Source of the DNA: Cordylochernes scorpioides
Taxonomy: Eukaryota > Arthropoda > Arachnida > Pseudoscorpiones > Chernetidae
NCBI GenBank assembly: GCA_030710605.1
Contig: CP092869.1
Location: forward strand, 9,971,263 to 10,035,262
Length of the DNA: 64,000 nt
Reading direction: 5' to 3'
Within the stretch, counting starts at the first letter, position 1; every line of letters begins with the position of its first letter. The translations under genes were made by a program, and so were the position numbers. Positions 1 to 64,000 of the stretch are shown piece by piece. A model generated the notes under the pieces. That model had not been told where the DNA came from and ran no database searches. It saw nothing but the letters and a program-made list of their open reading frames with translations.

Positions 1-212
1 TAAGGAGAAATAACGATTATAGTAATGATAAATGGAAAAATAAAAGTGTCCAGGGATGGGAATCCCTGGGAATATCCATCTCTTCACAATACATCCTTTC
101 ATACTTCATCCCTAAGGTTAGAAATAATTGTTATTTCTCCTTAAAATGAATTTTGATTTTTCGTTGAAAATAAACACAGGCGGGATAATTTTATAATATA
201 GAATATATTTAC
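1..212. mobile_element. palindromic element family P1, tRNA remnant at centre (partial)
   Basis: This is the right part of an inverted-repeat element. The arms read from AAGGAGAAATAACGATTAT inwards and mirror TTAGAAATAATTGTTATTTC at about 118-137. Near the centre (46-60) lies the reverse complement of the T-arm and acceptor end of a tRNA-like sequence (TGTCCAGGGATGGGAA). Six further copies are in the window. The left arm is cut off by the window start. Confidence 0.75.
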
Positions 213-639
213 ATATATAATTTGTTATGCGAATTCCGTAGTTGTATTGATCTATAAATGGAAAGGTCACCTTTACCGGCAAAATAGAGGCCTAAACTAT
301 TTGCCATTATCAACTGTGTTGTGGCTAATGTACAGAACCCAGCCTACACATTTTCAGTGGCCACACGTTACTTCGTGCATACGTCAAGGTTAGCGAATCA
401 CTCAACAGGCTAGTTTGGAATCACCCGCTTTAGTCTTCGCTTTCCTCATCCAAATGGATCACGACATTAGGCGAATCCATTAAACCCCTCCAAACGGTGA
501 TTACGGCCTTGTAGGATTTATATAAATCAAAGACCTTGATCAAAAGTCATTGCATTCATCCAGTTATATATTTGTTGACTATCAGTGAGGCAAAGATAAG
601 TCATCCTAGAGTTATCTTCTCTGTTTCTTCAAGCAAAAT
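213..639. other. non-coding spacer, conserved in both duplicates
   Basis: I recognise no gene, RNA or repeat family here. It is GC-richer than its surroundings and nearly identical to about 53770-54180, with a 6-bp indel at about 341. No long open frame spans it. Confidence 0.5.
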
Positions 640-870
640 CAACCAAATATTATATGCATGATTTCATCTTGTATTCTGATATTACATAGATCACAAGTTG
701 AAATACAACCAGTCTTCCAGCTCTTTGAACGATTTTCTGGAAAGAACATCCATAGGAGTCTTAGTTGTGCAAAAATTATTTTAATTACCAGAGGAGTATT
801 TGTGAGTAGATATAGTTTTACTCTTATTGATTTTTTAAAGTGTTTGAAATGACTGTAATGAGAGGTATTT
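640..870 (-). pseudogene. LINE C-terminal fragment with zinc-knuckle-like end
   Basis: On the minus strand this is the broken counterpart of the open frame at 54194-54425. The frame ends in a Cys-x2-Cys...His pattern (CDLCNIRIQDEIMH in copy 2) like the cysteine-rich C-terminus that follows the RT or RNase H of many LINE polyproteins. In this copy the frame has stops and a shift. A short GAA-rich tail of the next LINE abuts it at 886. Assignment to a LINE is by motif shape only. Confidence 0.4.
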
Positions 871-885
871 AATATTTATTTTATT

Positions 886-1325
886 CTCTTCTTCTTTCTT
901 ATCTCCACTCAATCATATCAGGGTATCAAGCTTGTAATGATTGTTGATGGTGTCTGCTGGGGATGAGTAGAGCTCATCAATGGATGAGTCAATACAGTTA
1001 ATAATGTTTTTGGGGATTGCAGGTTGACACTTAGTACATAGTGGGAAAACCTTGCAACCATTCTGGAAAGTCATTGTCCGCATATGACCAGGCTTAAGCC
1101 AGGAAATCAAAGATGGTTGTTCTCTTGTAAGGGCAGAATTTGTGCTCTGTTCCAGTCATGTGTGCAGCATTAGATTTCCATTCCTGCAGGCATTGGGTTT
1201 TGATGGTATGGAAGAGGTTTCTTTCGTCTAGTTGGGTGGTAGATTTCCTGGCTTCAGGTAGGCCAAGAGCTCCAGATTTTGCCATAGAGTCTGCTAGCTC
1301 ATTTCCAAGAATTCCAACGTTTTAT
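886..1325 (-). pseudogene. LINE 3' end: RNase H C-terminus and tail
   Basis: Read from 1325 leftwards the frame gives the end of an RNase H domain (VGILGNELADSMAKSG, matching the usual H-V-G-I-x-G-N-E-x-A-D motif). A cysteine-containing C-terminal segment follows (PLCTKC ... NCIDSSIDELYSSPADTI), then a stop and a GAA-rich 3' tail at 886-905. Internal frameshifts separate the pieces. This is a 5'-truncated non-LTR retrotransposon of a clade that carries RNase H (jockey/I-like). The same family appears at 15917, 30140 and 54441. Confidence 0.8.
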
Positions 1326-1339
1326 TCTCAAATATTGAT

Positions 1340-1888
1340 AGTTATATAATATGGTTTTTTACAATTCGTGTATGGAACTTAAGAGAATTAATAAGTTGTG
1401 AAGAATAGATGAATCGACGTTTTTATAAGTGATCGCGACGTGTATACCTCGGTGTATTCTGCAGTAATCATTAAATACACGTTACTACACAACACGGTAG
1501 ATTGAAGGACACTTTCTAATGTGACAATTAGACGAGTGTCGTGTTAGGAGAATCCTGCCGTGTACCAAGAGATGTCCCCAATATGTCGCCCATTTCCTGC
1601 GACAAAATGAGTTTCCGGACCACGCTAATTCAGTGGGACAATTGGTTGACAGTAATTATGTGCTTTTCTTACCACGGGTAAAAACTGTTTGTACAACTAA
1701 AGGTCACATTCTGTTGATGAAAAGACATTTATGCATCACTTAAAAAAATGAAATTCTAAGAACTCAACTTATAAAATACTTTATTAAATATACAACTGCA
1801 TTTCTCGATTTGCAACTACTGATATAAAAAGACATTGTACTCTGATTGGCTAATGTACTTTATCCTGATTGGTTGATTTAGGTCACAT
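1340..1888. other. non-coding spacer with a slow-evolving block
   Basis: I recognise no gene. The sub-block at about 1515-1700 is GC-richer and differs from its duplicate (about 55075-55260) at only one or two sites, clearly less than the flanks. It has no open frame of note on either strand. Confidence 0.4.
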
Positions 1889-1890
1889 CT

Positions 1891-2199
1891 TATTCTTCTT
1901 TCTTATCTTCACACTGGGTGAAGTAGAATGTGTCTGCCTTTGTCATTACTAGGGAGCACTACTCAGTGGCAGGCCGACTTAGCTTCAAAAGAAATGGCTG
2001 CCTCTGACATAAGGAACAAACGCGATGTACAGCCGCTTCTAACATGGAATACAAACGATGCTCATCCTGTATACCTTGATCAGGAGCCCTTACAAGGTAC
2101 TATCAGTCAGGCCAGCTGAGCCCAGGTTTTTTAGTGAGCTTGTTACTGCTCCCCCTCCTCCTTTTTCATTCGGGCTTGGGACCGGCAAAGGCGGAGTTT
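1891..2199 (-). mobile_element. short LINE-derived non-autonomous element (family L2)
   Basis: In minus orientation the element starts with a CCGGTCCCAAGCCC-type leader (about 2160-2199) and ends with the same GATAAGAAAGAA tail as the LINE fragments. It therefore looks like a LINE 5' leader joined to a LINE 3' end with the coding middle deleted. Copies lie at 14763-15075, 19621-19995 and 55457-55765, all on the minus strand. The open frame on the plus strand (1928-2119) is present in some copies but has no recognisable domain. Confidence 0.65.
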
Positions 2200-2384
2200 G
2201 GCAAAGGTCATACCCTTGATGGCCTTGCTTTGAAATGATTTATTTCGTAAGAATATATCAAATTTATCGTGAGGTACTGAAAATATTACATCGACAAATA
2301 CTTAGGCTTAATATCTCTTGAAATTTGCATATCATGTGAACGTGTGAGCTATGGGTTCCTTGAAGTATAAATATATTTTATATA

Positions 2385-2921
2385 CAGTTAAACCTGTCTA
2401 TAGCGCCCCCTCTTGGGACTCACCAGGGTGCTATAGAGAGGGAGGTGCTATAGACAGTTCACTTTTAATGTGAATCACATCGTACTTCGTATTTAAAATC
2501 GGGCGCTATAGAGAGGGAGACGCTATTTAGAGGAGGTGCTATAGACAGGACACTTTTAATGTAAATCACATCGTACTACGTATTTAAAATCGGGCGCTAT
2601 AGAGAGGGAGACGCTATTTAGAGGGGGCGGTATAGACAGGACACTTTTAATGTAAATCGCATCGTACTACGTATTTAAAATCGGACGCTATAGAGAAGGA
2701 GACGCTATTTAGAGGGGGTGCTATAGACAGGACACTTTTAATGTAAATCGCATCGTACTACGTATTTAAAATCGGACGCTATAGAGAAGGAGACGCTATT
2801 TATAGGGGGTGCTATAGACAGGACACTTTTAATGTAAATCACATCGTACTACGTATTTAAAATCGGGCGCTATAGAGCGGGAGACGCTATTTAGAGGGGG
2901 CGCTATAGACAGTTTTAACTG
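2385..2921. mobile_element. pogo/Tigger-type MITE expanded by a 91-bp tandem array
   Basis: Terminal inverted repeats begin CAGTTAAACCTGTCTATAGC and end in its near complement, with TA target duplications at 2383-2384 and 2922-2923, as expected for pogo/Tigger elements. Between them a 91-bp unit repeats. The TATAGAC anchor recurs at 2449, 2540, 2631, 2722, 2813 and 2904, which is five periods. The units themselves carry internal copies of the terminal motif (GCGCTATAGA). The duplicate at 55950-56304 has three periods. Confidence 0.85.
2449..2910. repeat. 91-bp tandem repeat array
   Basis: There are five exact 91-bp steps of the anchor TATAGAC. Units differ at a few sites (GGACGC versus GGGCGC, AGAAGG versus AGAGGG). 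The array lies inside the pogo-type MITE. Confidence 0.9.
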
Positions 2922-3329
2922 TATAATTCAAAGAATAATCTCTTGTATTTATATTGAGTAAAAATAAGTTAATTTTATTAAACTTAAGGAATCGACACTA
3001 TTTCTTTATTCACCACAGAACTTCTAAAAGATAGTGAGAAAGATTCTAAAATAAATCCTGTTTTTTTCTACATCCCAGATTGGCTTTTAAATATTTTTCT
3101 CTAATTAAAGTCATCAGTTTCTAAGGTCAAAAGTTCCCAAACATTTCAGAGATACCTCTTTGATAAAATAAAATATTTAAAAGATTTAATTTAAAAAATC
3201 ATCTTTCAATACTAGTTTGAGGTTTTGAAAAATGTATATAAATATATTTTTTTAGTTTTATTGAGTTCGAATTAATCAATATATATAAATATGTTTTTCT
3301 ATTTAATATGAAAAATGTATTTATATTTT

Positions 3330-3532
3330 CTATTTAAAAAGGAATATTTTAATTCAAAATATCATTTATTTTACCAATATTTCAGTTGGCTGAACGCCAA
3401 ACTTTTTCAATGTGTTATAATACCTTGATAAAGGTTGGCGTTCAGCCAACTGAAATATTGATAAAATAAATTATATTTTGATCCAATATATGTCTTTTTG
3501 ATTAAAGATTTATTTATGAATTGCTCTATTCT
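3330..3532. mobile_element. palindromic element family P2
   Basis: This is a near-complete inverted repeat. The arms contain TTGATCCAATATATG (outer) and TTTCAGTTGGCTGAACGCC (inner), and the centre is a short AT-rich turn with TACCTTGATAAAGG. Family copies lie at 9262, 27172, 49972, 50873, 52357, 52667, 56716, 59270 and 62232. There is no coding capacity. It behaves as a foldback MITE. Confidence 0.8.
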
Positions 3533-4500
3533 CAAAAAATATATATATAAGTTAGTGAGTTGGTTTAAAAAAAAAATAATTTATATAATTTTATACCGCA
3601 CATTTATAATATATTATAAAATATTATCACCATTATATATATATATATATATATCATATTTATAACAGTAATTATAAATCGCAATATAAAACCTTTCTGT
3701 TAAAAAATGTTAAAACATTTCCTCAATTTAATTATACATTGAAATGTAAAATAAAAATGTATTTTTCATAAATCCCTTTGAGAAATTAATAAAAGGTTTT
3801 ATATAAGCTAAATTACAAAATTATTTTTCTAGATATAAAAACGGTATGATATCTTTTAGTATATTAAATGGCAAAAAGAATATGGGAATACAAAAAATTA
3901 ATTACATTCAAATAATCTGCTGCGTATTTTAAATTAGATTTTTTTAAGAAGAGGATGTTGTTTCTGTTTGAAGGAATTTATTTTTGAAAAATGAAACTAT
4001 CAAGGCTTTTTAATAATTTGAATGTATTACCTTTACACAATATTTATACTTGTAAATTTTACTGCTACTACATTAAGGTCTATAAAGATAATATTCAAGT
4101 TGCTTTTGTGGTATTGAGGAACAAACCTCAAAACATCTACTGATCGATTGCCTAGCATTTCAAAATTATAGAATGAACTAGTTGTTTGTGAACTTAACGA
4201 ATTGATTTCCGATAAAAAATCATATTAAAAGTTCTATTCATTTTGTAAATACATTCTAAACTTTCTACAAAATCTATATCTCTAATGTTTTTATGTGTTG
4301 AATAATGTAAATAACTTATGTAAATAAACTTTTCTCCTTGTTTGGCGCAAGTATCCCTTGCGGGATATAGCGCTTTGGAAATAAAATAATTGTAATTGTA
4401 ATCAACGCATTCTAATAATTTTAATGTGTTACCTTTACACAATATTTATACTAGTAATATTTAATGATACTACACTATGGTCTGTAGAGATAATATTTGA
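3533..4500. repeat. AT-rich region with about 95-bp direct repeats
   Basis: Two direct repeats of about 95 bp (about 4005-4100 and 4412-4505, around ATTACCTTTACACAATATTT) bracket about 310 bp. The minus-strand frame inside is intact for about 130 codons in the duplicate (57397-57801) and frameshifted here at about 4215. It has no recognisable domain and its apparent start codon lies in the repeat, so I do not call it a gene. The rest is (TA)n and spacer. Confidence 0.55.
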
Positions 4501-4510
4501 TTATATTATT

Positions 4511-7500
4511 ACACGCGCACATACAGCTTTATTAAGACCAACGGTCTTATATAGATTCACCACAGTTAAAAGTTGAAAATCTAATAATGACAAACATGCT
4601 CTTAATAAATCACTGAATCAAATAAATAACTAATTAATCAAATCACTGAATAACTACAGATTCACCACAGATTCCACACTCGCCTTTTCAGTGATACGCT
4701 AACCTATGCACGGTGGATTCTGTGGCCACTGAACATGCGTCGAACCTGAAGCTGTTAGGTTCTGTGCTGCCTGGAATATAGGAGTTCCAACTATGCTTCC
4801 TTTCTGTGGTGAATCTGTATAAGACCGGTGGTCTCAATAAAGCTGTATGTGTGTATTCTGTTATAACATCGGCCCTGGAGGCCATTGGGTTCTGTGTTGC
4901 CTGGAGTATAGGAGTTCCAAATATGCTTCCTTTCTGTTGTGAATCTATATAAGACCGGTGGTCTCAATAAAGCTGTATGTGTGTATTCTGTTATAACGTC
5001 GGACCTGGAGACTGTTGTTGGGTTCTGTGTTGCCTGGAGTATAGGAGTTCCATCTATGCTTCCTTTCTGTTGTGAATCTATATAAGACCGGTGGTCTCAA
5101 TAAAGCTGTATGTGTGTATTCTGTTATAACGTCGGACCTGGAGACTGTTGTTGGGTTCTGTGTTGCCTGGAGTATAGGAGTTCCATCTATGCTTCCTTTC
5201 TGTTGTGAATCTATATAAGACCGGTGGTCTCAATAAAGCTGTATGTGTGTATTCTGTTATAACGTCGGACCTGGAGACTGTTGTTGGGTTCTGTGTTGCC
5301 TGGAGTATAGGAGTTTCATCTATGCTTCCTTTCTGTTGTGAATCTATATAAGACCGCTGGTCTCAATAAAGCTCTATGTGTGTATTCTGTTATAACGTCG
5401 GACCTGGAGACTGTTGTTGGGTTCTGTGTTGCCTGGAGTATAGGAGTTCCATCTATGCTTCCTTTCTGTTGTGAATCTATATAAAACCGGTGGTCTCAAT
5501 AAAGCTGTATGTGTGTATTCTGTTATAACGTCGGACCTGGAGACTGTTGTTGGGTTCTGTGTTGCCTGGAGTATAGGAGTTCCATCTATGCTTCCTTTCT
5601 GTTGTGAATCTATATAAGACCGGTGGTCTCAATAAAGCTGTATGTGTGTATTCTGTTATAACGTCGGACCTGGAGACTGTTGTTGGGTTCTGTGTTGCCT
5701 GGAGTATAGGAGTTCCATCTATGCTTCCTTTCTGTTGTGAATCTATATAAGACCGGTGGTCTCAATAAAGCTGTATGTGTGTATTCTGTTATAACGTCGG
5801 ACCTGGAGACTGTTGTTGGGTTCTGTGTTGCCTGGAGTATAGGAGTTCCATCTATGCTTCCTTTCTGTTGTGAATCTATATAAGACCGGTGGTCTCAATA
5901 AAGCTGTATGTGTGTATTCTGTTATAACGTCGGACCTGGAGACTGTTGTTGGGTTCTGTGTTGCCTGGAGTATAGGAGTTCCATTTATGCTTCCTTTCTG
6001 TTGTGAATCTATATAAGACCGGTGGTCTCAATAAAGCTGTATGTGTGTATTCTGTTATAACGTCGGACCTGGAGACTGTTGTTGGGTTCTGTGTTGCCTG
6101 GAGTATAGGAGTTCCATCTATGCTTCCTTTCTGTTGTGAATCTATATAAGACCGGTGGTCTCAATAAAGCTGTATGTGTGTATTCTGTTATAACGTCAGA
6201 CCTGGAGACTGTTGTTGGGTTCTGTGTTGCCTGGAGTATAGGAGTTCCATCTATGCTTCCTTTCTGTTGTGAATCTATATAAGACCGGTGGTCTCAATAA
6301 AGCTGTATGTGTGTATTCTGTTATAACGTCAGACCTGGAGACTGTTGTTGGGTTCTGTGTTGCCTGGAGTATAGGAGTTCCATCTATGCTTCCTTTCTGT
6401 GGTGAATCTGTATAAGACCGGTGGTCTCAATAAAGCTGTATGTGTGTATTCTGTTATAACATCGGACCTGGAGGCCATTGGGTTCTGTGCTGCCTGGAGT
6501 ATAGGAGTTCCATCTATGATTCCTCTTCCTGTGGTGAATCTATATAAGACCGGTGGTCTCAATAAAGCTGTATGTGTGTATTCTGTTATAACGTCGGACC
6601 TGGAGGCTGTTGTTAGGTTCTGTGTTGCCTGGAGTATAGGAGTTCCATCTATGCTTCCTTTCTGTTGTGAATCTATATAAGACCGGTGGTCTCAATAAAG
6701 CTGTATGTGTGTATTCTGTTATAACGTCGGACCTGGAGGCTGTTGTTGGGTTCTGTGTTGCCTGGAGTATAGGAGTTCCAACTATGCTTCCTTTCTGTTG
6801 TGAATCTATATAAGACCGGTGGTCTCAATAAAGCTGTATGTGTGTATTCTGTTATAACGTCGGACCTGGAGACTGTTGTTGGGTTCTGTGTTGACTGGAG
6901 TATAGGAGCTCTATCTATGCTTCCTTCCTGTGGTGAATCTATATAAGACCGATGGTCTTAATAAAGCTGTATGTGTGTATTCTGTTATAACGTCGGACCT
7001 GGAGACTGTTGTTAGGTTCTGTGCTGCCTGGAGTATAGGAGTTCCATCTATGCTTCCTCTTCCTGTGGTGAATCTATATAAGACCGATGGTCTTAATAAA
7101 GCTGTATGTGTGTATTCTGTTATAACATCGGACCTGGAGGCCATTGGGTTCTGTGTTGCCTGGAGTATAGGAGTTCCATCTATGCTTCCTCTTCCTGTGG
7201 TGAATCTATATAAGACCGATGGTCTTAATAAAGCTGTATGTGTGTATTCTGTTATAACGTCGGACCTGGAGACTGTTGTTGGGTTCTGTGCTGCCTGGAG
7301 TATAGGAGCTCCATCTATGATTCCTCTTCCTGTGGTGAATCTATATAAGACCGATGGTCTTAATAAAGCTGTATGTGTGTATTCTGTTATAACGTCGGAC
7401 CTGGAGACTGTTGTTGGGTTCTGTGCTGCCTGGAGTATAGGAGCTCCATCTATGATTCCTCTTTCTGTTGTGAATCTATATAAGACCGGTGGTCTCAATA

Positions 7501-8316
7501 AAGCTGTATGTGTGTATTCTGTTATAACATCGGACCTGGAGGCCATTGGGTTCTGTGCTGCCTGGAGTATAGGAGCTCCATCTATGATTCCTCTTCCTGT
7601 GGTGAATCTATATAAGACCGGTGGTCTTAATAAAGCTGTATGTGTGTATTCTGTTATAACGTCGGACCTGGAGACTGTTGTTGGGTTCTGTGCTGCCTGG
7701 AGTATAGGAGTTCCATCTATGCTTCCTTTCTGTTGTGAATATATATAAGACCGGTGGTCTCAATAAAGCTGTATGTGTGTATTCTGTTATAACGTCGGAC
7801 CTGGAGGCTGTTGTTAGGTTCTGTGTTGCCTGGAGTATAGGAGTTCCATCTATGCTTCCTTTCTGTTGTGAATCTATATAAGACCGGTGGTCTCAATAAA
7901 GCTGTATGTGTGTATTCTGTTATAACGTCGGACCTGGAGACTGTTGTTGGGTTCTGTGTTGCCTGGAGTATAGGAGTTCCATCTATGCTTCCTTTCTGTG
8001 GTGAATCTGTATAAGACCGGTGGTCTCAATAAAGCTGTATGTGTGTATTCTGTTATAACGTCGGACCTGGAGACTGTTGTTGGGTTCTGTGCTGCCTGGA
8101 GTATGGGAGTTCCATCTATGCTTCCTTTCTGTGGTGAATCTGTATAAGACCGGTGGTCTCAATAAAGCTGTATGTGTGTATTCTGTTATAACGTCGGACC
8201 TGGAGACTGTTGTTGGGTTCTTTGTTGCCTGGAGTATAGGAGCTCCATCTATGATTCCTCTTCCTGTGGTGAATCTGTATAAGACCGGTGGTCTCAATAA
8301 AGCTGTATGTGTGTGA
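4511..8316. mobile_element. foldback-type element containing a 133-bp minisatellite
   Basis: Imperfect inverted termini are present. The left end reads ACACGCGCACATACAGC then TTTATTAAGACC, and the right end is the complement of CACACACATACAGC then TTTATTGAGACC. A 10-bp target duplication is TTATATTATT at 4501-4510 and TTATATAATT at 8317-8326. The duplicate element keeps TTATATTATT on its right side. An uninterrupted paralogous target is at 18177-18243 (one TGATATTATT). The interior is 26 periods of a tandem unit. No transposase is encoded. The 10-bp duplication would fit Mutator-like or FB-like elements. Confidence 0.8.
4780..8315 (+). repeat. 133-bp minisatellite array, 26 periods
   Basis: The anchor AAGACC recurs at 4821, 4951, 5084, 5217, then every 133 bp to 6414, then at 6546, 6679, 6812, 6945, 7080, 7212, 7347, 7482, 7614, 7747, 7880, 8013, 8146 and 8281. 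Periods are mostly 133, with 130, 132 and 135 variants. Each unit holds a TATATAAG motif, an AATAAA 20 bp downstream and a GACCGGTGGTC near-palindrome. Units at 5084-6281 are almost identical to one another. Long open frames at 6930-7748 (+) and 6911-7546 (-) are products of the repeat. Confidence 0.95.
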
Positions 8317-8326
8317 TTATATAATT

Positions 8327-9261
8327 AAAAAGAAACATATTGTCAGTAAATTTATTTGTTACAAATTTTATCGATAGATGGTAATAGAATTTATAAATAT
8401 ATATATAAGTATAAATTTTATAACAAAACTAAATTTTTAAAATTTAAAATAATCTATTATAACAAAACAGCAAAAAACTATAAACAGATGCATTGAAATA
8501 TCAGAAACATACGAAACAATATGGACAAATACTATCCCATAGATGTAGGCAGTCTTCTATAACACAATAGTTCACGAATTTATTAAATTTAATCTGAAGT
8601 CTCGAGATATCATTCAACCAACACGTATCATCCACCATGCATGTATATTTTCAAAATTTTGTTTTCACACACAAATAATGTAATATATTTTTCTCTCAAT
8701 ATATAATAAGTATTTAAAATATGTATATAATAATGTGTATATAAAAATTGTGTTTATTATTAAGTTATTAACGTGATACGCCTGTTGAAGGACTGACAAG
8801 TCTGAAAGCTTGAAAATAAAAGGTTGCACAAGAAACTTAGCTCTGGAAGCTTTATTTAATTAAAGTAAAAACTTTAATAAAAGTTAAAATTGGTTGTAGT
8901 TTTAAATATTTTGGTAGATTGGCAATTAGATTAGTTTGTTAAGATTCACTCCTTTTCAAGTAAAAAGATTCACACAAAGCTTTATTAAGATCATCGGGTT
9001 GTAAAAAGATTCAGAAGATAAATTTTCTAAACTAATTTGATAATTTTCGCTAATAATTACTCTTCATCATATTGTAACGTAGAAAATCAGGAAAGTAAAA
9101 CTTTAAGATTAACAGCAATTGCTGTTAACAGCAATTTATTTATGGCATCAACACAAATTAACATTAATAAGATACAAGATAAGCAATGAGTGAAGTTCCT
9201 AGAGTAGCAAAATATAAATAATATCAAAAAATTAATAATCTTTACAAAAAATATAATTTTT
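8327..9261. other. AT-rich spacer with repeat fragments
   Basis: 8330-8385 matches the right arm of the foldback at 18000-18243 (TTTATTTGTTACAAATTTTAT). 8768-8860 carries a member of the stem-GAAAGCU repeat (GAAGGACTGACAAGTCTGAAAGC) followed by CTCTGGAAGC. 8966-9020 is a partial terminus of the minisatellite element (CAAAGCTTTATTAAGATC). There is no coding sequence. Confidence 0.5.
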
Positions 9262-9455
9262 AATTAAAAAGACATATATTGGATCAAAATAATAACGCCA
9301 ACCTTTATCAAGGTATTATAACATATTAATGTGTGATTAATACCTTGATAAAGTTTGGCGTTCAGCCAACTGAAATATTGGTAAAATAAATGTTATTTTG
9401 ATTCAATATATGCCTTTTTAATTAAATATTTATTTATGGATTGCTCTATTTTCAA
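9262..9455. mobile_element. palindromic element P2, left arm internally deleted
   Basis: The right arm is full (AAGTTTGGCGTTCAGCC ... ATATGCCTTTTTAATT). The left arm lacks the segment between GATCAAAATAA and ACGCCAACC. In the duplicate (59270-59617) the left arm is present twice. Confidence 0.75.
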
Positions 9456-10132
9456 AATAAAATATAATAAATACTTTACTACAATGATATATTAAACATT
9501 GAAGAGTATAGCAAGACCACTTAAAGGTTCACAGGGTGAGTTATCAATGGTTAAACCAACCTCTAAGAATTGATATAAAAAGGCATATTTTCTATCAATC
9601 CTCCTTGCTCTCTAAAAAGTTGGAGAAATTTTCCATTTTACGATTTACACAGAGTTCTCTTCAATAAAATAGGAAATTATGGGGGAACTCGCTGAAAAAA
9701 AAATTCCAGAAATTCAATCTTCCATGAAAAAAAAAGATAGTTTTGTTATCAACAATTCATAATGTTGAATTTCTCAATAGCAAGTTTTTATATTAAATTT
9801 TATTTTTATTTCATTTCACCACTTTCCTAAATTCGATGCCTTTTTGAATAATATATTTTATTTGGATATAAATTTATATAAAAGATTAAATATCATATTT
9901 TAAGTAAAAATAGATATTTCTTTACCTTTTTGATATAAATTGTTTCTTCAAATGGTATTTTTTCACATTCACAAGTTACCTTTATATTTTTATATATCCG
10001 CACATTATATAATAGTTCTCGAATACAGTACTTTACAATAGATTTTATTTAACTAAATTTGCATACCAACCATATTTCAAATGTGTTGCTATTTTTTCTC
10101 TTTTCATATAACTAAATTGCATACTAAATCTT
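9456..10132. other. AT-rich spacer
   Basis: I see no gene, RNA or named repeat here. It is well conserved with 59618-60292 of the other duplicate. Confidence 0.4.
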
Positions 10133-10405
10133 TATAATACAATATAACGCAGTTTATGATTGTAAAACGATATTTTAAAATTATCTCGCATGTGTTTCTT
10201 TTTGGATGAAAAATCGAAATTTATTTAAAGGAGAAATAACGTTTATATTCCCATCCCTGGACATTTTTACTCTTCACAATTCATCCTTTCATATCTCATC
10301 CCTTAGGTTAGAAATAATCGTTATATCTTCTTAAAATAAATTTCGATTTTTCATTCAGAAAGAAACACATGCGGGATAATTTTCAGAATTGTCGTTTTAC
10401 AATAC
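10133..10405. mobile_element. palindromic element P1 with tRNA 3' remnant
   Basis: The arms (AATATAACGC...TTATCTCGCATGTGTTTC and the mirror AAACACATGCGGGATAATTT) are about 110-130 bp. The centre at about 10248-10268 keeps only CCCATCCCTGGACA, the tRNA-like T-arm and acceptor end, here in plus orientation. Confidence 0.75.
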
Positions 10406-10435
10406 GAATTCTTGTACATATTTCAATTTTCTATG

Positions 10436-10627
10436 TATACCATGATGTTGGGCTATGGCTCTCTTCAGTACAGTAGTGGTATTTATTTGATAACATTCTA
10501 CTAAATAAGTTATAAAAATCGGTCTTAATTGGTCAGAATGATGATAAACTGGTGAAGTTGCAGGTCCAAAATACAATACAATATTTCATACATAGGTTTA
10601 TACATCCATGATAAACAGAATGCATTG
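10436..10627. repeat. about 190-bp direct repeat J, copy a
   Basis: It runs from GTATACCATGATGTTGGG to GATAAACAGAA and recurs at 12468-12656 in the same orientation, and in the other duplicate at about 60592-60760 and 62886-63078. Its nature is unknown. Confidence 0.7.
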
Positions 10628-10691
10628 TTTAAATGTATTATCAGGGAGGAGATACCACTACTGGTACATCGGTACTATTCTTGATAAAATT

Positions 10692-11527
10692 GTGAAAAAC
10701 GTTTTAAAATTACAAAATATTTTCTCACAATGAGTTTCTTTTTATTAAAAAACGCTAGCTTTCAAGTGATAATCGCTCTTCAACGGGCTTAATAAAACAT
10801 CGACTATACCCAACAAGAAATATTTACAAAAACTAACGCGCTTTGAGATCTCAGAAGAAATCAATAGATCAATTTTATAGGTTCTGGATGCCCTAAAAAT
10901 GTAAATAGACATATTCCATAACATTGTTAAATTACATATCAAATAAAATTTCAGTTGTAAATATCCACGCTGTATGTTTTTGTAAATATTTCTTGTAAGA
11001 TATAGTCGATATTTTTTTATTGAGCCCGTTGAAGATCGATTATCGCTTGAAAGCTAGCGTTTTGAAATAAAAATAAACTCAACAACAACAACAAAGCTTT
11101 ATTAAGACCTTTTAGTCTTATACAGATTCTCCAAGCAGAAATATAGGATACATGAAGGAAAAACAGTGATAGAACTTAATGGTAACATGATATTTATATA
11201 CAGGGAAAATTATATAAATACAATCAAGTTAATAGATTAATCTGGACAAATTGTAGGCAAAGAAAGTTACTATACATGGATTTACCACGGATTCTCGTGT
11301 TAGGTCTAGTGGAGTTATTTGGTAGCAGCTCTGAGACTTAGCTATGTAGAACTTTTCCTAGTCATCATCCCCGCCCTTGACATTGCCGGTTGGACTTCAC
11401 TTGTAAGCATTTCGACCTGTGAGTCAATTGTGGAGTCTTCCACTAGTAAATTAGTTGAATCCCTCAAGCTGCTTTTGTATAAAAATGAACTCATTTTGAG
11501 AAAATATTTTGTAATTTTAAAACATCG
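10692..11527. mobile_element. foldback element family P3, split by an insertion
   Basis: The left arm at 10692-10830 (TTTTAAAATTACAAAATATT ... CGCTAGCTTTCAAGTGATAA) is mirrored at 10975-11084 and 11488-11527. The right arm is interrupted by the LTR-like insertion at 11081-11487. Other copies lie at 51305-51908 and 60971-61793. No coding capacity is visible. Confidence 0.75.
11081..11487 (-). mobile_element. solo-LTR-like insertion with TATA and AATAAA
   Basis: About 400 bp are inserted in the P3 foldback arm with AACTCA repeated on both sides, consistent with the 4-6 bp duplication of LTR elements. In minus orientation the end holds TATAAGAC, then TTAATAAAGC about 15 bp later and a GTTGTTGTT tail, an arrangement like a compact U3-R. 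The TATAAGAC...AATAAAGC module is shared with the 133-bp minisatellite unit. TG...CA ends are not clear, so this could also be another non-autonomous element. The duplicate is at 61351-61757. Confidence 0.5.
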
Positions 11528-11958
11528 ATAATATCGCAATTTTGTATTATATGGATACATGATTTGTAAATCTTTCTCTGATTATATCTTTGAAACTCGA
11601 ATGAAATATGATGGAGTAATAATTCAAATCTTATCCTGAGAAAGAAGCCTCCATTCCCCTCAAAGTATTTATTAGATTTAGGTGACGTGACTCAGAAAAA
11701 AGGCTATTTTGAAATTTATTTTTCAAATTTCTCTCATGACCTAAATTTATTTTTGTTAAAATTTGTGGAAGATAAATATTTTTTCTTTCTATATTCCTCT
11801 GTTTATTTTTCTCTAAATAGGCAATTGAATATTTTATGTTATATTTGTCTGAATCCTTATTGTCTCTTATTATATCACAAAATAAAATTAAAATACAATA
11901 AATTATATTTTGAAACAAATTCTATACTCTATCAAACATATATTTTATGTTTTACGAT
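11528..11958. other. AT-rich spacer with no preserved frame
   Basis: There are open frames on both strands here, but they are broken in the duplicate (61795-62230) by small indels, so I do not treat them as genes. Confidence 0.4.
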
Positions 11959-11959
11959 A

Positions 11960-12037
11960 TGATATTTATTCCGATAGATGGCGCAAGCCATCAGCAACTT
12001 TTAGTTGCACGATAAGGAAATGCCTTTTTCTTAATAT
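11960..12037 (+). mobile_element. 3' end fragment of the type I hammerhead element family H1
   Basis: It carries CCGATAGATGGCGCAAGCC, ATCAGCAACTTTTAGTTGC and the final GCCTTTTTCTTAA, as in the complete copy at 34719-34915. The ribozyme part is absent. The equivalent site in the other duplicate holds a P2 palindrome instead. Confidence 0.7.
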
Positions 12038-12224
12038 ATATTTTATAGTATTTTATTCTAATTATAAGAAATGGAAATAACATTCAGACGAAGCATAAAC
12101 AATTATTTTCAAATGATTATCATTAATTCAAAGAAAATATGAATTTTTCCATAATTGAAAGGTGTTAAGTGGTCAAAAGGTTTTTATAAACATTCGAATT
12201 AATCCCAATAAATAATCAAAGAGA

Positions 12225-12460
12225 TAGGAATTAGTATAAGGCAATAACACGATATCTCTATACAGCAAATGAAGACATTAAAACGCGAATGTTTTTTTCA
12301 CAAATAAAACAAACTTCTACTGTCCTTACTGTGATGAAAAAATATTGGAAGGGCTTGGTTCATCAATGGTGAAACATTTCAGCGGTTTCGCCAATTTAAT
12401 CTACCAGACAGTTTCTCTTAGAGTTATAATAATTGTTATATATTTATGTTTCTCTCCTAT
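12225..12460 (-). mobile_element. H2 element (strand-permuted hammerhead family), decayed copy
   Basis: In minus orientation the copy contains the ribozyme-like core (12347-12413), then CAGTAAGGACAGTAG, then an ATAAGACGCG-like stretch, and ends near GATATCGTGTTATTGCC. The same layout is seen in the better copies at 43576-43818 and 48905-49125. Confidence 0.7.
12347..12413 (-). ncRNA. strand-permuted hammerhead-like motif, decayed
   Basis: Stem I (UGGU with ACCA), stem II (UUGGC with ACCAA, 4 of 5) and GAAA are kept, but CUGAUGA reads UUGAUGA, stem III has two mismatches and the fourth helix is lost. It is probably inactive. Confidence 0.5.
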
Positions 12461-12467
12461 ATGTATA

Positions 12468-12656
12468 CCATGATATTGGGTTATGACTCTCTTCAGTACA
12501 GGAGTGGTATTCATTTCATAACATCTTACTAAATAAGTTATGAATTCTGTCTGAATCGATCAGAATGGTGATAAACTGGTGAAGTTACAGGTCCAAAATA
12601 CAATACAATATTTCATACATAGAAGGTTTATACATCAATGATAAACAGAAACTCTT
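12468..12656. repeat. about 190-bp direct repeat J, copy b
   Basis: This is the second direct copy of 10436-10627, about 10% diverged by eye. It abuts the H2 element. Confidence 0.7.
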
Positions 12657-12811
12657 CTCTATATACATTTTTGTACTATTGGATTGATATTCTATCATCT
12701 AGGAAATTGCAGTAAACTCAAAAAACTGTTTATTCATGTAATCTTCCATCGATATTCTATCACGTAGTAGAATATCAGTAAACTAATAAAATGTTTTAAT
12801 ATTAAAAATGA

Positions 12812-13175
12812 AACATAAAGCCTCCAGGGAAATATTATTTTAAAAATATTTTTATTCAAAAATATATCGAGTTTCTATCCAGAATTCACAATAGTATTAA
12901 CAGAAGAATAGATATTCAGGAAATTTATAACATTATATTCCCTGAGCCCAGCCCATAACCCCCAAGTGAAGCACGCGCAACAGAAGCCCGCGTTGATCAT
13001 GTCTTAAAACAAATGTAAACAACTAAAGAAATTTATTTAAGTTTAAATCTTATTTTATTGGCGTATTAAGTATGTAAAATAGTTTCTCCCGTAGAAGGGC
13101 ATACTTGCCCGAAAGCTCGAGATATTTTTAAATAAAAATATTTTTAAAATAAACTTTTCCCTGGAGACTTTATGT
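12812..13175. mobile_element. inverted-terminal-repeat element, CCTCCAGGGAAA family
   Basis: The termini ACATAAAGCCTCCAGGGAAA and the mirror TTTTCCCTGGAGACTTTATG are followed by a mirrored AT-rich stretch of about 45 bp. At 13088-13130 it contains a stem-loop GGGC...GCCC followed by GAAAGCTCGAG. That motif is shared with 8768, 21215 (-), 47207, 58800 and 63490. The duplicate is at about 63231-63580. Confidence 0.6.
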
Positions 13176-13925
13176 TTTTTTTTTAATATTGATTCAAGGA
13201 ATTATTTTATCGAATTGTAAAAAGTTTATTAGTTTACTCTGTCACATATGTTTCTTGAGTGATATATTCAAATTCGCAAGCTTTCGATTTAAATATTATT
13301 TTACAAGAGTTTTTTTCTCAGAGGTTTTTTCATGTATAAACATTCAAAATACATTTTTGTAGAGCCCTATTGATTTGACTAAATATGTTTTACTTTTAAC
13401 GTCTCTTTTCCGATCAGCCTCTTTAACGACCACTCATATCACCTTTCAACAGTTTCAAGCCTTTGTCTTTAAATTATTCATATTTATAAAGGCAGAGGGA
13501 ACTTCTAGAGTCAAAATAAATGTCAAAACCTGACGCCATCTATTGACCGTCGCCGCAAACTAGCGGTCTCAGGTCGGTGACAAAGCCACAACACCAGCTT
13601 TGGCAAACTGAAAAGCCTCCACCTAGAGACCAGTTTCGGGTTAATGGACCTTGTCAGCCTAGGGCGGACTTTATCCCATGAGATCCACCAAGAAATCTAT
13701 GGAATCTTGACACAATCCGTTAAAGAGGTGTTTATCTGGCAAAGTGGCTGGGTAAAATCTCTACTTAAGGGGAGAGGCGCCCTTTGTTTTAATATTGTTG
13801 CGTCAATTTTAATGCGCCCTAAATTTATTCAAAATATTCTATTATATATAATATTTATTTAAAACAGATTATTTAGATTATCATCATTCTTTTTTTAATA
13901 TTTATTGTACATATATCTTGATTCG
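13176..13925. other. unassigned, GC-richer from 13490
   Basis: 13490-13800 is more complex and GC-rich than its surroundings (TGACGCCATCTATTGACC, then CGCAAACTAGCGGTCTC). It may be an LTR or an exon remnant, but I cannot identify it. The frame at 13644-13862 has no recognisable domain. Confidence 0.35.
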
Positions 13926-14169
13926 TTATTGGAGCGAGAGAGGACCTAGACCAAGACTGTGGATCGCGACCTACGAGGAAGACAAGAATAAATAAACGCA
14001 ATAACTTTAAAAGGTAATTTATGTGTTTTTTTAAATTTTATTTATTTACTTTTATTTATTTTCTTCGACTATGGAAACCCGCTCGGGAAACGTGTATAAC
14101 ACCAAGAAGGAGGAAACCAAGGTCGACGACCCTGAAAAGTTGCAACTTGGTGCAACAATATATTAATTT
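13926..14169 (+). pseudogene. possible LTR-retroelement leader and gag start remnant
   Basis: TTATTGGAGCGAGAG at about 13929 resembles a primer-binding-site context. An AT-rich leader and an ATG at 14071 follow, opening a frame that begins METRSGNVYN and stops after about 31 codons. Starts of the METRSG type are common in Gypsy-like gag proteins. The rest of gag is missing. The evidence is a short motif only. Confidence 0.3.
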
Positions 14170-14220
14170 CCTCCCAAAAAATCTCAATTTATTATTCATG
14201 TTGTAATAATAAAAATTGAA

Positions 14221-14320
14221 ATGATAGGGCATGGCTCATCAGTGGTAAGCCCTCCCAACGGTTTCGCCAGTTTAATCTACCATACCTCTCTACTATTGGA
14301 TTATGCTCTTGGTCTTATAT
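14221..14320 (-). mobile_element. H2 element fragment
   Basis: Only the ribozyme-like core and a little of the 5' flank remain. The core is described separately. Confidence 0.6.
14223..14289 (-). ncRNA. strand-permuted hammerhead-like motif (family H2)
   Basis: CUGAUGA, GAAA, the A15.1-U16.1 pair and cleavage base A17 are all kept. Stem I is UGGU/ACCA, stem II CUGGC/GCCAU (4 of 5 pairs) and stem III AGAGGU/ACCGUU with one mismatch. The fourth helix GGGAGGG pairs only partly (CCCU). Confidence 0.6.
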
Positions 14321-14639
14321 ATAGTCTGCGTTTGTTAAGGGGGGTGTAGTGTAGGTAAGAGGAAGGTAATTCAAATCAATTATGGAAATAAGCTTATGAA
14401 TATGTAAAAATATTTCTAAAATATTGATTATTAATTGCAATTCGAGTAATGCTCTTCCACAAAAGAAATATTTTCTAGCATCTCATAAGATGAAGAGGTA
14501 AGTTTGTTGTGAACACTTGACTGGATAGATAAGGAGGGAATTAATTCCAAGTGTATGCAAATGAGACGCAAACTGATTTAAATTTAATATCTGGACTCTC
14601 ACTTTGGAATCTTAAAACTAAATAAATAGCAGGTGATCT

Positions 14640-14750
14640 TTTGGAGATTTGTTCGAGTGGTTGTATAGAGTAGCTGTAGTCACATCTGTTTGGGTCATTC
14701 GATTCTACCTGGAATTACCTGGTTTGTAGCATTTTTATAAATATATCTAC
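14640..14750. repeat. about 110-bp direct repeat K, copy a
   Basis: From GGAGATTTGTTCGAGTGG to TTTTTATAAATATAT. A second direct copy is at 15249-15365, the L2 insertion and a pogo-like piece lying between them. Confidence 0.6.
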
Positions 14751-14762
14751 AGTAGAATTACC

Positions 14763-15075
14763 TCTTCTTCTTTCTTATCTCCACACTGGGTGAAGTAGAA
14801 TGCGTCTGCCTTCGTCATTAAGACTAGGAGCACTACTCAGTGGCAGGCCACTGACTTAGCTCCAAAAGAAATGGCCACCTCTGACATGAGGAACAGACAC
14901 CATGTGCAGCCGCTCCTAACATGGAGTACAGGCACTGCTTATCCTGTATCACTGGAATAGGAGCCCTAACAGGGTACTATCAGCCGGGCCAGCTGAGCTC
15001 AGGTTTTTTACCGAGTTTGTTACTGCTCCCCATCCTCCTTTTTCATCCGGGTTTGGGACCGGCAAAGGCGGAGTT
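14763..15075 (-). mobile_element. L2 short LINE-derived element
   Basis: Same leader and tail as 1891-2199. It is inserted into a pogo-like element whose TIR starts CTACAGTAGAATTACCTC at 14749 and resumes near 15076. Confidence 0.65.
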
Positions 15076-15248
15076 GAACTACCTCTTTCTATAGAAAAAC
15101 ACATAGTTTCAGAATAAACATGTTCTTTATAGAGGTGTACTCTTATTGGAGAGTTGTTATTTAGTAAAAATAGCAGTTTTGACGATAAAAACTGCCTTTT
15201 ATACTGAGGTGTTTCTCAGCGGTAGTGTCTGGTTATTGAGCTGTTGAT

Positions 15249-15365
15249 CTTTCCGGGATTTGTTCAAGTGGTTTTATAGAATAGCTATAGCCACATCTGA
15301 GCTGGGTTATTCGATTCTACCTGGAATTGCCTGGTTATTAGCATTTTTATAAATATAAATATACA
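15249..15365. repeat. about 110-bp direct repeat K, copy b
   Basis: This is the second copy of 14640-14750, ending TTTTTATAAATATAAATATAC. Confidence 0.6.
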
Positions 15366-15379
15366 GACCTCAATCCCGA

Positions 15380-15720
15380 GGGAAAGAAGATCACAACTGT
15401 AGCGAAGGCTACCATCTACAAGTACCATATTGGTCTTGAGGTGGGTAACACCAGCCATCACATCGACCTGCCCACTCTGTGAACTCTCGCAGTCCATCGG
15501 TGGCGGAGTCTTTCCCGCTGTGGGCGCTACCAATGAAGACCTTGTATATATTGTATATATATGTATATTTTTATTAATAATTTTATATATTTACATTTAT
15601 ATATTCCTATATATTTATCATTATATAATCTTATTTACTTATATTTATGTATTTAACTTTATATAATCTTGTATGTATTGTATGAACGTTGTAATAAATC
15701 AGTTTCAATCCCAATCTACA
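15380..15720 (+). repeat. uncharacterised dispersed repeat G
   Basis: A GC-rich block (GAAGGCTACCATCTACAAGT ... GTCCATCGGTGGCGGAGTC) is followed by about 150 bp of TATA-rich sequence and ends at TAATAAATCAGTTTCAATC. Other copies lie at 28635-28925 (+) and 44100-44600 (-, interrupted). The minus frame through the GC block is conserved between copies (reading PTAGKTPPPMDCESSQSGQ) but has no certain homology. The AATAAA near the end suggests a retroelement 3' end or LTR. Confidence 0.55.
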
Positions 15721-15916
15721 GTAGAACTACCTCTTTCTAAAGTGAAGTTTGATTCTACCGTGTATTTCCTGTATTTAGATGAAGCGCTAATGTCTTATAA
15801 ACTTTTATTATATTTTACCCATATATCGGATATATTGTCATATGTAACTTTGTAATATAATAAAATTTTCTCTATCCGTATATGTAAGACAATACTAGAG
15901 ATTGAATTTATAAGTT

Positions 15917-16042
15917 TCTCTTCTTCTTCTTTCTTATCTCCACTCAATCACACTAAGGTATCAAGCTTGTAAAGCTTGAGAATTTTGATGATGTCTGCCG
16001 GGGATGAGTAGAGCTCATCAATGGATGAGTCAATACAGTTTT
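15917..16042 (-). pseudogene. LINE 3' tail fragment
   Basis: In minus orientation it gives the last 35 or so codons of the RNase H-bearing LINE family (…DSSIDELYSSPAD…), a stop and the AAGAAAGAAGAAGAAG tail. Confidence 0.7.
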
Positions 16043-16329
16043 AAGTAAACCTTTTTAAATTTTAAGTTGACATTTATAAGTTTAACTACAAATTACTCAT
16101 TATCGAAGTTCAGAGTGCAAATTTGAAATCCTCTATTTGTTCAAAACCTGTAATAACATGTAAATATAAGTCCGTTACTGAGATCCCTTGTGGGAGAGGT
16201 GAAAAAAAATGGTTTCCGATACTGTGCGCTGTTTTTACATTTAGATAACACAAATTTGCATATTAATCGTGGAAGATTCTTTTGTATTCTGATTCATTCA
16301 AAACTATCATTTGGTAAAATATATATATA

Positions 16330-16472
16330 TTGGGACTCACCAAAATGAGGTTTATAGACAGGTCACTATTAATGTAAAATGGTTTACATTTTAATGTTTA
16401 AAATCGGGCGCTATAGAGAGGAAGGCGCTATTTAGAGGGAACGCTATAGAGCGCTTTAGACAGGTTTAACTG
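16330..16472. mobile_element. pogo-type MITE fragment
   Basis: It holds one degenerate 91-bp-type unit and the right terminus (CAGGTTTAACTG then TA). The left TIR is missing. Confidence 0.7.
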
Positions 16473-16479
16473 TATATAT

Positions 16480-16760
16480 ACCCTATATATGTGAAAATAT
16501 AATAGAAAAATAAAAAGGGTCAGGTGTTGATAATATCCTGTTTTGATTCTTGAAATTGTTGCCGTTAATTCTCTGTTAATGTTGAGGTTGTATATGGACT
16601 GGGGTATTTTAGTTTTTGTAATGAGTTTTGCTTTTGTATTTACGTCTTTCAATGTTATTGAACTGGTTTCCAGTGGCTGTTTTCATCCTTCCTTCGCTAG
16701 GCCATCAGCCTGTTCATTGCCCTCTATTCCAACATGGGCTGGTATCCATTACTTGGTATA
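16480..16760 (-). pseudogene. LINE RNase H domain fragment
   Basis: Minus-strand reading gives WIPAHVGIEGNEQADGLAKE, the C-terminal catalytic motif of retroelement RNase H (His and Asp of the H-V-G...N-E-x-A-D signature). About 75 more codons follow before the frame meets the pogo MITE. There is a stop just after the motif. It belongs to a family different in detail from the 886-1325 LINE. Confidence 0.75.
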
Positions 16761-16769
16761 ACCATGGAA

Positions 16770-17894
16770 CACTATGTAACCCTTTTGAAATGTTATTTCA
16801 TGATTTCCAATGATTATAAGAAGTTTAAAAATTGGACAATATACTTTCCAATGTTTGATTTTGTTTCCAGAAATGTTTAATATTTTAGACTTTGCTTCAT
16901 ACCTATATCGAATTTGTGATTTATCCAGATTAGTCAAATATTGTGGAAACCCATGCGAAGTTAACACAGAGACACACACAAAACACAAAAATATATTTTA
17001 CTCATTTATATAGATTTAATATCCTATGATGCCTTGACCATGTTGATTCGAGAAGTCTTTTTAATATCTCCTAAAATTTCTATGCCAATCTTGGCGAGTC
17101 ATTGAAGCAATTCCTAGGCCGAACTGCCAAGGGTCAATAGCCAGAGACACACGAATAAAAGGATTTATGTTTGAAAATTACTCGAAACCTCGTCATTTTG
17201 TGAAATTTATTGAAGAAATTTTGGCAGGGAACTCAAATTAATATACATCATAGATTATCTGAAAATTTGATCAAAAGAGTTATATATACATAGTTTCTCG
17301 GCTTATATAAGAGAATCACACATGTATAGAAAAAAATACAGATTATAATTAGTTATGATAATCGAAAAGCGAGTAATATATCATTTAGAAATATAAAATT
17401 CTAGACTATATATGCAAATAGATAAATATATTATATCATATATTTATATAAATTCTATTAATATTTTTTTGTAATTTTCGAGTGATAATAACAAATTGAA
17501 ATATCGCTTTATAATATTTGCACTATTCTCAATTATGTTTAGCTATAAGTGTATATTAGAGAGCAAAAAAGAACCGGAATCATCAGGATTTGTGTATATG
17601 CAAAATTTCTTATTTCATCAAAAAAAAAAGATGAATATTTCACCAGCTCATCGATATTCCATTCTAAGAAATTCAGAGATTCCTAATATATTTTTTTTTA
17701 TCAGAGGCGTGCTAAGTATAATGGGCTCATTTCCTTCCACAAAAATGGGCGCTTTATCTTGTAAACTGGTGACAGAGAGCTGTCTTTATCGGAGGGCCAT
17801 TTTGTCTCAGGTCATCTATCATTTTGTTTTAGGGGCGTCGATTTTCTGCCAACACCGTTATTGGCTCTTCTCAACCTGCCTGGATGGTTTGGAT
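16770..17894. other. unassigned AT-rich sequence up to the gap
   Basis: No recognisable gene is seen. Short overlapping frames exist at 16749-17013 and at 17496 onward, the latter running into the Ns, but none carries a motif. Confidence 0.35.
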
Positions 17895-17994
17895 NNNNNN
17901 NNNNNNNNNNNNNNNNNNNNNNNNNNNNNNNNNNNNNNNNNNNNNNNNNNNNNNNNNNNNNNNNNNNNNNNNNNNNNNNNNNNNNNNNNNNNNN
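17895..17994. other. assembly gap, 100 N
   Basis: Exactly 100 Ns, the usual placeholder for a gap of unknown size. The right flank begins directly in a foldback repeat arm. Confidence 0.98.
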
Positions 17995-18243
17995 TCTATC
18001 GATAAAATTTGTAACAAATAAATTTACTGGAAAAATGTGTTTGTTTTCAATAATATTATCACTCACAGAACTTAATGTAATTATATAAGTTATTGAATGA
18101 GAAGACTTGGTAGTGAAAATGAACTTATAGGTCCAAGTCCTCTCATTTAATAATTTATATAATTAGAGAGTAGAGATAATATTTGATGATATTATTGAAA
18201 AGTAAAACATTTCCTGTAAATTTATTTGTTACAAATTTTATTA
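17995..18243. mobile_element. foldback element, empty target of the minisatellite element
   Basis: The outer arms (AAATTTGTAACAAATAAATT and its mirror at 18215-18241) and the inner arms (TTATTGAATGAGAAGAC and the mirror CTCTCATTTAATAA) make a long hairpin. 18177-18243 matches both flanks of the 4511-8316 element joined without it, so this is a paralogous empty site. Confidence 0.7.
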
Positions 18244-18487
18244 TAATGCATTAGCGCGCCATCTGTTATTAAAATTCACAACTATTATAGACGCGTAAGA
18301 TTCTTTTAAAAAATAAACAATTTCTACTGTCCTTAATGCAATGGAATAATTAATGGAAGGGCCTGGGAGGGTTCACCACTGATGAGCTAGGCCCTCCCAT
18401 TATTTTTTTCATAGCAGTAAGGGCAGTAGAAATTGTTTATTTTTGAAAACAATCATACGCGTCTATAATAGTTTCGAATTTTGACAA
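18244..18487. mobile_element. palindromic derivative of the H2 element
   Basis: The arms ACTATTATAGACGCGTAAGA and the mirror TACGCGTCTATAATAGT enclose mirrored CAATTTCTACTGTCCTTA segments. The centre keeps GGGAGGGTTCACCACTGATG and a CCCTCCC but lacks the GAAA strand, so the ribozyme core cannot form. It begins with GCGCGCCATCTGTTA, the AGATGGCG-type end. Confidence 0.65.
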
Positions 18488-18488
18488 A

Positions 18489-19034
18489 TCTATATATATA
18501 AAATTGAATGTCTGTCTGTCTGTCTGTACTCTATAGATTCAAAAACCATACATCCAATCGCCGTGAAATTTTGGATATTATTAGGTATATCACCGGGAAG
18601 GTTTTTGAAAAATAATTTCCTGAATATCTTGAATATCCTTAGAGTTATTTGCAGATTTGTAGATTTAACTCGCAAGCAGCGCCCCCATTGTGACGATGAT
18701 TAACAAGTTTTCTTATCACTAAGAGTGTTATCTTAAATATTATTTATCAAAAGTAAGATTATCTCAGGATGACACGGCAATGTGACACGGGAAAAAATGT
18801 TCACTTTATCGAGAGATTCAAATTTACGTGTTTCAAATTATCAAAATATATCTTTTTTTTTAAATAGGTTTTTAGAGAGTTGTTTTAACAAATGTTCGCT
18901 AGACAAACCTTTACTCGGGTAAAACCCCGGGCGAAGCCAAGTACGTTTTATAAGTTTATAGAGAATTGTTTTAACAAATGTTCGTTAGACATTCACTCGG
19001 GTAAAACCCGGGCGAAGCCGGGCACATCCGCTAG
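18489..19034 (+). mobile_element. non-autonomous Helitron, 546 bp
   Basis: The 5' end TCTATATATATAAAATTGAA then GTCTGTC repeats is typical of arthropod Helitrons. The 3' end carries a hairpin (CCCGGGCGAAGCCGGG) 10 bp before the terminal CTAG. It sits between A (18488) and T (19035), the Helitron insertion rule, with no target duplication. A second, older copy of the 3' hairpin region lies inside at 18915-18950. It has no Rep/helicase coding sequence. Confidence 0.85.
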
Positions 19035-19038
19035 TTTT

Positions 19039-19117
19039 ATTATAAAATAAATGAAGCTTCCAGGGTTAAGTTTATTTTGCTTCAATTTAACCCTGGAAGC
19101 TTCATTTATTTTATAAT
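19039..19117. repeat. near-perfect hairpin with GAAGCTTCCAGGG arms
   Basis: Arms of about 31 bp flank a 16-nt loop. The CTTCCAGGG core relates it to the CCTCCAGGGAAA element family (12812). It abuts the Helitron 3' end. Confidence 0.75.
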
Positions 19118-19124
19118 ATTATAA

Positions 19125-19620
19125 ATCAGGGAAGAGAAGAAATTTTAATGTAGATAAATAAAAAAAACAGCCACGATATAGAATACAAATTTTATAAAGG
19201 GGATAAGTGATAAAGATGAATAATGGTAAAAATGTTCAGAACTTTATGTAATTAGGCTTGTGAATGAGGCTCAATTTATCCTATCTGGACTATGGAATGG
19301 TTAATTAATATAATTTCACGTATGAGCTCGCAAACAAAAGGGCGTAAACGGGACGGCCATTCTGCTAATACCTCCAATAAATGCCGTGAAATATGGCCCA
19401 GGAAAATTTATGGGAGTTGTTGTCCTCTGTGGATCAATAGAATGGCACTATAAGCCAGGTGCAGCGTTCTACCACGTTGATGAGCTTGTATGTAGGGAAT
19501 ATTTACATATTTTGGTATTAAATCACGCGTGAATGCGTGGTCAAATGTGTAAGGTATATTACAAAGTGAGAATTGTGACATAAAATTTATATTTTTACAT
19601 ATTAAATGGAATTCTATACA
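19125..19620. other. unassigned
   Basis: It contains a more complex block at 19330-19520 (GGACGGCCATTCTGCTAATA onward) with an 80-codon minus frame but no recognisable domain. Confidence 0.35.
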
Positions 19621-19995
19621 GCTCTTCTTTTTGTTCTTTCTTATCTCCACTCAATCATATTAGGGTATCAAATTGTGACCCTTGATGGTGTCTGTTTGAC
19701 AACCATCATGACTTGGTGAAGTAGAATGCGTCTGCCTTTGTCATTAAGACTGGGAGCACTACTCAGTGGCAAGGCCGACTTAGCTCCAAAAGAAATGGCC
19801 GCCTCTGACATGAGGAACAGACGCCATGTGCAGCCGCTCCTAACATGGAGTACAAACGCTGCCCATCCTGTATCCCTGGAATCCTTACAGGCTACTATCA
19901 GCGGGGCCAACTGAACCCAGTTTTTTTAACGAGCTTGTTACTGCTACCCCTCCTCCTTTTTCATCCGGGCTTGGAACCGGCTAAGGCGGAGTTTT
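19621..19995 (-). mobile_element. L2 short LINE-derived element
   Basis: The leader at the right end (GGTTCCAAGCCCGG in minus sense) and the LINE tail (TGATTGAGTGGAGATAAG) at the left end are both present. This copy also retains about 25 bp more of the LINE 3' end than the others. Confidence 0.65.
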
Positions 19996-20079
19996 CTATA
20001 CATCTGAATAAATGAGACAGCTGGTTGGATGTATACAAGGATATTTACGTATACTCGTTTTTATTTATTATATACAGGG

Positions 20080-20331
20080 GAGTATTCACCTGATTACAAT
20101 ACTATAAGGAATAATCTTGTGCGTGGAGACGTAGGTGGACTTGCCTTCTTAATAAAAAACATAAAATATGAAGAAATTAACGTAAACACCAACAGAGATA
20201 AGACAACCGAATTTCAAGTCATTAAAATCTCTCTAAAGAATCAACGAACATTAAAAATAATAAATTCCTACCACCCAGACCCCACCCCAATAGACATAAC
20301 AACTTTGGATTACAAGACACCACAATCATAG
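20080..20331 (+). pseudogene. LINE endonuclease domain fragment
   Basis: The frame reads GGLAFLIKN early and IINSYHPDPTPID later. These correspond to the GG-x-A-x-x-I strand and the x-N-x-Y-x-P motif of apurinic-type endonucleases in non-LTR retrotransposons. Only about 80 codons of the domain remain, without the catalytic N-terminal Glu or the C-terminal SDH region. Confidence 0.65.
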
Positions 20332-21712
20332 GAGAGTATTTCGAACCAAAATATATTTTTTATCATTGAAAGAAAGTTTGTACAGGTTTTGGCCGTGTAT
20401 ATGTGTATATGTATAGAGAGCATTATACTACATTGTGATGTGTTCTTTTACTTTACACTTTTCATAACAATAGAATATTTAAGAAGCTTGATATGTGGCC
20501 CAAAACAATCTTTTTTGTGATTTACATTTTTCCACCTAAAAGCTTGTTTGAGCACCTATGTTCAATTTTATGTTTATTGTGGTAATTTGCATTATATGGT
20601 GGAGCGTGTTTACATAGAATTTAGCTTTTTATAGATCTCAATCACCCATGAGACAGATTTTGTTGTATATGCAAATAAGCGTTTTACATTATATTGGTGT
20701 GCCTACAATTAGCTCAAAATTCATACCTTAAACTTCAATTACACGCTTAATTTCAAATACCTTTTGTATACACATAAGTATATGTATGTTTAATAAATAT
20801 TTTTTATATATAAAATTTACCTTTTATGATATCAAACAATGATACATGCAACTTGAGTTTATTCAAACAACAACATTGTCTAAGGTAAAAAATTTTTTTT
20901 CTAATATTTCCCTCGCTGTTTCTTGGAAATGTCCGATTTTACCCACTTCTATCTACAATTGTACATTTTGTCTACATTGCCGAAAACATATTAGAGATAA
21001 AGGATACCATCTAAAAAAGTATCCATCAATGATTAACAAGACACAAACCGTTCTAACTGAGATTATCAAGCCCAGTTTTGAATTTTTAAAACCTCCATTC
21101 TTCAATAGAAGAATTCTGCATAAGACGAAAGGTGTTAAGGTAAAAATATCAGTCTTCCAGGGAAAGTTTCTTTTCTAAATCTTTAATTCACAAATCTTAT
21201 CCAAGCTTTCGGGTACGAAAGTCCTTCTAAAGGAGAAAAAAACACGATGAAATAATAACATAGGCTTATGAATACGTGTGTCATGTGTGAATATCTGTTT
21301 TTTAAATCTTTAATTTTATATTTTTGATTTATTCAGATTTATCATACGAATCTGTGTATAAGAATTATTATTTTCATTAGGTTTTTGTGTAAATTACATC
21401 TGCATTATATTAAAATTACATGTAAATAGGTTTTACCATTTCTCTTTGCAGACTCTGTGGTGAATCCTTGTATAATAAGACTTATAAATTTGCATGAATA
21501 ACGTGGCTGTCTGTAACTTCTAATCTTTTAAAATCAGATTATTGGAATTTAAATAATCAAGAGAGGTGTGTGCACAGTTAGGGTTCCAGGATTTGACAAA
21601 GATATGCAAATTTAAAAAAACTTCACCTAATCATGAAGTAATCTTACCATGGATATCATCACAAGATTTGTGAAAAAATATTTCTCTCCATGAACTACCA
21701 AATAAGGAATAT
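20332..21712. other. AT-rich; weak open frame at 20846-21178
   Basis: The 110-codon plus frame has a C-x2-C-x2-C cluster (NCTFCLHC) but no match I recognise. At 21150-21235 (-) is a member of the stem-GAAAGCU repeat. Near 21460 is a fragment like the minisatellite terminus (TGTGGTGAATC). Confidence 0.35.
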
Positions 21713-21862
21713 ATACTCATGAACAAAACTTAAGGAAGTTTTGTTTATGGAGACAGAGGCAATTTTGTTTGCACTTGGTTTCTCGTATGTCTTCAATAAA
21801 GGTTACTATGTCTGAAATATCTTTCAGAGTTATTGTATGAATCCCGATATACATGCTATATA
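21713..21862. repeat. dispersed repeat M, end region (mariner-like?)
   Basis: It shares the ACTCATGRACAAAACTTAAG end, the CTTCAATAAAGG stretch and the GTATATCGGGATT stretch with 31942-32170 and 45690-45835. It may be the terminus of a DNA transposon. No transposase was found. Confidence 0.45.
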
Positions 21863-22177
21863 TATATGCTACACTGAAGGGTGGAATCTCAGAAATATTA
21901 TGTTTGTGTAGAAGTGCCTTGATGTTTGCATTTTTTATAGATAGATGGAGCGCGTTATTGCCTTATATTAAAGTGAAAAGTTGGTTTATAATCTTAATTA
22001 AATAGAAGATATTGTATGCCTATTTATTCTTCCACCCAGTATCGATGAAAATCTTGCGAATTTTTAATAGTATTTAATATATTATATTTCATAGTATTTC
22101 TTATACCAGGAAAATTATACTGCAAACCATCTTTAATTTTTAAAATGTCGTAATTTTTGCATTCATTTTTTTTAAAA

Positions 22178-22386
22178 TTATCCCTAGTACACGTGGTACA
22201 GGCCATGATAATCATGGTGGGTAGTTAGCGACTGCTTTTACTGTAAGTGCACCACATGTCTACACATGTGAAAAGCAGTTAGACTTACAAATTACAAATT
22301 ACAAATGTGCCAGAGCCCTGTTTTGGTTACTTGCACTCGCTGGAGGGGTTGGATTTTTGATAGAATCGAGGGCTATTGGAGCATAT
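22178..22386 (-). mobile_element. tRNA-derived SINE, 5'-truncated
   Basis: In minus orientation the body (CTCCAGCGAGTGCAAGTAAC, then CCACCATGATTATCATGG, ending ACGTGTACTAGGGATAA) matches 29542-29838. The tRNA head is absent. A short TTGTAATTTGTAATTTGTAA triplication is private to this copy. Confidence 0.7.
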
Positions 22387-22436
22387 TTTTGACGTGACAA
22401 CGTCTTAAATTAGGTTGCGGCTGGGAGTCACTTATG

Positions 22437-22620
22437 AAAAAGTGTAACGCCCGGTAACGTTACGATGAGTCACCGAACGAGAGTGCTGCGCGCGCAGCTG
22501 CGCGCGCAGCGCTAGAGAATTAGGCGCATTGAATCGGCGCATGCTTGTCTCTGTCTTTGTCTTTCTCGAACGTTCTTGGCGTTGGAAAAACAAGAAAGCG
22601 TCATAATACAAGTTCACACG
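22437..22620. promoter_or_regulatory. GC-rich block with a perfect palindrome, possible promoter
   Basis: An isolated GC-rich island (GCGCGCAGCTGCGCGC near 22490) sits in AT-rich DNA, with a TGAGTCA (AP-1-like) site at 22468 and CGTAACGTTAC-like repeats. It lies 350 bp upstream of the endonuclease-like pseudogene on the plus strand. The promoter role is inference. Confidence 0.3.
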
Positions 22621-22659
22621 TGTGGTGTAAATTATTAGTTTAAAATTAATTAATTAATT

Positions 22660-22955
22660 AATTATTATTTTACAAATTTTAAATAGTTTCAAATTTATTT
22701 AGCAAAAATTTGAACCTTCGATCTGAATAAATGTTTTGATTTTCGAATTGATTCTTTAAAATTACAAATATTAAGAAAAAGTGGCAGATATAAGAAAACT
22801 TTATTTAAACTGTGTTGAGCAAGAAATTTAACATCTAATTTAAGTAAATGTTTTAATTTTCAACTTCATCATTTACAATTACAAATTTTATTTAATTTCA
22901 AATTTATTTAGCAAAAATTTGAACCTTCGATCTGAATAAGTGTTTTGATTTTCAA
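22660..22955. repeat. about 200-bp imperfect tandem duplication
   Basis: The AATTTGAACCTTCGATCTGA segment occurs at 22708 and 22915 with matching flanks (TTTCAAATTTATTTAGC). The rest of the unit is degenerate. Confidence 0.6.
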
Positions 22956-23434
22956 ATACCAACGCGGCTGGTGGAGTGGCGATCTATCGTAAATTATCAT
23001 CGACATCTACGGCGGAAGTGTTCCAAGTTGCGATTACAGACGTAACTCGTGTCATTAAAACCAAGGGTGACATGTGCATGACTGAAGTTACTTGCTTCGC
23101 CGCTAATACTAGCTTCAAGTTTATACTCGGTGCTGTATATATTCATCCAGGAGCTAGTATGCAGGATATTGGAATGTTACTATGGCAAGGACTCGGTCCG
23201 TACATTCACAACAGCCAGTACGTGCCACCGTTCGTGCAAGTTGATTCTAGTATACCGATTCTTCTGTGTGGTGATTTTAACAAAAACGTAAAGCCTGACA
23301 ACTCGTTTCTTAATTTCATGAAAAATACGTATAATCTTGATTGCGTATCAAACGTTTCTAAGTCAACTACGTTAAAAGGAACAACTATAGACTTGACTTT
23401 CGCAAGACACATTACAGCAGAAACACTTCCTTAA
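22955..23434 (+). pseudogene. endonuclease/exonuclease/phosphatase-fold protein fragment
   Basis: The open frame enters without a start codon: AAGGVAIYR is the A-G-G-V-A-I-Y strand of EEP nucleases. It continues for about 155 codons, including GAVYIHPG, LLCGDFN (the catalytic G-D-F/L-N motif) and TTIDLTFARH (the x-D-L-x-F segment). It stops where the S-Y/H-x-P catalytic His motif should follow, so it is truncated at both ends. Such domains occur in non-LTR retrotransposons and at the C-terminus of Helentron-type Helitrons. The latter fits the sequence flavour, but I cannot decide between them. Confidence 0.6.
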
Positions 23435-23658
23435 ACACTCAAATAGGAATTAGTTAAGTTTAAGTTTACATGTACAATGTTTTAGTAAACAAAATATATT
23501 TCTATAGTTAAAATTTGTGCAATTCTTATTTTCATTCAATTCCTTGTTCCTATTGTGCAATTTAATTATATTCAAATCAATAGATATTCTACCGTTGTCA
23601 CGTAAAATCTTCGCCCGTAAAACCGACTTTACAGGCAACCATTGTTTTTTTATTTATA

Positions 23659-23741
23659 AAAAAAGTGCCCAATGTGGAATTCGATACCGGGTCGTAGTGA
23701 TCGAAAACCAACGGTTTAGACCATCTTTCCATCGACCCCCT
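23659..23741 (-). mobile_element. tRNA-derived SINE, head only
   Basis: Minus sense: GATGGTCTAAACCGTTGG (A-box region) and a degraded B box, then TTGGGCACTTTTTTT. It matches the first 80 bp of 29542-29838. Confidence 0.65.
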
Positions 23742-23759
23742 TGCATTCATGTAATGTTG

Positions 23760-24890
23760 CATTCATTGTTGGAATAAAGACAGCATGGTAGATTATATAA
23801 GGTAATTTATTTGAACATAAGATTATATATTTTAATTATAAGATTATATATATTAGGGTTCAAAAATAAAAATATAAATTAACAATACGTAAATATGTCA
23901 TCAAAAAGTATATTCTAGATACGTTACCTTACATGCAGTCGTGGATAAAAAAATGAATAATAATCTTTTATGTCCTAAATTATATTTATTTTGATTATTT
24001 CTCAAAGCAAAAACAGTTCTACATACAAATACAATCAACAACGTTATTATTATTATTAAAAAAAAAAGCAAATTAGGTTATATTCTTTTTGTTTGGCATT
24101 TTTTACATTTTAAAAATTAACTCTGTGTTTAGTTCTTATTTTTAATTTTATTATTTAAGTTATATTTTCAGTTATATTAGGAAAACGATTTTAATAAAGA
24201 TTATGGTTATGTAATTATTTTGTTCTAGAATTTTAATTATATTATGAATAATAAAAATCATATTTATATTATGTCATATATATATTTTAATAAATTCAAT
24301 AAAGGCATACAAAGTGTTTGCAATTATAAAGGTAACATATAAAATTGATTTTAAAAAATATAAATATACTTTTAATTAAAAATTTCCCCAACGTTCAGAA
24401 ATAGATTATAATAAAATATGTTCTGATATATTATGCAGGAATTTGAAAAGGCGATTCTTCAGATACTTCTACGATAGAATACTCTTGTGATTTGCATAGT
24501 ATTCCAGTAGTGTCTATGTTAATTGACATCTCTGTCTATATATCACAGCTTTGTTGGTTTGTTAGTTGGCTAGTGGTTATTGGATAGGACAGGCCGGCGT
24601 GAGCTGCTGATGTACATATAATTTGTCTTTCTTTTATTGTTTTATATCTTTAGGTAATAAAGGGTCTTTCTCTTTTACGAATCTATCATTTTTGTCAACA
24701 ATGATATGTAAGGGCATATGGATAAACACTCTTCTTTTGGTATCTACCATTATATTTCGACCAGGCCAACCATCTTCAAAGTTTATAATAGAAGATAACA
24801 ATAGTTGTTTCACAAAATATGTATTTCTTTATTAATTAAAATATCATATATGGATATTTCCATATTTCACAATGAATAGATATATCTAAA
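23760..24890. other. AT-rich spacer
   Basis: No gene is recognised. 24440-24610 is slightly more complex but without motif or frame. Confidence 0.4.
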
Positions 24891-25245
24891 CTACAATATA
24901 ATATAATGCGGCTTATGATTGTAGAAAGACAGTTGAAAATTATCCCGCATGTGTTTCTTTTGAACGAAAAATCGAAAATTATTTTAAGGAGAAATAACGA
25001 TTATTTCTAACCCTAGATATGAAGTATGAAAGGATGAATTGTGAAGGGTAATGATTAATGGAAAAATAAAATATATTCCCATCCATGGACATTTTTTTTT
25101 TCCGTTTATCATTACTCTTCACAATTCATCCTTTCATACTTCATCCCTAAGGTTAGAAATAATCGTTATTTCTCCTTAAAATAAATTTCGATCTTTCGTT
25201 TAAAAGAAACACATGCGGGATAATTTTAAAATGTCATATCTAAAC
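24891..25245. mobile_element. palindromic element P1, long-armed copy
   Basis: The arms run from ATATAATGCGGCTTATGA to ACATGCGGGATAATTTTA, about 165 bp each, and are nearly complementary. The apex at 25078-25092 holds CCCATCCATGGACA, the tRNA-like acceptor end with one change. Confidence 0.8.
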
Positions 25246-25562
25246 TATATTGAGTGTATATATAAGATATATTTTGTATTTATCTTTCAAGAATCTGGTT
25301 CAAATATTCGGAATACATAAAGAGAGGAAAATAGAATATGAATTCTTTTAAGCATTTTATTTTCATAGTAATAACATATTTTTATAAGAAAGCTACCATA
25401 CCTATGAACTTAGATTCTTACAATATTGTAAAGTATTAAAAAGTCAAATAATATTCATATTTCAAGATATTCTACTGGATTGGCTAAATATAGAACTATG
25501 TTCACTCTATTGTTATCTTTAAAACAGCTTTTCAGGAGAGAGTTGCTTATCTGATAGTGATA

Positions 25563-26432
25563 TTAATTTTGGTCGTTAATCAAATAATTTATATAAACTG
25601 AATCGAAATTATTGCCTAGTTTCAAGATGATGTATTTATATTGATTCAAGGTATTTTTCGCCCCATAATAACATTTACAGATAGAAATATCTAAATGAAT
25701 TCTCTCGTGACCAGCCTTCCATTGCAGAGTTATATCATACTCTGTTTTTCCTATATGCGCATTCGTCTCAATTAAAGATTTAGAGAGTACAGTTTTGTAA
25801 TCCTCCCATTCAGATACTTTTATAAAACAGAACTCGTTAGCTTTAGGCGAAACACAATATTTTTTTCTCAATTCTTCTTCTATTTTTTCTTCTGTAAATC
25901 CATTCGCCCAATTCTGATAGCCAGGTGTTAGGTCCAGTTCCACTTTCAGCTCTTTGCCAGTGGGATTCCTGCGGTTTCCAAAACTAGGTGTCAGAGGAGT
26001 TTTGGAACTGGATGAAGCGTCAATTTCTTGGACCATTTCAGTATTGGAAAGCTCTGAAGAACTTTTCTCTGATATATTTTTAAATTTTTTCAAATGTTCT
26101 ATTATTTCATTTTCCTCTTCATCTAGTAATTTTTCTTCTATTTCTAGTGATTTCATTCGTTGTTCTAAGTATGAAATCAGGTCTCCAAATGTCGAATTAT
26201 CAATTTTTTCTATTAGTGTTTCATATTTGTCTTGTAAAACATTTGCTAACCGGGAACAGTTTTCAGAAACTTTAACCTTGAATAGTTCTTTAAAAAAAGG
26301 AATATCTTTGTTTGATATATCTATTTTCTCACAATCTTTCATATGTTGAAAACAAATTCGTAAATTTTCAAATTTTTTTGAACATCCATGACAACGAGAC
26401 AGATCGTTGAGAAAATTCCCTCCTTCTGCCAT
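25563..26432 (-). CDS. C2HC zinc-finger / coiled-coil protein of unknown function
   Basis: This is an open frame of 289 codons from the ATG at 26432, the best candidate host gene here. TTCTGTTTGCAG ending at 26436 is a good 3' splice site, so the frame is probably the last exon and begins at 26435. A Met 3 codons further out (26441) would lie in the intron. N-terminal residues 14-34 give C-x2-C-x12-H-x3-C, a zinc-finger pattern. Residues 35-125 are charged and heptad-like (two runs rich in Glu/Lys/Leu, likely coiled coil). A Ser-rich linker follows (SEKSSSELSN, ASSSSKTPLTP). The last 130 residues (GYQNWANGFTEEKIEEELRK onward) look globular, and I do not recognise the fold. An AATAAA lies about 200 nt past the stop (25361-25356). 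It is single copy in the window and has no frame damage. It could be a domesticated transposon protein. Confidence 0.6.
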   Translation of the reverse strand: MAEGGNFLNDLSRCHGCSKKFENLRICFQHMKDCEKIDISNKDIPFFKELFKVKVSENCSRLANVLQDKYETLIEKIDNSTFGDLISYLEQRMKSLEIEEKLLDEEENEIIEHLKKFKNISEKSSSELSNTEMVQEIDASSSSKTPLTPSFGNRRNPTGKELKVELDLTPGYQNWANGFTEEKIEEELRKKYCVSPKANEFCFIKVSEWEDYKTVLSKSLIETNAHIGKTEYDITLQWKAGHERIHLDISICKCYYGAKNTLNQYKYIILKLGNNFDSVYINYLINDQN

Positions 26433-26450
26433 ATCCTGCAAACAGAATAT
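26425..26450 (-). promoter_or_regulatory. 3' splice site upstream of the zinc-finger exon
   Basis: Minus strand TATTCTGTTTGCAG with AG at 26437-26436, next to GATATGGCAG. The pyrimidine-rich tract and AG fit an animal acceptor. No matching donor could be placed. Confidence 0.5.
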
Positions 26451-26649
26451 TGTAATACAATGATTATCTCAATGTGCATTAAAAAATAATAAAAAGGAGA
26501 AATTTAAAAGTGTTAATCTATTGATTTATCAGTCTTAAAATATGATAAAATGCTTTTTATAAATTATTTTTACTATTTATTAACGAAGAGGTTATTTGGT
26601 CAAAAATATTAAATTCAGATCCTTTAGATATAATTGTGAGATTTTATAT

Positions 26650-26821
26650 ATATTAAGAAAAAGGCATCTCTTTATCATGCAATTAAAAGTTGCTGATGGC
26701 TTGCGCCATCTATAGAAATAAATATCAACTATTCTCGTTGATTTTTAATTACTCCAGAATTGGCCAAATACCCATTCTTGATTAATAAAAAAAAAACTAA
26801 CCACGTACGCGTTTCGGGCTA
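26650..26821 (-). mobile_element. H1 element, ribozyme half-deleted
   Basis: Minus sense: it starts inside the hammerhead (GCCCGAAACGCGTACGTGG at 26820-26802), continues through TTGATTAATCAAG-like and GGCCAATTCTGGAGTAATTA segments and ends at AGATGGCGCAAGCCATCAGC and GCCTTTTTCTTAA. The CUGANGA strand is missing. Confidence 0.7.
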
Positions 26822-26862
26822 AAATGCATACGATTGCAATACAAATGAAACGAATAATTTAT

Positions 26863-26940
26863 ATTTATTCCGACAGATTGCGCGAGCCATCAGCAACTTT
26901 CATTTGCACGATAAAAAGATGACTTTTTCTTAATTTAACA
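26863..26940 (+). mobile_element. H1 element 3' end fragment
   Basis: CCGACAGATTGCGCGAGCC, ATCAGCAACTTTCATTTGC and the CTTTTTCTTAATTT end, inverted relative to the copy at 26650. Confidence 0.65.
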
Positions 26941-27171
26941 ACTTTATCCCAGTACAATTCCACATTTGTACTATATTTTCACATTGAATATTTGGATGTA
27001 TTCCTCCAAGGGATTGCTCCCTCTTTATCAATTTATTGCATAATGAACTTCATTGTGCAATTATTTGATTAAGAGGGAGTACATCTGTCGAAATAATTTG
27101 AGTAAAAAAAACATTTTTTTATTCTTTTATAGATCGAGGTACTCTCTTTTATATAAATATATTTTATTAAA

Positions 27172-27262
27172 TAATAAAAGGCATATATTGGATTTAAAAT
27201 ATATTTATATAATCCAATATATGCCTTTTATTATCTAATGAATTAAGTATGGATTGCTCTAT
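27172..27262. mobile_element. P2 palindrome, deletion derivative
   Basis: Hairpin of AAAAGGCATATATTGGAT and its mirror (27172-27231), then the outer arm ending GGATTGCTCTATTTTCAAA. The inner arms are deleted. Confidence 0.7.
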
Positions 27263-27355
27263 TTTCAAAACAAATAAATATATTTAATTCATCGTTTTTT
27301 TTTTTACTCAAACTTCTTTACATAGACTATCCATTTGTAGCGATAATTTAAGATT

Positions 27356-27748
27356 TATAATACAATATAATGCGGCTTATGATTGTAGATCGACGTTTGA
27401 CAATTTTACCGCATGTGTTTCTTCTGAACGAAAAATCGTAATTTATTTTAAGGAGAAATAACGATTATTTCTATCCTTCGGGATGAAGTATGAAAGGATG
27501 AATTGTGAAGAGTAATGATAAACGAAAAAATAAACCTAGTGGACATGGCATCTGCCCGGTAAGCAGAACACTGTGGGTTCGTTTCCCATCCCTAGACATT
27601 TTTATTTTTCCGTTTATCATTACTCTTCACAATTCTTCCTTTCACACTTCATCATTAAGGTTAGAAATAATCGTTATTTCTCTTCAATATAAATTACGAT
27701 TTTTCGTTCAAAAGAAACATTTGCGGTAAAATTGTCAAACGTCGGTAC
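27356..27748. mobile_element. palindromic element P1 carrying most of a tRNA-like sequence
   Basis: Arms of about 170 bp (AATATAATGCGGCTTATGA / mirror). At the apex, 27537-27598 reads from the tRNA-like D-loop (CCTAGTGGACATGGC) through anticodon arm, T arm (GGGTTCGTTTCCC) and acceptor end. The 5' acceptor strand and first D-arm bases are replaced by AAATAAA. Confidence 0.8.
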
Positions 27749-27899
27749 TATAATTTTAGTACATGTTAATAATTGATAAGGTTACAAAGGTATTACGGTT
27801 ATGTTTTATTGATTAAATCTCTATTCTGAAATCTTCGCGATCATTCTAAAATCAAGATACCCTCTTTTGGATGATAATGGCACTAACAAAGAAGTATTT

Positions 27900-28086
27900 C
27901 AAGAGAAAGGAATATTTTGATCATGCAACTAAAATTTTCTGATTGCATGCGCTATCTGAAGAAAGAAATATCAATTATTCGTTAATTTATAATTACATCT
28001 CAATTCGACGAATACTCATTCTTGATTAATCAAGAAAAGTTAATCACCTACGTGTTACGTGCTGTTGGCCCTCATCAGCGTGGTGA
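27900..28086 (-). mobile_element. H1 element with decayed hammerhead
   Basis: Full-length layout: hammerhead-like end at 28043-28086, TTGATTAATCAAG, TCAATTCGACGAAT and the AGATGGCG-type end (CAGATAGCGCATGCAATC in minus sense). Confidence 0.65.
28043..28086 (-). ncRNA. type I hammerhead remnant
   Basis: CUGAUGA and the first stem II strand GGGC are kept with the CAACA loop. The GAAA position reads GUAA and stem II is mispaired, so it should be inactive. Confidence 0.55.
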
Positions 28087-28634
28087 AAGCTGTATCTCAA
28101 CGAGGAAAATACTGGTCATTCAGGCATCCTGAAAAATCATGGAACGGGTAGTTAAGGCCTGAAGTGCGTAAGGAAACCAAACAATGTGAAAGAAATAGTA
28201 CAAAAATGATATTGTACTGGAATCAGATGAATAAATTAAGAAAAAGGCATCGTGTAACTAAAGATTGCTGATCGTTTTAGTCATCGGGCAGATAAATATC
28301 AACTATTTGTTGATTATTCCAGAATTTGATAAGAATATTATGCTTAGAATAGATAGAGTTATGTTGAAGTGAGGTATAGAGTTTAGTAAACCTACCTGTG
28401 TTAACCGAATATTTCACTGCCACAGTGAGGTGGGACAAACAGCACAGTGGACAAGTACTACATATGTAACGTCTGATAGACGCTCAAGATATCGTCAAAT
28501 AATCAGAACCTGCATTGTTACATATCTATTGTTTAACCTAACGTGATAAGCTAGCTGTCACAATGGCCATCCGGAACGAAATTTCATCACTATCCTTTCA
28601 TGTTACCTATCTTTCTCTCTCTTTCTCACAAGTG

Positions 28635-28925
28635 TGGCGAAGGCTACCATCTACAAGTACCATCTTGGTTTTGATTTGGGCAATGCCAGCCATAACATCG
28701 ACCTGCCCACTCTGTGAACTCTCGCAGTCCATCGGTGGTGGAGTCTTTCCTGCGGTGGGCCCACCAATGACGATTTGTATAAATATTTATATATATGTAT
28801 ATTTATCATTTTTTATATATTTATATAATTATGCAATCTTATTTATTCACGTTTATATTCTATCTGTATTTAACCACATATAATCTTATATGGACATTGA
28901 AATAAGGTAGTTTCAATCTCAATCT
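28635..28925 (+). repeat. dispersed repeat G, copy 2
   Basis: Same GC-rich block (GGCTACCATCTACAAGTACC ... GAGTCTTTCCTGCGGTGGG) and TATA-rich tail as 15380-15720, ending TTTCAATCTCAATCTC. Confidence 0.55.
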
Positions 28926-28929
28926 CTCT

Positions 28930-29290
28930 CTCTTACTTCCAAATCTTCAGATAACCTTATAATTCCTAAAACGAATTAAGATTTAGATGACTCTAAGAGA
29001 GATTTAACGAAAGAGAACTTCCATATTGTACAACTGAATTTTTATAACGGCTCTCTGTCATCGAAGAGAAAGAATATCAACCCTCTGTTGGTTTTAATTC
29101 CCTAAAGAGTTATCTAATATCTCTCTCTATTAAATCATTTAGGAAAAGACAGCACCTTTTGTTTTAAAATACATTTGATGGAACTACAGAATGCATTATA
29201 GTTTCAGGACCTTTAATATACAGTCTGCATCATTTTGATGAGAACCCAAAGACTGAAACCTTTAGTTTTTTTTTTTGTTAAAAACCGCTT
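28930..29290. other. AT-rich spacer
   Basis: No recognisable gene or repeat apart from short CT-rich runs. Confidence 0.4.
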
Positions 29291-29292
29291 TA

Positions 29293-29372
29293 AGCCGATA
29301 GATGGCAGTGAGTCATCTGCAGCATCTATTTATACGATTAGGAGGTTCCCTTTCCTTATTTTACTGCTTTTA
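29293..29372 (+). mobile_element. H1 element 3' end fragment, diverged
   Basis: CCGATAGATGGCAGTGAGTC then ATCTGCAGC and a TTCCTTATTT end. Only the 3' module remains. Confidence 0.5.
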
Positions 29373-29541
29373 ATTGTATACTTTTAAAAATGGAAATTTT
29401 TCAAAATGAGATTTTATACAGGTTTTAGTGACATTATGAATATTTCCTATTTTGTATAGACATTTGCATACTTAGAATCCGAAAAACGGCAATTTTTATT
29501 TATAGTGTGGCATAGTGGATTTAGGTAGGAGTTGATTATTG

Positions 29542-29838
29542 GAGGTCGATGAAAGGATGGTCTAAACCGTTGGTTTTTGACTGCTACGTCCCGGGTTCGA
29601 TTCTCGCATTGGGCACTTTTTCTGATTTACAAAAAATGTTCCAATGGCCCCTGATTATTGCAAAAGTCCAACCCCACCAGCGAGTGCAAGTAAACAAACG
29701 GGGCTTTGGCACATTGGTAAGTGCGAAGTCGAACTGCTTTCCACATGTGTCGATATGTGGTGCATTTACAGTAAAAAGGCAGTTGCCAACTTCTACCCAC
29801 CATGATTATCATGCCTGTACCACGTGTACTAGGGATAA
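29542..29838 (+). mobile_element. tRNA-derived SINE, full length (about 297 bp)
   Basis: The head carries an A-box-like TGGTCTAAACCG and a near-perfect B box GGTTCGATTCT about 45 bp later, so it can recruit RNA polymerase III. TTGGGCACTTTTTCTG, a body with CCAGCGAGTGCAAGTAAAC and the end CCACGTGTACTAGGGATAA follow. Truncated copies lie at 22178-22386 and 23659-23741. The frame running through it is accidental. Confidence 0.75.
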
Positions 29839-30139
29839 GCAAAATATAGGCTCCCGTGTCGACACTGTCTTAAAGGGAAAACAACTGAAGACAACCACTG
29901 GTAGAGATATAAGCTTTTTGATCAGGATATTAGCCCGAAACTATGGTCTTCAGGTCCGCCTTCTAAATTTTCCAAAGATGGTGTTGGGGCTCTGTTATCC
30001 TCCAGAGTCAGTTGATTTGAGTAACGGCCAATAAAAGACGCTTAGTTTAAGCATTTGTATTGAGGGAATAGTTGATCATTTTTTATAAATTAATTATTTA
30101 GATAGGATGAAGAATTAAAAATGAAGAATATTGGGGCCC

Positions 30140-30280
30140 TGCAACCCCAAAACACATTATTGACTATATTGGCTCATCCATTGATGAGTTCTACTCTTCC
30201 CCGGCAGATACCATCAACAAACTTTACAAGCTTGATACCTTAATATGAGAGTTTAGATAAGAAAGAAGAATAAGAAGAAG
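30140..30280 (+). pseudogene. LINE 3' end fragment
   Basis: Plus-strand equivalent of the C-terminal end of the 886-1325 LINE (TCATCCATTGATGAGTTCTA ... AAGCTTGATACC), followed by an AAGAAAGAAGAATAAG tail. Confidence 0.7.
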
Positions 30281-31598
30281 TGACATGGATGCTATTGAAA
30301 CTGAATAAACCAAGAAAGAAAATAGGTTTTAGAGGAACGAGAAGATAAAAAAGGATACTTAGAGGTAGATGACATGGGTTCACAATATACTCTGAGGGAA
30401 AGTTGCTTTTTTCTGTCTGTGCTGGCAAGTCTTATAAAGGTGTATGCATCTAAAATAGGTGTGACAATTAATTGAAGGATCGAGAATTCCTGCACTCCAT
30501 ATATAACAAGAATAATGTGGTCAGGATGGATATCATACTCGCGGTCTATTACGAAGAAGAAACGGAGCACCTCCTCGGGCCCTGAAGACAAGATTCTTCT
30601 CGACAAATTCTTCGACATTATCATCAAACATGTGCCGAACATGAACTCCCCGAATGGAAGGGATCTGTCTATATTCAAGGCGGCTTTAAACTCCTGATCC
30701 GGACGTGCCCTCGGAGAGGGCTACGTCGATTGTATATATCTCTCTTCATTCCTACCATTATTATTACCTTATAACTCCCTTTGAGTGTAAAGATTGACGA
30801 GATGTCTATAAAGTTGTTTAATAGTCTAAAATAGGTGCGGCTGTTTATTGGAGGTTGGGTGAGGTTGGGTCATATCACTTTTTGATTCTACATAAGGGGT
30901 TTCTCACAGAAAAGTGGTCATTCAATATATAGATCGCTAACGGAACGGTTTGCTAAAATGTTGAGAGATGTTGTGAAATTAGTGAAATTTGAAGAAAGAT
31001 TGGATGTATCTACATTATGCATGAAGTTGCGCTGTTGCATCATTCCACAACGCTATCATTGATTCGCGTAAAATCCGATGGCATCTTTTTGTATATGAAT
31101 TTTTCTTCCTACCTTGTGGTGTGACAATATTTCACCTTATCATATGTGAACAAGAGAGATATCGATTGTTCCTGGATCTAAATGATTTAACTTTAATAAA
31201 TCTCAACCGCTTTGTTTATTTATTTCTTATGAAATCTGTCAATTAATATATGCAAATTCGTAAATATTTAATTCTTAGTTTTAATTTGTTTGATGTTTTG
31301 TTTTTTTCACTCTGTAATAGTCGCAAATATTTCAATATCGTTTCTGGTTAATTAATAAATGAATGTATATATTTACTTGTGTGGAATGACTCTATAAATG
31401 AAAAATTTTAAATAATTATTAATCTGATTTGTGAAGAAGTCTGAACTTTATATTTATGAAATAATCAACAAAAACATTTATATTTTTGACTTTCGAGAGT
31501 ATTTAGGGAAACAACAAATTATTTGACTAATTACAAAAAAATTAAAATTATCTCCTAATTGTGAAATTATGAAATTATAAAAATCTACAATTAGTTAA
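30281..31598. other. unassigned; GC-richer block 30440-30740
   Basis: 30515-30697 (+) reads a lysine/aspartate-rich frame (GPEDKILLDKFFDIIIKHV) and an overlapping frame reads AVYYEEETEHLLGP just before it, as if one coding region with a shift. I cannot assign a family. The remainder is spacer. Confidence 0.3.
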
Positions 31599-31599
31599 T

Positions 31600-31672
31600 A
31601 TTTTTTCCGATAGATGGAGCAAGCAATCACCAACTTATTGTTGCACAATCAGGTGATGCTTTTTTATAATTA
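31600..31672 (+). mobile_element. H1 element 3' end fragment
   Basis: CCGATAGATGGAGCAAGC, AATCACCAACTTATTGTTGC and a GATGCTTTTTTATAATTAA end. Confidence 0.55.
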
Positions 31673-31941
31673 ATTGTTCTACCTGTTCTCAGTACAATTT
31701 CACCTTTGTTATTTTATTAATAAATGGTTTGACGTCAAGAAATTTCTAAAAGCGTTTTATTTACTTCAAATCCCAATTTTCCATATTATCATATTTTAAT
31801 TTTTTTACTTATCATTATTGTGCCAAAGAGAGAGGTGCTTCTCCTTTTGAAGATGCATTTATTAAATGCACAAAAACAATGAATTTATTTGATGTTATTT
31901 TTATAGAGTATGAAAATTCATATACAAAATAAGTCATATAT

Positions 31942-32170
31942 ACTCATTAGAGAAAACTTAAGGAAGTTGTACCTTTTAGCATGTATATCAGGATTGATAC
32001 AATAATTCTGAAAGATATTACAGTAACCTTTATTGAAGACACGCGAGATAACTAATATACACTCATGGACAAAACTTAAGAAAGATGTACCTTTTAGCAT
32101 GTATATCGGGATTGATACAATAACTCTGAAAGATATTACAGTGACCTTTATTGAAGACACGCGATAACCA
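31942..32170. repeat. repeat M, tandem pair
   Basis: Two direct copies of about 110 bp (TGTACCTTTTAGCATGTATA, then CTTTATTGAAGACACGCGA) lie head to tail. Each starts ACTCAT...AAAACTTAAG. Single copies are at 21713 and 45690. Confidence 0.65.
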
Positions 32171-33052
32171 AGTGTGAACAACCTCTGTCTACTTCAGAAT
32201 AACAATCGACCAGCGACATTAAAGACTTTCCACTTTCTTAAATTTTGTTTATTAGAGTATTTCAAATGTCTTGGCACACATACAAATTCGGATAAAACCA
32301 ACCTGTATCTACGAATTTAAGCGCTTAGTGCAAATATCTCAAAAATGCCCTTTAATGCAATTATTGAAAAAAGGAAGAAGGTTTCTATATTACAACTTTA
32401 ATAGCATCCTTCTACACAGAATCTAACAAAATATGTAAAAATGTTTCATTTTTACTCAATTTCAATATCTTATTTTAAATATAAACAATTCCGAAATATG
32501 AAATATTCTCAAAAGCTCTGCGTTTGAATGAAAATTTAAAATCACAAACACTGTTTTTGTTGAAAAATCTAAAGAGAAAATATTCGATTCTAAAATTATT
32601 TCAATTATAAAAGGAAATTCGTAGAGGTTTGGCCAACATGCACGCTACATCAACACAAATTACATGGAAGAAGTTGTTTGGAAATAAAAAAAGAAATTGA
32701 AGTAGAAAGATTCCACGGAGGCAAGAGCCAATTTTCGGTTCTAACCAGAAGACGCCTTTAATTATTTCCATAAAAGAGGAAATTGAATTTATTCCAAGAT
32801 TCCATAGTGACAGGGAACTTTTTATTTTCAATTTTCTTCTCTATTTAATTTGATATTTCAAATTGATAATTTTTATACATGAATGGTTTTTCTGAATACT
32901 AAAGCGGAACTATAAAATAGGAAAGCAACAAGTGTGTATATAGAGCACTAACTTTTCGATAATTCTATATAGTTTTAAAATAAATATGTAATTTTACGGT
33001 CCTAAAAGCTTATGTCTATAGTTTTTCTTGAATAATATTTCTGTGATTCCAT
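32171..33052. other. AT-rich spacer
   Basis: Imperfect inverted segments occur around 32670-32830 (AGATTCCACGG / CCAAGATTCCATAG), but no gene or named family is seen. Confidence 0.4.
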
Positions 33053-33250
33053 CCTTCAGTGTAGCATATATAAGTATAATGATCCAATACAGTATTAGAG
33101 CTCTAAAGAGGCGGTCTGGTAGATTAAATAGGTGAAACCGCTGGGAGAGTTCACCACTGATTAGCCAAGCCCTCCCAATATAATATTTTAACCTCAGTAA
33201 AGACAGTAGAAGTATTTTTTATGTTTAAAATAAACTTGCGTCATGTATCT
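33053..33250 (+). mobile_element. H2 element
   Basis: 5' part CTTCAGTGTAGCATATATAA (TATA-like), CCAATACAGTATTAGAGC, the ribozyme-like core, then CAGTAAAGACAGTAG and a truncated 3' part. There is no open reading frame. Confidence 0.7.
33110..33176 (+). ncRNA. strand-permuted hammerhead-like motif (family H2)
   Basis: Stem III GCGGU/ACCGC, cleavage base C17 (33116), stem I UGGU/ACCA, GAAA and helix C GGGAGAG/CCCUCCC (one mismatch) are present. CUGAUGA reads CUGAUUA (G8 changed), so this copy should be inactive. Confidence 0.6.
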
Positions 33251-34370
33251 GTTTATTAAAGAAAGGAATCTGTTCATTTATATTATAGAGTTTAGAATGC
33301 GACAGAATTACTAGGTGAGCATTTACAATTCCCGCTAAATGGTCAGTATTTCATACATCATCTTTTAAATTTATTTCATGCTTTAGGAAAAAAAGAAAGG
33401 TCTCTATAAACAGATAATTTTCATACATGTATATTTCGTGTTAGTGTCTTATATTTACTTTATCATACTGAAGAGAGAGGTTGCCTAACCAGCATTTATA
33501 TCTTTGTGAAAAATAGACACTTCGGCCAGTTGGAGTTTTATATTTATATTTTTTTGTATGTATTGTATAATATCTTTTATAATATCTTGAATATCAAGAA
33601 TTGAAGAAAGTTTCTAAGTAAATTTAGAGATAATATCGAATTCGAGATTCTATATTTCACTTCAGAGAAAACAAATAACTTCTGGAGAAACATTTTGAAT
33701 CGGAACACCAACAATTTATCACTCTAAATGGAAGTTCAACTGAATCTCAACAATCGATTCCAGTTTGTTCCCCAGATGTTAAAATATATTAAGTAGATTG
33801 ATGATTTACTGAGAGTGAATTCATTTTCAAATTGAGAAAAAAAAAATTTTTTTTTACGATTTTCCACAATCGCTGCCACTTATGATAATCTGTACATTCA
33901 ACAAAAAAGTTCTTTGAGAAATATTTAAATTTATTTTTTTTATGCTATATTTAAAGTAGTTTGAAAATAAGTTTGTTTTGATATTTTTTTATTAAAGATA
34001 CTTTTGAAAGATTATAAAGTTTTTTTACAAGATTTTAAAAATCCCTCTCAATTCTTAATGATAATAAATATCGTTTTAAATGAGATTTTAAAAAAATTGT
34101 AATATTTTTTATCTTTTTATTCCTTTATCATCCTATATTTTATTATATACCTAGTTTAAAGTATTTTTATTACAGATTTAAATATTGATACATTAGATTT
34201 GAGTGCGACTTTTCAATAAATAATTTCTAAAATATAATTTTTAAAAATATTTCACTATCAATAATAAAAAAATAAATATTAAGACTAGAATTCACAGTAT
34301 CATTTCTAACATAGTACTACATGCTCAAATTAACCACTAAACTAAAAAATCACTAATTGCTGATTGGCTG
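33251..34370. other. AT-rich spacer
   Basis: No gene or repeat recognised. Long A/T runs at 33838-33860 and 33930-34110. Confidence 0.4.
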
Positions 34371-34371
34371 A

Positions 34372-34450
34372 TTAAGATATCACGTGATAATAGAGAACCA
34401 ATCAGCGGATAGATAAACCAGACACCTTCTATACCTATATATAAACAGAT
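34372..34450 (+). promoter_or_regulatory. promoter-like cluster upstream of a hammerhead element
   Basis: GCTGATTGGCTGATTA and AACCAATCAGCGGATA (inverted CCAAT boxes) flank CACGTG, followed by TATATATAAACAG at about 34437. The spacing suits a Pol II core promoter reading right, towards the H1 element 270 bp downstream. This is inference from motifs. Confidence 0.35.
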
Positions 34451-34718
34451 TAAGTCGTTTATCATTAAATGTATTGTTAATAATGTTGTTTATGTGAATA
34501 TATCAGTAAATTTAAGGAAGACTTTAACATTTTGTTCCAGATAAAATATATTTCATTTATTGAATATAGAAAAATACGTAGCAATGATTCTAAGCACGCA
34601 AACCCATCGTTTTACCTTCCCCTAAATACCTTGATCGCGTTTAATTTTAAATATTTCGATTATGGTTGAAATATTGTAATTTTCCTTCACTCTTAACTAC
34701 AGAACGTTGTGAACGTTG

Positions 34719-34762
34719 CACCACGCTGATGAGGGCCAACAGCCCAAAACGCGTCCGTGGTT
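34719..34762 (+). ncRNA. type I hammerhead ribozyme, one core change
   Basis: Stem I CCACG/CGUGG, CUGAUGA, stem II GGGC/GCCC with CAACA loop, a minimal stem III (ACGCGU) and C17 are in canonical order. The GAAA strand reads AAAA (G12 changed), which should abolish cleavage. Confidence 0.8.
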
Positions 34763-34915
34763 AGCTTTTCTTGATTAATAAAGAATGGGTATTTGGCCAA
34801 TTCTGGAATTATTAAAAATCAACGAGAATAGTTGATATTTATTCCGATAGATGGCGCAAGCCATCAGCAACTTTCAGTTGCACGATAAGGAGATACCTTT
34901 TTTTAAGTTGTGTGG
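34719..34915 (+). mobile_element. H1 element, full layout
   Basis: Hammerhead at the 5' end, TTCTTGATTAATAAAGAATGG, GGCCAATTCTGGAATTATTA, then CCGATAGATGGCGCAAGCC, ATCAGCAACTTTCAGTTGC and the GATACCTTTTTTTAAG end. It is about 200 bp and non-coding. The layout resembles the small non-autonomous ribozyme retroelements (retrozymes) described from animals and plants, and I infer mobilisation by a Penelope-like element. Confidence 0.7.
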
Positions 34916-34959
34916 TTTGTTTCATAATTTCCTTGTAGCTTTATATACATGTTATAAAA

Positions 34960-35310
34960 AAACGAGATTTCTGTTGATTTTGAATATCTTGAGGATTATG
35001 CTATGGTAATGCAGTCGTGGTTAAAATCTTGAAAGTAAAATAAAAATAATGAAGATTAGAAATAGCTTTAATTGAGCTTATGGAATATAGAAAACATAAT
35101 TTGAGAAAGGTATGCCTAACTTGAGGCATAAGAATCTAAAAATGGAAAACTTATTTACATAATGTACGAAAGGTTTGAGCCGGCCATCGGGAAATAACAA
35201 CAATTAGTTTTTATATGGGGAAGCATGACCATCTGGCGGTCGATTTAACAGCGTATTTGAATCTATGAAATATAATTTTAAATAAAATAATATTTTAATA
35301 TAACATATAT
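34960..35310. repeat. dispersed repeat N, target of the Penelope-like insertion
   Basis: ATCTTGAGGATTATG, GAGCTTATGGAATATAGAAA and TTTGAGCCGGCCATCGGGAA are shared with 46440-47110. It ends in (TA)n, where the 35321-43170 composite begins. Confidence 0.7.
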
Positions 35311-35320
35311 ATATATATAT

Positions 35321-35564
35321 ATATAGTGTAGAAACTATATAACAAAATTATAACAGTGATTCTAATTTTAAAACTTAAGGAGCAAACTGATAATAATGAT
35401 AACTTATATCAATTAGATTTGATTAGATTAGCAAGCTAAATCTAAATTAATTATAATAATAAATAGTTATTTAATTTTATAGTCCAGTTTTGTATTAAGA
35501 TTATCTTCACTATTATGATCATTTAAATTCAAATTATAAAATTTGTAAAATGTTATTAATTTGT
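35321..35564 (-). repeat. pseudo-LTR of the Penelope-like element, 3' copy
   Basis: The 244 bp are essentially identical to 39585-39828 in the same orientation. A 110-bp inverted part recurs at 43061-43170. Confidence 0.85.
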
Positions 35565-36060
35565 AGATAGAGAGAGAGAAAAAAAAAATCCTTTACTTCT
35601 ACTACATCCTCAAGTTAATTATATATTTATAATTAATAACAATAAAAATTAACAACGTAACGTCTATTACATCGGCTTTTACACGTCATTTAGACATACT
35701 CTAATCCTATATATAGAATAATCGAAGAGAGAATATATATAATAGTTAGAAAAAAGAGAGAAAGACAGAACCATGCACTTTTAATCAAACTGATAATAAG
35801 GAAAAAAAAAAAAAGTTTTGTAAAGAAGGTAGATAAGATTGTTAGTATATATATATATATTTTTATGATTTTATATTTTATCCTTTTTTTTTTAAAGATT
35901 TTTAAAGGTTTTTTTTATTTTATAATATGATTATAAATAGTTGTATTTAGTAATATATCTATAGTATGAATTAACATTTGTTATAAGTTTGGATATTATG
36001 TTTTGAAACCCTAATGGTAGACCAGACATACACAAAAAACTTTAAATTGAAATAAATTGG

Positions 36061-36145
36061 AAAAAGAGATCTGCTGGACCGGGGATCTTCAGATAAAAGT
36101 CCAACGACATTTCACCCCTTCTTTATTATGTCATAGATCTCTTTT
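36061..36145 (-). ncRNA. strand-permuted hammerhead-like motif in the Penelope-like 3' region (left arm)
   Basis: This is the minus-strand twin of 42481-42566, identical apart from one A fewer in the outer helix. All pairings described there apply. It lies about 550 nt downstream of the RT frame. Confidence 0.7.
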
Positions 36146-36690
36146 AAACCGGATTTTATGTGTTAATATTAAGTTGTTTCAGTGAAATATTTAAATGAAC
36201 ATATATAACAGATACAAGTGTTAACAAATTCAAACTGTAAACCTACCTCGACCGCGGCGTCCTCCATTGTGAATATCTATTTCTGGCTGACACATGTTGC
36301 GGGAGGGGAATGTCCCCCCACATTTCAAATTTAGACCATTTATTCAGAATTTTTTTGAACAACAAGAAAATAAAGAAGAAAGGAAAAATAGTTAAGGGAA
36401 GAAAGCTGAATTTCATAATCTTTACAGCTAGTTATATCAAAATAACTGATTCAATACTTATTCATCTTTTAATATTCCTTTAAAAAGGCAAATTATAAGA
36501 GTTTAATAAAGCTATTAATTGTGCAAATTCACCTTTATTTAACTTCCATTTTCCTCCCCAGAAATTGGAGATTAAACAAAATGAACTATATACTATAACA
36601 CTTTAAAAATCTTGTGAGAATATCTTTTAATCAGTTATTTAATCAAAGTTTAATTAACTGTTAAAGATTATAAATTTGTATTAGTTAATA

Positions 36691-39074
36691 TTAAGAGAAA
36701 TTATAGAATGTTGATTTCATAAATGGATATTTCCATTTATTTTTTTTAAAATATTTTATAATTGATATACTGTTGAAATATTTTACTTGTTTGATACTAA
36801 ATTTGTTTTTAATAAATTCCATGTTTAAATTTTTAACATCTTCTATGAAATTATCTAATATATTATTTATTCTATAAAATCTTAGAAACTGACCATAATA
36901 TATACCTTTACAGCAATTTAATGATATATTAGAATTCATATTACAGTATTTTATAATATTGAAATTATAATTACTCTTTTTATTATAAACTCTAACAGCA
37001 CTATTTGTAAGGTCTATATTCAAGTCTAAAAAGTTAACTTTTTTGTTTCTATAAATTTTTTCATTGTTCTTAAGTTTCAAGTATTTAGGATATATTTCAG
37101 GTATTAATTTTTTAAACTGTGGATTATTAAATATTATTATGTCATCTACATATCGGAATATTTGCCAATTAATATTATTTTGTAGAAAGTATTCTCTTTC
37201 GTACCAGAACAATATTAGATTTGTTAATAACGGACTAGAAGAAGTTCCCATGGGAACGCCTTCTGATTGAATATATATTTTATTTTTAAATTCTATATAG
37301 TTAAAATTTAAAAATGTTTCAGTAGAGTTTTTGCTGTTTTAAGATCTAATTTAAATGTTTTATATCTGTTATGAATAATTTTAATGTAGAAAGTTTTGTC
37401 ATTAATGAATTCATTAAATAAATTGGTTATTTTATTATTTAGATCTCTTAAATTTATTTTAGAATATAGGTCCTCAAAGTCAAATGTGTGTACTGTTTCA
37501 ATGTTTGTCCAATTGTTCATTAAATAATTAATGATTTTTTTATTTGAGTCGATAAATTTATAATTATATTTATTAGTTAATTTATTTATAATAAATTGTA
37601 GTGTTGAAGCTAATTGTATATCAATATTTTTTATGACTGAATTTATACCAGATGTGATTGTTCTGAAAGAAATAGGTTTTTTGTGTAGTTTAGGAATTAT
37701 ATAGAACTTTGGTATGTTTGGATTTTTGTGGTTATTATAAATTTTTAGTGAATTTTCAACATTTTTGATGTCTTTTTTGATTTTTGTGCCTGTAGTTCTA
37801 GCAAAAGTGTATTTATGATTATTATCAATTTCCTTTTTTAGTATATCGTGGTATAGATTTTTACAAATTAAAGATAAATTATTGGAACATTTATCTATAG
37901 GAGTGATAATATAGTCCTTCTGTAAATTAATTATATTTTCTTTAAAAGAAGGAATGTCTGAATTGGGTGTTGTGTATTTAAGTGTATTATTATAATAATT
38001 TATAATTTCCTTTTTAATATTATGTTTCCATTCCAGAAAAGTAAATTCTGGAATACTGTATTTTATACTAGTTTTATTTATGAAAATATCTATATCTTTT
38101 AATATAGATTTAATTGTATTATTATAATTGTGTTTAATTTGAGGTATATATTTATACCCTTTATTTAAAATTTCTTGATATTCTGGATTTAAAAAAGAAA
38201 AATTGCTAGTTAATATATGACCTGAGAACTTATATTTATCAATATAGTTGTTGCAATTACATTTAATTTTTTTAAAATTTGCCAAATTATTAATAAATTG
38301 GTTATAATTGCAAACTAAATTACCTATATTTTTATTGTATCTCCAGATTGTTTTGAAATTTAAATTTTTTATAGGGAAAAGATTATTGATGATTTGGTTA
38401 TTAAAAATATCATTAAATTTAATATGATTAAATAAATTGTTATTAAATTTAATGATAATATTAATGTTATTAGTAGCTTGTTTAATTTTTCTGTATTTAA
38501 AGATGTCGTGTGTGATATCTATTAATCTGTTAGTCAGATTATGAATTTTAATATATTCTATGAGTTTGATAAATTTATTATTATTTAGTTTAAATAATGT
38601 TTTAATAAATTTATCGACGAAGTTGTTAGTGTACATTTGTTTTGGGTCCAGTAATTCTTCAAATTCAATGTAACCTAATTTATTTGTAGTTTTACCTCTA
38701 GTTTTATTAGGTTTAGTTTTAAATTCATTTTTTTTGTATTTGCAACTGATTTCATAGGTTGAAATTTCTTCTGTTTGTGGTTTGTATGTGTAGTTTAATT
38801 CGTCGTTAAGTCCATAAGGGAATAATGTGTTGTGTTTATAAATGTAGTTGTTTTCTAATAATAGTCGTTGTTTTTTGTTTTGACATATGTCTAGTATTTC
38901 TATCTTAAAGTTGTTAAAAGTATGTAATTGATTGTGTTCTTTCATATTTATATTACCAATTGATTTTTTAGCGTGGTTTCTATGTAGGTTTATTCGTATA
39001 TTTAATGGATTACAAGTTTGTCCTATATATGATAGTTGACAAATTTGGCATGTTAATTTATAAATAGTATTCAC
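36691..39074 (-). pseudogene. Penelope-like GIY-YIG endonuclease / reverse transcriptase, one frameshift
   Basis: It encodes the retroelement's single polyprotein. Residues 1-95 form an N-terminal GIY-YIG domain (IYKLTCQICQLSYIGQT, with Arg in IRINLHR and Glu in LLLENN), with a C-x2-C between the two halves. The N-terminal position points to the Naiad/Chlamys group rather than classical Penelope with a C-terminal nuclease. A region of about 300 residues follows, then ITPIDKCSNN (place of the usual D-K-G), PKLHKKP, SFRTITSG, FDFEDLYS (motif A), GVPMGTSSSPLLTNL (motif B), YVDDIII (catalytic motif C) and NFLDLNI. A 1-nt loss near 37318 breaks the frame just before motif B, giving pieces 37308-39074 and 36691-37251. 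The catalytic residues are otherwise present. Confidence 0.85.
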
Positions 39075-39584
39075 TAATTTACAACTAGTTGTTTGAAAAG
39101 TGTCATGGTTCTTAAGAGAGGGACAAGTTTGACAATTTTTTCTTAGGCAATTCTTAGCGAGTTTAAATTAACATATAAGAGGTGCTAACACTAATATGTT
39201 TGTAGTTTTTTTTAGTTTTTTTAGTTTGTTATTCTTATGAATTTTTAAATATATTTTTCTTAATTGTTTTTGTGGTGATAAAATTTGTAATAAATTGAAT
39301 AATTAATCTATAAATATATAGATATTACTGTTTGTTATCTGTTATATTTTTAAGAATAACTAATAAAAAAAACATCTTTAAACTAACTAAACACTGAAAA
39401 AAACAAAAGTTCTGAAGTTATTTTTTCTAGAATTACTTTTATAATTTACTTTTTAATAATCAAACAATGAAAGATAATTAAAATTTGTATGAAGATTTAT
39501 TTATATTAGAATATCTAATATAATTTAATTTGTATATTATGTTATATATAAAAAATATATCATAGAGCAAGCTCATATGAATTA
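39075..39584 (-). other. Penelope-like 5' untranslated region
   Basis: AT-rich leader between the initiator Met (39074) and the 5' pseudo-LTR. An extended minus-strand stretch 39080-39180 is more complex but has no ATG in frame. Confidence 0.5.
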
Positions 39585-39828
39585 ATATAGTGTAGAAACT
39601 ATATAACAAAATTATAACAGTGATTCTAATTTTAAAACTTAAGGAGCAAACTGATAATAATGATAACTTATATCAATTAGATTTGATTAGATTAGCAAGC
39701 TAAATCTAAATTAATTATAATAATAAATAGTTATTTAATTTTATAGTCCAGTTTTGTATTAAGATTATCTTCACTATTATGATCATTTAAATTCAAATTA
39801 TAAAATTTGTAAAATGTTATTAATTTGT
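39585..39828 (-). repeat. pseudo-LTR of the Penelope-like element, 5' copy
   Basis: Direct copy of 35321-35564. The inverted partial element begins 25 bp further on, after an extra AAAATGTTATTAATTTGT. Confidence 0.85.
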
Positions 39829-39868
39829 TATTTGTAAAGTAGTAAAATGTTATTAATTTGTTATTAAT

Positions 39869-41908
39869 ATGAAATCAGTTGCAAATACAAAAAAAATGAA
39901 TTTAAAAACTAAACCTAATAAAACTAGAGGTAAAACTACAAATAAATTAGGTTACATTGAATTTGAAAAATTACTGGACCCAAAACAAATGTACACTAAC
40001 AACTTCGTCGATAAATTTATTAAAACATTATTTAAACTAAATAATAATAAATTTATCAAACTCATAGAATATATTAAAATTCATAATCTGACTAACAGAT
40101 TAATAGATATCACACACGACATCTTTAAATACAGAAAAATTAAACAAGCTACTAATAACATTAATATTATCATTAAATTTAATAACAATTTATTTAATCA
40201 TATTAAATTTAATGATATTTTTAATAACCAAATCATCAATAATCTTTTCCCTATAAAAAATTTAAATTTCAAAACAATCTGGAGATACAATAAAAATATA
40301 GGTAATTTAGTTTGCAATTATAACCAATTTATTAATAATTTGGCAAATTTTAAAAAAATTAAATGTAATTGCAACAACTATATTGATAAATATAAGTTCT
40401 CAGGTCATATATTAACTAGCAATTTTTCTTTTTTAAATCCAGAATATCAAGAAATTTTAAATAAAGGGTATAAATATATACCTCAAATTAAACACAATTA
40501 TAATAATACAATTAAATCTATATTAAAAGATATAGATATTTTCATAAATAAAACTAGTATAAAATACAGTATTCCAGAATTTACTTTTCTGGAATGGAAA
40601 CATAATATTAAAAAGGAAATTATAAATTATTATAATAATACACTTAAATACACAAAACCCAATTCAGACATTCCTTCTTTTAAAGAAAATATAATTAATT
40701 TACAGAAGGACTATATTATCACTCCTATAGATAAATGTTCCAATAATTTATCTTTAATTTGTAAAAATCTATACCACGATATACTAAAAAAGGAAATTGA
40801 TAATAATCATAAATACACTTTTGCTAGAACTACAGGCACAAAAATCAAAAAAGACATCAAAAATGTTGAAAATTCACTAAAAATTTATAATAACCACAAA
40901 AATCCAAACATACCAAAGTTCTATATAATTCCTAAACTACACAAAAAACCTATTTCTTTCAGAACAATCACATCTGGTATAAATTCAGTCATAAAAAATA
41001 TTGATATACAATTAGCTTCAACACTACAATTTATTATAAATAAATTAACTAATAAATATAATTATAAATTTATCGACTCAAATAAAAAAAATCATTAATT
41101 ATTTAATGAACAATTGGACAAACATTGAAACAGTACACACATTTGACTTTGAGGACCTATATTCTAAAATAAATTTAAGAGATCTAAATAATAAAATAAC
41201 CAATTTATTTAATGAATTCATTAATGACAAAACTTTCTACATTAAAATTATTCATAACAGATATAAAACATTTAAATTAGATCTTAAAACAGCAAAAACT
41301 CTACTGGAAACATTTTTAAATTTTAACTATATAGAATTTAAAAATAAAATATATATTCAATCAGAAGGCGTTCCCATGGAACTTCTTCTAGTCCGTTATT
41401 AGCAAATCTAATATTGTTCTGGTACGAAAGAGAATACTTTCTACAAAATAATATTAATTGGCAAATATTCCGATATGTAGATGAAATAATAATATTTAAT
41501 AATCCACAGTTTAAAAAATTAATACCTGAAATATATCCTAAATACTTGAAACTTAAGAACAATGAAAAAATTTATAGAAACAAAAAAGTTAACTTTTTAG
41601 ACTTGAATATAGACCTTACAAATAGTGCTGTTAGAGTTTATAATAAAAAGAGTAATTATAATTTCAATATTATAAAATACTGTAATATGAATTCTAATAT
41701 ATCATTAAATTGCTGTAAAGGTATATATTATGGTCAGTTTCTAAGATTTTATAGAATAAATAATATATTAGATAATTTCATAGAAGATGTTAAAAATTTA
41801 AACATGGAATTTATTAAAAACAAATTTAGTATCAAACAAGTAAAATATTTCAACAGTATATCAATTATAAAATATTTTAAAAAAATAAATGGAAATATCC
41901 ATTTATGA
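39869..41908 (+). pseudogene. second Penelope-like RT copy, 5'-truncated, frameshifted
   Basis: It starts at the residue equivalent to about 105 of the other copy, so the GIY-YIG domain is absent. One extra A in the run at about 41086 shifts the frame before motif A, and a lost G at about 41381 shifts it inside motif B. The open pieces are 39869-41098, 41106-41402 and 41414-41908. The catalytic motif reads YVDE instead of YVDD at about 41478, so this copy could not be active even without the shifts. Elsewhere it is nearly identical to the minus copy. Confidence 0.85.
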
Positions 41909-42480
41909 AATCAACATTCTATAATTTCTCTTAATATTAACTAATACAAATTTATAATCTTTAACAGTTAATTAAACTTTGATTAAATAACTGATTAAAA
42001 GATATTCTCACAAGATTTTTAAAGTGTTATAGTATATAGTTCATTTTGTTTAATCTCCAATTTCTGGGGAGGAAAATGGAAGTTAAATAAAGGTGAATTT
42101 GCACAATTAATAGCTTTATTAAACTCTTATAATTTGCCTTTTTAAAGGAATATTAAAAGATGAATAAGTATTGAATCAGTTATTTTGATATAACTAGCTG
42201 TAAAGATTATGAAATTCAGCTTTCTTCCCTTAACTATTTTTCCTTTCTTCTTTAATTTTCTTGTTGTTCAAAAAAATTCTGAATAAATGGTCTAAATTTG
42301 AAATGTGGGGGGACATTCCCCTCCCGCAACATGTGTCAGCCAGAAATAGATATTCACAATGGAGGACGCCGCGGTCGAGGTAGGTTTACAGTTTGAATTT
42401 GTTAACACTTGTATCTGTTATATATGTTCATTTAAATATTTCACTGAAACAACTTAATATTAACACATAAAATCCGGTTT

Positions 42481-42566
42481 AAAAAGAGATCTATGACATA
42501 ATAAAGAAGGGGTGAAATGTCGTTGGACTTTTATCTGAAGATCCCCGGTCCAGCAGATCTCTTTTT
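42481..42566 (+). ncRNA. strand-permuted hammerhead-like motif in the Penelope-like 3' region (right arm)
   Basis: In order: outer helix strand 42481-42492; stem III strand GACAU (42495-42499); cleavage base A17 (42500); stem I strand AUAAAG (42501-42506); stem II strand GGGG (42509-42512); GAAA (42514-42517); stem III strand AUGUC (42517-42521); helix C strand GUUGGAC (42522-42528); stem I strand UUUUAU (42529-42534); CUGAAGA (42535-42541, fits CUGANGA); stem II strand CCCC (42543-42546); helix C strand GUCCAGC (42548-42554); outer helix strand 42555-42566. All hammerhead core bases are present. The weak point is a U-U at the usual G10.1-C11.1 pair. Confidence 0.7.
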
Positions 42567-43060
42567 CCAATTTATTTCAATTTAAAGTTTTTTATGTATG
42601 TCTGGTCTACCATTAGGGTTTCAAAACATAATATCCAAACTTATAACAAATGTTAATTCATACTATAGATATATTACTAAATACAACTATTTATAATCAT
42701 ATTATAAAATAAAAAAAACCTTTAAAAATCTTTAAAAAAAAAAAGGATAAAATATAAAATCATAAAAATATATATATATATACTAACAATCTTATCTACC
42801 TTCTTTACAAAACTTTTTTTTTTTTCCTTATTATCAGTTTGATTAAAAGTGCATGGTTCTGTCTTTCTCTCTTTTTTCTAACTATCATATATATTCTCTC
42901 TTCGATTATTCTATATATAGGATTAGAGTATGTCTAAATGACGTGTAAAAGCCGATGTAATAGACGTTACGTTGTTAATTTTTATTGTTATTAATTATAA
43001 ATATATAATTAACTTGAGGATGTAGTAGAAGTAAAGGATTTTTTTTTTCTCTCTCTATCT

Positions 43061-43166
43061 ACAAATTAATAACATTTTACAAATTTTATAATTTGAATTT
43101 AAATGATCATAATAGTGAAGATAATCTTAATACAAAACTGGACTATAAAATTAAATAACTATTTAT

Positions 43167-43170
<4 letters not shown>
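43061..43170 (+). repeat. partial inverted pseudo-LTR, right end of the composite
   Basis: Reverse complement of 35455-35564, ending in (TA)n at 43171-43209, the apparent insertion edge. Confidence 0.75.
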
Positions 43171-43205
<35 letters not shown>

Positions 43206-43210
<5 letters not shown>

Positions 43211-43575
43211 AATATAAGAGAAAGTTACGATATACTATTATAAAAAATATTAAAAGAAGATTAAAAACTTTCGTGATGAGTTTTTTTTTTATTATTATAA
43301 AAAAAAAACAGCGAGTTTTCGAGCACTCGCTCTCTCTAGTGGGAATATACGGATAACGCGCGGAATAACGCGCATCTATAAATACTTCCTCGGTGTGGAA
43401 CTGAGGAGTGAAGACCTTGTCTGGAGGATAACTCTCTCAAGGTGGGGAAGTCTTTCTTGCTGAAGAAATATGTACACAACTATATATATATATATTTCCC
43501 CTACACTTTATATGCCCTTTTACTCTTTTATTTTCCCACCTTTGTAAAATTTGATTAAAAGAATCAATAAAACTG
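43206..43575 (+). promoter_or_regulatory. LTR-like or promoter-containing segment
   Basis: A GCGAG...CTCGC stem, GATAACGCGCGGAATAACGC, a TATAAATA box at about 43378, a complex 100-bp leader and AATAAA at about 43567 succeed each other as in a short LTR (U3-R). It has no partner copy in the window, so a solo LTR is only a suggestion. Confidence 0.35.
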
Positions 43576-43818
43576 TTTAACACAAAGCAATAACACGCCA
43601 TCTATACATATAATATGAAAGAATTTAAGAGCATTAATGTTTCTTTTATACATAATACAAACTTCTACTGTTCTTACTGCGATGAAAAAAATATATTCGG
43701 AGGGCTCTTGGCTCATCAGTGGTGAACCCTCCCAGCGGTTTCGCCAATTTAATACACCAGACCGCTTGTCAGAGCTCTAATACTGTATTGGACGATTCTG
43801 CTTATATACGCAGCACTG
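43576..43818 (-). mobile_element. H2 element, best complete copy
   Basis: Minus sense, 5' to 3': GCTGCGTATATAAGCAGAAT (TATA-like), CCAATACAGTATTAGAGCTC, the ribozyme core (43766-43699), ATATTTTTTTCATCGCAGTA, GAACAGTAGAAGTTTGTATT, and the end ATAGATGGCGTGTTATTGC. About 240 bp, non-coding. The terminal AGATGGCG resembles the end of the H1 hammerhead elements. Confidence 0.75.
43699..43766 (-). ncRNA. strand-permuted hammerhead motif, all core rules met
   Basis: Minus sense: stem III strand AGCGGU (43766-43761), C17 (43760), stem I strand UGGUG (43759-43755), linker, stem II strand UUGGC (43747-43743), GAA (43742-43740), stem III strand ACCGCU (43739-43734), helix C strand GGGAGGG (43733-43727), UU, stem I strand CACCA (43724-43720), CUGAUGA (43719-43713), stem II strand GCCAA (43712-43708), GAG, helix C strand CCCUCC (43704-43699). 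Stem III 6/6, stem I 5/5, stem II 5/5 with G10.1-C11.1, and GUC cleavage triplet. Expected cut: between 43760 and 43759. Confidence 0.75.
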
Positions 43819-44247
43819 TTTAAATTGTCTAATGGGAATATTATATCAGTTATATCTTTGAATATAAGAATTACCACAGTTATCCATATAAATGTGTAAC
43901 GATCTAAGGAACCATGAGAGATACGATAGAAAGAGTGGATATTAAAGTATTAAAATATATTAAACTATTAATACAAAGGTTTATTATATTAAATTTATTA
44001 TTAGAAGAGATATCTTTAATATATATTATCATAAAGATAAATTATAAAAATGAACGTTTCAGGAAAATATACAGAGAAATTGTCAGTTTAATCTCCTTTT
44101 ATCAACATAACAAGTAATATTTTCATACACCTCTCTCTTTCCTTTTGATTGATTTAAACTGATTTATTACAACGTGCATATAAGATTATATAAGGTTAAA
44201 TACAGAACAAATATAAATATGATTATATAATGATAAATATAACATAA

Positions 44248-44440
44248 AGAAGGCATCTCCTGACCACGAGCACATGTGCTTTTTTTATTGCAGAGCGCCA
44301 TCTAGTGGAGCAAAAATAAACTAAACGTTTATTTAGCTTGCTCCGTGATATTTGGCCAACCCAATTTCTTGATAAATCAAGAAAAGCCATCCACGAACAC
44401 ATTTCGCGCTGTTGGCGCTCGTCAGCGTGATAAATATAGG
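44248..44440 (-). mobile_element. H1 element inserted in repeat G
   Basis: Minus sense: hammerhead (44431-44388), TTGATTTATCAAGAAATTGG, GGCCAAATATCACGGAGC, then CACTAGATGGCGCTCTGC and the end GATGCCTTC. Same plan as 34719-34915 and 53131-53320. Confidence 0.7.
44388..44431 (-). ncRNA. type I hammerhead ribozyme, core intact
   Basis: Minus sense: stem I strand CACG, CUGACGA (fits CUGANGA), stem II GCGC/GCGC with CAACA loop, GAAA, minimal stem III AUGUGU, U17, stem I strand CGUG. Relative to the family GGGC/GCCC, stem II has a two-sided compensatory change. The GUU triplet and weak stem III predict slow cleavage or dimer dependence, as for other minimal retroelement hammerheads. Confidence 0.75.
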
Positions 44441-44796
44441 AAAAATAGATATAAATAGATTAAATTATTGTTAAATATACATATATATATAAATTTATAC
44501 AAGGTCTTCATTGGTGGAGCCCACCGCGCGAAAGACTCCGCCACCGATGGACTGCGAGAGTTCACAGAGTGGGCAGGTCTAGGTGTTGGCTGGCGTTGAT
44601 GGCTGATGAGAGATTTGTCTATTTGTATACCCAGATCTACAGTTCAGCAGTAAAAAAAAATGAGAATATTGTTTAAAAAGAAGAGATGATTATAAGATAC
44701 GCAGTGGTTGTTTTGTTTCAACACTAAGTTTTTGTATCGTTGAGTACCTATATAGGCAAAATCTTTCAATAAAATATATTTTTTATGATACATTTG

Positions 44797-44990
44797 CGCG
44801 CCATCTGTTATCAAAATTCGAAACTATTATAGACGCGTATGATTCTGTTTTTTAAATAAACAATTCCTACTGTCCTTACTGAAATGGAAAAATTAAATGG
44901 AGGGCCTGGCTCATCAGTAGTGAACCCTCCCAGCAGTTTCGCCAGTTTAATCTACCATACCGCTGTTATATTGCATTTTTGGATCTTCCT
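44797..44990 (-). mobile_element. H2 element variant
   Basis: Core at 44899-44964. The 3' part (minus sense) is AACAATTCCTAC-complement, ATACGCGTCTATAATAGT and the end AACAGATGGCGCGCAAATG. It defines a subfamily with a longer 3' end, shared with 18244 and 60760. Confidence 0.7.
44899..44964 (-). ncRNA. strand-permuted hammerhead motif with compensatory changes
   Basis: Stem III AGCGGU/ACUGCU (one G-U), A17 (44958), stem I UGGU/ACUA (one G-U), stem II CUGGC/GCCAG (5 of 5; distal pair C-G where the 43.7-kb copy has U-A), GAAA, CUGAUGA, helix C GGGAGGG/CCCUCC. All core bases are intact. Confidence 0.75.
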
Positions 44991-45689
44991 TTCATAGTGA
45001 TACTGATGTTAGACTCTTGGAATGGGTATTTTAGATGAACAATGGACATAAGCTTTGAGGACAGTAGAATTACATACATTCATAAATATATAATATGCTT
45101 CGAGCATAGCTCTTCAGCAAATATCAAATTGTTTTTTGGTGGGATTGTAGAACATTATTTTCCAATCTATATATGGATAGAGAAAAATAAAAAGATATAA
45201 GCGAGCTATACATATTTAACATTATAACTTATTCACACCCACGGTTTCCTTTTCGATATAGACAATTCCCAACTGGCCCCCTATTCCTTAATTTGATGCA
45301 ACATATATCTAAGAAAAATCTAATTATCATAATTTCTGATGATATTCTATTCAATTTCTTGAAATAAATATCAATATATTCACTACATATAATATATTCT
45401 AAGAATATTTTTCAGTTTTATTTCATTAGTTGTAGAAATGGATATTCTATAAATTCATACCGAATATTAAAGATACAATGTTTTTAATGTCAATTTAACT
45501 TAGAGCAAATAACCCACTTATTTGAATAAAATTTTATAATGAGAGCATACATTCATACACACACATAAATGTAGTCTATTTTTAATTAAGTAGACAAAGA
45601 CAATTTTCGATAATTCAATAAAACAATTTCTTGAATCATTATTAAAATACATTAGGCCTCCAGGGAAAAGTTCTTTTTTTTCCAGACAA
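44991..45689. other. AT-rich spacer
   Basis: No gene seen. 45648-45690 is a CCTCCAGGGAAA-family end (TTAGGCCTCCAGGGAAAAG). Confidence 0.4.
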
Positions 45690-45835
45690 TATTTTTCACA
45701 CTTGGTTATCTCTTGTATCTTCAATAAAGGTAACTGTGTATCAACTATATTTCAAAGTTATTGTTTGAATCCCCGTAAACATGCTAAAAGGGACAATATA
45801 TTCAAAATTTGTTCATGAGTGTATATATATTGAAG
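45690..45835. repeat. repeat M, single copy
   Basis: CACTTGGTTATCTCTTGTAT, CTTCAATAAAGGTAACTG and AAATTTGTTCATGAGTGTAT, the inverse of 32050-32170. Confidence 0.55.
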
Positions 45836-46430
45836 AAAGGAATTAATATAAAATATGATAATACGAAGCGGTATAAATAAATCATTTACTTTCTATAAAT
45901 TATTCCAAAGACTGTGTACCTTCTCAATAAGAATCCTCCAAGATGATTAATCCATAGCCATAGTCTAGAGGTAAGACTTGGTTTTCTTGTTCTTCACCTG
46001 TTCCACAAATGGTGTATAAGAACGTCATCTTGATTTAGTAACATCAATACGTCCTTTCATCATGTCGTATAGGAGATCCTAGCGTGCAGAATTCAATCTT
46101 CCACCAATCGATTCAATTAATTCCTCATTAATCCGTTAATTAATTAGCGAAGTTAATCAGTAGAGGTTAGTTAACACAGGGGATGCTGAGGTTCTCGCCA
46201 GTTTGGCAGCTTCGTCAACTTAATATAATCCATGGAACAGAGAGTTGTCAATGATCCATCGATACCTGTTAGGTCAGGCATCTCATCCTAGAGAATTTTA
46301 CAATAGATTATCTTCATAATCTTTCACCTCATGTTTAGTTTGACAAAGTTTCGTGACATTTTTGTTCGAATAAAGACACAAGATATCTAAAGTACAAATC
46401 CATATATATATTATAAATAAATAAGATTTT
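45836..46430. other. unassigned spacer
   Basis: Moderately complex sequence around 45930-46260 without a frame or family I recognise. Confidence 0.35.
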
Positions 46431-46434
46431 CTGC

Positions 46435-47110
46435 TTATTTTTGATTATCTTGAGGATTATGATATTGTAGCACCAGGTTGCGGTTTGGCAGACTTTTCAA
46501 CCTTGATGCTCTCCTGTGCCGGGTCTTGTATCTTACCAGAGCGTGTTTCAACCATCCTACTAATTTATATAAGGGAATAATGAGATAACTCTACTTTAAG
46601 TAGCCTCCAGAATAATTTATTTATTTCTCACATCAAAGAGAGCAGTGAAGTCACACAGTGTACCTAAATACAAATGATGAATCTATAATACATATATTCT
46701 GTTTAATAAAATAAATAAATATAAAATATAAATTTGAATTTAATATATATGAAAAATAATATTACAAATTGAAATAAAATAGGTTCATTAGCCATGATGC
46801 AACAATATGGTAATGAAGTCGTGGTTAAAATCTTGAAAGCATAATAATAAAAATAGTGAAAATTAGAAATAACTTTAATTGAGCTTATGGAATATAGAAA
46901 ACATAATTTGAGAAAGGTATGCCTGACTTAAGGCTTAAGAATAAAAAAAGAAATTATTTACATAATGTACAAACGGTTTGAGCCGGCCATCGGGAAATAA
47001 CAACAATCAGTTTTATATAGGGAAAGTCCCGACATCTGGTGATAGATATAAACAGAATATTTGAATCTATGAAATATAATTTTGAATAAAATATTTTTGT
47101 TTAGCATATA
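46435..47110. repeat. dispersed repeat N, second copy
   Basis: Matches 34960-35310 (AGCCGGCCATCGGGAAATAA) but carries about 330 bp of other sequence at 46470-46795. There is no Penelope-like insertion at its (TA)n end. Confidence 0.6.
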
Positions 47111-47496
47111 TATATCTACAGAAATTTTATAAAATTATTTAAAATAGTAATAGTATCTGATTTCAACTCGTGTTCTATTGGCGAATCATTATACAATGTT
47201 TTCTACCGTAGAAAGGCTTTCGTACCCGAAAGCTAGATATTAAAAAGGTTTTTGATAATATTCGTTTCCCTGGTGGCCTGATTTTTTTTACTTAAGGAAT
47301 TCATTATGAACTCACAGATTTGTGTACATATTTAATATTTTCAGATATTTAAGAAATTTGCGATTCCCTTTTATAAAATAATTCGAAAAAATATTTCGCA
47401 GTATATTATAGCTAATATTGTCAGTAAATGTAAATGGTCATACAGATTCCTTACCAATAGTAAGTGAAGATAAGAATGGAATATATCTATACATAT

Positions 47497-48500
47497 CTTC
47501 TCTCAGTAGAAACAGTGACCTATCTTCAAGAGTTATGGCGGTCTATACATATATGTAATTAGGGAGGATGAAGCCGTTGTTTATCTCAAAGCCACTTTCT
47601 GTATGTCCGATTATCTGGTTGAATTATGAAATTTGACCATCGAAGTTCCAATGACCCTATCGATCTGAGATGTTCTTCTTTCTACAATTGGAAGAAGTTG
47701 CTCCAATTGTTAATTGATAGTAATACTAATAATGACTTAAATGCAAATATTCTTTCAGTAGAAACAGCGACCTATCTTCAAGGGTTATGGAGGTCTATAC
47801 CATGTATGTATGTATTTAAGATGAAGCCGTTGTTTATCCCAAGGCCAGGTTCTGTGTTTCCGTTGCCTTGTTTGAATTCTGACATGTCAGCATTGATATT
47901 TAAGCTTCTATATTACAAAATCCAATGAACCCATCGAACTAAGATGTTCTTCTTTCTACAATTGTAAGAAGTTGCTCCAGTTGTTAATTGATAATAATAA
48001 CTTTATTTTTCAAAAAGGTAACAGGTTTTTCACTAAAAGGTGTAACGACTGGTCAGTATATTTACATATTTTTATTTACAACTTTAATAAATAACAACAT
48101 TAGAAGTAAACAAAGATATTTACATTTGCTATCTTGACTCCTGGTCAGTACTGTGGCCCTCGCAGATATGGTCCCCTGATGTCCTGCAGCTCTCTAGCAG
48201 TGTATATATAAAATAATATATAATGTAATAATAATAATAAAAATGGCTTCAATGCAAATATTTTATCTTTAGAAACAGCGACCTATCTTCAAGGGTTATG
48301 AAGGTCTATACCATTTGTATTTTGATGAAGCCGTTGTTTACCTCAAGGCCAGTTTCTGTATGTCCGATTTTCTGTTTGAATTCTGACATTTCAACATTGA
48401 AGTTTAAGCTTCAATCTTTCAAGTTCCAATGAACCCATCGAAAACTGAGGTGTTTTTCTTTCTCCAATTGGAAGAAGTTGTTCCAGTTGTTAATTGGATG
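47497..48500. repeat. about 250-bp tandem repeat, three units, third separated by an insertion
   Basis: Units begin near 47505, 47755 and 48270 (GAAACAGCGACCTATCTTCA) and contain GATGAAGCCGTTGTTTA and GATGTTCTTCTTTCTACAAT. The stretch 48000-48240 between units 2 and 3 is unrelated and flanked by TAATAATAA runs, so it is probably an insertion. The 100-codon frame at 47626 is not conserved among units. Confidence 0.75.
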
Positions 48501-48713
48501 ACTGACCTGGACAATTGGATTGTCCTCTAATTAGCTTGGCCACTACCAGGTATTTAAATCCCTCGTGGTCTAATCCAATCTTTCCACAGTCACTTCAGAA
48601 TGTACATTGCAGAATACTCTTCAGTAAGTTCATTCTCAAATATTGCGAAATATTGAATAATCACATTGAAGCAATGTATCATCAAATTAAGAATAAAACT
48701 GTGAGGCAAAGAT

Positions 48714-48789
48714 TTTATTAAATAAAAACAAACGATAGCATTGCATTTATAAAGAGACGCAATGCTATCGTTTGTTTTTATTTAATAAA
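48714..48789. repeat. perfect 31-bp inverted repeat, 14-nt loop
   Basis: Arms 48714-48744 and 48759-48789 are exactly complementary (core AACGATAGCATTGC). Isolated from the P1, P2 and P3 families. Origin unknown; a recent hairpin MITE is possible. Confidence 0.9.
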
Positions 48790-48904
48790 TTTATAGCAAT
48801 TCTTTTGTCTAATTAAAAGATTTTATTATTTTTGCTTTCGAGAATTTCTACCCTTCATTAGGATAAAAATATGAAAGTCTTCACCTCACGAGTTTTTTCT
48901 TCTT

Positions 48905-49125
48905 TTGATATCTAGAGCTCAGTGTAGCATATATAAGCAGAATTGCACAATACATTTTTATTTTTTTTAGAGCTCTAACGAAGTGGTCTAATGAATTAAA
49001 TAAGCGAAACCGCTGGGAGGGTTAACCACTGATGAGACAAGCCTCCCAATATATTTTTCATCGCAGTATGGTCAGTGAAAATTTTATTTATTTGTGAAAA
49101 GAAACATTCGCGTCTTAATGTTTTC
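48905..49125 (+). mobile_element. H2 element
   Basis: TCAGTGTAGCATATATAAGC (TATA-like), AGAGCTCTAACGAAG, the core, then ATATTTTTCATCGCAGTATG and AACATTCGCGTCTTAATG. The 3' AGATGGCG end is missing. Confidence 0.7.
48982..49047 (+). ncRNA. strand-permuted hammerhead-like motif (family H2), partly decayed
   Basis: Stem III AGUGGU/ACCGCU (one wobble), C17 (48988), GAAA, CUGAUGA and helix C GGGAGGG/CCUCCC are kept. Stem I (UAAU/ACCA) and stem II (AAGC/GACAA) have mismatches. Confidence 0.55.
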
Positions 49126-49390
49126 ATTCTTTAAATATATAATAAAATTTTTACAAAAATATATTTTTTATTGTGGAAAAACAAGCTTTCCAGAAAAGAC
49201 ACTTCTACTGTTTTATCAAAATTCTATAAGAATAAATTTGGACTATTTATTAGAATCAAACATCTACTTGTACGTGAGCGGGCATACACAATAGTTATGT
49301 TCTTTTAATCACTACAAACCTATCAACAATATATTTGCGCGTCTGAGAGAAATAATATAAATTCATTAATACAAATTATAATACACTTTA
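49126..49390. other. AT-rich spacer
   Basis: No recognisable feature. Confidence 0.35.
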
Positions 49391-49391
49391 T

Positions 49392-49865
49392 TTATAATAC
49401 AATATAATGCGGCTTATGAAAAATATCCCGCATGTGTTTCTTTTGAACGAAAAATCGAAATTTATTCTAAGGAGAAATAACTATTATTTCTAACCTTAGG
49501 GATGAAGTATGAAAGGATGAATTTTGAAGAGTAATTTTAACGAAATAATGAAGTGTCCAGGGATGGGAAACGAACCCACAATGTTCCGCTTACCGGGCAG
49601 ATGCCATGTCCACTAGGCTACCCTGGACATATTGTTCCGTTCGTAAATATTATATACTAGTAAAGTAATTTATAATACAATATAATGCGGCTTATTCCCA
49701 TCCCTGGACACTTTATTTTTCCGTTTATCATTACTCTTCAAAATTCATCCTTTCATACTTCATCCCTAAGGTTAGAAATAATCGTTATTTCTCTTTAAAA
49801 TAAATTTCGATTTTTCGTTCAAAAGAAACACATGTGGGATAATTTTCAAATGTCGTTCTATAACC
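49392..49865. mobile_element. palindromic element P1, rearranged double copy with full tRNA-like core
   Basis: A left arm (49392-49550) leads into a complete tRNA-like sequence. A second left-end fragment follows (TAATACAATATAATGCGGC at 49672), joined directly to CCCATCCCTGGACA and a full right arm (49706-49865). It looks like one element inserted in, or recombined with, another. Confidence 0.75.
49556..49627 (-). tRNA. tRNA-like cloverleaf inside P1 (anticodon GGU by position), likely pseudo-tRNA
   Basis: 72 nt: acceptor TCCAGGG/CCCTGGA (7 of 7), D stem GCC/GGC, anticodon stem TCTGC/GCGGA with loop CCGGTAA, T arm GTGGG/CCCAT with loop TTCGTTT. A box TAGCCTAGTGG and B box GGTTCGTTTCC fit Pol III promoters. 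Position 33 is C rather than the near-universal U, and the gene is embedded in a transposon, so decoding function is doubtful. Confidence 0.6.
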
Positions 49866-49971
49866 TATATTCATAATCTATAAATGTTCTGATAGATATT
49901 TAAATAATTATATAGTTGTCAAAATTCAGTCATATATAGCTTATATTGTTACCTACAACCTAATATTTGAT

Positions 49972-50178
49972 TTAAAAGGCATATATTGGATCAAAATATC
50001 ATTTATTTTACCAATAATTCAGTTGGCTGAACGCCAACCTTTATCAAGGTGTTATAACATTTTAAACACTTTAAGGTTGGCGTTCAGCCAACTGAAATAT
50101 TGGTAAAATAAATGATATTTTGATCCAATATATGTCTTTTTAATTAAATATTTATTTATGGATTGCTCTATTTTCAAA
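49972..50178. mobile_element. palindromic element P2, intact copy
   Basis: Both arms complete: AAAAGGCATATATTGGATC ... GGCTGAACGCCAACC and mirror; apex TATAACATTTTAAACAC. Confidence 0.85.
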
Positions 50179-50872
50179 CCAACCTAATATGTAAAATAGA
50201 CATCGGTAATTCTTCAGTAAAACGGAAAATTTGATCCCCTTCCTTGTCCTCTGTGTTGGAGGAAAGGATAGAGGTCGGGAATGGATCAGCAAATATTGGT
50301 CTCCTCCTGGGCACACAGGAGTTTCCCTGGATATTTCATGTAGCCAGATCTGTCTTTCCATGTTCATATATATAACACTATTGTTTCTCGGATTTTCACA
50401 TATAAAGACGAATTTTAATAATAATAATTAGCCATATAATATATTTAAATGTATAATTATTTAATTATTGGCCCATTATATTTCTTATAATATATTAATT
50501 ATCAAATATTATATTTTATAATATATTTTATGAATTATTTTGCTTTGTTGTTGAAAAAGATAGAGAATTGAAGGTGCAGTCGTGAAAATAGGAAATAAAT
50601 TATTTTCCTTTCAAGTAGTTTTTATTTTCAATTACTTGAGGCAAATTACACATGAAATTATTTATCACAGTAATATAGAATTTATAAAATGACTCCTATA
50701 TTTGTGATTTAAAAAATAGGTAGGTTAACTATACATATTTACAACAAAAATGCAAAGTGGTATGTTCTAAATCTATGGTCAAAAAATGTAGAACAGTCAA
50801 TGAATGAAAATAAAATATATGTTTTTAAAATATAATAATTGCATTTTAGATTATATAATATATATATTGATT
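50179..50872. other. unassigned AT-rich spacer
   Basis: Short complex block at 50225-50350 with overlapping frames on both strands. No family recognised. Confidence 0.35.
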
Positions 50873-51006
50873 AAAAAGTCATATATTGGATCAAAATATC
50901 ATGGTGTTGGCGTTCAGCCAACTGAAATATTGGTAAAACTAATGATATTTTGATCCAATATATGCCTTTTTATTTAAAGATTTATTTATGGATTGCTCTA
51001 TTTTCA
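50873..51006. mobile_element. palindromic element P2, internally deleted
   Basis: Outer arms present, left inner arm missing: GGATCAAAATATCATGG joins directly to TGTTGGCGTTCAGCC. Confidence 0.75.
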
Positions 51007-51043
51007 ATATTTATAGAGAGTAGATAATTAGAGAGTATTATAT

Positions 51044-51160
51044 CGAGGACTTGTGGCTCCTCAATAATGAACCCTTTGAGTGATTTCGATAAGTTAATCT
51101 TCAGATTCTTCAATAATTGTACGTATTGGATTATTTTTCTCTTTATATACCCTTTGTTTA
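51044..51160 (-). mobile_element. H2 element remnant, core heavily decayed
   Basis: Minus sense keeps TATCGAAAT and CAAAGGGTTCATTATTGAGG, recognisable as the GAAA and CUGAUGA strands but with several changes. Confidence 0.45.
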
Positions 51161-51304
51161 CTTAGAAAAGGATAATATATTACATTAAAATATAAAGAAT
51201 CATACATATGGCCGATGTAATATAACATTTTGAATCATTCTCTCACTCCTGAGTTATTCTAAACAGAAATTTATATTTCATCATTAATAAACAGGTAATT
51301 GTGA

Positions 51305-51908
51305 AAAAAACAAAATATTTCTTCACAATCAGTTTCTTTTTATTTTAAACTGCTGCTTTCAATCGATAATCGCTATTCAACGGGCTTAAAAATGAGATAT
51401 ATAGAATAAAATAGATATACACCCTTACCTCGCTTTGCGTCGGGGTTACATTCCAAAAAAAAAAAAAAAACACCGCGCAAATTTAAACGACGCAAAGTGA
51501 AAATATGTGAAGGCGCAATAAAAAACAAAGGTGTTGCCATATTTTAGAAAAAAAAAAATTAAAGACTCGAATCCAAAACAACTCAACTTCGAAAATCTAA
51601 CGACGCACATTGAAAATCAGTAAAAATTAAGCAGTGACGCAATTTCGAAAAAAAAAAAAACGCAAAACGAAACGACGCAGAGCGAGGCATTGTTGTATTC
51701 CATAACATTGTTAAATCACATATCAATATCAAAATTTCAGTTTTAAATATCCACGCTGCGCGTGTTTGTATTTGTAAATATATGTCTTGTAAGATATAGT
51801 CGATGTTTTTTAAGCCCGTTGAAGAGCAATTATATATCACTTGAAAGATAACAATTTAAAATAATAAAAAATTCATTGTGAGGAAATATTTTGTAATTTT
51901 GAAAAGTT
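51305..51908. mobile_element. foldback element P3 carrying a pogo-like insertion
   Basis: Arms TTCACAATCAGTTTCTTTTT and its mirror, CGATAATCGCTATTCAACGG and its mirror near 51810. The loop region holds the 51420-51695 insertion. Confidence 0.7.
51420..51695. mobile_element. small pogo-like MITE T1
   Basis: TIRs ACCTCGCTTTGCGTCGGGG / CGACGCAGAGCGAGGC, TA at both edges (51418-51419, 51696-51697). The interior has poly-A tracts and several GACGCA motifs. No coding capacity. Confidence 0.7.
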
Positions 51909-51913
51909 AATTA

Positions 51914-52191
51914 CACCAATACCTCGCCCAGCGTCGTTTCGTTTTGCGTTTTTTTTTTCGAAGTTGCGTCGCTGCTTAATTTTTACTGATTTTCACTGTG
52001 CGTCGTTAGATTTTCGAAGTTGCGTTGTTTTGGATTCGAGTCTTCAATTTTATTTTTCCTAAAATATGGCAAAAACTTTGTTTTTGATTGCGCCATGCCA
52101 TCAAAATTTTATTTTCACTTTGCGTCGTTTCAATTTGCGTCGTGTTTTTTTTTTTTGGAACGTAACCCCGACGCAAAGCGAGGTATGGGTG
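51914..52191. mobile_element. small pogo-like MITE T1, inverted second copy
   Basis: TA-flanked (51912-51913, 52192-52193). Reverse complement of 51420-51695 with scattered differences (TGCGTCGTTAGATTTTCG matches its mirror). It lies just outside the P3 right arm. Confidence 0.75.
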
Positions 52192-52356
52192 TATTAGCTA
52201 AAGTAATAAAGAAGTGGTGTCCCCTATTCAAAAACTAGAGAATTCACCCAGCATTACATCCTATGTAATGTTTGCCTATTTAATATTGTTTTAATAAATA
52301 TATATATTTTTTTATTCTGTATATAGACCAAAATCCACTTTCAAATATTTGAATAA

Positions 52357-52492
52357 TAAAAAGACATATATTGAATAAAATGCGGCGCAGAGTTTATACA
52401 AAAATGTAATGCCTTGATAAAGGTTGGCGTTAAGCCAACCGGAATATTGGCTAATAAATCTTTCTATTCAATCTAATATATGTATTTTTATT
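52357..52492. mobile_element. palindromic element P2, diverged copy
   Basis: TAAAAAGACATATATTG ... GATAAAGGTTGGCGTTAAGC ... ATCTAATATATGTATTTTTA. Confidence 0.65.
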
Positions 52493-52666
52493 ATCTATAT
52501 AATGTAAAAATGAGAAAATGAAATAGATAAAAGATCAGATGTGTTGATATTTAAAACAAAACAAAAAGTGAGCGATTTGGATATGCCTTTTTTGTTTTGT
52601 TTTCATATCTGAATATTCATTATTTCTCAATCAGTAGCAACATTTTATATACATAGTAATATATTT

Positions 52667-52836
52667 ACATATTGGATCGAAATATAATTTATTTTACCAA
52701 TATTTTAGTTGGCTGAACGCTAACCTTATTCAAAGTATTATAACATATTAATGTGTGTATTGGTAAAATAAATTATATTTTGATCCAATATATGCCTTTT
52801 CAATTAAAGATATATTTATGGATTGATCTATTTTCA
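52667..52836. mobile_element. palindromic element P2, right inner arm deleted
   Basis: Left arm with CCAATATTTTAGTTGGC and GAACGCTAACC; right side resumes at TGGTAAAATAAATTATATTT. Confidence 0.7.
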
Positions 52837-53130
52837 AGTTAATAACATAAATAATGTAATAAAGCTTTCTATATAATTTATAAGAGTATATTTTATTAAA
52901 TAATAAATTGTAATGAAAGAATAGTTCGGGTTTATATATATATCTATATTCCAATGATGTTTTTAACTCCAGAGATATCTAGGATGGAACTCTACTGGCA
53001 GTATTGATCCTTAGGTTAATCCTAGAAAAGGTTTGAAGTGTTTTGCCATGTGCTATTTCAAACTTCTCTTAATTTTGGATGTCTCTTGAAGTTTTTGATC
53101 CAGCACAACAAATCTCTATTTAGCCTGTTT
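52837..53130. other. unassigned spacer
   Basis: No gene or repeat recognised. Confidence 0.35.
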
Positions 53131-53170
53131 CACGCTAACGAAGGCCAACTGCCCGAAACGCGTACGTGGT
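53131..53170 (+). ncRNA. type I hammerhead, mutated core
   Basis: Stem I CACG/CGUG, stem II AGGC/GCCC, GAAA, stem III ACGCGU and A17 are in place. CUGANGA reads CUAACGA (G5 changed), so it should be inactive. Confidence 0.7.
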
Positions 53171-53320
53171 TGGTTTTTCTCGATTTATTAAGAAATTGGG
53201 TTGGACAAATATCACGGAACAAGTCGAATAAACATTTAGTTTGTTTTTATTCCACTAGATGGAGCTCTCTCATATAAAATGCTTATTGTGAGCGCGGTCG
53301 GGTAATGCCTTTTTTGTTTT
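53131..53320 (+). mobile_element. H1 element
   Basis: Hammerhead end, TTCTCGATTTATTAAGAAAT, GACAAATATCACGGAAC, CACTAGATGGAGCTCTC and the end GTAATGCCTTTTTTG. Closest in sequence to the 44.3-kb copy. Confidence 0.7.
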
Positions 53321-53469
53321 TAATTTTTCATTCATTTCGAAAACTTTTTTTTCAGTAAAATATATTTTATAAATTTTTGCGTGACCATTTTATGTCAAAA
53401 TCTTGTCTGAGGTTTGAAATAATATGTACATTATGGCCTGTAGGATGTATACTTGGGATAAGTAATATA

Positions 53470-53750
53470 GAATATAATATAATCCGGCTTGTGAATGTAA
53501 AACGACATTTGAAAATTATTCCGCATTTATTTCTTTTCAACGAAAAATCAAAATTTATTTAAAGAAGAAATAACGATTATAGTAAGGATAAACGGAAAAA
53601 TGAAAGTGTCCAGGGATGGGAATATCCATCTCTTCACAATTCATCCTTTCATACTTCATCCCTAAGGTTAGAAATATTGTTATTTCTCCTTAAAATGAAT
53701 TTGGATTTTTCGTTGAAAAGAAACACATGTGGGATAATTTTATAATATAG
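53470..53750. mobile_element. palindromic element P1 with tRNA acceptor remnant
   Basis: Homologue of 1-212 with its left arm present. The apex holds GTGTCCAGGGATGGGAA. Confidence 0.75.
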
Positions 53751-54193
53751 AATATATTTACATATATAATTTGTTATGCGAATTCCGTAGTTGTATTGAA
53801 CTATAAAAGGAAAGGTCACCTTTACCGGCAAAATAGAGGGCTAAACTATTTGCCATTATCAACTGTGTTGTGGCTAATGTACAGAACCCAACAACAGCCT
53901 ACACATTTCCAGTGGCCACACGTTACTTCGTGCATACGTCAAGGTTAGCGAATCACTCAACAGGCTAGTTTGGAATCACCCGCTTTAGTCTTCGCTTTCC
54001 TCATCCAAATGGATCACGACATTAGGCGAATCCATTAAACCCCTTCAAACGGTGATTGCGGCCTTGTAGAATTTATATAAATCAAAGACCTTGATCAAAC
54101 GTCATTGCATTCATCCGGTTATATATTTGTTGACTATCAGTGAGGCAAAGATAAGTCATCCTAGAGTTATCTTCTCTGTTTCTTCAAGCAAAA

Positions 54194-54425
54194 TCAACCA
54201 AATATTATATGCATGATTTCATCTTGTATTCTGATATTACATAGATCACAAGTTGAAAGACAACCAGTCTTCCAGCTCTTTGAACGAGTTTCTGGAAAAA
54301 ACACCCATAGGAGTCTTAGTTGCGCAATAAGTACTTTAATTACCAGAGGAGTATTTGTGAGTAGATATAGTTTTACTCTTATTGAATTTTTAAAGTGTTT
54401 GAAATGATTGTAATAAGAAGTATTT
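54194..54425 (-). pseudogene. LINE C-terminal fragment with zinc-knuckle-like end
   Basis: Less damaged twin of 640-870: the minus frame is open for 90 codons and ends CLSTCDLCNIRIQDEIMH. This is a Cys/His pattern as in LINE C-termini. The frame's start lies in the GAA tail of the neighbouring LINE, so the N-terminal residues are accidental. Confidence 0.45.
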
Positions 54426-54440
54426 AAGATGTATTTTATT

Positions 54441-54890
54441 CTCTTCTTCTTCTTTCTTATCTCCATTCAACAATCACATCAGGGTATCAAGGTTGTAATG
54501 ATTGTTGATGGTGTGTGCTGAGGATGAGTAAGCCTATCAATGGATGAGCCAATACAGTCAATAATGTGGTTTAGAGTTGCAGGTTGACACTTAGTACATA
54601 ATGGGAAAACCTTGCAATCATTCTGGGAATTTATTGTCTGTAGATTACCAGACTTAAGTCTGGAAATCAAAGACTGTTGTTTTCTTGTGAGAACAGCATT
54701 GGTGATTGTCCCTCCTGCTCTGTACCAGTCATGTGCAGCATTAGATTTCCATTCCTGCAGGCATTGGGTCTTGATGGTACGGAAGAGGTCTCTTTCGTAT
54801 AGTTGGGTGGTAGATTTTCTGGATTAAGGGTGGCAAAAAGTTCAGATTTTTCCAGAGAGCCTGCTAGCTCATTTACAAGAATTCCAACGT
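54441..54890 (-). pseudogene. LINE 3' end: RNase H C-terminus and tail
   Basis: Twin of 886-1325. The frame CKVFPLCTKCQPA ... IIDCIGSSIDRL is preserved over 63 codons, with upstream shifts. Confidence 0.75.
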
Positions 54891-55456
54891 TTTATTTTCC
54901 AATATTGATAGTTATATAATAGGGTTTTTACATTTCATGGAGAACTGAAGAGAATTAATAAGCTATGAAGAATAGATGAATCTACGTTTTAATAAGTGAT
55001 CGCAATTTGTACCTCGGTGTATGCTGCTGTAATCATTAAGTACACGTTACTACACAACACGGTAGATTGAAGGACACTTTCTAATGTGACAATTAGACGA
55101 GTGTCGTGTTAGGAGAATCCTGTCGTGTACCAAGAGATGTCCCCAATATGTCGCCCATTTCCTGCGACAAAATGAGTTTCCGGACCACGCTAATTCAGTG
55201 GGACAATTGGTTGACAGTAATTATGTGCTTTTCTTACCACGGGTAAAAACTGGTTGTCTAACTAAAGGTCACATTCTGTTGATGAAAATACATTTATGCA
55301 TCACTTAAAAATAAGAAATTCTAAGAACTCAACTTATAAAATATTTTATTAATAATACAACTGCATTTCTCAATTTACAACTACTGATATAAAAATACAT
55401 TGTACTCTGATTGGCTAATGTACTTTATACTGATTGGTTGATTTAGGTCACATCTT

Positions 55457-55765
55457 ATTCTTCTTTCTTATCTTCACACTGGGTGAAGTAGAATGCGTCT
55501 GCCTTTGTCATTACTAGGGAGCACTACTCAGTGGCAGGCCGACTTAGCTTCAAAAGAAATAGCTGCCTCTGACATGAGGAACAGACGCGATGTGCAGCCG
55601 CTTCTAACATGGAATACAAACGATGCTCATCCTGTATACCTGGATCAGGAGCCCTTACAAGGTGCTATCAGCCAGGCCAGCTGAGCCCAGGTTTTTTAGT
55701 GAGCTTGTTACTGCTCCCCCTCCTCCTTTTTCATTCGGGCTTGGGACCGGCAAAGGCGGAGTTTG
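55457..55765 (-). mobile_element. L2 short LINE-derived element
   Basis: Twin of 1891-2199, about 4% different. Confidence 0.65.
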
Positions 55766-55949
55766 GCAAAGGTCATACCCTTGATGGCCTTGCTTTGAAA
55801 TGATTTATTTCGTAAGAATGTATCAAATTTATCGCGAGGTACCGGAAATATTACATCGACAAATACTTAGGCTTAATACTTCTTGAAATTTGCATATCAT
55901 GTGAACGTGTGAGCTATGGGTTTATTGAAGTATAAATATATTTTATATA

Positions 55950-56304
55950 CGGTTAAACCTGTCTATAGCGCCCCCTCTTGGGACTCACCAGGGTGCTATA
56001 GAGAGGGGGGTGCTATAGACAGGTCACTTTTAATGTGAATCGCATCGTACTACGTATTTAAAACCGGACGCTATAGAGAAGGAGACGCTATTTAGAGGGG
56101 GTGCTATAGACAGGACACTTTTAATGTAAATCGCATCGTACTACGTATTTAAAATCGGACGCTATAGAGAAGGAGACGCTATTTATAGGGGGTGCTATAG
56201 ACAGGACACTTTTAATGTAAATCACATCGTACTACGTATTTAAAATCGGGCGCTATAGAGCGGGAGACGCTATTTAGAGGGGGCGCTATAGACAGTTTTA
56301 ACTG
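55950..56304. mobile_element. pogo/Tigger-type MITE with 91-bp array, three periods
   Basis: TA-flanked (55948-55949, 56305-56306). Anchors at 56014, 56105, 56196 and 56287. Twin of 2385-2921. Confidence 0.85.
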
Positions 56305-56715
56305 TATAATTCAAAGAATAATCTCTTGTATTTATATTGAGTAAAAATAAGTTAATTTTATTAAACTTAAGGAATCGACACTATTTCTTTATTCACCACA
56401 GAACTTCTAAAAGATAGTGAGAAAGATTCTAAAATAAATCCTGTTTTTTTCTACATCCCAGATTGGCTTTCAAATAATTTTCTCTAATTAAAGTAATCAG
56501 TTTCTAAGGTCAAAAGTTCCCAAACATTTCACAGATACCTCTTTGATAAAATAAAATATTTAAAAGATTTAATTTAAAAAGCGTCTTTCACGACTAGTTT
56601 GAGGTTTTGAAAAATGTATATAAATATATTTTTTGTTTTATTGAGTTCGAATTAATCAATATATATAAATATGTTTTTCTATTTACTATGAAAAATGTAT
56701 TTATATTTTTTATTT

Positions 56716-56916
56716 AAAAAGGAATATATTAATTCAAAACATCATTTATTTTACCAATATTTCAGTTGGCTGTACGCCAAACTTTTTCAATGTGTTATAA
56801 TACCTTGATAAAGGTTGGCGCTCAGCCAACTGAAATATTGATAAAATAAATTAAATTTTGATCCAATATATGTCTTTTTGATTAAATATTTATTTATGAA
56901 TTGCTCTATTCTCAAA
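56716..56916. mobile_element. palindromic element P2
   Basis: Twin of 3330-3532. Confidence 0.8.
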
Positions 56917-57879
56917 AAATATATATATAAGTTAGTGAGTTGGTTTAAAAAAAAATAATATATAATTTTATACCGCACATTTATAATATATTATAAAATA
57001 TTATCACCATTTTATATATCATATTTATAACAGTAATTATAAATCGCATTATAAAACCTTTCTGTTAAAAAAATGTTAAAACATTTCCTCAATTTAATTA
57101 TACATTGAAATTTAAAATAAAAATGTATTTTTCATAAATCCCTTTGAGAAATTAATAAAAGGTTTTATATAAGCTAAATTACAAAATTATTTTTCTAGAT
57201 ATAAAAACGGTATGATATCTTTTAGTATATTAAATGGCAAAAATAATATGGGAATACAAAAAATTAATTACATTCAAATAATCTGCTGCGTATTTTAAAT
57301 TTGATTTTTTAAAAGAGGATGTTGTTTCTGTTTGAAGGAATTTATTTTTGAAAAATGAAACTATCAACGCTTTCTAATAATTTGAATGTAATACCTTTAC
57401 ACAATATTTATACTTGTAAATTTTACTGCTACTACATTATGGTCTATAAAGATAATATTCAAGTTGCTTTTGTGGTATTGAGGAACAAACCTCAAAACAT
57501 CTACTGATCGATTGCCTAGCATTTCAAAATTATAGAATGAACTAGTTGTTTGTGAACTTAACGAATTGATTTCCGATAAAAAAATCATATTTAAAGTTCT
57601 ATTCATTTTGTAAATACATTCTAAACTTTCTACAAAATCTATATCTCTAATGTTTTTATGCGTTGAATAATGTAAATAACTTATGTAAATAAACTTTTCT
57701 CCTTGTTTGGCGCAAGTATCCCTTGCGGGATATAGCGCTTTGGAAATAAAATAATTGTAATCAACGCATTTTAATAATTTGAATGTATTACCTTTACACA
57801 ATATTTATATTAGTAATTTTTACTCCTACTACACTAAGGTCTGTACAGATAATATTTGAATATATTATCACACGCGCAC

Positions 57880-58346
57880 ATACAGCTTTTTTAAGAGACC
57901 AGCAGTCTTATATAGAATCACCAGTTAAAAGTTAAAAATCTAATAATGACAAACATGCTCTTAACAAATCACTGAATCAAATAAATCACTAAATAATCAA
58001 ATCACTGAATAAATACAGATTCACCACAGAATCCACACTCGTCTTTTCAGTGATACGCTAACCTATGCATGGTGGATTCTGTGGCCACTGGACATGCGTC
58101 AAATCTGGAGGCTATTGGGTTCTGTGCTGCCTGGAGTACAGGAGTTCCATCTATGCTTCCTTTCTGTTGTGGATCTGTATAAGACTGGTGGTCTCAATAA
58201 AGCTGTATGTGTGTATTCTGTTATAACATCGGACCTGGAGGCCGTTTGGTTCTGTGTTGCCTGGAGTATAGTAGTTCCATCTATGCTTCATTTCTGTTGT
58301 GAATCTATATAAGACCGGTGGTCTTGATAAAGCTGTATGAGTGTGA
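57880..58346. mobile_element. foldback-type element, minisatellite reduced to one period
   Basis: Twin of 4511-8316, 467 bp long. Anchors at 58181 and 58311 only. The right target copy TTATATTATT (58347-58356) is exact against the left copy of its twin. Confidence 0.8.
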
Positions 58347-59269
58347 TTATATTATTTAAAAGAAACACATTGTCAGTAAATTTATTCGTTATAAATTTTA
58401 TCGATAGATGGTAATAGAATTTATAAATATATATCAGTATAAATTATATTAACAAAACTGAAATTGTTAATTTTAATAGAATCTATTATAACCAAAGAGC
58501 AAAAATAGCATAAACAGATGCATTGAAATATCATAAACATACGAAACAATATGGACAAATACTATCCCATAGATGTAGGCAGTCTTCTAAATATACCACA
58601 ATAGTTCACGAATTTATTAAATTTAATTTGAAGTCTCGAGATATCATTCAACCAGCATGTATCATCCACCATACAAGTATATCTTCAAAAATTTGTTTTT
58701 CACACACAAAGAATGTAATATATATTTTCTACTCAATATCATAAATATTTAAAATATGTAAATAATAATGTGTATATAAAAATTGTATTTATTATTAAGT
58801 TATTAACGTGATAATCCTGTTAAAGGACTGACAAGTCTGAAAGCTTAAAAATAAAACGTTTGCACAAGAAATTTAGCTCTGGAAGCTTTATTTAATTAAA
58901 AGTTAAAAATAGTTTTAGTTTTAAATATTTTGGTAGATTTGGCAATTAGATTAGTTTGTTAAGATTCACTCCTTTTCAAGTAAAAAGATTCACACACATA
59001 CAAAGCTTTATTAAGATCATCGGGTTGTAAAAAAGATTCATAAAATAAATTTTCTAAAATAATTTTATAATTTTCGCTAATACTCTTCATCATATTGTAA
59101 CGTAGAAGATCATAAAAAACAAACTTCAGGATGACACAGCAATTTATTTAAGGAACAAGCATAAATCAACATTTATAAGATACAAGTTAAGCAATGAGGG
59201 AAGTTTTCAAAGTAACAAAATATAAATAATATATTTTTTAATTGTAATCTGTACATAGAATATATTTTT

Positions 59270-59617
59270 TAATTAAAAAGGCATATATAGGATCAAAATA
59301 TAATTTATTTTTCCAATATTTCAGTTGGCTGAACGCCAACCTTTATATCAAGGTATTATAACATATTAATGTGTGTTCAAAATATCATTTATTTTACCAA
59401 TATTTCAGTTGGCTGAACGCCAACTTTTATCAAGGTATTATAACATATTAATCACACATTAATATGTTTTTTAAAAATTTTTCAAATAATTAATATGTTA
59501 TAATACCTTGATAAAAGATGGCTTTCAGCCAACTGAAATATTGGTAAAATAAATGATATTTTGATCCAATGTATGCCTTTTTAAGTAAAGATTTATTTAT
59601 GGATTGCTCTATTTTCA
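59270..59617. mobile_element. palindromic element P2 with duplicated left arm
   Basis: The left arm occurs twice in tandem (59270-59370 and 59378-59450), followed by one right arm. The twin at 9262 has a deleted left arm. Confidence 0.75.
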
Positions 59618-60292
59618 AAATAAAATATAATAAATACTTTGCTACAATAATATATTAAGCATTGAAGAGTATAGCAAGACCACTTAAAGGTTTACAGGGT
59701 GAGTTATCAATGGTTAAACCAACCTCTAAGAATTGATATAAAAAGGCATATTTTCTATCAATCCTTGCTCTCTAAAAAGTTGGAGAAATTTTCCATTTTA
59801 CGATTTACACAGAGTTCTCTTCAATAAAATAGGAAATTATAGGGGAACTCTTCGAAAAAAAAATTCCAGAAATTCAATCTTCCATGAAAAAAAAAAGATA
59901 GTTTTGTTATCAACAATTCATAATGTTGAATTTCTCAATGGCAAGTTTTTATATTAAATTTTATTTTTATTTAATTTCACCACTTCCCTAAATTCGATGC
60001 CTTTTTGAATAATATATTTTATTTGGATATAAATTTATATAAAAGATTAAATATCCTATTTTAAGTAAAAATAGATATTTCTTTACCTGTTTGATATAAA
60101 TTGTTTCTTTAAATTGTATTTCTTTACATTCATAAGTTAACTCTATATTTCTATATATCTACACATTATATAATAGTCCTCGAGTACACTACTTTACAAT
60201 AGATTTTATTTAACTAAATTTGCATACCAACCATATTTCAAATGTGTTGCTATTTTTTCTCTTTTCATATAACTAAATTGCATACTAAATCT

Positions 60293-60563
60293 TTATAATA
60301 CAATATAATGCAGCTTATGATTGTAAAACGATATTTTAAAATTAGCCGCATGTGTTTCTTTTTGAATGAAAATTCGAAATTTATTTTAAGAAGAAATAAC
60401 GATTATATTCCCATCCCTGGACATTTTTACTCTTCACAATTCATCCTTTCATACCTCATCCCTAAGGTTAGAAATAATCGTTATTTCTCCTTAAAATAAA
60501 TTTAGGTTTTTCATTCAAAAGGAAACACATGCGGGATAATTTTCAAATGTCGTTTTACAATAC
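60293..60563. mobile_element. palindromic element P1 with tRNA acceptor remnant
   Basis: Twin of 10133-10405. Confidence 0.75.
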
Positions 60564-60759
60564 TAATTCTTGTACATATTTCAAATTTCTATGTATACCA
60601 TGATATTGAGTTATGACTCTCTTCAGTACAGGAGAGCGGTGTTGATTTCATAAAATCCTACTAAATAAGTTATGAATTCTGTCTGAATTGATCAGAATGG
60701 TGATACACTGGTGAAGTTGCAGGGCCAAAATACAATTCAATATTTTATACATAGATTTA

Positions 60760-60877
60760 TACTACGATGCACTAGCGCGCCATCTGTTATCAAATTACAA
60801 AACTATTTTAGAGGCGTAATATTCTTTAAAAAAAAAAAGAATATTACGCCTCTAAAATAGTTTTGTAATAGATTTTT
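60760..60877. mobile_element. hairpin insertion private to duplicate 2 (H2-related)
   Basis: Arms CAAAACTATTTTAGAGGCGT and mirror (about 38 bp) around an A-run, preceded by TGCACTAGCGCGCCATCTG, the AGATGGCG-type end. An ATAGATTT motif stands on both sides. Duplicate 1 has no insertion at about 10600. Confidence 0.8.
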
Positions 60878-60970
60878 ACATCCATGATAAACAGAATGCA
60901 TTGTTTAAATGTATTATCAGGGAGGAGATACCACTACTGGTACATCGATATTATTCATGATAAAATTGTG

Positions 60971-61793
60971 AAAAACGTTTTAAAATTACAAAATAATTTC
61001 TCACAATGAGTTTCTTTTTATTACAAAACGCTAGCTTTCAAGTGATAATCACTCTTCAACGGGCTTAATAAAACATCGACTATATCCTACCAGAAATAAT
61101 TACAAAAACCTTTCGCGCTCTGAGATCTCAGAAGAAATCAATAGATACATTTTATAGGTTCTGGATGCCCTAAAAATGTAAATAGACATATTCCATAACA
61201 TTGTTAAATTACATATCAAATGAAATTTCAGTTGTAAATATCCACGCTGTAAGTTTTGGTAAATATTTCTTGTAGGATATAGTTGATGTTTAATTAAACC
61301 CGTTTGAGAGATTATCGCTTGAAAGCTAGCGTTTTGAAATAAAAATAAACTCAACAACAACAAAGCTTTATTAAGACCATTTAGTCTTATACAGATTCTC
61401 CAAACAGAAATATAGGATATATGAAGGCAAAACAGTGATAGAACTTAATGGTAACATGATATTTATATACAGGGGAAATTATATAAATACAATCAAGTTA
61501 ATAGATTAATCTTGGCAAATTGGAGGCAAAGAAAGTTACTATGCATGGATTTACCACGAATTCTCGTGTTAGGTCTTGTGGAGTTATTTGGTAGCAGCTC
61601 TGAGACTTAGCTATGTAGAACTTTTCCTAGTCATCATCCCCGCCCTTGACATTGCCGGTTGGACTTCACTTGTAAGCATTTCGACCTGTGAGTCAATTGT
61701 GGAGTCTTCCACTAGTAAATTAGTTGAATCCCTCAAGCTGCTTTTGTATAAAAATTAACTCATTGTGAGAAAATATTTTGTAATTTTAAAACA
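60971..61793. mobile_element. foldback element P3 split by the solo-LTR-like insertion
   Basis: Twin of 10692-11527; the insertion occupies 61351-61757. Confidence 0.7.
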
Positions 61794-62231
61794 TCGATAA
61801 TATCTTATCGCAATTTTATATTATATGGATACATGATTCGTAAATATTTCTCTGATTATATCTTTGAAACTAGAATGAAATATGATGTAGTAATAATTCA
61901 AATCCTATCCTGAAAAAAGATAGCTCCATTCCCTTCAAAGTATTTATTAGATTCAGGTGACGTGACTCAGAAAAAGGCCATTATAAAACTTATTTTTCAG
62001 ATTTCTCTCAAGACCTAGATTTATTTTTGTTAAATTTGTGGAAGATAAATATTTCTCTTTCCTATATTCCTCTGTTTATTTTTCTCTAAATAGGCAATTA
62101 AATATTTGATGTTATATTCGTAAAATTCCTTATTGTCTACTTCCTCAAATGGAATATCACAAAAAAAAAATTAAGAGACAATAAATTCTACTTTGAAACA
62201 AATTCTTAATTTTTTCAAACATACATTTTAT

Positions 62232-62470
62232 AGTTTTGAAAATAGACAACCCATAAATGAATATTTAAATAAAAATACATATATTGGATCAAAATGTCAT
62301 TTATTTTACCAATATTTCAGTTGGCTGAAAGCTTTATGTGGCGCTGAGTTTGTTGGTGACACACATTAAAATGTTATAATACCTTGATAAAGGTTGGCGT
62401 TCAGCCAACTGAAATATTGGTAAAATAAATGATATTTTGATCCAATATATGCCTTTTTAATTGAAGATTT
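62232..62470. mobile_element. palindromic element P2 at a site held by H1 in the twin
   Basis: Left arm TTTTGAAAATAGACAACCC ... CAATATTTCAGTTGGC, an internal oddity (GAAAGCTTTATGTGGCGC), then a full right arm. Flanks match 11950 and 12045. Confidence 0.8.
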
Positions 62471-62659
62471 TATAGTATTTTATTCTAATTATAAGAAATA
62501 GAAAAAACATTCAGACAATGCATAAACACTTCCTTTTAAATGATTATCATTAATTCAAAGAAAATATATATTTTCCATGATTGAAAACTTTTTAAATTGT
62601 CAAAAGCTTTTCATAAACATTCGAATTAATTCCAATAAATAATCAAAGAGATAGGAATT

Positions 62660-62885
62660 AGTATAAGGCAATAACACGATATCTATATACATCAAATGAA
62701 AACATTAAGATGTGAATGTTTCTTTCACAAATAAATCAAACTTCTACTGTCCTTACTGCGATGAGAAAATATTGGGAGGGATTGAATTATCAGTGGTGAA
62801 ACATTTCAGCGGTTTTGCTAATTTAATCTACCAGACCGTTTCTCTTAGAGATCTAATGAATTGTTATATATTTATGTTTCTCTCC
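62660..62885 (-). mobile_element. H2 element, decayed copy
   Basis: Twin of 12225-12460. Its core is at 62774-62840. Confidence 0.65.
62774..62840 (-). ncRNA. strand-permuted hammerhead-like motif, decayed
   Basis: Stem I UGGU/ACCA and most of stem III are kept, but GAAA reads AAAA, CUGAUGA reads CUGAUAA, and helix C is lost on one side (GAAAUGU), as in the twin. Confidence 0.5.
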
Positions 62886-64000
62886 TCTGTATACCATGAT
62901 ATTGAGTTATGACTCTCTTCAGTACAGGAGTGGTATTCATTTCATAATATCTTACTAAATAAGTTATGAATTCTATCTGAATCGATCAGAATGATGATAA
63001 ACTGTTGAAGTTGCAGGTCCAAAATATAATACAATATCTCATACATAGAAGGTTTATAAATCAATGATAAACAGAAACTCTTCTTTATGCATTTTTGTAC
63101 TATTGGATTGATATTCTATCATCTAGGAAATTGCAGTTACTGAAAAAATGTTTATTCATGTACTCTTCCATCGATTTTCTATCACATAGTAGAATTTCAG
63201 TAAACTAATGTTTTAATATTAAAAAAATAATAATAAAGCCTCCAGGGAAAAGATTCTTTTAAAAATATCTCGTGCTTTCTATCCAGAAGTCACAATAATA
63301 TTAACAGAAGAATAGATATTCCGGAAGTTTATAAAATTATATTCCCTGAGCCCACCCTATAACTCCCAAGTGAAGCACGCGCAACAGAAGTACGCGTTGA
63401 TTATGCCTTAAAACAAATGTAAACAATCAAAGGACTTTATTTAAGTTTAAATCTTATTTTATTGGCGTATTAAGTATGTAAAATAGTTTCTCCCGTCGAA
63501 GGGCTTACTTGCCCGAAAGCTCGAGATATTTTTAAATACAAATATTTTTAAAATAAACTTTTCCCTGGAGACTTTATGTTTTTTTTTAATATTGATTCAA
63601 TGAATTATTTTATCGAATTGTAAAAAGTTTATTAGTTTACTCTGTCACATATGTTTCTTGAGTGATATATTCAAATTCGCAAGCTTTCGATTTGAATATT
63701 ATTTTTCAAAAGAGTTTTTTCTCAGAGGTTTTTTCATGTATAAACATTCAAAATACATTTTTGTAGAGCCCTATTGATTTGACTAAATATGTTTTACTAT
63801 TAACGTCTCTTTTCCGGTCAGCCTCTTTAACGACCACTCATATCACCTTTCAACAGTTTCAAGCCTTCGTCTTTAAATTATTCATATTTATAAAGGCAGA
63901 GGGAACTTCTAGAGTCAAAATAAATGTCAAAACCTGACGCCATCTATTGACCGTCGCCGCAAACTAGCGGTCTCAGGTCGGTGACAAAGCCACAACACCA

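What the first reader, a model, noticed from the sequence alone, without database searches (positions are those of the whole stretch)
43699..43766. Hammerhead ribozyme core with its three strands joined in the reverse cyclic order (dispersed family H2)
The copy has every hammerhead core element: CUGAUGA, GAAA, A15.1-U16.1, a GUC cleavage triplet, stem I UGGUG/CACCA, stem II UUGGC/GCCAA with G10.1-C11.1, and stem III AGCGGU/ACCGCU. Natural types I, II and III are rotations of one order: (stem I-CUGANGA-stem II), (stem II-GAAA-stem III), (stem III-UH-stem I). Here the linear order is (III-UH-I), (II-GAAA-III), (I-CUGANGA-II), the opposite cycle, so no rotation or tandem array gives the canonical connection. 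Helices I, II and III cross one another, and a fourth helix GGGAGGG/CCCUCC closes the knot. I know of no natural hammerhead described with this connectivity. It would be missed by standard type I-III covariance models.
Basis: partly seen in the sequence, partly recalled or inferred. Interest (0 to 1): 0.96.

Follow-up and report, generated by a model that had tools for sequence, protein, structure and literature searches.

The report
Rearranged self-cutting ribozyme in jumping element
A repeat scattered through a large eukaryotic genome carries what looks like a self-cutting RNA (hammerhead ribozyme) whose three parts are strung together in an unusual order; that order was published in 2023 from environmental RNA, and here it sits inside what looks like a Penelope-type jumping element.

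Summary
The minus strand of 43766-43699 carries every hammerhead core element in the order site block, GAAA block, CUGAUGA block, plus a fourth helix. A descriptor for all six block orders finds two window hits, both in this order, and none in 40 shuffles. The headline claim fails: this connectivity was published in 2023 as the type-SGC hammerhead and tested in vitro (PMC10085705). What looks new is the setting. That paper reports no type-SGC from genomes of known organisms; here it lies in a 371-375 bp unit dispersed through a 2.62-Gb eukaryotic genome. Two diverged subfamilies differ at 4 of 67 aligned ribozyme positions, while other stretches of the unit are 37-83% identical. Copies are 5'-truncated, in tandem or head-to-head, often with target duplications, and have two favoured 3' ends about 33 nt apart. 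All 23 classifiable head-to-head pairs, of 37, have one of each end: the Penelope "tail" signature. Best reading: a retrozyme-like, Penelope-mobilised element that processes its RNA with a type-SGC hammerhead. Self-cleavage is untested; covariation within this genome is thin; one amplified lineage has a damaged stem II.

The parts
43577..43818 (-). 5'-truncated copy of the ~373-nt retroelement unit (unit position -59 to 182; long 3' end)
43699..43766 (-). type-SGC hammerhead: blocks S, G, C in that 5'-to-3' order
43761..43766 (-). stem III strand AGCGGU (block S); last U = U16.1
43759..43760 (-). predicted cleavage between C17 (43760) and 43759
   Evidence: position by analogy with the type-SGC ribozymes of PMC10085705; not tested
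43755..43759 (-). stem I strand UGGUG (block S)
43743..43747 (-). stem II strand UUGGC (block G)
43739..43742 (-). GAA + A15.1
43734..43739 (-). stem III strand ACCGCU (block G)
43727..43732 (-). fourth helix, strand GGAGGG
43720..43724 (-). stem I strand CACCA (block C)
43713..43719 (-). CUGAUGA (block C)
43708..43712 (-). stem II strand GCCAA (block C)
43699..43704 (-). fourth helix, strand CCCUCC
43802..43808 (-). TATATAA, TATA-box-like, 48 nt upstream of the predicted cleavage site; subfamily B has CTATAAAAGG at the aligned place
   Evidence: promoter role inferred
44796..45132 (-). second unit copy, subfamily B, ribozyme at 44898-44966
48919..49141 (+). older unit copy, lineage D (stem II strand GACAA)
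32986..33241 (+). older unit copy
12229..12431 (-). older unit copy, lineage C; core and helix 4 decayed
62656..62857 (-). older unit copy, lineage C; core and helix 4 decayed
14223..14302 (-). short subfamily-B copy covering the ribozyme
18252..18474 (.). head-to-head pair of partial units, one arm with the long 3' end and one with the short
60763..60869 (.). head-to-head pair of fragments near the 3' ends (long and short end)

Best explanation
The motif is a type-SGC (non-circularly permuted) hammerhead ribozyme that is the conserved processing signal of a short non-autonomous retroelement, mobilised by Penelope-like element (PLE) machinery. Proposed cycle: a TATA-type promoter inside each ~373-nt unit transcribes the strand carrying the ribozyme; tandem transcripts self-cleave between the equivalents of 43760 and 43759 into unit-length, possibly circular, RNA; a PLE reverse transcriptase starts at one of two internal sites, about 140-159 or 170-189 nt 3' of the cleavage position, on nicked target DNA, often once on each DNA strand, leaving head-to-head, 5'-truncated copies, many flanked by 12-16 nt duplications. 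Shown here: motif, unit, truncation, two favoured 3' ends, paired use of the ends, target duplications, stronger conservation of the ribozyme than of most of the unit. Inferred: promoter, self-cleavage, circular RNA, PLE as supplier of the enzyme.
For: All core elements in SGC order, 0 in 40 shuffles. Same four-helix anatomy as the tested type-SGC ribozymes. A subfamily A and a subfamily B copy differ over the ribozyme at 4 of 67 aligned positions plus a 2-nt gap: H17 (C/A), a distal stem I pair, both sides of one stem II pair (U-A to C-G), linker length; across the whole unit, 40-column identity peaks at 0.975 inside the ribozyme and is 0.375-0.825 elsewhere (one copy each). In 62 distinct copies H17 is C 44, A 17, U 1, G 0; U4, A6, A13, A15.1 invariant. 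Stem cells paired 91.1%, against 20.7-54.3% with partners slid. Tandem units 371-416 bp apart. Two favoured 3' ends: 37 of 59 A rows and 39 of 66 B rows. Of 37 head-to-head pairs, 23 have both arms at these ends and all 23 have one of each; L075 and L076 look like one insertion counted twice. Flanking repeats of 12 nt or more at 21 of 82 insertions, against 1.2 by re-pairing. The Penelope tail on one of the inverted pLTRs, and two RT start sites as its cause, are described in PMC3846280 and PMC11167929 (passages).
Against: No cleavage data. Covariation rests mainly on one exchange (stem II U-A 44 rows, C-G 16); the number of pairs changed on both sides is not above shuffles (4 against 3.1) and further pair types are not either (15 against 15.6). 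Stem I pair 5 is unpaired in 38 of 62 rows. The apparent double compensation in stem I of L091 is not confirmed: its halves occur unpaired in L096 and L100. Lineage D has stem II strand GACAA, a G-A mismatch, in 11 of 18 slices plus the window copy (the two queries that picked these slices carried GACAA) and was still amplified. Helix 4 has all six pairs in 42 of 62 rows; several copies changed its 5' strand without compensation. Linker columns vary even less than core columns (9 of 558 against 14 of 682 cells), so low change is not specific to the core. Copy 5' ends are not concentrated at the cleavage site: 9 of 126 rows within 11 nt, two of them breaks inside arrays (uniform expectation about 8). 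The PLE in the window has no similarity to the subfamily A unit.
Confidence: 0.74

Rival explanations
1. A canonical (nested) hammerhead forms between neighbouring units, S and C of one unit with G of the next, in tandem transcripts; the local crossing order is a by-product.
For: Tandem units exist, up to eight ribozyme sites in L066, and S1-C1-G2 is a legal type III order (naming).
Against: It needs a stem II loop of roughly 370 nt and gives no reason for helix 4 or for the ribozyme being kept as one compact block of about 68 nt. Local type-SGC RNAs of similar size cleave in vitro.
Confidence: 0.08
2. The conserved block is a structured site for the reverse transcriptase or host factors and does not cleave (any more).
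For: Other islands are conserved too (CAGTAAGG.CAGTAGAA; AGATGGCGC). In subfamily B six 5' ends from five loci fall at unit positions 60-63, the 3' edge of helix 4 (small sample). The hammerhead of the anole Penelope element was not needed for insertion in vitro. Lineage D spread with a stem II mismatch.
Against: The positions hammerhead catalysis needs are kept, with freedom where hammerheads have it: H17 any base but G, linker length.
Confidence: 0.15
3. Chance resemblance, or conservation of a 54-codon reading frame on the opposite strand.
For: A 54-codon open frame can be read antisense to the ribozyme in several subfamily A copies (read by eye; no coding test was run).
Against: Shuffles give no hits. 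A common 2-nt indel (GAG versus G linker) breaks that frame, also between tandem neighbours of one array.
Confidence: 0.03

Closest known systems
Type-SGC hammerhead ribozyme / HRIMA-1 motif (Eckert et al. 2023, PMC10085705)
   Same: Block order S-G-C; same conserved nucleotides; stems I, II, III plus a helix joining the other sides of stems I and II; helix 4 next to stem III with 0-1 nt between, a connection the paper reports in a few cases.
   Different: The paper reports no RNA from genomes of known organisms except a bacterial type-GCS candidate, and almost all its motifs are exclusive to metatranscriptomes (section 17). This one is genomic, eukaryotic and part of a dispersed retroelement. 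Linker between stems I and II 5-7 nt against typically three. Their alignments (supplement) were not seen.
Metazoan retrozymes with type I hammerheads (Cervera & de la Pena 2020, PMC7229834)
   Same: Tandem repeats of 150-450 bp, GC under 50% (units here 0.371 and 0.337), target duplications, one hammerhead per unit, PLEs proposed as movers.
   Different: The ribozyme is type SGC, not type I; circular RNA not shown here; head-to-head Penelope-like copies are prominent.
Penelope-like elements (pLTR, tail, hammerhead)
   Same: Head-to-head inverted repeats, optional 31-bp tail on one of them, target duplications, TATA-like box in the repeat (PMC3846280); two internal RT start sites (PMC11167929).
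   Different: The unit is too short to encode a reverse transcriptase and the subfamily A unit has no similarity to 20 loci of the PLE found in the window. In the papers read, PLE hammerheads are type I.

Membership tests
Type-SGC hammerhead ribozyme | Blocks in order S, G, C | tested here: met
Type-SGC hammerhead ribozyme | CUGANGA, GAA, A15.1-U16.1, H17 not G | tested here: met
   window copy; 62 distinct copies (11 core columns: 14 of 682 cells deviate; H17 never G)
Type-SGC hammerhead ribozyme | Stems I, II, III | tested here: met
   95.4% (III), 88.2% (I), 90.0% (II) of cells paired over 62 rows; lineage D breaks a stem II pair
Type-SGC hammerhead ribozyme | Fourth helix joining stems I and II | tested here: met
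   MFE helix in the window copy; all six pairs in 42 of 62 copies
Type-SGC hammerhead ribozyme | Covariation in the stems | tested here: inconclusive
   21 doubly changed cells against 7.4 in shuffles, but 16 are one inherited stem II exchange; pairs changed on both sides 4 against 3.1; weakens the stem I case
Type-SGC hammerhead ribozyme | Site-specific self-cleavage | not testable with these tools
   needs a transcription assay
Animal retrozyme | Short tandem units with one hammerhead each | tested here: met
   371-416 bp periods
Animal retrozyme | Type I hammerhead | tested here: not met
   order is SGC; the descriptor found no other block order in 297,828 bases of loci
Animal retrozyme | Circular and linear unit-length RNA | not testable with these tools
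   no RNA data available
Penelope-like element | Two alternative 3' ends 30-40 nt apart, tail on one of two inverted arms | tested here: met
Penelope-like element | Target-site duplication and head-to-head repeats | tested here: met
   (duplications seen at 21 of 82 insertions)
Penelope-like element | Own RT and GIY-YIG coding region between repeats | tested here: not met
   the 371-375 nt unit is too short and the subfamily A unit does not match 20 PLE loci; a larger autonomous relative was not searched for systematically

The most novel reading that the evidence does not exclude
A eukaryotic retroelement family in which a working non-circularly permuted (type-SGC) hammerhead has taken the place that type I hammerheads hold in Penelope elements and animal retrozymes, so that the same job in the same kind of element is done with opposite strand order; the type-SGC RNAs reported from metatranscriptomes may then have relatives, or sources, in eukaryotic genomes.
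Probability: 0.5. Interest if true: 0.82.

Novelty: new variant of a known kind. Interest (0 to 1): 0.64.

Why it matters
If true, non-circular permutation of a ribozyme is not a curiosity of unknown viroid-like RNAs but is carried by a retroelement dispersed through a large eukaryotic genome. It would give a genomic, searchable source of type-SGC ribozymes and a natural comparison (type I versus type SGC in the same class of element) for asking how a hammerhead can change strand order. It also ties retrozyme-like repeats to Penelope machinery by a specific mark, the paired use of two reverse-transcription start sites.

Tried and rejected
Considered and dropped. (1) Unknown topology: dropped after PMC10085705. 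(2) Antisense protein: the frame is broken by a common 2-nt indel. (3) The unit as terminal repeat of the PLE in the window: no similarity (subfamily A unit only). (4) Copies starting at the cleavage site as proof of cleaved templates: not seen (the loci were chosen to span the site, which limits this test). (5) L091 as a stem I compensatory subfamily: eight further slices do not support it. (6) A separate subfamily from L016:1430-1570: eight slices of its 40 scored hits look like A/C. (7) Relatives elsewhere: exact patterns gave 0 stretches in viral contigs and in genome contigs; exact patterns miss diverged relatives. (8) Literature on type-SGC in genomes: searches list only PMC10085705 as describing such hammerheads; one search also lists a superposition-method paper (PMC11472068, not read) holding the phrase 'non-circular permutation'; listings showed 20 of 23 and 20 of 36 papers; preprints and most subscription papers are not held. 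(9) Organism: not identified. (10) Exact copy count by whole-genome pattern: not answered, not tried again.

Full report
Observation. Searches confirm the motif at the stated coordinates on the minus strand: AGCGGU-C-UGGUG (block S), UUGGC-GAA-ACCGCU (block G), CACCA-CUGAUGA-GCCAA (block C), and GGAGGG/CCCUCC as a fourth helix. The order is S, G, C. A pairing descriptor for all six block orders (at least 4 bp in each stem, summed 15 or 13 bp) finds two window hits, both SGC, and none in 40 dinucleotide shuffles at each threshold. Rfam at gathering threshold gives only a tRNA in the window; relaxed, on 43640-43860, a 12.8-bit piece of Hammerhead_II against a 37-bit cut-off and a snoRNA piece. 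The MFE fold shows stem III and helix 4 as the main nested helices (-26.1 kcal/mol, z -2.20, 8 of 200 shuffles as good); stems I and II would be the pseudoknot.

Not a new topology. Eckert, Friedrich, Weinberg and Weinberg 2023 (PMC10085705) describe this order as type SGC. I saw the abstract and outline, passages, sections 7, 13, 14, 15, 16, 17 and part 1 of section 18; supplements and figures were not seen. They report 583 predicted type-SGC sequences; five tested ones cleaved at the predicted site, a sixth lacking two nucleotides at that site did not; in one (SGC-3) breaking stem I, II, III or the stem I-II helix stopped cleavage and re-pairing restored it. [quoted passage not shown] The library search for 'type-SGC' with 'hammerhead' returned only this paper.

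The host unit. The window lies in a 2.62-Gb, 24-contig genome; GC is 0.302 in the window. Forty scored copies, of 1,567 first-look candidates, match the 101-nt query at 96-100%. Tandem neighbours define a unit: 373-375 bp in L012, L016 and L027, 371 bp for subfamily B in L065 and L069, and eight ribozyme sites with spacings of 386-416 in L066. Units A and B, one copy each, are diverged relatives: 40-column identity peaks at 0.975 inside the ribozyme and is 0.375 to 0.825 elsewhere, windows overlapping the ribozyme edges included. Over the whole ribozyme an A and a B copy differ at 4 of 67 aligned positions plus a 2-nt gap. Other conserved islands are a TATA-like box, CAGTAAGG.CAGTAGAA and AGATGGCGC.

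Ribozyme conservation. From the loci held I took 137 non-overlapping matches spanning the ribozyme; 103 remained after dropping those with identical flanks, giving 62 distinct sequences (alignment A1). They come from best-scoring hits and so lean towards intact copies; slices fetched later (L096-L111) are not in A1. H17 is C 44, A 17, U 1, never G. Non-consensus cells: 11 core columns 14 of 682, 30 stem columns 144 of 1,860, 9 linker columns 9 of 558, 7 columns of the helix 4 strand 33 of 434; 39 of 62 pass an intactness test (all core bases, at least 5 of 6, 4 of 5 and 4 of 5 pairs in III, I, II). Pair counts: 91.1% of cells paired; 21 doubly changed cells against 7.4 +/- 2.0 in shuffles, but 4 pairs changed on both sides against 3.1 and 15 further pair types against 15.6. 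Sixteen of the 21 are the stem II exchange U-A to C-G that marks subfamily B. Stem I pair 5 is unpaired in 38 of 62 rows. L091 looked like a double compensation in stem I, but further slices show the two halves separately and unpaired (L096, L100). Helix 4 has six of six pairs in 42 of 62 rows. Lineage D carries GACAA in stem II, a G-A mismatch, in 11 of 18 slices and in the window copy; the queries that found those slices carried it too. So covariation inside this genome is weak, and an amplified lineage has a damaged stem II.

How it moves. In ribozyme-strand coordinates (position 1 just 3' of the predicted cut) copy 3' ends have two clusters: in A 145-159 (19 rows) and 180-189 (18 rows) of 59 rows, in B 135-149 (23) and 170-179 (16) of 66 rows; the rest lie elsewhere, some at locus edges or array breaks. 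5' ends are scattered, with 9 of 126 rows within 11 nt of the cleavage site, about what a uniform spread gives. The ribozyme strand therefore behaves as the sense strand of a 5'-truncating retroelement. Of 82 insertion clusters, 21 have flanking repeats of at least 12 nt (20 of 12-16 nt, one of 31), against 1.2 when flanks are re-paired at random (L075 and L076 look like one insertion). Of 37 head-to-head pairs, 23 have both arms at recognised ends, and all 23 combine one short and one long end (12 LS, 11 SL, no SS, no LL; again L075 and L076 are both counted); the other 14 have at least one arm ending elsewhere. The class limits were set, and a few ends (L061, window 18252) lie close to them. 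[quoted passage not shown] The same work found that hammerhead mutants still insert in vitro, so cleavage may serve another step.

Comparison. Short tandem hammerhead repeats of animals are known as retrozymes, with type I hammerheads, and PLEs were proposed as their movers (PMC7229834, abstract and sections 13 and 17). The present unit works like a retrozyme but fails the type I criterion. The PLE in the window (36691-39074 minus, 39869-41908 plus; 74 scored genome matches at 99-100%) shows no similarity to the subfamily A unit in 20 loci, so it is only a candidate helper.

Verdict. Motif real; topology known since 2023; a dispersed eukaryotic retroelement carrying it appears new within the searches named in Tried and rejected. 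Activity is inferred. The organism was not identified.

Noticed in passing
36691-39074 (-) and 39869-41908 (+): Head-to-head pair of Penelope-like ORFs with a GIY-YIG-looking N-terminus (IYKLTC...LSYIGQT; recognised from memory, no Pfam support; RVT_1 only weakly, E 0.0033, for 36691-37251). 74 scored matches at 99-100% genome-wide, 26,756 first-look candidates, some copies about 4.27 kb apart.
   Followed up: partly
L066-L068 (G000:C8, about 52.0 Mb): Tandem array of subfamily B units, eight ribozyme sites in L066, with an A-rich stretch of varying length inside the unit (spacings 383-416).
   Followed up: no
head-to-head unit pairs, 23 of 37: One arm uses the short and the other the long 3' end in every classifiable pair, suggesting that an insertion uses both RT start sites once, one per DNA strand.
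   Followed up: partly
unit positions 25-26, 60-63 and 236-247: 5' truncation points recur: 5 rows at 25-26, 6 at 60-63 (B, just 3' of helix 4), 15 at 236-247 (3' of a GAGC..GCTC hairpin seen by eye), of 126 rows; may be reverse-transcriptase stops at RNA structure. Not tested statistically.
   Followed up: partly
window 34726 (+) and 28078 (-): Two copies of another repeat with CACCACGCTGATGAGGGCCAACAGC; CTGATGA present, but the hammerhead descriptor does not hit there.
   Followed up: no
window 6911-7748: Repetitive stretch with long open frames on both strands.
   Followed up: no
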